The notes under the pieces: model-generated
Told to the model about the DNA's origin: nothing
The model's input: the letters and a program-made list of their open reading frames with translations, nothing else
Database searches by the model: none
Made by a program: the position numbers and the translations under genes
In this document: in pieces, positions 1 to 30,982 of the stretch
Position numbering within the stretch: position 1 is the first letter of the stretch
How the letters are laid out: each line of letters opens with the position of its first letter
From: a virus
DNA: 30,982 nt
IMG/VR virus record: IMGVR_UViG_3300027791_000083
Span: 1 to 30,982 of that record
Reading direction: 5' to 3' (one strand)

Positions 1-693
1 CTTAATATATTGTACACTATCTACATCACATATTTTTGCAACATACATTAGTTTTGTAGAATTAGAATCATATAGTTTTTGCAATTCAACCAATCCTCTA
101 TTCTTAATTTTACTTAATTCTGTTCTTGTACTTAAACTTTCTTCAACAGTATCTAAATAAAATTTTGGTGGATTATTAGCTTCTTTTGCTTCTCTTAGTG
201 ATTTTGCTACAATAGAAAATCCACCTGCATTAATTGCATGTATTTTAATTAAATCATAAGGATCTTTTTCAGGATCTAAAAAAACAGGATCATTACCACA
301 TCTTAAACTAATTTTATCCCAAAATTTTGAATTATCAGGTTTCATTATAGTTAGTTTATTCCAAAATTCTTTATCATTAATTTCAATTACATTTGCAGCT
401 AATTCTGCTTCTAATTGAGCAACTACCTTTCTAATTTCTTTTATTTTTGCTTTTTTTTTGTCAGGAGAAAGCATTTTTACATCAGGTGCAAATTCATTAA
501 GCCCTGTTACATAACGTTTAACACCATTCATTTCTAAACACGCTAAATTTTCTTCATGATACACACCATCATGTAATGATAATCCATATTGTTCTAACCC
601 CATGTTTTCTTTACCTGGTGTAAAAAAAGGACGAACTGCAATAGTTCCACTTTTTCCTAATTGATACTTCTCTACAATTGTGTAATCGCTCAT
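1..693 (-). CDS. Probable virion-cluster protein, 3' end cut by window
   Basis: An open frame of 231 codons runs from an ATG at 691-693 to the window edge with no stop, so the C-terminus is missing. It begins MSDYTIVEKYQLGKSGTIAV, contains a charged lysine-rich helical stretch around residues 75-100, and ends inside the window near KICDVDSVQYIK. No catalytic motif, signal peptide or membrane segment is visible. I do not recognise the family. It is the last leftward gene in a run that starts with the capsid protein, so a structural or morphogenesis role is inferred from position only. The gap to the next gene upstream (694-810) holds a strong secondary structure. Confidence 0.8.
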   Translation of the reverse strand, partial: MSDYTIVEKYQLGKSGTIAVRPFFTPGKENMGLEQYGLSLHDGVYHEENLACLEMNGVKRYVTGLNEFAPDVKMLSPDKKKAKIKEIRKVVAQLEAELAANVIEINDKEFWNKLTIMKPDNSKFWDKISLRCGNDPVFLDPEKDPYDLIKIHAINAGGFSIVAKSLREAKEANNPPKFYLDTVEESLSTRTELSKIKNRGLVELQKLYDSNSTKLMYVAKICDVDSVQYIK

Positions 694-810
694 TGTTTTT
701 TGGTTTTAAATTATTAATTATTATTTACTCAAAAGTACATAATTATGTACAGTATTAATTAATATTTCTAATTGTCAGTTTTCACTGACAAAAGTTATTT
801 GAGTATTTTA
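694..810. other. Structured intergenic element (three-way-junction fold)
   Basis: The 117 bases between two leftward genes contain three nested inverted repeats. TACTCAAA (726-733) pairs with TTTGAGTA (798-805). Inside lies the perfect palindrome GTACATAATTATGTAC (735-750) and a perfect 8-bp hairpin TTGTCAGT-TTTC-ACTGACAA (772-791). Read on the minus strand, the last hairpin has a GAAA (GNRA-type) tetraloop. No uridine run follows it in the leftward direction, so it is not a textbook intrinsic terminator. It could be an RNA-processing site, mRNA stabiliser or protein-binding operator. Confidence 0.6.
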
Positions 811-1383
811 TTAAAGTTCACTATATAATTTTGCTTTTTCAAAAGGGCCCGCTAATACTTTTGTTTCTGTTGCTGAAGCCTGTCTTAATCTATCAGAATA
901 TGTTGTTGCCGTTGCATATTTAGTAGCAAGGTTCGCTGATATTTTATCTTTAATAACAGTAGTTTTATCAATTATTTCTACTGCTTCTGGATCTTTTGGA
1001 TAAAGTCTAATAGATAATGCTGAAATAAAATGCACAAAAGATGAAGAAAATTTAGTTTTTTGAGCTAACCTAGCTAAAGCCGTTTTAGTTATACCTTCTA
1101 ATATTGCTGCTGCAGCTCTTTCATCAGATGTTTTAGTTGCATCATTTTTAATTGCTTCATACTCTAATCCTAAAGTAGCATATTCTTCTGGTTCTATTTC
1201 TTTTATGGGTTTTATACCTCCATCCTTTATAGGTTTAATTACATCCCCTACACAAAATTTACAAATTACTCCGCTTTCTTTTTCTGTTAAAACTTCTTTA
1301 CTAAGAGCTGGGTTAGCTTCAAAAGCCAACTCCTGAACTCTAGCATCTTTTATTGATGCTTGTTTTGCATATACTTCTGCCAT
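811..1383 (-). CDS. Hypothetical protein in capsid gene cluster (190 aa)
   Basis: A complete 190-residue frame starting MAEVYAKQASIKDARVQELA. It is mostly helical by composition, rich in Ala, Lys and Glu, and carries a single CKFC pair near residues 41-44, too little for a zinc finger. No signal peptide or membrane segment. It lies two genes downstream of the major capsid gene with only 17 bases to its upstream neighbour, so it is probably co-transcribed with head genes. Role inferred as virion-associated or morphogenetic; family not recognised. Confidence 0.75.
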   Translation of the reverse strand: MAEVYAKQASIKDARVQELAFEANPALSKEVLTEKESGVICKFCVGDVIKPIKDGGIKPIKEIEPEEYATLGLEYEAIKNDATKTSDERAAAAILEGITKTALARLAQKTKFSSSFVHFISALSIRLYPKDPEAVEIIDKTTVIKDKISANLATKYATATTYSDRLRQASATETKVLAGPFEKAKLYSEL

Positions 1384-1400
1384 GATTATTATATTTAATG

Positions 1401-2051
1401 TTATTGTAAAGTTGGAACAACATTATTCCAACATAAAAATTCAAAGTGAATTACTATTTGAGCAGAAGCAACACCTGTACCATTTGCTTGAACTGTAGCA
1501 ACAAAAGTTACATCTTTACTTAAATCTGCCTTAGCAGCTGATGAACTTGCTGTAACGTACATTGCATCACATTGAACTGTTGTTGCACCTACTTGTAATT
1601 CAGCACCATTTTGAATAGATCCTATAATTTCAAGACTATCCGTAGTATCTAATGCATTTACACTACCATTTATATCATATGATAAAAAATATCCTCCATC
1701 TATAACCCCATCCGGTGAAGCTATATTAACTACACCCATGCTTTGAGTTAATTGATTTACATTATCCATAACATAAAATCCAATTAATTTCCACCCTTGT
1801 AAAAAAGATCCATCTTGATACATAATTTGAGTACCAGTTTTTTGTAAAGTAACCGCAGGTAAATCAGTTATAGCACCAGATATAAATTGATCAGATACTA
1901 CATTTAACCCCGCTTCAGTTTGAGAACCTAAATTATTAACATGAGATAATTTTGCTAATGCAATACTGCTATCTCCTTTTCTCCCATTCCTTATATCTTT
2001 TGTAATAGATTTATCAGGAAAAAGTGCTTTTATTCTTTTTATAAAGTTCAT
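1401..2051 (-). CDS. Probable virion protein, possible head fibre or decoration (216 aa)
   Basis: Starts with a basic amphipathic segment MNFIKRIKALFPDKSI, followed by a beta-rich body with many Val, Thr, Ser, Gly and Asn residues (for example GAELQVGATTVQCDAMYVTA) and a hydrophobic end HFEFLCWNN. This composition is typical of phage capsid decoration or fibre proteins, but I cannot name a family. It is directly downstream of the capsid gene, separated by the capsid gene's terminator-like hairpin at 2080-2109, so it may have a lower or separately controlled expression level. A structural role is inference from position and composition. Confidence 0.75.
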   Translation of the reverse strand: MNFIKRIKALFPDKSITKDIRNGRKGDSSIALAKLSHVNNLGSQTEAGLNVVSDQFISGAITDLPAVTLQKTGTQIMYQDGSFLQGWKLIGFYVMDNVNQLTQSMGVVNIASPDGVIDGGYFLSYDINGSVNALDTTDSLEIIGSIQNGAELQVGATTVQCDAMYVTASSSAAKADLSKDVTFVATVQANGTGVASAQIVIHFEFLCWNNVVPTLQ

Positions 2052-2079
2052 TATTATTTTTTTTAAAAATTAAAAATAA

Positions 2080-2109
2080 AAAGGGAGAAGGTATTAGCTC
2101 CTCCCCTTT
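2080..2109 (-). terminator. Terminator hairpin after major capsid gene
   Basis: On the minus strand AAAGGGGAG pairs with CTCCCTTT (one bulged G) around a 13-base loop, followed by a T-rich run just below position 2080. It sits about 10 bases past the capsid stop codon and about 30 bases before the start of the next gene. This is a good intrinsic terminator shape and would let capsid transcripts outnumber those of downstream genes. Confidence 0.7.
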
Positions 2110-2120
2110 AATTATTAGTT

Positions 2121-3740
2121 CTAGAATGATCCTCCTGTAACAGGATTTCTCATTACAATTTTAAGAACTTTAGTTGGATCTTTAACCCATATAGCAGGCA
2201 TTGTCTGCGTCATCATAACTCTGTAACCATTAAAGTTTCCAGTAGAAGCAAAACCTTGAGATCTTCCCATATAGTCCATAGTACCATTTTGGTAGAACCA
2301 TTTAAGTTGATTATCCCAAGAAAGTTTCAACAAGTGAATGTTGTCATTTCCTTCATCTGTCACATCAAAGATAATAAAGCTATAAGAACTTAGAGGACGG
2401 CCATCAATTAATGGGTTCTCAATGTCATTAGTATTTAAATTATCAAATGCAGGATTCAATACAAACTTAACATTAGCTAAGAAAGGAATAGTAAAGCTTG
2501 TATAAGCAAAACCATAATCTAAATCCATACCTGAACCACTAACAGCTCCGATATCTGATGCATTTTGAACTAGACCTGAACCATATACTTCATCAGCAAT
2601 AGCTTTGTTGATCAATTGCATTCCTGCAATACCTGTTTGTACAACAAGAGATCTTTGTGGGTCCGGCCCTTTAAATTCAACTTTACCTTGATAGAAGTTA
2701 TAAAGTTCAGACTTAAACATGTCAAGTGTAAATGATGACTTGTTATATACTCTTTTGAAAGAGTTATCTAACTGTGACCATAAACCTACTGATAGTCTGA
2801 TATCATCTGGACCATCTTGTTTAATTCTACCACCTTTACCCCACATTAGGTAAGTTTCAATATCCGTTGCAATTTTAGATAAATGAGCTGCTTCCATATT
2901 TGTAATGAAAGTTCTTGTAAGAGTTCCATTTTCAAATGCTTCTCTAGCTCCTGCTTTACCCATGTTTGCTACAAGCCCTTCAATACTAGGTACTGATGGA
3001 TTGTTAGGATCTGTGTTAAAGTTTCTCCAAATCTCAGTTACTGGTACTGTACCATCAGCATTCAAACCACCTTTGATCATTAGATCAGCACGGCTAGAAA
3101 TAGAATAATGTACATGTGCTTCTGCTCCTCCTACAAAGTTGTAGAATTCACGGAAACCAGAACCTGTTTCAATGTCAGAAAAACGCTCACCATACTCACC
3201 TCTTGCAGAACCTTTTCTGAAGAACTTAGTACCTTTAGCTAAATATTGATTAGCTAAACTTGCTGCGTTGTTGTTGTTTACTAATTGAACTGTATAGATA
3301 AAACCGTCACCTGCTGGGATAATATCATCAGCTGTAATGTAAAGTTCTAAACCATTATATTTATCATATGTGATAATATCACCATGACCAAAGGTTCTTT
3401 TAGAAATTTTAATTTTAAATGTTGTTCCATCTACACCTTTTGTTGTGTTTGCAGGTTCAATATCCGCAATAATATACGGAAGATCTTGTGCAATAGGAGT
3501 TTGCCATTTATACTCACCACGTGCATTGTCTACCATGATTGTATTCTTTCCGCCAAATGATGCCATTTGATACAAAGGCATTTCTACCTTTTGAGTCATT
3601 GCCCAAAGATCAACTGGTCCCATATCCATAGGCTCAGCATTACCGAGCATTTGTGTTAGGTGGTAAGAATCTACATGAGAACTTGCTTTGTAGCTTGTAT
3701 CTCTTAGGAAAATCCCATTATTTAATACTGGAGTTGCCAT
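2121..3740 (-). CDS. Major capsid protein, crAss-like type
   Basis: 539 residues starting MATPVLNNGIFLRDTSYKAS. The N-terminal part includes a motif region ending in the RGEYKWQTP stretch (about residues 74-82); a mid region NVVGG-like loop and the C-terminal half (YGFAYTSFTIPFLANVKFVL) have the length and mixed alpha/beta character of HK97-fold capsid proteins of Crassvirales. Codon usage is visibly less AT-biased than in neighbours (many NNC codons), as expected for the most abundant virion protein. The order portal, acidic coiled-coil protein, this gene supports the call. The initiator follows an A-rich leader without Shine-Dalgarno. The family assignment is from recalled similarity and synteny and was not tested by a search. 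Confidence 0.82.
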   Translation of the reverse strand: MATPVLNNGIFLRDTSYKASSHVDSYHLTQMLGNAEPMDMGPVDLWAMTQKVEMPLYQMASFGGKNTIMVDNARGEYKWQTPIAQDLPYIIADIEPANTTKGVDGTTFKIKISKRTFGHGDIITYDKYNGLELYITADDIIPAGDGFIYTVQLVNNNNAASLANQYLAKGTKFFRKGSARGEYGERFSDIETGSGFREFYNFVGGAEAHVHYSISSRADLMIKGGLNADGTVPVTEIWRNFNTDPNNPSVPSIEGLVANMGKAGAREAFENGTLTRTFITNMEAAHLSKIATDIETYLMWGKGGRIKQDGPDDIRLSVGLWSQLDNSFKRVYNKSSFTLDMFKSELYNFYQGKVEFKGPDPQRSLVVQTGIAGMQLINKAIADEVYGSGLVQNASDIGAVSGSGMDLDYGFAYTSFTIPFLANVKFVLNPAFDNLNTNDIENPLIDGRPLSSYSFIIFDVTDEGNDNIHLLKLSWDNQLKWFYQNGTMDYMGRSQGFASTGNFNGYRVMMTQTMPAIWVKDPTKVLKIVMRNPVTGGSF

Positions 3741-3798
3741 AAATTTTACTTGTTTTTGTTGTTAATAATTAATTTACTGTTTATATTTAATTGTTTAA

Positions 3799-5118
3799 TT
3801 AAATTCTTTTAAAAATATTATTGGTTCTTTGTAATTTTTTACCTGCAGGTTTTCTTTTGCTTTGCTCATCTCTTTCCTGTACACCTAATGATGCACCACC
3901 TTTACTTGCTGCTGCAGTTTTTAATTTTCTTACTGTACTTTCTACACTTTTTTGTGCACCTTTATCCATTATTTTTGCTTTATATCCTGCTGGATCTTGT
4001 AACAACCATAATGCTTCAGAAATTAAAGTATAATTTGGTTCAACAAATTGATACTTTTCTAAAAGGTGTCCAAGTAAATTTGTATTCTTTCCACTAACTG
4101 ATGGATAACTTGGTTGCACTAAACCATTGTAAAGCATAGCTTGTGTTTTTCTGTCTACTTTAATATCACCTAAACTACCTTCTTTAAGTGTTTCATATAC
4201 GTTTGACATATATTGTTGAGATGCATGCTCTTGTTGTTTTTTTCTTAAATCTTGTTCTTCAAGTTTTTTAACAACAATTTTTTCTTGCATTTTATCCAAT
4301 TTAGGTTTAAACTTTGCAGCTTGTTTTTCAAGTTTACCTAAATCTTTCCAAATTTCTATTTCTTCTGCTATTTCATCTGAAGATCCATATCCAGTTGCAC
4401 CTAAATATTCTTTAATAATTGTTTCCTGATCTGTTTCAGATTTTAGACTTAATTGTTTAGTTTCTTCAACACTTCCTAAAGTATTAAATAAACCTTTTAT
4501 ATCTGTACCTCCATCTGCTACATATCTTGCAGCAATTTGTAATTCTTTTGGTAAACTTGCAAAAAATTGTTTAGGTGTTTCACGTCTTACTTGATTAGCT
4601 TTTTCTTCTAAATTAGCTTCAATTAATTCTTCCCAGTCTTTTACACTGTATTCATCTAATGCTTTTTCATCATCAAATGGAACAATTTTGTCATCTTTAA
4701 TAAGTTTGCTAAATACATCAGATATACCATTAATTGATTTTCTACCTCTTTTTACTTTCTTTTCTGCATCTTCCTCGGTTTCATCATCTAATGTATCTAA
4801 AATATCATCAGCTGATTCTGCGGCATCTTTTAGTGCCTCATTAGGTTCTGGTAGTACATCTTCTAAATCACTTGTTTCTTTTTCTGCTTTTGAATCTGTA
4901 GATTCTTTTTTGGTTAAATCATCTATTCCATCTTCATCTACATCTGTAAATGTAAAATCTGCTTTTTTATTTAAGCCTGATAAAATATTTGGTTTTTCAT
5001 TATTAGATTCTTCAGGTAATGTAATAGCGCTACCACTTGGTGCACCATTAAATATTTCATCTAAATCAATGTCTAATGTTTCTACTTTACTTTTCACAGC
5101 ATTTTCTGTTGAATTCAT
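3799..5118 (-). CDS. Probable capsid scaffold or core protein (439 aa)
   Basis: Acidic N-terminal third (residues about 30-125, many Asp/Glu and Ser), a central globular part, then a charged coiled-coil-like stretch around residues 255-300 (KLEKQAAKFKPKLDKMQEKI) and a basic, Lys-rich C-terminus (KRKPAGKKLQRTNNIFKRI). Acidic plus coiled-coil architecture between portal and capsid genes is the usual position and character of head scaffolding proteins. No protease motif was seen, so cleavage by a dedicated phage protease is not indicated here. Two exact 13-base tandem repeats lie immediately upstream of its start codon, and a terminator separates it from the portal gene, so it probably heads its own transcript with the capsid gene. 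Confidence 0.65.
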   Translation of the reverse strand: MNSTENAVKSKVETLDIDLDEIFNGAPSGSAITLPEESNNEKPNILSGLNKKADFTFTDVDEDGIDDLTKKESTDSKAEKETSDLEDVLPEPNEALKDAAESADDILDTLDDETEEDAEKKVKRGRKSINGISDVFSKLIKDDKIVPFDDEKALDEYSVKDWEELIEANLEEKANQVRRETPKQFFASLPKELQIAARYVADGGTDIKGLFNTLGSVEETKQLSLKSETDQETIIKEYLGATGYGSSDEIAEEIEIWKDLGKLEKQAAKFKPKLDKMQEKIVVKKLEEQDLRKKQQEHASQQYMSNVYETLKEGSLGDIKVDRKTQAMLYNGLVQPSYPSVSGKNTNLLGHLLEKYQFVEPNYTLISEALWLLQDPAGYKAKIMDKGAQKSVESTVRKLKTAAASKGGASLGVQERDEQSKRKPAGKKLQRTNNIFKRI

Positions 5119-5124
5119 AATATT

Positions 5125-5157
5125 GTTGGTTTTAATAGTTGGTTTTAATAATTGGTT
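5125..5157. repeat. Tandem 13-bp repeats in leader of scaffold gene
   Basis: GTTGGTTTTAATA occurs twice in perfect tandem (5125-5137 and 5138-5150), followed by a partial third unit ATTGGTT (5151-5157). On the coding minus strand this is TATTAAAACCAAC repeated, ending 7 bases before the ATG at 5118. A repeat in the ribosome-binding region could enhance A-rich initiation or bind a regulator. Confidence 0.7.
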
Positions 5158-5176
5158 CTTATATATACAATATAAT

Positions 5177-5210
5177 AAAAGTTTACCTATACTACAATAG
5201 ATAAACTTTT
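5177..5210. terminator. Terminator hairpin between portal and scaffold genes
   Basis: AAAAGTTTA (5177-5185) pairs perfectly with TAAACTTTT (5202-5210), and an inner CTAT/ATAG stem (5187-5190/5197-5200) extends it. On the minus strand the stem ends in a T/A-rich tract (TTTTATTATATTG). It lies 50 bases past the portal stop codon and so ends the packaging-gene transcript; the scaffold and capsid genes would then need their own promoter or read-through. Confidence 0.7.
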
Positions 5211-5259
5211 ATAATTTTATTTTTAAGTAAAGTATTTTGCAGTATATAGCTAACGTTAA

Positions 5260-8016
5260 TTATTTTCCTTTAGATTTTTTAGATTCTTTAACATCATATT
5301 GATTTTTATTAGTTCTTGCAATTTCTAAATCTTTATTTGCAACGTCTCTTGTAGCTGCAATTTTTTCTCTTTCTACTTTTAATCTTTCTGATTCCATTGT
5401 GTTTTTCATTGCTATCTGATCACGTTTTAAATTTGTTTGTTCTTGGAATCTTGTAGTATCTCTAATATCTTTCATTGCGTCTTGAAAATCAGATACTTGA
5501 TTTTGATTAATATCAGAAGCTGCTCCAGATCCTGCTGATCTAATTTCTGCAATAGTTATATTATTTTGTCTATCCTTATCGTTTTCTTGCATTTCAGCTT
5601 GTAACTTCATTTGTTCTTCTTGTGCTTTAGCTTGAAGTTGTTGCTCTTGCATTTGACGTTGTTGTTGCATTTCTTGAGCTCTTGATTGCTCAGTACGGGT
5701 TTCTGAATCTTTTAATATATCTGTTATTTCTGATATAGAATCTGCTTTAACAATATTACCAAGCTCATATATAGAAGCTCCTGTAGTATTATTTGTTAAT
5801 GCCATTTGTTTAAGTTGTTCTAAAATTGCTCTGTGGTTAGTTTTAGTAGTCGCAAATACATTAAAATCTCTAAGTAATAGATCAGTACCATTCATTGTAA
5901 AATTAACCTTCTGAGCTTCTGTAGAGATGTATGATAATCTAACACTTGGTTTAGTGCTATTATAATATTGTGCCAAATCAGTTCTCATTTGATGAACTCT
6001 AGGCATTAAATGATCTGAGTGTTGTACAAAATATATTTCTGTTTGCGCATATGATTGCTGCATTGCATTTACTACACCAGTGGCTGTTTCTGCAGATACT
6101 GCTCCACCCAACCTTTGTGGATTAATACCAATAGAGTCAAAACATTGTTGTTTAAAATAATTTGCTAATTGTATTCTTGACATTAATCTACTAGTTTGCT
6201 CCATATTTAGAGTTTGATAGTGATTAAAATTAGTGGCATTTTCTGTATTAGTAATTGATGTATCTAAAGGTAACATCTGAAAATCTTTCATAGCAACAAA
6301 TGCTTTTGCATAATTGTTTTTACCCCAATCTTCACCCATTGAATGACGAGGTAGTGCATTTTGATCAAACATTATTACAGTACCTAATTCATCAATAAGG
6401 ATATCTGCAATTTGATTATTAACCATATTGTAACCAACTTGATATGCTTTCATTAAATCTACTAAAGAAGTTGATCTAGTGTTTCTATCAGAAAATACTC
6501 TTCCTTCTACTGGTAGTTTACAACCGTATAATGAATTTTCTCCTTTAAATTGAAAGGGTAATCTTCCTGGCTTTTCTCTATTAATACCTAAATATATAGG
6601 ATTAACATTATCATCCATTGTAGTTCTCCACATAGCAGGTACATTGGGACCTATTTTTACTCCACCCCATGTTTCATTTATCCAAATCCATTCTACATGC
6701 TCACCTTGTAATAATGTATCTTTAGATTTGTTTTTAAATATAGATGTATCATAAACTGGTTTTTCAGTTATTTTAAATGTTTCATCTATAATTTCTTGTA
6801 CTACTTCACCATCTTCTTCTATTTTAGTTAAATGACCTACTTGTCTTTGAGTTTTCCAATAAATTGTAGATACTCTCATTAGGTTTCCATCTCCCCATTG
6901 TTCTAAATCTTCACTTTGGGAAAGTATTTGAGTAAGTATATCACCACCACGTGAAGGGTCAGCCATATAATTACTTGCATACTGTCTGTATGCTAATCCA
7001 GGTGCATTTGTATTCCACTCATGAGATCTAGTAGCATCATAATATGCACCATCATTTTGATAACCATTTACTTGGTATTGAGCAGATCTAGCTGGATAAA
7101 TTTTTTGTAAAGATTTTAATTGTTTATTATCCATTAAATAACCGTACTTATCTACTACATCTGATACAGTCATTAAGTCTACTTTACCTACATAATTAGA
7201 ATCTGCTATATATCTTTGATCTGGAGATTTTTGATAAAATGTTAATACAGGATTCCATAACTCTACATCATAGTCATCCTCTAACATACGGAAATGCCAA
7301 AACTCTCTATCTGCAATAAGCATATCACGAAAACCTCTTTCCTCTAACTCATGCATTTTAAATCTTTCCTCATCCACATTTAATTGGTGAGTTGCCCATT
7401 CTTCTATACTACTTCTGTAAGACTTACTAAAGTAGTCTTCTATTTCAGGAAGTGTTTTTAAATTTTCAGGAGATAGTTGCTGTTGTGCTTCTTCAGATGC
7501 CGGATCCATTCCTGCCTCTATCATTTTTTGAACTAATTGCATTTCAGCATCAGCTAATAGTGTATCTTCTATTGCTGATTTTTTTTGCTCAAGCATTTCA
7601 TTATAAGACTTATCATCTACTGCTCTAAATTGTACTTTATTATATCTTTTTGTAAACTCTCCACTTAATACATTTATTACATTTGGAACAATAGGATAAA
7701 ATTTAAGCTCTAAAGCAGAATCATTTTCTTTTGTTAAAACATCCATCATATCTTTATAGTCATTATCTTCTTCAACTATATAATCTGATTTATCAATAAT
7801 ACCTTTTGCTAATTTATAGTTTTTTAAAAGCCTTCTTGCATTTGATCTTAAAAATTCAACACCTTGTAATTCTAACCAATCTAAATTCCATGCTGACCAA
7901 TCATCAGTTTTTTCTGAAGCAGGTAAAAACTGTACTGGTTGAGTTAAACTTGAATACGTAGAGCTAGATTCTGCTTTAGCGCCATTTTTTAACTGCATTG
8001 CATTTAATACTTTCAT
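5260..8016 (-). CDS. Portal protein, crAss-like type (918 aa)
   Basis: A 918-residue protein directly downstream of the terminase, the standard position for the portal ring through which DNA enters the head. The N-terminal region (YKLAKGIIDKSDYIVEEDND, then FYPIVPNVINVLSGEF at about 105-120) resembles what I recall of crAss-like portals, and the length is in their range, longer than most portals. The C-terminal 200 residues are a Gln/Glu/Lys-rich coiled coil (QQQRQMQEQQLQAKAQEEQM) followed by a very basic tail ending KKSKGK. The coiled coil may form the barrel or crown of the portal or engage tail proteins. It overlaps nothing and is followed by a terminator. Confidence 0.82.
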   Translation of the reverse strand: MKVLNAMQLKNGAKAESSSTYSSLTQPVQFLPASEKTDDWSAWNLDWLELQGVEFLRSNARRLLKNYKLAKGIIDKSDYIVEEDNDYKDMMDVLTKENDSALELKFYPIVPNVINVLSGEFTKRYNKVQFRAVDDKSYNEMLEQKKSAIEDTLLADAEMQLVQKMIEAGMDPASEEAQQQLSPENLKTLPEIEDYFSKSYRSSIEEWATHQLNVDEERFKMHELEERGFRDMLIADREFWHFRMLEDDYDVELWNPVLTFYQKSPDQRYIADSNYVGKVDLMTVSDVVDKYGYLMDNKQLKSLQKIYPARSAQYQVNGYQNDGAYYDATRSHEWNTNAPGLAYRQYASNYMADPSRGGDILTQILSQSEDLEQWGDGNLMRVSTIYWKTQRQVGHLTKIEEDGEVVQEIIDETFKITEKPVYDTSIFKNKSKDTLLQGEHVEWIWINETWGGVKIGPNVPAMWRTTMDDNVNPIYLGINREKPGRLPFQFKGENSLYGCKLPVEGRVFSDRNTRSTSLVDLMKAYQVGYNMVNNQIADILIDELGTVIMFDQNALPRHSMGEDWGKNNYAKAFVAMKDFQMLPLDTSITNTENATNFNHYQTLNMEQTSRLMSRIQLANYFKQQCFDSIGINPQRLGGAVSAETATGVVNAMQQSYAQTEIYFVQHSDHLMPRVHQMRTDLAQYYNSTKPSVRLSYISTEAQKVNFTMNGTDLLLRDFNVFATTKTNHRAILEQLKQMALTNNTTGASIYELGNIVKADSISEITDILKDSETRTEQSRAQEMQQQRQMQEQQLQAKAQEEQMKLQAEMQENDKDRQNNITIAEIRSAGSGAASDINQNQVSDFQDAMKDIRDTTRFQEQTNLKRDQIAMKNTMESERLKVEREKIAATRDVANKDLEIARTNKNQYDVKESKKSKGK

Positions 8017-8038
8017 TCCGTATTTTGTTTAGTTAAAT

Positions 8039-10237
8039 CTATTTAATATTTTTAAATCCAGACCTGTTGGGTCTATTAGTTCTTGATGTTGAACTACGTC
8101 CAATATTTTTAAATGGACTATACTTTAATTTATACAAATTTTCTGAATTTACCAAAGATTTACCCTCTGATTCACGTCTTTTAGTATATCCTCTATTAGA
8201 TTGTTGTATTTTAACAAATGCTATTAATGCACCAAATGCAACTAATCTATCCACATTTAAACCAGGGTAATAAGCTAACATTTCTTTTATTAACATAGGG
8301 TCTGGTATTCTTTCTACACCTAATGTTTGATTTGTAACTACACCATTTATATCAGTTTCTTCATCAATTACTTCTCTTAAGAATTCTATAGCGTAAGATA
8401 TTAAATGACTTTTAAATAATGTTCCTGTATTTTTCCACCCATATTCTTGATATACAGTTTTGTTAGAACCTAGATCTTTTAAAAATAATATTTGTTGTTT
8501 AGGTACCAAATATCTTTGTTTTCTTCTAGCAATCATATGCTGTATAAAAAGAGATATGTTATTTTCTACTAATGTCCATGCATTATACCACTCTATAATT
8601 AGTTCTAATCTTTCATGTGTTTTATTAATATCATCAAACCGCCCACACCATGCAGCAACTACTTTATCTTTTTCTATAAATTGTTCTACCTCTCCCAATT
8701 CTGTAGTTCTAATTACTTCCATTGCATTTTTATAAACAAATATAGAACACAATGAATCTGACGTTGTTGTTTTTCCTTCTGATACTGGATCAATAGAAGC
8801 ATAATAAGCACCAAATTCTGGGCTTTTTATAGGTCTTTCCCAAACAACAATGCAACCCGTTTTATCTATTTGTTTTTTATCAACTGGAAACTTACTTATT
8901 GGTAATTTATTAGTTCTTTTAGCAGAGATTCCTTTTTCATCTCTATCTAATTCTATTAATTCATAGGGGTATTCTTTTTCTTCAATTCTTTTTTGTTGTC
9001 TAGATAATACCCCTTGTGGAAATATTGAAGCTTTTCTATATGCAAAAGCTTCAGAAATATTCATTGGTTTTTGAGAAATTCTTAATTGAAACTGTTCTCC
9101 ATTTAATTCATTTTTCCATTTTGATCTTTCTTGTACAATTGCTTTTACTGCTTCGTCAACCTCTGAATTTCCATATTTATCAATAAATGGAGGCATTGAC
9201 CATTGTTCTGGAATGAATAAACCTGCCATTCCTATTGTTCCATCTGCATCCATTAAATTAGTTTCAACAGAATAAATATCATTTGCATCAGGATTAAGTA
9301 TCATTTCTTTTAAAGGATTACATTGCTGTAAATCTCCAACAGATCCGGCTGCTATAAACATTCCTGTTGTTATCATTCCTGATGACATTGCTGGACGTAA
9401 GTATTCATATGTATCAGACATTTTAGGAGCAATCCCTGCTTCTTCATGAAAAAAATATGAACATGGTCCCCCTACGCCTGTAGTAGCATTTTTTTCAAAT
9501 GAAGCACCTTGAATTTTAGATTTTAATCCTCTTGCTGTTTTTCTATTATTTATTTTAACTTCAATTTGCTGTTGCCATAATAATACTTTTTCTGGATTAC
9601 TTGGTCTATACCAAGCGGTGTGTTCATTTAAAAACGTTTTATATTCATCTAAAAATTTCCATGAACCTTTGTCATTAATAAAATCTTTTAAAGATGCACC
9701 TATTTTACAAATGGATCCTTCTTCAAACCAATATGTATTAATTAACTTCCCCATATGAAAATATGAAGAAGCTATTTGACGTTTTTTTAATATTGCTGAA
9801 TGTTTATTATTTAATTCTGCTAATAACTCATAAAGAGCCATGTGATATTGTGCATCTCTTACTTTAGCAAAACCGTAATGTTTTTCTTCTTTATCAAATA
9901 TGGGTAGAAAGTTTAACCACATATAATAATCTCTACTTAAAAAAAAACTTTTAGGACCATCATTATATATTACACCTACCCTACATTTGTTTTTTTGATC
10001 TTCCCAATAGGTAGTGAAGTCTTTTGATCTAAATGGTGCATTACAATAAAAGCCCTGTTTGTTAAAAGCTTTAGCCTCACTATTAAATATATATGCTATA
10101 TCTGTAAACCCATAATCACCAGGTTCTTTAAATATACTTAATATATAATCTATAAATAATTTTTCAGTTTCAAAATCAGTTGTTGACCATTCTCCATTTG
10201 TGTATGTAGGAACGGTTTTATACATTCGGTACTTCAA
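8039..10237 (-). CDS. terL: Terminase large subunit (ATPase and nuclease)
   Basis: 732 residues. It pumps DNA into the prohead and cuts the concatemer. The ATPase part has an atypical Walker A-like stretch KKRQIASSY (about 151-159) and a Walker B YFFHEEAG (261-268) with the catalytic glutamates, His replacing the usual Asp. The C-terminal RNase H-like nuclease shows SIDP (Asp483), TLVENN (Glu558) and NVDRLVAFGAL (Asp663), the three acidic positions expected. The start at 10237 overlaps the GroES-like gene by 20 bases; a second ATG four codons in is possible. The gene lies between the co-chaperonin and the portal. Length and motif layout suit crAss-like terminases. Confidence 0.9.
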   Translation of the reverse strand: MKYRMYKTVPTYTNGEWSTTDFETEKLFIDYILSIFKEPGDYGFTDIAYIFNSEAKAFNKQGFYCNAPFRSKDFTTYWEDQKNKCRVGVIYNDGPKSFFLSRDYYMWLNFLPIFDKEEKHYGFAKVRDAQYHMALYELLAELNNKHSAILKKRQIASSYFHMGKLINTYWFEEGSICKIGASLKDFINDKGSWKFLDEYKTFLNEHTAWYRPSNPEKVLLWQQQIEVKINNRKTARGLKSKIQGASFEKNATTGVGGPCSYFFHEEAGIAPKMSDTYEYLRPAMSSGMITTGMFIAAGSVGDLQQCNPLKEMILNPDANDIYSVETNLMDADGTIGMAGLFIPEQWSMPPFIDKYGNSEVDEAVKAIVQERSKWKNELNGEQFQLRISQKPMNISEAFAYRKASIFPQGVLSRQQKRIEEKEYPYELIELDRDEKGISAKRTNKLPISKFPVDKKQIDKTGCIVVWERPIKSPEFGAYYASIDPVSEGKTTTSDSLCSIFVYKNAMEVIRTTELGEVEQFIEKDKVVAAWCGRFDDINKTHERLELIIEWYNAWTLVENNISLFIQHMIARRKQRYLVPKQQILFLKDLGSNKTVYQEYGWKNTGTLFKSHLISYAIEFLREVIDEETDINGVVTNQTLGVERIPDPMLIKEMLAYYPGLNVDRLVAFGALIAFVKIQQSNRGYTKRRESEGKSLVNSENLYKLKYSPFKNIGRSSTSRTNRPNRSGFKNIK

Positions 10238-10502
10238 CTAAAATTGCAAATACATCACCTTCTTGAATTAATAAATGTTCTTCTTGATTGTGTTTCATTG
10301 CAGTAGGTAAACAATGTTCCGTATATTGAATAACATCCCCCATTTTAATTTCTTCTACTGATTGCCCTATACCAACTACAGTACCTATACATTCTTTTTT
10401 AACAGCCATTTCAGGTATAATAAATCCTGATTCAGTCATTGTTTGAGCTTTTTTTTGTTTGATTAAAAGTTTTTTTCCTACTGGTATTACTTGTTGTGCC
10501 AT
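10218..10502 (-). CDS. GroES-like co-chaperonin
   Basis: 94 residues with the cpn10 pattern: VIPVGKKLLIK at the N-terminus, a mobile-loop region followed by GFIIPE (residues about 26-31), GTVVGIGQSVEEIKMGDVIQYTEH, and the end LLIQEGDVFAILVE. GroES caps the GroEL folding chamber; phage versions such as T4 gp31 adapt the host chaperonin to fold the capsid protein. The loop QKKAQTMTESGF would be the GroEL-binding mobile loop. It is embedded between small genes and terminase, overlapping terminase by 20 bases, so it is co-expressed with late genes, consistent with a role in capsid folding. Confidence 0.85.
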   Translation of the reverse strand: MAQQVIPVGKKLLIKQKKAQTMTESGFIIPEMAVKKECIGTVVGIGQSVEEIKMGDVIQYTEHCLPTAMKHNQEEHLLIQEGDVFAILVEVPNV

Positions 10503-10581
10503 CTTTGTTAGTTTTTTTTATATTATTAAATTCTGGTTCATCCCAATAACAGAAATGCCATTGCGTTTTATTTTTACTCAT
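10432..10581 (-). CDS. Possible small overlapping gene (49 aa)
   Basis: From ATG at 10579-10581 a frame reads MSKNKTQWHFCYWDEPEFNN and continues lysine- and serine-rich to a TGA at 10432-10434. It starts against the stop codon of the upstream 172-residue gene and its second half overlaps the GroES-like gene in another frame. The first 22 codons fill a gap that would otherwise be non-coding and look protein-like (WHFCYWDEP), while the overlapped end looks like frame noise. It may be a real short gene or only a coupling leader for the co-chaperonin. Confidence 0.35.
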   Translation of the reverse strand: MSKNKTQWHFCYWDEPEFNNIKKTNKDGTTSNTSRKKTFNQTKKSSNND

Positions 10582-11100
10582 TTATAGTTGATCGTATGCT
10601 AATCCTGCACCACCACGTACTGAACTTTCTTGTTCTTGTTTCATATCAGTAAATGCACCTTTGTAAGAACTTCTTATTTGCTCAAATTTTGCAGCAGCAT
10701 TAACCATTGAATTTATATTACCGTCTCTGCCGTGTTCTATTGCAGTAACTTCCATATACTTTGCCAATCTATCTAACATGGATTTAATACCCACATAAGC
10801 TCTATATGTAGGTGTCTCATACATTTTTTTACACATATCTAAAGCATATCTAATTTTACCATCTTCAGGTGATTCTTCTAAACCAACTTCTTCTATAATT
10901 ATATCTTCTTTTTCATGTTCTGGTAAATTAAAAAATGGATTTAAATCTGGATTTGGACAACTCATGTAAAATACATATTGATATACTTGCATATATGTAT
11001 CTGGATATTCTGTCATTATTTTTTTAAGAAATGGTAAAGAATAACAATGTTCAGAAGGTATAACTTTATTGTTTTGTATATCAAATAATCTTACTATCAT
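10582..11100 (-). CDS. Hypothetical protein upstream of terminase (172 aa)
   Basis: Starts MIVRLFDIQNNKVIPSEHCY. Mostly helical, with an acidic middle (EKEDIIIEEVGLEESPEDGK) and a later segment DMCKKMYETPTYRAYVGIKS. No zinc site or membrane segment. A small helical protein two genes before the large terminase is a natural place for a small terminase subunit, but no helix-turn-helix is obvious and I do not claim it. It is tightly spaced with neighbours on both sides (12 bases to the next upstream gene). Confidence 0.75.
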   Translation of the reverse strand: MIVRLFDIQNNKVIPSEHCYSLPFLKKIMTEYPDTYMQVYQYVFYMSCPNPDLNPFFNLPEHEKEDIIIEEVGLEESPEDGKIRYALDMCKKMYETPTYRAYVGIKSMLDRLAKYMEVTAIEHGRDGNINSMVNAAAKFEQIRSSYKGAFTDMKQEQESSVRGGAGLAYDQL

Positions 11101-11112
11101 ATTGTTTTGTTT

Positions 11113-11367
11113 TTATAAGGCATCTATATAAGCTTTAACAGTAGCATAACTATCAGTAACATAAATTGGTAGCATAGATCCTGCTACATATACTTGACGT
11201 ACATCTATAATAGTTCCGTTTGATTGATATGCTGTTCCAACACCAGATAATGAAGTAGGATTTATTGCTATTAAAGATTCTGAACCTTCTACTATATACA
11301 TTGTAGCAGGGGCTGTTTGAGGAGTTGTTTGTGTTAAAAAAACTTGTGTTAATTGTATTGCTGCCAT
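11113..11367 (-). CDS. Hypothetical beta-rich small protein (84 aa)
   Basis: 84 residues rich in Thr, Val, Ser and Ala (TQVFLTQTTPQTAPATMYIV), with no charge clusters, signal peptide or membrane helix. This composition suggests a small beta domain, as in virion decoration proteins. Its start codon overlaps the stop of the PD-(D/E)XK nuclease gene by one base, indicating translational coupling. Family not recognised. Confidence 0.7.
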   Translation of the reverse strand: MAAIQLTQVFLTQTTPQTAPATMYIVEGSESLIAINPTSLSGVGTAYQSNGTIIDVRQVYVAGSMLPIYVTDSYATVKAYIDAL

Positions 11368-12179
11368 TAATTTTTATCTTTAAGCCACATCATTAATGAA
11401 GATACTTCATCTTTTAAATATGGCAGTTCATATATTTTTACTTCTTCTAAGACAGGTTCACCATTTTCTACCTTTGTAATTGGATAACCGTTTTTATCTT
11501 CCCCTACTTTAACAAATTTAACATGTTGAATTGTTAACTTTCCTATTTTTAATTTAGGATTATGTTTCTTAATAATATACGCATAAATACTTAATTGTAA
11601 GTTATAATGTTTAAGATTACAATCATCTAAATGATTTACAGGTTTATACATTTTATTAGTTATACCTTCCCAATTTGTATAACCTTTAGATTTTATTTCT
11701 TTATTTGTTTTGTAATCATTAATATTAATATATCCATTTACTATTTCAACAACATCTGCTTGGCCACATAAACCCATTGATTTTAAATAAACTAAGTGTT
11801 CTGGATATACACCGTCTCTAAGTTTTTGAACCGGTGCAAATTTTATACCTTTATCATCAATAATTGGTTTAATAATAGGTACTTCAAAACCATAACGGCC
11901 AATGGTATTTAACTCCATCATATCTGCTTCTCTTTGGTTATGATACCAATTTCCTAATTTAATAGCTCTTTGTGTTTCACCATCCCATGCAGTTATTATT
12001 TCTTTTGATGTCATACCATGCCACTTAGATCTTTTATTTTTAGAAGATTTTTTAGCTTGCCCTTCTCTATCAAATTTGGGTTTAAACATTCCAATAAAGG
12101 ATGTTACACTTGTCCAGTTTATTTTCTCTTCATCTGTGCTTTCATACACATGACCTTCTTCTACAAATCTTAGTCCCAT
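11367..12179 (-). CDS. PD-(D/E)XK nuclease, RecB-like exonuclease family
   Basis: 270 residues from the preferred start MGLRFVEEGHVYESTDE. The core motifs are present: GNWYHNQREA (His of motif I, near residue 80), GLCGQADVVEIVNG then ININDYKTNKEI (the Asp of GQAD and the D-x-K of DYK, near 145-163) and HYNLQLSIYAYII (the QxxxY motif of RecB/Cas4-type nucleases, near 195-205). It probably processes DNA ends during recombination or packaging. The longer start at 12215 would add MIIQQQQHKNKT, which is read from the end of the preceding 52-residue gene; the inner start has the better A-rich leader and no overlap, so I chose it. Confidence 0.82.
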   Translation of the reverse strand: MGLRFVEEGHVYESTDEEKINWTSVTSFIGMFKPKFDREGQAKKSSKNKRSKWHGMTSKEIITAWDGETQRAIKLGNWYHNQREADMMELNTIGRYGFEVPIIKPIIDDKGIKFAPVQKLRDGVYPEHLVYLKSMGLCGQADVVEIVNGYININDYKTNKEIKSKGYTNWEGITNKMYKPVNHLDDCNLKHYNLQLSIYAYIIKKHNPKLKIGKLTIQHVKFVKVGEDKNGYPITKVENGEPVLEEVKIYELPYLKDEVSSLMMWLKDKN

Positions 12180-12189
12180 GGTTTTATTT

Positions 12190-12348
12190 TTATGTTGTTG
12201 TTGTTGTATAATCAAATCTTCCAGGAGTTGTAAAATTATTTATTACAGTACTAGTTTTTTCAGTTAATAAAGTAACTGCTTCTTCTATGGTTATTTGATC
12301 TTCAGCTATTAATTCTCCTACTATTTGTTCTTTAGTTAACTTGCTCAT
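12190..12348 (-). CDS. Small acidic protein (52 aa)
   Basis: A 52-residue frame from ATG at 12346-12348, beginning MSKLTKEQIVGELIAEDQIT and ending in a threonine run (DYTTTTT) encoded by CAA/ACA-like triplet repeats. It overlaps the cysteine-rich gene upstream by 17 bases and ends 10 bases before the preferred nuclease start. The N-terminal half looks like a compact helical domain. Its acidic, protein-like composition and tight fit between genes support coding. Function unknown. Confidence 0.65.
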   Translation of the reverse strand: MSKLTKEQIVGELIAEDQITIEEAVTLLTEKTSTVINNFTTPGRFDYTTTTT

Positions 12349-12664
12349 TGTCTATTTGTTTAATTATTATTTCTTCTGTTTCTTCAGACATAAGTGATTT
12401 CCAATAACCTTTTGGGCATTCACTAGATAATGATCTTACTTTAAAAGCCAAACTACATCCACAATCTGAACAACAAGGTTGAGTACCAGGAGCTAAGCAA
12501 TCTGTTCCTTTTGCATCAAACATAGAACATTTAATACATGTTTGAAATCTTTCTTTTGCAACAGCTTCAATGTGTTCTTTTTTAAATATATTATTTTTAA
12601 TGCCTTCTGCAATTTGATTTATATTTTTAAAAACATTAGTATATTTTTTCCAAGACTTACTCAT
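12332..12664 (-). CDS. Cysteine-rich zinc-binding protein (110 aa)
   Basis: A basic helical N-terminus is followed by seven to eight cysteines arranged C-x2-C (residues about 43-46), then DCLAPGTQPCCSDCGCSL and a closing ECPKGYW. This spacing suggests two zinc-ribbon-like knuckles. Similar short cysteine-rich proteins occur in many phages with unknown roles; DNA, RNA or RNA-polymerase binding are all possible. It overlaps the IHF-like gene by four bases (ATGA type) and so is co-translated with it. Confidence 0.75.
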   Translation of the reverse strand: MSKSWKKYTNVFKNINQIAEGIKNNIFKKEHIEAVAKERFQTCIKCSMFDAKGTDCLAPGTQPCCSDCGCSLAFKVRSLSSECPKGYWKSLMSEETEEIIIKQIDNEQVN

Positions 12665-13017
12665 TTTTTTGCTTTAAAATTTTTTTTATTTTCTTTGTCT
12701 TCTTCTAATTGTTTTAAAGCTTTAGTCATTTGCTTTATGTTTTCAGTTATACTTTCACTTTTAGCATATCCATTATATGTTCTTTTTGCAATATTACCCA
12801 ACATACTTTTATTTTTTTTAATAGCAGTTTCTAATCTACCTTTTCTTAAATAAAATGTGCCAATGCCTTCTACATTAATTCTGGGATAATCTAGAGTAGA
12901 AAGTTTTTTTCTAATTTTAGAATAATAAAAGGATATAAAATCATCAACTACTTGCTGATGAACTCCAACTTCTTCTGCAATTCCCTTTTTAAACTCTTTG
13001 TGTTTCTTTGGATTCAC
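12661..13017 (-). CDS. IHF/HU-like DNA-binding protein
   Basis: 118 residues. The segment RINVEGIGTFYLRKGRL (about 45-61) matches the GxGTF signature of HU/IHF proteins, preceded by a helical part with VHQQVVDDFISFYYSKIRKK that corresponds to the dimerisation helices, and followed by a lysine-rich tail. The long DNA-binding arm of classical HU is not clearly present. IHF-like subunits are a recurrent feature of crAss-like genomes in the neighbourhood of structural genes, which supports both the call and the placement. Probable role: DNA bending during packaging or late transcription. It overlaps both neighbours, so is part of one operon. Confidence 0.75.
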   Translation of the reverse strand: MNPKKHKEFKKGIAEEVGVHQQVVDDFISFYYSKIRKKLSTLDYPRINVEGIGTFYLRKGRLETAIKKNKSMLGNIAKRTYNGYAKSESITENIKQMTKALKQLEEDKENKKNFKAKK

Positions 13018-13369
13018 TTCCTAAAATTTTATAATCTAATAATACTAGTCCTTTTGATTGAACATTTATGTATTTATTTAATTTTATTGTTTTTTTATTA
13101 TTACCTTTTTTATCTATTAGTAATTTTTTTTCTGCTTTAGAGATTGCATTTCTAGCTGATTGTGAACTTTTAAATATTGTTAGATCAGTTAAAATATTGC
13201 AAAATTTTGAAATTTCTATATTAGGGTTTCTTGCTAATACTGCTAAAAATTCTAAATCAGATTTACTAATTGTTATTCCGTTAAAAAAACAATATGTAAC
13301 TATTTGATATTTTATTGAGGTATGTAAACCTACTTTATGTTTTAAATCTACTTTATTTACGATTGCCAT
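12989..13369 (-). CDS. Winged-helix-like protein (126 aa)
   Basis: Contains a pattern of short helices followed by SSQSARNAISKAEKKLLIDK (about 68-87) and KKTIKLNKYINV, which reads like recognition helix and wing of a winged helix-turn-helix. No enzymatic motif. It overlaps the IHF-like gene by 29 bases and is next to the endolysin, suggesting a conserved late-operon DNA-binding or virion-associated role. The fold is my inference from pattern and is not certain. Confidence 0.7.
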   Translation of the reverse strand: MAIVNKVDLKHKVGLHTSIKYQIVTYCFFNGITISKSDLEFLAVLARNPNIEISKFCNILTDLTIFKSSQSARNAISKAEKKLLIDKKGNNKKTIKLNKYINVQSKGLVLLDYKILGSESKETQRV

Positions 13370-13371
13370 AA

Positions 13372-14289
13372 TTATAAACTTAAGATCATATCTACAAGGT
13401 TAGGATCCGGATAACAATCAGATTTATCCTTTCTAACATTAGTATGAGTTAATAATCCTTTTATTTTTCCTAAAGATGCATCCATTTGAAATCCAAATCC
13501 TTTTGTTGGACCATATTTTTGAATAAATTGTTTTAATCCTATTCTAATATCAATACAATCTCTTTCACCTACATAACGAATCCATTGTTCTATTGCTTTT
13601 ATTTGTGCATCAGAATATTTATGGTAATGTAAATAACCTTGAAATGGTTCATCAAGCTCTATTACTTGATCTGATAAAACTTTAGTATTTACATATGTTT
13701 TATGATCATTATTTAAATAGCCCATTGAGCATATTTCTAAACCAACAGAATGCCTATTCATCCAACCGGATAATGTTTTACCTAAGTGCCATCCTTGTGA
13801 TCCAGTTGGAAATGCTTGTACCATAACACCATCAAACTCATTATCTCCATTTCTATGGTTAATACCCCCTAATACAAATTCAGTGGCAATCCTACCTCTG
13901 TTATCTCTACCCCATTGATCTATAGTTCTGTATGGATTATTGTTTCCTGCAGTGTGATGTAAGAATATATATTCATTTTCTACAGGACCTTTTAAATATT
14001 CACCTTTTGATAAATAATGTTTGTGAATAAGCTGATTAAAATTAGTTGTATAGTACCCATTTGATATATCAGTATCTTCATCAATAGATTCTTCTGGTAC
14101 AAATGGTTTATTAAAAAGCAATACCCACATATCACTGTCTACCATTCCGGTAACAACTAAACCATTAGAAAGTTGATACCTTATAACAGCTTTTTCTGTT
14201 ATTGGTCCAAAATGACTATCTTTTTTTAAATCTAATTTATCTTGTAGGTGAGATACATTAAGACTTACGTCTCCTTTTTTAAGTAGCAT
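13372..14289 (-). CDS. Endolysin: N-acetylmuramoyl-L-alanine amidase with peptidoglycan-binding domain
   Basis: 305 residues. Residues 1-60 form a PG_binding_1-type domain (LDLKKDSHFGPITEKAVIRY, GMVDSDMW). The Amidase_2 domain follows: FLHHTAG (His111/112), GWHLG (His168), GLEICSMG (Glu185), LLTHTNVR (His282) and KSDCYPDP (Cys292 as the likely third zinc ligand, as in T7 lysozyme). It cuts the amide bond between MurNAc and the stem peptide to release progeny. There is no signal peptide, so it needs a holin, and two membrane protein genes lie just upstream. An N-terminal binding domain is less common than a C-terminal one. Confidence 0.9.
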   Translation of the reverse strand: MLLKKGDVSLNVSHLQDKLDLKKDSHFGPITEKAVIRYQLSNGLVVTGMVDSDMWVLLFNKPFVPEESIDEDTDISNGYYTTNFNQLIHKHYLSKGEYLKGPVENEYIFLHHTAGNNNPYRTIDQWGRDNRGRIATEFVLGGINHRNGDNEFDGVMVQAFPTGSQGWHLGKTLSGWMNRHSVGLEICSMGYLNNDHKTYVNTKVLSDQVIELDEPFQGYLHYHKYSDAQIKAIEQWIRYVGERDCIDIRIGLKQFIQKYGPTKGFGFQMDASLGKIKGLLTHTNVRKDKSDCYPDPNLVDMILSL

Positions 14290-14304
14290 AATATTAAATT
14301 TAAG

Positions 14305-14598
14305 TTAATCAATATTTTTTGCTGCTGCTTCCATTGCTGCTTTAAATGCTTGTGCTTCTTCTGAATCTGATGCAACACCACCTTCTTTTTCATCAGCATA
14401 TTGTTGAGCCATAAACATTTGAGCTTGCATTCGTTCTGCTCTAGATTTTTCTATACTAGCTAAAAGTTTTTCATATTTTGCTTGTATCTTTAAATGTTCT
14501 ATGTTGTCATTGTAAAAAGATGTAATTTCTTCACGCCTAGCATTAAGTTCTTTTTTGCTAAGTTTTGTCTCTTGATTTTTTAAATTGGTTTTTGACAT
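14305..14598 (-). CDS. Coiled-coil hypothetical protein (97 aa)
   Basis: A highly charged, almost wholly helical protein: KLSKKELNARREEITSFYND, then a heptad-like stretch up to residue 65 and an Ala-rich acidic end. No membrane segment. Likely oligomeric; it might be a small virion protein or a chaperone in the lysis region. A 17-bp perfect inverted repeat ends seven bases before its start codon, so its initiation or transcription may be controlled separately from the upstream membrane genes. Confidence 0.7.
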   Translation of the reverse strand: MSKTNLKNQETKLSKKELNARREEITSFYNDNIEHLKIQAKYEKLLASIEKSRAERMQAQMFMAQQYADEKEGGVASDSEEAQAFKAAMEAAAKNID

Positions 14599-14605
14599 TT
14601 TATAA

Positions 14606-14657
14606 TTATTTAGTTAAACATTAAACAAATATATATATAAAATGTTTAACTAAATAA
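14606..14657. promoter_or_regulatory. 17-bp perfect hairpin before coiled-coil gene
   Basis: Positions 14606-14622 and 14641-14657 are perfect inverted repeats (arms beginning TTATTTAGTTAAACATT) around an 18-base A/T loop. It fills most of the 73-base gap between two leftward genes. No T-run follows the stem on the minus strand before the ATG at 14598, so the shape suits a 5'-UTR hairpin, an operator or a processing site better than a terminator. Confidence 0.6.
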
Positions 14658-14671
14658 AGTTTATAGTATTT

Positions 14672-14959
14672 TTATCTAGATTTTATTCTATCTAGTTCTC
14701 TTTCTAGGAATTCAACTTTTACTTTTAAGGCTGAAGCTTCAGATTTAACATCCATTAAAGCGTTAGTACAATTGTCTTTATCTTTTTCTAATTTTTCTAC
14801 TCTACTTATTAAATCATCTCTATAAATAGTTTGTTCACTTTGATTTTCTTTTTGTTTCTCTCTTTTATTACGGATAAGAAACTCATAGAACTTCCAACCA
14901 CCTGCACCAAAGATGACAGATATTGCTGTAATTATTATTGTAGTTAGATTTTCGCTCAT
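14672..14959 (-). CDS. Membrane-anchored coiled-coil protein, candidate holin or spanin-like (95 aa)
   Basis: One membrane segment at about residues 6-26 (TTIIITAISVIFGAGGWKFY) then a basic patch and a long coiled coil (about 45-95). A one-helix anchor with a soluble coiled coil next to an endolysin gene is seen in small phage lysis proteins of the holin and i-spanin type. There is no lipobox partner immediately next to it. Its start overlaps the stop of the upstream membrane gene by one base. Lysis role is inferred from context. Confidence 0.65.
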   Translation of the reverse strand: MSENLTTIIITAISVIFGAGGWKFYEFLIRNKREKQKENQSEQTIYRDDLISRVEKLEKDKDNCTNALMDVKSEASALKVKVEFLERELDRIKSR

Positions 14960-15369
14960 TATTTTAGTGATCTTTCTAGTATTTCTTTCTTTAACTTAAA
15001 TAGAATCCATGCCCACATAAAAGCATACCAGCATGTAATCAATATATTTTTAAAGTCTATTAATACAAAAGCTTTTTCACTTTCAAATGTGTTTACTAAA
15101 TATCTTATAGTTGAAAATAAATATAATATTAAATATGCTGTTACAAATTTAACAAGCCATTTTGTTTTGTGTAATGAAATCATCATTGAAACACTAATGG
15201 TTAAATATGCAGAATATAACCAATATGTATTAGGTTGACCAGCTTCAGTCCAATATTTTAATGTAGTCCAAAGAATTTGATTATTTAAAATATCACTTGC
15301 AACCCAAAAAAATAACAAAGGTTGAAAATCAAAATATAATAAAGTATCTTTTATTTTTTTAAAATACAT
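14959..15369 (-). CDS. Multi-pass membrane protein in lysis region (136 aa)
   Basis: Four hydrophobic stretches are visible: PLLFFWVASDIL, NTYWLYSAYLTISVSMMISL, KFVTAYLILYLFSTIRYL and NILITCWYAFMWAWILFKL, with basic ends. It is probably an integral inner-membrane protein. Its place beside a one-helix membrane protein and the endolysin suggests a holin or antiholin role, but the sequence alone does not show this. Coupled to the next gene by a one-base overlap. Confidence 0.7.
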   Translation of the reverse strand: MYFKKIKDTLLYFDFQPLLFFWVASDILNNQILWTTLKYWTEAGQPNTYWLYSAYLTISVSMMISLHKTKWLVKFVTAYLILYLFSTIRYLVNTFESEKAFVLIDFKNILITCWYAFMWAWILFKLKKEILERSLK

Positions 15370-15380
15370 TTTACCTATTG

Positions 15381-15740
15381 TTAATTTATAGGAGGAACAG
15401 GCTCACCAACTATAAGGGTAATTGATACAGGATTAATTTCCAATTCAACACGTTCAGCTATTAATGCCTCAATCTTAGCAACTTGTTCTTCACCCATAGC
15501 ATCTTGAGTCCACTCAACAACTATTTCATTTGTTAAATCTTCAAAGGGTATAAATGGGGTTTCTGGATCTAATGGAACAGTTTGTGTTCCTATATTTGTG
15601 GTTGAATAAGGATTTCCTTCAGGATCTAATTGATCCGAAATTCCTGTTACTATCCAATGTACGTTATATACTACGTCTGTTTCACCTTCTTCTTGGGGGT
15701 GTACATCTACTGTTTTGCAATTCCAAGTATAGTTAATCAT
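15381..15740 (-). CDS. Small phage protein resembling the DUF7936 family (119 aa)
   Basis: The opening INYTWNCKTVDVHPQEEGET and the middle segment FIPFEDLTNEIVVEWTQDAM fit, as I recall it, a family of small proteins (DUF7936) widespread in marine phages near tail genes. Thr/Val/Glu-rich, acidic, no membrane segment. The extra proline-rich end VGEPVPPIN is unusual. It probably has a virion or tail-associated role. Family name is from memory and would need a profile search. Confidence 0.65.
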   Translation of the reverse strand: MINYTWNCKTVDVHPQEEGETDVVYNVHWIVTGISDQLDPEGNPYSTTNIGTQTVPLDPETPFIPFEDLTNEIVVEWTQDAMGEEQVAKIEALIAERVELEINPVSITLIVGEPVPPIN

Positions 15741-15797
15741 ATTTATTTATTTATTAAATTATTGCTATTTGTTTAATTGTTTATGATTACTTCTACT

Positions 15798-17717
15798 TTA
15801 AAAAGTATTTTTATCAAATACTCTATATTTAATTTTTAATTTTATATTTAGACATCTTGATGGAAAACTGTTTATTCCAGCAGGCGCTTTGATAGTCATA
15901 GCTGAATTAAATCTGTAAACTCTATTTAACTCTGGAACATCACGACTATAAATTCCAAGTCCATTAAAAGTAGATGCTGCTATTTCAGTCATCCTAGCAG
16001 TTACCAATTGTGTTGCTACTGCGTTTGTTGATATCCCATCTATCTCACATACAAGATCAGATAAAAAATTACCTGATCCCGTTGGATCAGATTCCATAAA
16101 CCAGTTACTTTCTTCAACAACAATAGCTTTACCGCTGCCAGGAGCAGATAGTAAAGTTACTTTTGTATTAGTTAATGCGTTAAGTTGAGCCAAGGTAAAT
16201 GACCAAGTTGCTTCTTGTGATCCTCTTACAACTTGACCAGTTGGATCAACAGATAAAGTTGCTAATGTGTCTGCAGGGAATCCTTTTTGTAATTGAATTG
16301 GATCTAAAGCATTTGCTCCTGTTTGTGTTGCGGTTGCAGTATAGTTGTTAAATAAAATGTTGCCACCCCTTGTTATAGTCATTTTTGTATCTGAAATCTG
16401 AACGTTTCCAGAGTCAGCTGCAGAGTTTAAAGCAAAGTGCATGTCACTTCTCCCAAAACTATCACCAGATGCATTTCTAGCTATAATAGCCGCTTTTTCA
16501 GAATTGCTTTCAGAATCAATAGTGCTAAACTTTAAAGCAGCCTCTGTTCCTGCTGCGCTACTATAAGATAGTATTTTTACATTAGTATTATTAATTCCAT
16601 TTCTAATAGTAAGTTTTTCACTTGGACCAGATGTCCCTATACCAACATTACCGTCAGCAGATCCGTTAATCTTTATAAAACCAGATCCCGTGCTTAATTC
16701 AAGACTTGGTGGAACAAACCCATTTCCTGTAGAAGAAACAACAACGTTTCCACTGCTATCTACATTTATTTGTGCGTAATTATTTGCGTCATATCCAATT
16801 TTAACTTGAGGAGGGGTAGTTCCATATACTTCTAACTTAGCAGAAGGATTTGTTGTTCCTATACCCACGTTACCATTTGCTACTATAACATTTCCCTTTA
16901 ATCTAGTGCTTGTTATAAGGTCGTTTCCTAGAACCACTGTATTTGAACCAGCACTTATAGCGTCTGTACCTATAACAATTTCATTTACTGAGGCAAGCCC
17001 ATTTGATTGCGTTAATGAGCCTATAAATACTGAATCACTAGAGTTTCCGTTTGTACCTCCAACTCTTACATATCCTGCTCCGTACCCAATAGCTGTATTG
17101 TTTTTTCCAGTATCGCTTGTTGAACCAGAATTAATACCTCCTACTAAACCGAGAGATAAGTAACCTACTGCCGTATTCTTATCTTTACTATTAACCGCCA
17201 TTAAAGACCCATATCCAATAGCTGTATTATTATTTCCTGCTATATTATTTTTAAGTGATTGGAATCCTATAGCAACATTATGGTTACCGGTTGTGTTGTT
17301 AAGTTGTGCTTCATTAGCTATTGCAACATTTCTCAATCCCGTTGTAATACTGTCAAGAGCTGATTTTCCAAAAACAGTATTACCATAAATAGAGGTTCCA
17401 GCACCTTGCCCCACGGTTAAACCATTAATTAAAGCATCTCCATCAACATCTAGCTTTGCACCAGGAGTAGTTGCTCCTATACCTACGTTGCCACCTGGAT
17501 AGTTTATACCCCCAGTAACCGGCATCCAAATAGAATCCCCAACCATTGTTCTAAGATTTCCAATGGTAATAAGTTCATTAGTCATTTTTGGTGATGTAAA
17601 CATACCATCAGTTGGATTAGGTGTTCTACCTAATACTACATAATCAGTATCTTCTGTATTTTTTACTACTCTTTTTCTAGAAAGTAGCCCCATCATATCT
17701 AATAATATATTTCCCAT
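15798..17717 (-). CDS. Tail fibre/adhesin with trimeric beta-roll repeats (639 aa)
   Basis: The N-terminus MGNILLDMMGLLSRKRVV through about residue 60 is shared with the 167-residue gene at 19936-20439 and is probably the virion attachment module. The shaft has three GNVGIGTTxPSAKLxV repeats (near residues 75, 280 and 355) and YadA-head-like repeats (NVAIGFQSL, NTAIGYGSL, NTAVGYLSL; about 145-215) known to form trimeric left-handed beta-rolls. The C-terminal 150 residues form a separate globular domain (LNALTNTKVTLLSAPGSGKA) likely at the tip. It is thus a trimeric receptor-binding fibre. It ends three bases from the small basic genes. Confidence 0.82.
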   Translation of the reverse strand: MGNILLDMMGLLSRKRVVKNTEDTDYVVLGRTPNPTDGMFTSPKMTNELITIGNLRTMVGDSIWMPVTGGINYPGGNVGIGATTPGAKLDVDGDALINGLTVGQGAGTSIYGNTVFGKSALDSITTGLRNVAIANEAQLNNTTGNHNVAIGFQSLKNNIAGNNNTAIGYGSLMAVNSKDKNTAVGYLSLGLVGGINSGSTSDTGKNNTAIGYGAGYVRVGGTNGNSSDSVFIGSLTQSNGLASVNEIVIGTDAISAGSNTVVLGNDLITSTRLKGNVIVANGNVGIGTTNPSAKLEVYGTTPPQVKIGYDANNYAQINVDSSGNVVVSSTGNGFVPPSLELSTGSGFIKINGSADGNVGIGTSGPSEKLTIRNGINNTNVKILSYSSAAGTEAALKFSTIDSESNSEKAAIIARNASGDSFGRSDMHFALNSAADSGNVQISDTKMTITRGGNILFNNYTATATQTGANALDPIQLQKGFPADTLATLSVDPTGQVVRGSQEATWSFTLAQLNALTNTKVTLLSAPGSGKAIVVEESNWFMESDPTGSGNFLSDLVCEIDGISTNAVATQLVTARMTEIAASTFNGLGIYSRDVPELNRVYRFNSAMTIKAPAGINSFPSRCLNIKLKIKYRVFDKNTF

Positions 17718-17720
17718 TTT

Positions 17721-17963
17721 TTATCTTTTTTTACCTTTATGCAACCCATGACTAGCATGTTGTTTGCCTTTTTTAGTAGCAGCACGTTTTTTTTTATTTG
17801 CTGCAGCTAACTTAGCTTTACCTTTTTTTGTACTTTTTAATTTATCAATAGTTTTTTTTGGCGCATAAACCTCACCAGTTTTAGAGCTTTTTTTACCTGA
17901 AGCAGTAGTCCACTTTTGTTTAGTCCATCTTGTTAGACTTTTTTGCTGCTTAGTTTTTGCCAT
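17721..17963 (-). CDS. Small lysine-rich basic protein, DUF5872-like (80 aa)
   Basis: Extremely basic: about 40% Lys/Arg. The N-terminus SLTRWTKQKWTTASGKKSSK matches my memory of a small family (DUF5872) found in marine phages and algal viruses. The tail KGKAKLAAANKKKRAATKKG has histone H1-tail character. Likely binds nucleic acid or condenses packaged DNA. First of four consecutive basic mini-genes with one-base overlaps. Family name is recalled, not searched. Confidence 0.7.
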   Translation of the reverse strand: MAKTKQQKSLTRWTKQKWTTASGKKSSKTGEVYAPKKTIDKLKSTKKGKAKLAAANKKKRAATKKGKQHASHGLHKGKKR

Positions 17964-17984
17964 TATTTCTTAGCTTTTGCTTTA
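17962..17984. repeat. 23-bp direct repeat, copy 1 (3' end of 55-aa basic gene)
   Basis: These 23 bases, which encode the AKAKK-stop end of the 55-residue basic protein, recur exactly at 20456-20478. The two copies bracket the adhesin module 18130-20439. Confidence 0.8.
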
Positions 17985-18130
17985 GCTGTTTTAGATAAAT
18001 CTTTCATATGTACTAATGGTTTACTAGTTTTTGTATGTGTCTTACCAGTATGTAATTTACCATTAGACATTTTATGACTAGCGCCTTTCCATTCAGTTCC
18101 ATTTTTTAAATAGTGTTTTACCCCTTTCAT
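17963..18130 (-). CDS. Small lysine-rich basic protein (55 aa)
   Basis: ATG at 18128-18130; begins MKGVKHYLKNGTEWKGASHK and ends TAKAKAKK. Rich in Lys, His and Thr; overlaps both neighbours by one base (TAATG), a sign of translational coupling. Too short for many automatic gene callers. Its C-terminal codons lie in the 23-bp repeat found again at 20456-20478. Probably a DNA-binding or virion-core protein like the neighbours. Confidence 0.72.
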   Translation of the reverse strand: MKGVKHYLKNGTEWKGASHKMSNGKLHTGKTHTKTSKPLVHMKDLSKTAKAKAKK

Positions 18131-18321
18131 TATTTCTTTGTTTTATATCCGCCTCCGTTTGCTTTGTAGCGTTTAGCTAACATTTGGGCTTTACGTGCAG
18201 ACCATTGTCCTGCATTTCCACCTTTACTTCCAGCTTTGATTGAATTAAATAATCTTTTACGCATTGTAGGTTTAGTATAGTTACCAGAACTATTTACAGT
18301 GCTTTTCTTTTTTGTTGCCAT
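18130..18321 (-). CDS. Small basic protein with glycine-rich conserved end (63 aa)
   Basis: Contains GNYTKPTMRKRLFNSIKAGS and GGNAGQWSARKAQMLAKRYK, a combination I recall from small unannotated proteins of cyanophages and other marine phages. Very basic, one compact helix-rich domain after a disordered KKKSTVNSS N-terminus. Coupled by one-base overlaps on both sides. Role unknown; nucleic-acid binding likely from charge. Confidence 0.75.
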   Translation of the reverse strand: MATKKKSTVNSSGNYTKPTMRKRLFNSIKAGSKGGNAGQWSARKAQMLAKRYKANGGGYKTKK

Positions 18322-18575
18322 TATCTTTTTGATTTAGCTCCAGAACATTTCCAACGCTTACGAGATAAATTATTTGGAGTGTTAGGATCATTTCTTTTTT
18401 TCTTAGATACTCTTTTCTTAATACCTAAACTTCTTGCACAGTAACTATCACCTTTAGACGTACCAGGTTTTACCCTTGGTCCACCACCTTTGGCTTTACC
18501 TGCTTGTCCATAACTTACTTTTTTACCTGATGAGGTAATCTTTACTTTTGCTTTTCCCTTTCTTGGTGTCGCCAT
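18321..18575 (-). CDS. Small basic protein with paired cysteines (84 aa)
   Basis: A basic Gly/Lys-rich N-terminus, then GTSKGDSYCARSLGIKKRVS and NNLSRKRWKCSG. The YCARS and RKRWKC elements are, as I remember, typical of a small protein family in marine phages; the two cysteines could pair or bind metal. Fourth of the basic gene block, 17 bases after the adhesin gene stop. Function unknown. Confidence 0.72.
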   Translation of the reverse strand: MATPRKGKAKVKITSSGKKVSYGQAGKAKGGGPRVKPGTSKGDSYCARSLGIKKRVSKKKRNDPNTPNNLSRKRWKCSGAKSKR

Positions 18576-18592
18576 TAATTCTTTATTGTTAT

Positions 18593-19936
18593 TTATACTC
18601 CTCCACCATCAAGAACAACCCATCCAAAAGTATTAATTATAGATGTTCTTGCTGTTTCAGCAGCTGTTCCTAAAGTGTAAGTAGATGGTTGAAACCCTAT
18701 ATTTCCACCTGGCGCTCCAGTTCCTCCAGGATAAGCAGCTTGTAATTGAGCTTCCCAAGCTACTAAGATATTGTCATATATTGCGGTTGTAAAACCCCCT
18801 CCTTGATTGCCTCCAAAAAAATTCTGAAAATTAGGACCTTGAGTTATAACCCAATTAGAAATATCACCTATAACTGCATTATCTATTCCATTGTTTGTTC
18901 CAAAAGTTAAACCAAATAGCAGCGCGCTGCTTATATTCCAATTACTAAGGTCTCTATTGAAACCTGTGCTTTGCTGTAAAAATCCATTAAAGTCAACTAC
19001 ATTTTTTGTGTTCCAATCTGTAATATTAGGATTAAGAGCTAAGAAATTCAGTCCCCTTAAAAACATTTGCCTCATAGTTGTAGCACTACCAACATCCCAC
19101 GTATTAAGTGACTCTTGTGTTAATGGGCCAACGTATGCTTGACGAAATACAGCCTCCATAATAGTCACATTGCTTACATCCCAATTCCCAATAGGTTGGT
19201 TAAAGCTTTCCGAGTTCCCAAACATTTCATACATACTTGTAACCAGCGGGAAATTCCAATTATTTATGTTAGCACTGCCTCCATTGTTAAAAGCAAGTGC
19301 TTTTTTAAAAATGCTATCTATAGAAGTCACATTACTCAAATCCCAAGAACCTATGTTTTGATTGAAATCATTTGTCTCTTCAAACATACTGCTTATATCT
19401 ATAGCACTACTCATGTCCCATAGATTTAAAGGCTTATTGTAAATAGTAGATCTGGTAAACATATTTGCAAAATTCTCAACATTACTTACATCCCAATGGT
19501 TGATGTTTGAGTTAAACAAAGAACAGTTAGCAAAAGCGCCTAAAACACTGGTTAAGATTGATAAGTTAGGTGCATCTGTTGCTGACATAGTCATGTTGGA
19601 ACACCCATTAAAAGCAACAAAAAAGCTTTGCCAAATGCAAGTCCCCCAATTTTTTATTTCTATAAGTTTTTCTGAATCACCAGATGAAGCAAACCTAATC
19701 TGTCCAGTCACAGCAGTAACTTTTATATCATAAATTCCTGAACTTGCATAAGTGTGATCTTGTTGTCCTGTAACTCCAGTATCTACATTGCCATCTCCCC
19801 AATCTATATCTATAGCTTCAGCTGATACCCAAGGTAATCTAAATTCATCGTTGCTAGTAGAACCTGGATTGTCAGTTTTTACACGAATAACAAAACGTTC
19901 TTCTGCACCTAGTGATTTACATAGTACTCTTCTCAT
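18593..19936 (-). CDS. Adhesin-like protein: PKD-like domain plus BspA/DUF285 repeats (447 aa)
   Basis: Residues about 20-75 form a PKD-like domain (IDIDWGDGNVDTGVTG, DHTYASSGIYDIKV). Residues about 105-375 carry eight or so repeats of about 25-30 residues with the BspA/DUF285 signature: WDVSNVENFANMF, WDMSSAIDISSMF, WDLSNVTSIDSIF, WDVSNVTIMEAVF, WDVGSATTMRQMF. These leucine-rich-like repeats occur in bacterial surface proteins that bind host or matrix molecules. No signal peptide is present, consistent with a virion protein. The gene overlaps the 167-residue anchor gene by one base, so the two are likely made together. It is probably a receptor-binding or carbohydrate-binding tail component, acquired from bacterial surface proteins. 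Confidence 0.82.
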   Translation of the reverse strand: MRRVLCKSLGAEERFVIRVKTDNPGSTSNDEFRLPWVSAEAIDIDWGDGNVDTGVTGQQDHTYASSGIYDIKVTAVTGQIRFASSGDSEKLIEIKNWGTCIWQSFFVAFNGCSNMTMSATDAPNLSILTSVLGAFANCSLFNSNINHWDVSNVENFANMFTRSTIYNKPLNLWDMSSAIDISSMFEETNDFNQNIGSWDLSNVTSIDSIFKKALAFNNGGSANINNWNFPLVTSMYEMFGNSESFNQPIGNWDVSNVTIMEAVFRQAYVGPLTQESLNTWDVGSATTMRQMFLRGLNFLALNPNITDWNTKNVVDFNGFLQQSTGFNRDLSNWNISSALLFGLTFGTNNGIDNAVIGDISNWVITQGPNFQNFFGGNQGGGFTTAIYDNILVAWEAQLQAAYPGGTGAPGGNIGFQPSTYTLGTAAETARTSIINTFGWVVLDGGGV

Positions 19937-20439
19937 TAGTTAGGGTTTGAAATTGATAAATCAAAAACTAATCCGCTTGCTGAATTATTACTTACACTTA
20001 AAGCCAATTGATTTCGTGAGCCGTCAGCAGCATATGTACCACCATATTGTGTCCAACCTGCAGGAATGGTAAGCGTTTCAGTAGTTGTTGATTTTATATA
20101 AAGTGTAACAACAACTGTTTTGCCAAGTGTTGGTGCGCTAGTTACACTTAATGTTGTAGCACCAGTTAATGTTAGCTCATGATTATCTTTAGATAGATCT
20201 ATTGCATAAGTCCCACTAACCGAAGTGTTTTCTACACTTACCGGTTTAGTTGCTAATCCTGCATTAGTAAAAGTTTTAATAGAACCCATTGTAACAAGTT
20301 CTGTTTCAACTTTTGGATGAGGCTTCATTCTTTCTTGAGCAGATGCGTATCTTGCTAATGTAATATAATCATCTGTTTTTGGAGTTACTACTTTCTTTCG
20401 TGAAAGCATTCCCATCATGTCTTGTAATATTGTTCCCAT
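19936..20439 (-). CDS. Tail-anchor protein sharing N-terminal module with the fibre (167 aa)
   Basis: N-terminus MGTILQDMMGMLSRKKVVTP through ELVTMGSIKTF matches the first ~60 residues of the fibre at 15798-17717 (same MGxILxDMMGxLSRK opening and ELxTxGxxxT ending). The rest is a beta-rich domain (TGATTLSVTSAPTLGKTVVV) ending in ISNPN. It may be the attachment subunit onto which the BspA-like adhesin, the next gene in a one-base overlap, is loaded. Role is inferred from the shared module and context. Confidence 0.75.
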   Translation of the reverse strand: MGTILQDMMGMLSRKKVVTPKTDDYITLARYASAQERMKPHPKVETELVTMGSIKTFTNAGLATKPVSVENTSVSGTYAIDLSKDNHELTLTGATTLSVTSAPTLGKTVVVTLYIKSTTTETLTIPAGWTQYGGTYAADGSRNQLALSVSNNSASGLVFDLSISNPN

Positions 20440-20455
20440 TTTTATTTATTTTTAT

Positions 20456-20489
20456 ATTATTTCTTAGCTTTTGCTTTATATATTTTCAT
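20456..20489 (-). pseudogene. 23-bp repeat copy 2 inside a 10-codon basic gene remnant
   Basis: On the minus strand an ATG at 20487-20489 opens MKIYKAKAKK and stops at 20457. Positions 20456-20478 repeat exactly the 23 bases at 17962-17984 that encode the end of the 55-residue basic protein, in the same reading frame. It looks like the stump of a second copy of that gene, left by duplication or recombination at the edge of the adhesin module. Confidence 0.55.
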
Positions 20490-20491
20490 AT

Positions 20492-20698
20492 TTAATTTTT
20501 CTTAATAAATTCAAGAATAATATTTAGCTTTTCTTTTACTTCATTCATTTGCTTTCTTAAATCTTCGTGCCTCTTTTCAAAGCCAACCTTTACCTCTTTT
20601 ATACTAAAAAACGCAAATTGATATAAAACATATAAAGCACCCATTAATAAAACAACAGATAAACCATATCCCTCAATTAATTCAAATACTTGTTCCAT
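20492..20698 (-). CDS. Small membrane protein with cytoplasmic coiled coil (68 aa)
   Basis: An acidic start MEQVFELIEGYG leads into one membrane helix (SVVLLMGALYVLYQFAFF), then a charged coiled coil (VKVGFEKRHEDLRKQMNEV) ending ILEFIKKN. Proteins of this layout are common in marine phages and may be holin-like or pinholin-like, but no lysis role is shown. It is far from the endolysin, which weakens the holin idea. Confidence 0.7.
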   Translation of the reverse strand: MEQVFELIEGYGLSVVLLMGALYVLYQFAFFSIKEVKVGFEKRHEDLRKQMNEVKEKLNIILEFIKKN

Positions 20699-20699
20699 T

Positions 20700-20837
20700 T
20701 TATTTTTTCTTTTTTGGTAAAGATTTTATTTTTCCGTTTGTTGTTTTTGCGTATCTATGAGTTTTAGTTTCTTTACTAGGGATCAATGTTCCGCTATATG
20801 TTTTCCCTTTCCACTTCCAACTTACTTTACTTGCCAT
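20700..20837 (-). CDS. Small basic protein (45 aa)
   Basis: ATG at 20835-20837; begins MASKVSWKWKGKTYSGTLIP and ends SLPKKKK. The beginning WKWKGKTYSG looks like a short beta hairpin and the end is polybasic, similar in flavour to the basic block at 17721-18575. It fits exactly between two genes (two-base gaps), which supports coding despite its size. Function unknown. Confidence 0.68.
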   Translation of the reverse strand: MASKVSWKWKGKTYSGTLIPSKETKTHRYAKTTNGKIKSLPKKKK

Positions 20838-20839
20838 AA

Positions 20840-21172
20840 CTAATCTTCTATATCTAAATTAATACTTTCTGGATATTTGTTATGCATTATATTACGAAGA
20901 TTAATACACTTCTCATAATCTTCTTCTAAAATATAAAATTCAATCATGCCCTCTAATTCAATTAATGCCGGGCCTAATTCAGGATCAAAAGCTAACACAG
21001 CATCTAAGTCTTTTGTAAAACTGTCATCTAACATTTCATCAAACGTAATTTCATTGTTTAAAATCCTATATGAATTATTAAAAGCATTTGCAACTAATTG
21101 CTCTTGTAATCTTAATTTTTTTATTTCTTCCAAAGGATCATACTCTTCATTACTTTTGTTTTCTTCAGACAT
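20840..21172 (-). CDS. Acidic hypothetical protein, first leftward gene (110 aa)
   Basis: Very acidic, helical: MSEENKSNEEYDPLEEIKKL, then TKDLDAVLAFDPELGPALIE and LEEDYEKCINLRNIMHNKYP. The alternation of amphipathic helices is TPR-like, though only one or two repeats would fit. It is the first gene after the divergent control region and so is the first leftward gene transcribed. Role unknown. Confidence 0.7.
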   Translation of the reverse strand: MSEENKSNEEYDPLEEIKKLRLQEQLVANAFNNSYRILNNEITFDEMLDDSFTKDLDAVLAFDPELGPALIELEGMIEFYILEEDYEKCINLRNIMHNKYPESINLDIED

Positions 21173-21415
21173 ACAATTTTATTTTTATTAATCTAACTAA
21201 ATTAACCGTATACTTCAATATACAAAATTTATTAATTATTTAAAAGAAAAAAGTAACATACGTTTAAACAATGGTAAATGAAAAAAAAATTTTTCCTACC
21301 AAAAAAATAGTGTGTATTGCATAGGTGAGAGGTCCTATTGAATTTCTCCCCAGCTAATTTTTGAGGCAGGGTAACCCCCCGTAAGTAATCCTCTTAACTT
21401 AATTTATATTGTATT
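21173..21415. promoter_or_regulatory. Divergent intergenic control region
   Basis: 243 bases separate the leftward and rightward gene sets. Near the left gene GTATA-CTTCAA-TATAC forms a small hairpin, and TAAATTTTG on the minus strand is a -7-like element (TA, three bases, TTTG). The right half switches to a much more GC-rich leader from about 21325, with ATAGG/CCTAT and GAGG/CCTC stems and GGGTAACCCCCC. It must hold promoters for both directions; exact start points cannot be read from sequence. No gene is seen in it. Confidence 0.6.
21345..21363 (+). promoter_or_regulatory. Shared leader element, copy 1
   Basis: TCTCCCCAGCTAATTTTTG lies 53 bases before the first paralogue gene. CTCCCCAGCTAATWTTTG recurs at 22261-22278 before the second paralogue. 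The end resembles a Bacteroidota -7 box with one extra spacer base (TA, three bases, TTTG), so it may be a promoter; alternatively it is a conserved RNA leader or an operator. Confidence 0.55.
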
Positions 21416-21745
21416 ATGAGTGTATTTTTTAGAAAAGTGAACATCAACAAAGGAACCAACACGGCAACCGTGATTGCATCCTCTGCACCACTAGGTAACA
21501 AGAAGGCAATGATTGCTGGAGTTGAAGTGGCAACACGTGACAATAGTAATATCACCTTTGGGGTATTAAGTCTAATGAATCCAACAACGGGCAAGACCTG
21601 TGACGCTGATAGCGAAATCATCAAGCATATTCAAAAGAATGTGAATGTGGGTGATGAGATGCCGGATTTCCAAATGACTGATAACTTTGTGATGGACATG
21701 AAGACCAATGAGCCAACAACTCTGAGATGGATTGAGGCTGTATAA
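21416..21745 (+). CDS. Early paralogue A of a two-copy phage family (109 aa)
   Basis: Starts MSVFFRKVNINKGTNTAT; about 61% identical by eye to the protein at 22313-22639. Conserved blocks are FRKVNINKGTNTAT, the central TFGVLSL, NVGDxMPxF and the end EPTTLxWxEA. No signal peptide, membrane helix or catalytic motif. The gene is clearly richer in G+C and in NNC/AAG codons than its neighbours, a sign of high expression or separate origin. It has a structured leader and its own 3' hairpin. The fold looks like a small beta domain. It could be a nucleic-acid-binding or host-takeover protein; function unknown. Confidence 0.8.
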   Translation: MSVFFRKVNINKGTNTATVIASSAPLGNKKAMIAGVEVATRDNSNITFGVLSLMNPTTGKTCDADSEIIKHIQKNVNVGDEMPDFQMTDNFVMDMKTNEPTTLRWIEAV

Positions 21746-21754
21746 TAGTCTAAT

Positions 21755-21780
21755 GGAGGAGGGTGTAACAGCTCTCCTCC
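21755..21780 (+). terminator. Hairpin after paralogue A
   Basis: GGAGGAG (21755-21761) pairs with CTCCTCC (21774-21780) around a 12-base loop, followed by TTAATTAATTATT. Terminator-like, but the next gene begins 38 bases later without an obvious promoter, so it may be partial or may protect the 3' end of the message. Confidence 0.7.
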
Positions 21781-21818
21781 TTAATTAATTATTGATATTA
21801 ACCTTTAACTAAAAGATT

Positions 21819-22091
21819 ATGAACTATGAAATTAAATTATTGACACTTTTATTAGATAAGAGTGTCAATACTACTGACCTTAGTGAAGATACTAGGAGAC
21901 TCAATCACTATTGTGCATATTGGTATAGCCAGTACATGAAGAGTGGAGATGAATACTATCTTGAAAAAGCTAGAAATGCTAGCAAAGACGTAGTGTATTT
22001 TGATGACCTTGCTAATGGTGAAACATATGGAGAAGATATGATAAATAGTATGAATGTAGGTGAATTTCCATGGCCAGATAATGGTCAATAA
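21819..22091 (+). CDS. Hypothetical early protein (90 aa)
   Basis: Acidic helical protein, MNYEIKLLTLLLDKSVNTTD, with Tyr-rich middle (HYCAYWYSQYMKSGDEYYLE) and end FPWPDNGQ. It lies between the two paralogues, 38 bases after one hairpin and followed by another. No recognised domain, membrane segment or cysteine motif. A standalone role in early infection is inferred only from position. Confidence 0.7.
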   Translation: MNYEIKLLTLLLDKSVNTTDLSEDTRRLNHYCAYWYSQYMKSGDEYYLEKARNASKDVVYFDDLANGETYGEDMINSMNVGEFPWPDNGQ

Positions 22092-22097
22092 TAAATA

Positions 22098-22142
22098 GTA
22101 ACACAAAGGGTGTAGTTGATAGCACACCCTTTGTATTGTTAC
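22098..22142 (+). terminator. Hairpin after 90-residue gene
   Basis: A 16-bp stem: GTAACA plus CAAAGGGTGT (22098-22113) pair with ACACCCTTTG (22124-22133) and TGTTAC (22137-22142), with a three-base bulge TAT (22134-22136) and a 10-base loop. Terminator-like hairpin but without a clean T-run. Confidence 0.7.
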
Positions 22143-22260
22143 TTGATAATCCCTATTTGTTAAAGCACTTTGGAAACAGGGAAGTGGAAACATCCAAAGA
22201 AAATAGTTCTAGTTCTTATCTCTCTGCTCTTTCAGCTGCTCCCTTCGGTCGCTCTCTCTG
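22143..22260 (+). promoter_or_regulatory. Compositionally odd leader before paralogue B
   Basis: A 7-bp hairpin CTTTGGA/TCCAAAG (22168-22174/22193-22199) encloses two copies of GGAAACA. It is followed by a pyrimidine-rich, GC-rich stretch (22219-22266) including GCTCCCTTCGGTCGCTC and repeated CTCTCTGCTC. The strand asymmetry and GC content are unlike the rest of the region. A start codon at 22136 would read through it in frame with the next gene, but that start lies in the terminator and is not credible. Confidence 0.55.
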
Positions 22261-22278
22261 CTCCCCAGCTAATATTTG
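22261..22278 (+). promoter_or_regulatory. Shared leader element, copy 2
   Basis: CTCCCCAGCTAATATTTG, 35 bases before paralogue B, matches the element at 21346-21363 except for one base. Its position before both paralogues suggests it was duplicated with the gene and kept by selection. Confidence 0.55.
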
Positions 22279-22312
22279 CACTATTGCATTAATAAATAAA
22301 ACCAATAAACAA

Positions 22313-22639
22313 ATGGTATATTTTAGAAAAGTAAATATTAATAAGGGAACCAATACAGCAACACTTATATGTACTGATACACCCATAGAAAAGAAACAAG
22401 CTACAATAGCAGGTATTCCAGTAGCAACCAGAAGCCAAACCAATGTAACATTTGGAGTGCTAAGCTTGAATGATCCTAAAACAGGTCAAACAATGAATGC
22501 AGATCATGCAACAATTAAGGAATTACAGAAGACACTTAATGTTGGAGATGCAATGCCAGGCTTCAGATTAAGTACTAATGCCGTAATGGACATGAATACT
22601 AAAGAACCAACCACACTAATGTGGGTTGAAGCAGAGTAA
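22313..22639 (+). CDS. Early paralogue B (108 aa)
   Basis: Preferred start MVYFRKVNINKGTNTATLIC at 22313, because it aligns with the start of paralogue A and follows an A-rich leader (ACCAATAAACAA). An in-frame start at 22136 would add 59 residues of serine-rich, low-complexity character, not present in A, and I reject it. About 61% identity with A, with conserved ends and centre. Codon use is more AT-rich than in A, as in the rest of the region. It is followed by a perfect 13-bp hairpin. Function unknown; the two copies have diverged, so they may have split roles. Confidence 0.8.
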   Translation: MVYFRKVNINKGTNTATLICTDTPIEKKQATIAGIPVATRSQTNVTFGVLSLNDPKTGQTMNADHATIKELQKTLNVGDAMPGFRLSTNAVMDMNTKEPTTLMWVEAE

Positions 22640-22646
22640 TCTGCAA

Positions 22647-22681
22647 AACAATAGGGATAGTTACTTATTATCCCTATTGTT
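22647..22681 (+). terminator. 13-bp perfect hairpin after paralogue B
   Basis: AACAATAGGGATA (22647-22659) and TATCCCTATTGTT (22669-22681) are perfect inverted repeats with a nine-base loop, starting eight bases after the stop codon. Strong rho-independent-type stem with only a weak T-run (GTTATAAAA), so perhaps a stabilising hairpin as well. Confidence 0.75.
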
Positions 22682-22908
22682 GTTATAAAAAAACAATTTA
22701 TATTCATTTGTGTCATGCATTATGAATAGGACATCTCATACACCACATATCATTGGTTATTACAATCAATATAATTATGATCAGCTTTATATTTATATAT
22801 AGCTAACTTAAGTGATATACTAGCAACAATAACATAATACTTTGTTGTCTCTCTCTCTATAGGAATTGTATAAGATCATCCGGAATATTAAAAACTAACT
22901 TAAAAACT
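22682..22908 (+). other. AT-rich non-coding gap of about 230 bases
   Basis: No convincing gene. A 26-codon frame (22722-22802, MNRTSHTPHI...) exists but has no supporting context. Near the right end a CATAATACTTTG sequence (about 22835-22846) resembles a -7 box for the following small genes, and a pyrimidine run CTCTCTCTCTATAGG lies just after it. The gap probably holds the promoter of the small membrane and lipoprotein genes. Confidence 0.45.
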
Positions 22909-22992
22909 ATGGACTTACTATACATCGTAATACCAGTACTATTTTTTGCAGTACTAATAATAACATTGATAGCACATGCTATTGATAAATAA
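22909..22992 (+). CDS. 27-residue membrane peptide
   Basis: MDLLYIVIPVLFFAVLIITL then a short tail to HAIDK. Nearly the whole product is one transmembrane helix. It has a TAAAAACT leader typical of local genes. Such tiny peptides in phages may alter host membranes, block superinfection or act as toxins. It is only a short ORF, so coding is likely but not certain. Confidence 0.5.
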   Translation: MDLLYIVIPVLFFAVLIITLIAHAIDK

Positions 22993-23024
22993 CTTAAAGC
23001 TGTAGAGCATTGTACTATAAAATC

Positions 23025-23168
23025 ATGAAAAAATTATTATACTTAATTGCATTGGTAATATTAGTATCATCATGCAGAGCACAATGTGGTGCAAGAAAAA
23101 CAAGGAAGAGTAATAAGTATTATGGAACAGTTACTATTGCTATTGATAAAACAATAAACAACTCTTAA
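23025..23168 (+). CDS. Phage-encoded lipoprotein (47 aa)
   Basis: Signal peptide MKKLLYLIALVILVSSCRAQ: basic start, hydrophobic core and a lipobox LVSSC with Cys17 as the likely acylation site. Residues after the Cys, RAQCGARKTRKS, lack the acidic Bacteroidota surface-export signal, so the mature lipoprotein probably stays on the periplasmic side. The remaining 30 residues are short and basic. A likely role is superinfection exclusion or envelope change early in infection, by analogy with known phage lipoproteins; not demonstrated. Confidence 0.68.
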   Translation: MKKLLYLIALVILVSSCRAQCGARKTRKSNKYYGTVTIAIDKTINNS

Positions 23169-23183
23169 CTATATAACATACTT

Positions 23184-23591
23184 ATGAAACTTAGAATAAC
23201 TCGCACAGCTAAATATCATAAAACAATTACCATCACACTATACACTGCAAAAGAAATGCTGGATTATAGTACCATAACACATGACCATACAGAGTATGAT
23301 ACAGAATGGGATGATTTGCTTTATTCATTACATGAGTACCAAGGAATTGATTCACATGTAAGTAAAGAAATAGTTAATGATCAACTTGAATGTGGATTTG
23401 TAGTTTGTGCTATAGTTATGTATAGTAAGGATGCAAAGAAACTTGAATATATTGAACAACAAATAACTCAATATTTATTAAATGTTTTATCTGAAACATA
23501 TCCTTGGGATCCAACAGGTGAAATGCTTAAAGACATGGAAAATGAATCGGATCAATCTAAAGCAGATGATCTAATTAACCAATATGAATAA
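23184..23591 (+). CDS. Hypothetical early protein (135 aa)
   Basis: Starts MKLRITRTAKYHKTITITLY; mixed alpha/beta, acidic at the end (DMENESDQSKADDLINQYE). The segment HEYQGIDSHVSKEIVNDQLE followed by CGFVVCAIVMY looks like the core of a small alpha/beta domain. No zinc or nuclease motifs. 15 bases downstream of the lipoprotein gene, so probably one transcript. Confidence 0.75.
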   Translation: MKLRITRTAKYHKTITITLYTAKEMLDYSTITHDHTEYDTEWDDLLYSLHEYQGIDSHVSKEIVNDQLECGFVVCAIVMYSKDAKKLEYIEQQITQYLLNVLSETYPWDPTGEMLKDMENESDQSKADDLINQYE

Positions 23592-23602
23592 CAAAAAACA
23601 AA

Positions 23603-23884
23603 ATGCAAAAACTAATTATCCTTAAACCAGAATCCATTGTACAGTATAAATCCATGATAGGAGTTATATTGGACAATGAAGATGACAAGCTAACATTTAG
23701 TACAGGTCATAAAATTTATCGTATCAAAGAAAAAGATGTAAAAATACCGTCTAATGAAGATAGAGATGATAAACTATTACGTGATGAAGATCTTAAGTAT
23801 CTAGCTTATGAGCATGACATCATAGACATACAACATAGAGATAAAGTAGATACGTACTTATCGTATGTTGCTAGTTATAATTAA
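23603..23884 (+). CDS. Hypothetical early protein (93 aa)
   Basis: Starts MQKLIILKPESIVQYKSMIG; the first half looks like a small beta barrel (VILDNEDDKLTFSTGHKIYR), the second is charged helical (DRDDKLLRDEDLKYLAYEHD). No recognised family. 11 bases after the previous gene and 23 before the next. Confidence 0.7.
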   Translation: MQKLIILKPESIVQYKSMIGVILDNEDDKLTFSTGHKIYRIKEKDVKIPSNEDRDDKLLRDEDLKYLAYEHDIIDIQHRDKVDTYLSYVASYN

Positions 23885-23907
23885 ACCACTCACTTAAAAT
23901 TAGACCA

Positions 23908-24225
23908 ATGAAAAATTTATTAAAGAATATTTTTAATCTAGTGTATATTATATTACTACCAATAGGTATTATATCAGCCACTGCATATATGATATTATGG
24001 CTTGAAACACCATGGTATGTAAATGCTATGATGATTATGCTAACAATACTATCTACATTTATTGCAGCATCGTTTTATAATAATGAATTAGAACTACGTA
24101 ACATGCGTAGATTAGCATTTAAAATACAAGTAGCACCAATTTGTGGTTTCGCAATAGGCTATGTAGAAAAATGTCTTGTTATTCTATTACCTTTTGTAAC
24201 AATAGAGATTTATAAGAAACCTTAA
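23908..24225 (+). CDS. Multi-pass membrane protein (105 aa)
   Basis: At least three hydrophobic stretches: NLVYIILLPIGIISATAYMI, VNAMMIMLTILSTFIAASFY and CGFAIGYVEKCLVILLPFVT, with a basic loop ELRNMRRLAFK between. Probably an inner-membrane protein of the early region. It ends just before the structured non-coding stretch at 24226-24441. Role unknown. Confidence 0.7.
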   Translation: MKNLLKNIFNLVYIILLPIGIISATAYMILWLETPWYVNAMMIMLTILSTFIAASFYNNELELRNMRRLAFKIQVAPICGFAIGYVEKCLVILLPFVTIEIYKKP

Positions 24226-24441
24226 TTTAGAAAAAAAAGGGCCATCAGTGACACCCTAACAACACCAGTAATATTATATCTATAATAACACTAGGTATTA
24301 AGGCTAAGGAAATGGTTAAGTAAGTGGTAACCAAAGCAAAATAAGAATGGTTAAATAACCAGGTTAGACCCTAGCCTACAATAATGTAGTGGGTGACACT
24401 AGCAATGTTAGCCATTCTGTTTTGTTTTAAAAAAATAACAA
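24226..24441 (+). ncRNA. Structured non-coding region, candidate RNA or attenuator
   Basis: 216 bases without a gene but richer in G+C and inverted repeats than neighbours. Positions 24333-24354 pair with 24408-24428 in a stem of about 21 bp with one bulge, followed by TTTTAAAAAAA. It encloses an ACCC/GGGT and CTACA-ATAA-TGTAG hairpin (24368-24394). Two copies of AATGGTTAA (24311-24319, 24346-24354) compete for the one TTAGCCATT (24408-24416), and AGGCTAAGG (24300-24308) can also pair with CCCTAGCCT (24370-24378). GTGACAC occurs at both ends (24248-24254, 24393-24399). The final stem could be a terminator with an alternative fold, ending 14 bases before the next gene. No known riboswitch class was recognised. 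Confidence 0.5.
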
Positions 24442-24618
24442 ATGGAAATAGCAAACAATTTAAAAACAAATGTCTTTAGTTATTTAGAAAGACTAAGGGA
24501 TAGTGGAGTAATAAATATGATGGGAGCATCTTCATACATAGAAGAAGAATTTCAATTAGATAAAAAAACATCAAAGCATTTACTAATATCTTGGATAAAA
24601 ACATTTAAACATGAATAA
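24442..24618 (+). CDS. Small hypothetical protein (58 aa)
   Basis: MEIANNLKTNVFSYLERLRD then a compact helical part with FQLDKKTSKHLLISWIKTF. Typical of a small helical phage protein, perhaps DNA-binding, often found in marine phages as I recall, but not assigned. It overlaps the next gene by eight bases. It is the first gene after the structured RNA region. Confidence 0.72.
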   Translation: MEIANNLKTNVFSYLERLRDSGVINMMGASSYIEEEFQLDKKTSKHLLISWIKTFKHE

Positions 24619-25141
24619 AGCTTATACAATACAAGAAGAATCAATTAGAGACCTTTTAACAAGTGTTATTAATCCAAAGTATGTTGGTAATCATGATAAT
24701 ATAGAACACATAGGAGACATGCTTACATCTCTATCAGAGGACAATGTAAGTGTATTAGTTACATTAGTATTGGCAAGAAAAGAAAAAATACCGTTTTGCA
24801 TTGGTGATACAATAAAGTTTAAACCTAATACTTATTCATCAATATATGATAAAGATATTATGAAAGATAAAAGGTTAATGTCTGATGATGGCTATGTATA
24901 TGGTGTTATAAAAGCGGATGGTTCATGGAATAATGAATCGTTTAATCCTTATTATCCAACAATGAATGTAGAAATGTACATATGGAAAAATGATAAAGTT
25001 ACAATGTATGAAGATTCTTTGAAGACTGTTAGTCTAATTAAAATAGATCCAAAAGATTTACCTGATTTTAACAGCAAAGAATATTTAGATTTCTTTAGTA
25101 AAGAAGTAAAACAAGAAATAGATAATACTTTAAACATATAA
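24611..25141 (+). CDS. Hypothetical protein (176 aa)
   Basis: Starts MNKAYTIQEESIRDLLTSVI; helical N-terminal half, then a beta-rich domain (CIGDTIKFKPNTYSSIYDKD, GDVYGVIK-like loop) and an acidic end. No zinc motif or catalytic signature. It precedes the HTH gene by one short gene and probably belongs to the same transcript. Confidence 0.75.
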   Translation: MNKAYTIQEESIRDLLTSVINPKYVGNHDNIEHIGDMLTSLSEDNVSVLVTLVLARKEKIPFCIGDTIKFKPNTYSSIYDKDIMKDKRLMSDDGYVYGVIKADGSWNNESFNPYYPTMNVEMYIWKNDKVTMYEDSLKTVSLIKIDPKDLPDFNSKEYLDFFSKEVKQEIDNTLNI

Positions 25142-25145
25142 TATT

Positions 25146-25367
25146 ATGCCTAAAATTGAAATGAAAGTAATCCAAGAAGATTACAAGAACTGGCTTGCTT
25201 TAAAAAAATCTGTAGAAAAAGTACCTGGAGCTAAAATACAATCATTTGGTAAACAAATGAATATAATACATTCTTTAGATAATGATGCATTAGAAAAAGA
25301 AACGGATCCTAATGTAGCACTATTGATGCTTATGAAAGACCATGTCAACTATAAAAAAGACATATAG
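25146..25367 (+). CDS. Small hypothetical protein (73 aa)
   Basis: MPKIEMKVIQEDYKNWLALK, mixed charge, helical. It ends inside the start of the HTH gene (26-base overlap), implying translational coupling. Not recognised. Confidence 0.65.
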   Translation: MPKIEMKVIQEDYKNWLALKKSVEKVPGAKIQSFGKQMNIIHSLDNDALEKETDPNVALLMLMKDHVNYKKDI

Positions 25368-25599
25368 GTTTGGAATAGTATCATGTGATGTTATCTTAGA
25401 TCCTGATATTACATTACAATCAAAAGCATTATATGCTGCATTAGCATGTTATGCAAATAAACAAAGAACTTGTTTTCCCTCTATATCAACACTGTCCAAT
25501 GACTTAAATGTTAGTGAAAGAACTATCAAAAGATTGATAAAAGAGTTAAAAAATAAGAAAATTGTAGTAAGAACAGGTAGAAATTTAAAAATAAAATAG
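25342..25599 (+). CDS. HTH_36-like DNA-binding protein (85 aa)
   Basis: Residues about 25-80 fit the HTH_36 pattern found at the N-terminus of phage replication initiators and regulators: SKALYAALACYANKQRTCFP, then SISTLSNDLNVSERTIKRLI and a final helix LKNKKIVVRTGR. The product is only this domain, so it is more likely a transcription regulator or a split initiator than a full initiator. No other replication initiator is seen nearby. A hairpin overlaps its stop codon. Confidence 0.75.
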   Translation: MSTIKKTYRFGIVSCDVILDPDITLQSKALYAALACYANKQRTCFPSISTLSNDLNVSERTIKRLIKELKNKKIVVRTGRNLKIK

Positions 25600-25625
25600 A
25601 CTTGTTAGCTATATATATGTCTATT
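25595..25625 (+). terminator. Weak hairpin after HTH gene
   Basis: AATAGAC (25595-25601) pairs with GTCTATT (25619-25625), followed by ATATTTTAAAA. It overlaps the HTH stop codon. Stem of only 7 bp and wide loop. Confidence 0.35.
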
Positions 25626-25683
25626 ATATTTTAAAATTAGATAAATCTGTTTCATATTAATCATTTACATATATAAAAATAGT

Positions 25684-25691
25684 TATTTTTG
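25684..25691 (+). promoter_or_regulatory. Candidate -7 promoter box (Bacteroidota type)
   Basis: TATTTTTG fits TAnnTTTG 26 bases before the next gene start. No good -33 TTTG is visible at the usual spacing (CTGTTTC is nearest), so it is only a candidate. Confidence 0.4.
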
Positions 25692-25717
25692 TTAGAGTTA
25701 CTAGCATAAATAATAAA

Positions 25718-25993
25718 ATGATTATACAATTACCCAATGGTAGAGTAGTAGAATGTTCTCTTGAACAGTATCTATCATTGTCAGAAGTTGAAATTAAAGA
25801 GCTGAACGGTTTAAGTACAGCATATACCAAAGAAGTGGGTGATCCTTTTTACAATAAGTTTTCAAATCACATAGCAGATGGTAAAATTGATCCAGAAATT
25901 GCAGAAGCAATTATGGAGCATGAACCAGATCTATATGATATTGATTCTTTTGAAAAATTAGAAGACCCGTATTTCCACTCGGATGATGTCTAA
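25718..25993 (+). CDS. Acidic hypothetical protein (91 aa)
   Basis: MIIQLPNGRVVECSLEQYLS then acidic helical part ending PYFHSDDV. The opening looks like a small family I recall in marine phages (MIIxLPNGRxxExSLEQY), but I cannot name it. It precedes the acidic-tailed protein and lies after a candidate promoter. Function unknown. Confidence 0.7.
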   Translation: MIIQLPNGRVVECSLEQYLSLSEVEIKELNGLSTAYTKEVGDPFYNKFSNHIADGKIDPEIAEAIMEHEPDLYDIDSFEKLEDPYFHSDDV

Positions 25994-26038
25994 TCTATAG
26001 ACAGTCCAATCATTTATTAATTACAAAAACAATTTATT

Positions 26039-26641
26039 ATGCAAAGTAAAGTAAACATCCTTGCAGATGACATGGGAAATGTTGTCCGCCAATCAAGTAC
26101 AAATTCAGAATTTGGTCACGTTAGACTACAACAAACTAGAGTTACTTTTGGTAACGGTGGTTGGGTTAAAAAATCTAACATTAGTACCTTATTACATGGT
26201 AAGCTAGAAGACTTACAAGAATTAGGTTTAGAATCTATGAATTCATTACCTGGTAAAATTGTTATTAAAGAACAATTAGAACCATTTAGCAAAACTGATC
26301 CAGACAGAGATTATAAAAAAGCAGGTGAAACTGGTATTATATGCTGTGTTGATGGACAACCTATTTATAGGAAAACATTTTTTGTTGCAGATACAACTGC
26401 AGAAGATGTATTAATTGCTCATAATAATGGTCAAGCTATTAAAGATGCAAATATTTTAGAAAAAGCAACTGTAGCTGATAATAATACTTCAGCAGCAGAA
26501 GCATTTGGATTTGAAGACCCAAAAGATGAAGATACAACAGATACAACTGAAGAAGTTGCAGATGAGGTAGAAGAAGTTGAAGAAGAAGAAACAGAAGAAA
26601 CAGAAGACGAAGTTCTTGTAGAAGAAACTTTTGAACTGTAA
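26039..26641 (+). CDS. Possible single-stranded DNA-binding protein with acidic tail (200 aa)
   Basis: Residues 1-130 form a mainly beta domain (VRLQQTRVTFGNGGWVKKSN, LPGKIVIKEQLEPF, GIICCVDGQPIYRKTFFVAD); residues about 155-200 are a long Asp/Glu/Thr-rich tail ending FEL. SSBs bind DNA with an OB fold and recruit partners through an acidic C-terminus, so this layout fits an SSB-like role. Position in the replication region supports it. Not a match I can confirm to a named SSB family; a basic DNA-binding core with a decoy tail is an alternative. Confidence 0.5.
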   Translation: MQSKVNILADDMGNVVRQSSTNSEFGHVRLQQTRVTFGNGGWVKKSNISTLLHGKLEDLQELGLESMNSLPGKIVIKEQLEPFSKTDPDRDYKKAGETGIICCVDGQPIYRKTFFVADTTAEDVLIAHNNGQAIKDANILEKATVADNNTSAAEAFGFEDPKDEDTTDTTEEVADEVEEVEEEETEETEDEVLVEETFEL

Positions 26642-26761
26642 ATAGCTTTCTAAGAAATGCGTGAGGTTTTCCTAATAGGAAATTAAATATTGTTGGGTTA
26701 ATACAATAGCCTCTCTCATTTTATAATAATTCATTTTTAAAACACAAAAACCACATGCCAT
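26642..26761 (+). terminator. Structured intergenic region with three-way-junction fold
   Basis: ATGCGTGAGG (26657-26666) pairs with CCTCTCTCAT (26710-26719) with two mismatches. Inside are TTTCC-TAATA-GGAAA (26668-26682) and TATTGT/ACAATA (26688-26693/26703-26708). TTTTATAATAATTC follows, so it can end transcription after the acidic-tailed gene. Not a tRNA. Confidence 0.5.
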
Positions 26762-27295
26762 ATGCTATCTCCAGAACAAATAACAAAACTTCAAGAAGAA
26801 CAAAGTAAATCTTTATTATCTTATCAACTTCAACGTTACCAATACTATGGTATACTAGAAGAATATCAGACACATCCTGAATCTTTAATTAATTCATTTG
26901 AATATAAAAGATTAAACCCATATCAACATTTTTTATTTAAAAGAGTGTTGCATGGACTTAATGTATATACCAAAGAAGAAATTACAAAATTACATTGGGA
27001 TAAGAAAAGAAGAATAACTAAGGTTTGGAAAAGATCTCAAAAAGAAATCAATGCTTGGAAACAAACAATATGTAGCAAAAGAGTTAATAGACTTTTTAAA
27101 AAAACTTTTACTGGTTCATCAGTAGAGTATATTGTATCAATTCCTTGTGATGAAATATTAGAAGATTATCATAATACTTTATCTTTTAAACAGTTAAACA
27201 TAGAATATGAAGATGTTATCTTATATTTTATGTCTAAAGGTCTATTACCAAAGAATTATTTAACTTTAAAACCTGATAATAATCAACAAGCTTAA
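26762..27295 (+). CDS. Hypothetical protein (177 aa)
   Basis: Starts MLSPEQITKLQEEQSKSLLS; basic helical core with KRRITKVWKRSQKEINAWKQ. I do not recognise it. It shares an operon with the HNH protein and helicase, five bases upstream. The start at 26762 is chosen; the ATG at 26755 is out of frame. Confidence 0.72.
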   Translation: MLSPEQITKLQEEQSKSLLSYQLQRYQYYGILEEYQTHPESLINSFEYKRLNPYQHFLFKRVLHGLNVYTKEEITKLHWDKKRRITKVWKRSQKEINAWKQTICSKRVNRLFKKTFTGSSVEYIVSIPCDEILEDYHNTLSFKQLNIEYEDVILYFMSKGLLPKNYLTLKPDNNQQA

Positions 27296-27300
27296 TTAGC

Positions 27301-27702
27301 ATGATTGAACAAAAAAGAAAACTATGTAACAATTGCAATACTGAGCAGTTCATTTGGAAAAATGATAAAGGCAGCAAGTATTGCAAAAGTTGCTGGTATA
27401 AAGGGAAAAAAACTATAAAACCATTAGCTAGAAAAAGAATTAATCCTAAATCTAAAAAAATGCAAGTATTAGATTTAGCATATTCAAAGTTAAGGCGTAA
27501 ATTTATGGAAGAAAAACCAACATGTGAAGCCGCATTGCATTGCTGTAATGGAGCTTCTACTGATGTTCATCATAAAAAAGGCCGTGGAAAATATCATTTA
27601 GTTGTAAACACCTGGTTATCAGTATGTAGACCATGTCATAATTATATTGAAGAACATCCTAATGAAGCAATAGAACTTGGCTACTCAGAAAAAAGAATTT
27701 AA
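27301..27702 (+). CDS. HNH/NinG-like zinc-binding protein (133 aa)
   Basis: A first knuckle C9-x2-C12 ... C28-x2-C31 is followed by a C-terminal HNH-like core: EKPTCEAALHCC, DVHHKKGRGKYH (His90, His91), N103 and CRPCHNYIEEHP (Cys109, Cys112, His113). This is the HNH nuclease or NinG-type layout. It may cut or resolve recombination intermediates. The following helicase gene begins two bases after its stop, so the two probably act together on DNA. Confidence 0.78.
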   Translation: MIEQKRKLCNNCNTEQFIWKNDKGSKYCKSCWYKGKKTIKPLARKRINPKSKKMQVLDLAYSKLRRKFMEEKPTCEAALHCCNGASTDVHHKKGRGKYHLVVNTWLSVCRPCHNYIEEHPNEAIELGYSEKRI

Positions 27703-27704
27703 TT

Positions 27705-28817
27705 ATGCAAGAAAAAAAAATAAATAGGACCAATGTACAATTAGAAGCTTTAGAAACTGCAAAAGCTAATAAAAGATGTGGTTTGGCTATATCTATGGGT
27801 GTAGGTAAAACTAGAATAGCAATACAACATTTACAATATTGCTATAACCCATTAATAGAAGTTTTAGTTGTTGTACCAACACATGCAATAGCTGGATCTT
27901 GGTTTACAGAATTAGATAAGTTAAACTTAGGAAATTTATCTAAACATATAACGTTTACTACGTACATATCTTTAAAGAAACATAACCCAAATGACTATGA
28001 TATAGTTTATTTAGATGAATGTCATTCTTTGTTATATAATCATGAAATATTTTTATCTCAATTTAAAGGTAAGATATTAGGTTTAACTGGTACACCACCT
28101 AAGCATTCTGATTCTGAAAAAGGCATTATGGTTTCAAAGTATTGTCCTATTAAATATAAATTCACCGTTGATCAAGCTACTGACTCTAATATATTAAATA
28201 ATTATAAAATTATAGTTCACCAACTAGAATTATCTAAAACTTCTTCTTTAAAAAAAAGTAAAAAAGATGGAGGTCAGTGGTTTACTAGTGAATTTAAAGA
28301 TTACCATTATGTAAGTAATAGAGTTGCTCAAGCTAATCCAGGTAAGCAAAAACAATTTGCAGCCATTATGAGAATGAGAGCTTTAATGCAATATAATACT
28401 AAAGAATTATATGTTAAGTCATTAGCAAATAAACTAAACACTAAGTGTATAATATTTGCAAATACTCAAAAGCAAGCTGATAAATTATGCAAACACAGTT
28501 ACCATTCAGGTAATAATAAATCAGAAGAAAATTTAGAATTGTTTTCTGACGGTAGAATAGATAGATTATCATGTGTATTGCAATTATCAGAAGGTGTTAC
28601 TATACCAAATTTAGAACAAGGTATAATAATGCATGCTTATGGTAATGAAAGAAAGTCATCACAGAGGATAGGAAGGCTTTTAAGATTAAATCCAACACAA
28701 ACTGCCGTTTGTCATATACTATGTTATAACGGTACTCAAGATGAAGTTTGGGTGAACAATGCACTCAAAGACTTTGATCAGACTAAAATTAAATATCACA
28801 AACCTTTAATAAATTAA
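27705..28817 (+). CDS. SF2 DNA helicase (370 aa)
   Basis: Walker A MGVGKT (31-36), DEAD-like DECH box (104-107), motif III TGTPP (128-132), KCIIFANTQKQAD (247-259), SEGVTIPN (295-302) and motif VI SQRIGRLLR (319-327). All SF2 motifs are present in a compact 370-residue protein, as in phage helicases of the UvsW/Rad25 or DEAD-like type. It probably unwinds recombination or replication intermediates. It is preceded by the HNH protein and by a protein of unknown function. Confidence 0.9.
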   Translation: MQEKKINRTNVQLEALETAKANKRCGLAISMGVGKTRIAIQHLQYCYNPLIEVLVVVPTHAIAGSWFTELDKLNLGNLSKHITFTTYISLKKHNPNDYDIVYLDECHSLLYNHEIFLSQFKGKILGLTGTPPKHSDSEKGIMVSKYCPIKYKFTVDQATDSNILNNYKIIVHQLELSKTSSLKKSKKDGGQWFTSEFKDYHYVSNRVAQANPGKQKQFAAIMRMRALMQYNTKELYVKSLANKLNTKCIIFANTQKQADKLCKHSYHSGNNKSEENLELFSDGRIDRLSCVLQLSEGVTIPNLEQGIIMHAYGNERKSSQRIGRLLRLNPTQTAVCHILCYNGTQDEVWVNNALKDFDQTKIKYHKPLIN

Positions 28818-28821
28818 AATT

Positions 28822-28989
28822 ATGGAAACACTAATAGGAATTACAGCAATGGTAGCAGTAATATGTTCAATTTATTTAGCATTTAAACTTGGCGTCAAAG
28901 CTGGAAAATATGTTTTAAAAACAAATCTTAACAAATTAACTGTTAGGCAGATGTTGAAGCATAAAAGAGAAAATTTTAAATCTTTATAG
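28822..28989 (+). CDS. Small membrane protein (55 aa)
   Basis: METLIGITAMVAVICSIYLA has one membrane helix, followed by a basic tail (VKAGKYVLKTNLNKLTVRQM). Lies two to five bases from neighbours. Role unknown; basic end suggests cytoplasmic side. Confidence 0.7.
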   Translation: METLIGITAMVAVICSIYLAFKLGVKAGKYVLKTNLNKLTVRQMLKHKRENFKSL

Positions 28990-28991
28990 TT

Positions 28992-29225
28992 ATGGGAAAA
29001 ATGAAAGAGTTGTTTATAGAACAACAAAATGAAGCATATAACGGATCTCATGATTTAATGATTGAAGATTTAGCTAGACAAACTGTAGAAGAATATATAA
29101 TAGAAGGTGATACACCTTGTCCTAATTGTAACCAAGTTTCACTATTGCGTAATATGAGTAATGCTAAATGCACTGAATGTGCTCAAGAGTTTACTTACAT
29201 AGGTGATGCATTAAGATTTATATAA
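28992..29225 (+). CDS. Zinc-ribbon-like protein (77 aa)
   Basis: After an acidic helix, CPNCNQVSLLRNMSNAKCTE and CAQEF give a C-x2-C ... C-x2-C zinc ribbon (Cys43, Cys46, Cys59, Cys62 approximately). Likely a DNA- or protein-binding accessory of replication or transcription. Its stop overlaps the next start by one base. Confidence 0.75.
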   Translation: MGKMKELFIEQQNEAYNGSHDLMIEDLARQTVEEYIIEGDTPCPNCNQVSLLRNMSNAKCTECAQEFTYIGDALRFI

Positions 29226-29470
29226 TGAATATATTTGAATATGAACATGAAAATAATCTATTAGAAATAGAATATAAATATTATCCAGCAGAATTAAATC
29301 AACCTTATGATAGTAATGGAGAACCCGGAACACAAGGTTCAGGTCATTCTATAGAAATATATCACATTTGGTCAATTCTTACAGATAGACTTGGAAATGC
29401 AGTATCAGTTGACGTGCAAGATATTGTGCATATTGATTTGGAAACAATTATACTTGAGTTTCATGAGTGA
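29225..29470 (+). CDS. Hypothetical protein (81 aa)
   Basis: MNIFEYEHENNLLEIEYKYY then a Gly/Pro-rich loop GEPGTQGSGHSIEIYHIWSI. Small beta domain by pattern. Overlaps previous gene by one base and next by eight. Not recognised. Confidence 0.65.
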   Translation: MNIFEYEHENNLLEIEYKYYPAELNQPYDSNGEPGTQGSGHSIEIYHIWSILTDRLGNAVSVDVQDIVHIDLETIILEFHE

Positions 29471-29603
29471 AATAAAATATATAAACAATAGAATGTATAA
29501 ATATATAAATGGTAAATGGGTTGATGAAAGATCACAAATAGAAATTGATCCACATGATCCAGACTACCGTGAATTACATAATATACAAATACGTAAGTTA
29601 TGA
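29463..29603 (+). CDS. Small hypothetical protein (46 aa)
   Basis: MSEIKYINNRMYKYINGKWV then acidic DERSQIEIDPHDPDYREL. A longer in-frame start at 29391 reads a cryptic frame of the previous gene and is rejected; the 29463 start overlaps the previous stop by eight bases. Its TGA overlaps the next ATG (ATGA). Confidence 0.62.
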   Translation: MSEIKYINNRMYKYINGKWVDERSQIEIDPHDPDYRELHNIQIRKL

Positions 29604-30175
29604 GCAAAAAAATAATACAAAAGCTACAACAAAAGATTGATACTTTGCCAAAAGGTAAAGAAAGAAAGAAATTAAAAAAGAAATTATTAAATTTAAAAAT
29701 CAAACAAATTATGAAAAAAATATTATTCTTATTAGCAATGTTAACATTTACATTTGGGTTAAATGCACAAGACTTATCTACAAATGAAGTAGATAGTTTT
29801 ACAGGAGATGTAAAAAAGTTTACAAAGTATTATAATATAGGTAAAAGTGATGTTGGACTTATCAAAGCATCTATTGCTAGATTAGGTAACACATACTTTC
29901 TAAAAGTTAAATCTACTACTGATTTAGGTTGTTCAGGTGCAGCCGGTAATTATATAATATTTAAATTTACTGATGGTACAATTCTTAAATTAGATGATGA
30001 TGTTTCTGATATAGAATGTGCAGATGGTTCAGCATCATTTTATATAATTAAATCTGAAGGTCTTTTAGCATCTAAAACTATACAAATGATTAGGTTTAGA
30101 CAATCTCAATATTATACAGACGCAACAACATATGGCACATATTCTTTTGTGCAATTGCTTGATGCAGTAAAATAA
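29600..30175 (+). CDS. Secreted protein with optional basic N-terminal extension (191 or 154 aa)
   Basis: From the ATGA-coupled start at 29600 the protein has a 37-residue Lys-rich leader (MSKKIIQKLQQKIDTL...). In frame at 29711 comes MKKILFLLAMLTFTFGLNAQ, a clear Bacteroidota-type signal peptide with cleavage after NAQ. The mature part has a small beta-rich domain with a Cys pair (LGCSGAAGNY and DIECADGS). A secreted or periplasmic early protein is likely if 29711 is used; the longer product would hide the signal behind a basic segment. Both starts may be used. Confidence 0.72.
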   Translation: MSKKIIQKLQQKIDTLPKGKERKKLKKKLLNLKIKQIMKKILFLLAMLTFTFGLNAQDLSTNEVDSFTGDVKKFTKYYNIGKSDVGLIKASIARLGNTYFLKVKSTTDLGCSGAAGNYIIFKFTDGTILKLDDDVSDIECADGSASFYIIKSEGLLASKTIQMIRFRQSQYYTDATTYGTYSFVQLLDAVK

Positions 30176-30181
30176 ATCATT

Positions 30182-30319
30182 ATGGCTAAGAAAAAAAAAC
30201 ATAGACAATACAGGAGTAATCAAGGTAGATCTCCTGTAAGACAAAATAGAGCGGAAATATTACTTTTAACGTTTGTTGTAGTAGGAATGATACTTATAGC
30301 AATTGCATCAACAATATGA
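30182..30319 (+). CDS. Small basic membrane protein (45 aa)
   Basis: MAKKKKHRQYRSNQGRSPVR then one membrane helix LLLTFVVVGMILIAIASTI. A type II-like orientation is expected, with the basic end in the cytoplasm. Its TGA overlaps the next ATG by ATGA. Role unknown. Confidence 0.65.
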   Translation: MAKKKKHRQYRSNQGRSPVRQNRAEILLLTFVVVGMILIAIASTI

Positions 30320-30699
30320 AAGATAATATATATATAAAAGCATCAATTAAAAATGGTGAGTTATACTTTCCTATCAAAGCTGTTGGAACTAGATATAGAA
30401 AATTTTTTGAACAATTACCAGATGATTCTAAATTAGAAATATTTATTGGTGTAAGTGGTGATAAAGGTAGTAATCCTCAGTTAGCTAGAATTCACGCAAT
30501 GATTAGAGAAATAGCGCAAGAAATTGGCTATACCTTTGCAGAAGCCAAAATTGAAGTGAAAAGAGCTTCAGGATTATGTTTTGTAAAAAACAAACAAGAG
30601 TATTGTAAATCTTTTGCAGACTGTGATAAAGATGAGTTAAATTTAGCAATACAGGCATGTATAGAAATTGGAGACTTTAATGGAATGCAGCTAAGATAA
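30316..30699 (+). CDS. Possible NinB-like recombination accessory protein (127 aa)
   Basis: Residues about 45-127 include NPQLARIHAMIREIAQEIGY and KSFADCDKDELNLAIQACIE, which resemble the helical core of NinB-type ssDNA-binding recombination mediators in layout but not in strong sequence motifs. It may work with the NinG/HNH-like protein of the same region. Its stop codon abuts that of the converging gene. The NinB call is weak. Confidence 0.55.
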   Translation: MKDNIYIKASIKNGELYFPIKAVGTRYRKFFEQLPDDSKLEIFIGVSGDKGSNPQLARIHAMIREIAQEIGYTFAEAKIEVKRASGLCFVKNKQEYCKSFADCDKDELNLAIQACIEIGDFNGMQLR

Positions 30700-30707
30700 T
30701 TATCTTA
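30692..30707. terminator. 16-bp palindrome spanning both convergent stop codons
   Basis: TAAGATAATTATCTTA is a perfect palindrome; the stops of the rightward gene (30697-30699) and the leftward gene (30700-30702) lie inside it. A second pairing, GCTAAGAT (30690-30697) with ATCTTAGC (30716-30723), forms a longer hairpin. Likely a bidirectional terminator. Confidence 0.45.
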
Positions 30708-30975
30708 CTATAGTCATCTTAGCATTCATTTCTTTAACTTTTTCTGTTACATCTACACCAGCCTCAATCATTTTAGTAAGTTCAGCTAGTTCTGCTTTTG
30801 TTACAGTTGTTTCTGTTTGCAGTTCAAGGTTTTGTTCTTTAGCTTTATACTTTAATAATTGAATTAAAGAAAATAAAGTATATATGTCAGCTTCAAATGC
30901 ATCTAGTTCAATCTTAGTTTGATCTTCTATAGGCAATTTGGCTTCACTAACAATAGTTTCAAATTTTTTAAACAT
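30700..30975 (-). CDS. Helical hypothetical protein (91 aa)
   Basis: MFKKFETIVSEAKLPIEDQT then an all-helical protein rich in Lys and Glu, coiled-coil-like at the end (LTKMIEAGVDVTEKVKEMNA). The start codon is 7 bases from the window edge. Convergent with the early genes, so it belongs to another transcription unit beyond the window. Confidence 0.72.
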   Translation of the reverse strand: MFKKFETIVSEAKLPIEDQTKIELDAFEADIYTLFSLIQLLKYKAKEQNLELQTETTVTKAELAELTKMIEAGVDVTEKVKEMNAKMTIVR

Positions 30976-30982
30976 TCCCGGT

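Follow-up and report, generated by a model that had tools for sequence, protein, structure and literature searches.

A probable control element heading the replication module in a clade of marine crAss-like phages

A gap without genes ahead of the replication genes

The window, that is the whole stretch of 30,982 bases analysed here, is an IMG/VR virus record from an uncultivated marine crAss-like phage. It has recognisable portal, major head and terminase families, and its terminase large subunit shares about 25-27% identity with those of crAss-like, Bacteroides, Cellulophaga and Flavobacterium phages. Structural genes fill the minus strand up to about 21.2 kb; thereafter the plus strand carries small genes, followed by the replication module. 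Two plus-strand open reading frames (ORFs) of this early region (21416-21745 and 22136-22639) are clear paralogues that both contain RKVNINKGTNTAT and represent a tandem duplication. On the minus strand, 18593-19936 encodes a virion-region protein with repeated WDVSNVT-type motifs which, read from sequence only, resemble BspA-type surface-protein repeats.

Our subject is the gap at 24226-24441, which an earlier note on this DNA had singled out as a structured non-coding region. No gene was overlooked there, as every ORF within it is shorter than 33 amino acids. The features of the gap and its neighbours are collected in Table 1.

Table 1. Features in and around the gap (window coordinates).
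Feature	Position	Strand	Remarks
Upstream ORF	23908-24225		stop codon shortly 5' of hpA
hpA, inverted repeat	24239-24254	none assigned	6+4+6 nt; directly or shortly 3' of the upstream stop codon
Box, near-invariant, 16 nt	24255-24270	+	CCTAACAACACCAGTA; family form (A/C)C(T/A)AACARYACCAGTA
P1, imperfect palindrome	24255-24303	none assigned	AT-rich centre; the 3' strand paired with the box is TACTAGT/GTTAG-like, here ACTAGGTATTAAGG (24290-24303)
hpB, hairpin	24314-24332	+	GGTTA-AGTAAGTGG-TAACC, AGTGG loop; arms 24314-24318 and 24328-24332; in the window's minimum-energy fold
hpC, long hairpin	24333-24428	+	stem 24333-24354 with 24408-24428; stems wholly different between relatives, hairpin persists in most
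Small ORF, 58 aa	24442-24618	+	between the element and the p24 gene; absent from most relatives
p24 family gene, 176 aa	24611-25141	+	conserved, downstream of the element
Replication initiation protein homologue (HTH part)	25342-25599	+	PHROG 428, E 2.5e-14; PHROG 270, E 1.2e-13 (both replication initiation proteins)

The 58-aa ORF matches no family. The AlphaFold model of the p24 protein (mean pLDDT 87) consists of helices and a small beta barrel, and a comparison with the PDB returned only weak matches resembling ribosomal protein eL21 (KOW/SH3-like), none at E<=0.001, too weak to assign a family or a function from the fold. In a search of 50,697 GenBank phage records neither p24 nor the 26039 protein returned a homologue, and the two gene families that neighbour the element are without a match there. 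About 1 kb separates the element from the replication initiator homologue downstream.

To gather relatives we used the helicase (27705) and the 26039 protein as queries, together with DNA patterns and a protein profile, and obtained several hundred loci; of the first 160, about 80 are matched by the 216-base region itself. The working set comprises 105 distinct sequences from IMG/VR phage contigs, with 61 representatives below 80% identity, and membership was partly defined via a box-type motif. The box lies at most 450 nt upstream of p24 in 113 of 137 distinct p24 loci. Seven further loci are too short and 17 lack the box at that place, several of the latter having either a variant box or a box that lies upstream of one more gene (L279, L428, L424, L440 and L076). 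A pattern search of 257 Gb of cellular genomes gave three isolated matches in unrelated bacteria, which we took as chance rather than as host or prophage copies.

The surroundings of the element vary among these phages. The gene upstream can encode a membrane protein of 105 aa, an unrelated protein of 280 aa or yet others, and in most relatives the element directly precedes the p24 family (24611). In some, tRNA-like or small genes stand between the element and the downstream genes. L033 is missing p24 and has an initiator-like gene directly after the element; in the L315/L379 contig a block of 26762 family, HNH and helicase genes has been relocated between the element and p24, with the element still in front. 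These two arrangements contradict a leader of the p24 gene alone. Because the place at the head of the module is kept despite the loss of p24, the intervening genes and the move of a block, the comparison favours an element that serves the replication module as a whole rather than one gene's leader. As a separate observation, a tRNA-like sequence directly follows hpC in L279, L424, L440, L449 and L466.

Each of three near-complete genomes holds box and hairpin once, 1.7-2.6 kb from the divergence of two gene blocks, and no further place in these genomes combines the two. Gene strand and GC skew change within a few kb of the element. Mean GC skew is near 0 to the left of it and 0.05-0.14 to the right, a step in 400-bp bins that becomes gradual when taken per gene at third codon positions, and because it is a gradient by this measure, the reading as a replication origin is weak. 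Neither iterons nor DnaA-box-like repeats occur in 23900-26100, and the Bacteroidota host promoter TAnnTTTG is not enriched on either strand. Rfam 15 gave no match in the window at the gathering threshold, nothing relevant or convincing in sub-threshold scans of the window and L111, and only tRNAs in six divergent members, in line with the earlier note, which had recognised no known class. Our literature search returned nothing specific on non-coding RNAs or replication origins of crAss-like phages.

A repeat conserved in shape, an adjoining box and a palindrome

In the window, hpA reads GGGCCA-TCAG-TGACAC and only four of its six positions pair. Its constraint emerges from the relatives. Over 53 representatives, standard pairs make up 82.1% of the hpA positions, against 51.9% with the 3' letters reshuffled, and covariation reaches 0.712, against 0.203 in shuffled sequences and at most 0.184 in any version slid out of register. 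Watson-Crick z lies between 4.5 and 9.5 for each of the six pairs, and the adjoining positions inside and outside show no such pairing. In 50 of the 61 representatives the distance between the 6+4+6 repeat and the box is constant. Its sequence, by contrast with this conserved shape, is variable even among close relatives, which does not suit a sequence-specific operator. The strong covariation in relatives, which the earlier note had proposed to look for, is found in an upstream repeat that it did not list; the most conserved part of the gap, 24239-24270, went unmentioned there and is without RNA strand preference. In eight members the palindrome recurs almost unchanged 36-47 nt downstream of AACA, and hpA complements that zone better than permuted pairings do (P below 0.001). 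In L066 (near 520-600) the element has turned into a long and almost perfect inverted repeat, and both strands have T-runs; it is possibly a bidirectional terminator.

Eight columns of the box are invariant across 53 divergent sequences. AACA and ACCA are identical in 61 of 61 representatives, an invariance that is partly by construction and somewhat overstated because the members were picked using a related motif. The window contains a single good copy, as do the three near-complete genomes. The 3' strand of P1, with which the box pairs, is more variable than the box itself, and this partner strand changes along with the box in L449, L466 and L076 (ATAAC/GTTAT).

Neither hpA nor P1 distinguishes the two strands. 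Pairing in hpA amounts to 82.1% on the plus and 83.0% on the minus strand, with GT in 20 and AC in 23 cells; over the 61 representatives the folding z is -1.57 on plus and -1.56 on minus for hpA, and -0.85 and -1.08 for P1, all of these being comparisons of energies and pair-type counts with moderate power, and in some tests low power. The equal depletion of GT and AC in hpA would be expected of an inverted repeat that acts at the DNA level, or of a hairpin that is required in both strands. Because of this lack of strand preference, hpA, the box and P1 probably act as DNA.

Hairpins of a probable plus-strand leader

Taken by itself, the plus strand of the gap does not fold exceptionally well (z -1.44; 20 of 200 shuffles are at least as stable), so the evidence for structure beyond chance comes from the relatives rather than from the window alone. 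The GTT..GTG pattern of hpB recurs in 32 of 61 relatives, against 4.9 in shuffles and 2 on the reverse strand. The stem of hpC forms the dominant minimum-energy helix, with 21 pairs, A24344 bulged and T/A runs after it, and it encloses an inner hairpin, CTACA-ATAA-TGTAG, at 24376-24389; stem, bulge, runs and inner hairpin had all been described correctly from the letters. Three close relatives (L015, L022 and L077) form a compensatory series from T-A via T.G to C-G, and among hpC pair types GT (GU) prevails over AC. The UUUCAUACUUGUUU loop of hpC is kept in one large clade. In the clade with L044, L141, L144 and L195, conservation covers the loop UUUUCAUACUUGUUU but not the stem, which suggests a contact with a protein or an RNA.

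For hpB and hpC together, the mean folding z over the 61 representatives below 80% identity is -2.83 on the plus strand, against -1.92 on the minus strand and -0.34 in a coding control. The strand difference of 0.91 (s.e. 0.15) favours plus. Because of this significantly better folding on the plus strand, we assign hpB and hpC to a plus-strand leader RNA. The earlier proposals of a structured region ahead of the replication genes and of a long hairpin acting as RNA thus hold in the relatives. Several members that keep hpA and the box, for example L163 and L033, lack hpB and hpC.

The suggestion that the region might be an attenuator fared less well. A T-run (at least 5 T in 8 nt) follows hpC in only 20 of the 61 representatives, with a mean of 3.3 T in 8. 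The sequences invoked for mutually exclusive folds are all present, AATGGTTAA at 24311 and again at 24346, TTAGCCATT at 24408, AGGCTAAGG at 24301 and CCCTAGCCT at 24369, but their competition is not a family feature. The first copy of AATGGTTAA is the 5' arm of hpB, a conserved hairpin in its own right, and the second is the 5' arm of hpC; TTAGCCATT and CCCTAGCCT lie within hpC, whose sequence is private to the window lineage, and TTAGCCATT occurs only in the gap of the window and its near-identical copies. The likeness of 24311-24323 and 24346-24358 is hence a local one and does not represent a conserved switch. A more general alternative, in which the conserved CTAAC pairs with the GGTT zone, was not enriched either (4 of 61 at p<0.05). 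Because the competing pairings are private to the window phage and the T-run is not conserved, attenuation is not supported.

What the element may do, and what it resembles

Because more than 100 related phages have the inverted repeat, the box and the RNA hairpin just ahead of their replication genes, the gap carries a real, so far unnamed control element. As to the kind of control, the account that we consider likeliest, and hold tentatively, is a control region made up of a DNA site at which transcription or replication starts and a structured 5' leader. The left half (24239-24303, with hpA, the box and the AT-rich P1) would most likely work as DNA: a phage-encoded protein, such as the module's initiator or a phage or virion RNA polymerase, would recognise the box together with the adjacent dyad or an extruded hairpin, and transcription or replication would start there. 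The right half (24314-24428) would form the structured 5' leader of the plus transcript and probably affect the processing or stability of the replication mRNA. This account draws on covariation confined to exactly six pairs around a 4-nt spacer, on the strand neutrality of hpA and P1 beside the plus bias of hpB and hpC, on the near-invariant single-copy box, and on the stable place at the module head with the initiator downstream and the change in GC skew nearby. Against it stand the lack of a recognisable host promoter and of iterons, and the gradient form of the skew; one copy per genome is also odd for a general phage promoter. A more specific version, rather unlikely in our estimate, is a new hairpin-dependent initiation site of crAss-like phages, in which a repeat kept by shape and not by sequence, next to an invariant box, would provide the single start for transcription or replication of the module and be used by a phage enzyme.

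The whole region might instead be a single cis-regulatory leader RNA of the plus strand, in which hpA, the box, P1, hpB and hpC form a joint fold that controls the replication genes through a ligand, protein binding or processing. Such a leader agrees with an order and orientation that stay fixed relative to the downstream genes, with the plus-strand character of hpB and hpC, with the ability of hpA and P1 to form on plus and with the two pairs of relatives (L011/L007 and L175/L247) in which hpA has changed via plus-strand wobbles. We nevertheless regard it as doubtful, given that hpA and P1 show no plus preference, that hpB and hpC can be missing where hpA and the box remain, that no conserved T-run follows, and that the element is tied to no one gene, as L033, the intervening tRNA and small genes and the L315/L379 contig illustrate.

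Our first impression had been of an antisense small RNA of about 75-100 nt on the minus strand, arranged like phage lambda OOP RNA, with P1 as its body and with hpA and an adjoining A-tract (a U-tract on minus) as an intrinsic terminator, convergent to the replication operon. The minus strand of the gap indeed folds better than the plus strand (z -2.99), 28 of 33 clusters give a more stable hpA plus P1 on minus, a symmetric count of hpA and P1 pairs finds more A.C (wobbles on minus) than G.T, and the tract next to hpA is 75-82% A at four positions. The stability difference, however, disappears against dinucleotide shuffles, and the A-tract, which is partly explained by the TAA stop, is absent in the divergent L287, L271, L279, L302 and L315. 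With hpA offering only six pairs, often AT-rich, and with no consistent minus promoter, this RNA is unlikely.

Less probable still is a trans-acting small RNA of about 190 nt that spans hpA to hpC on the plus strand and is released from the operon transcript. Its conserved, unpaired-looking box and loops, the tRNA-like genes directly after the element in some relatives and the survival of the element through changes in gene order would agree with it, whereas a conserved 3' terminator is lacking, hpB and hpC are lost in some members, and hpA and P1 again have no plus preference. An ordinary strong terminator hairpin with chance complementarities and nothing further, although compatible with the insignificant plus-strand fold of the gap and the T-run after hpC, is contradicted by covariation, near-invariant box and synteny over 61 divergent representatives and is very improbable.

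For this large clade of uncultivated marine crAss-like phages, our searches brought up neither an origin of replication nor an early promoter or a structured RNA. The single-copy, shape-conserved repeat with its invariant box provides a precise, testable site for the switch-on of replication in the clade, and the element is a ready marker for the replication module in metagenomes.

Several known systems share parts of this anatomy. Like Rfam leaders and riboswitches, the element places several hairpins before an operon; it differs from them in matching no Rfam 15 family. With origins located beside an initiator gene, it shares a single-copy, AT-rich, palindromic sequence near a replication initiator homologue and a change of strand and GC skew within a few kb, but it has no iterons and its skew is a gradient. 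The lambda OOP RNA region lies between cII and O, just upstream of the replication initiation genes, and is likewise a short non-coding element in front of such genes, with the potential for a convergent, terminator-like hairpin on the opposite strand. Here, by contrast, the terminator feature is not universal, there is no sequence relation, the clade has Bacteroidota-type hosts, and a minus transcript is putative. The virion RNA polymerase promoters of phage N4 consist of a short hairpin with a 3-nt loop, and crAss-like phages have a virion RNA polymerase as well; the annotation of phi14:2 includes one. The element departs from N4 promoters in its 4-nt loop and in the type of polymerase, and in being single-copy in the three near-complete genomes instead of preceding early transcription units in several copies. 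It resembles them in that a short, small-loop inverted repeat stands at a fixed distance from the conserved sequence that follows it, with the centre of the hairpin 11.5 nt ahead of AACA, a spacing close to that in N4.
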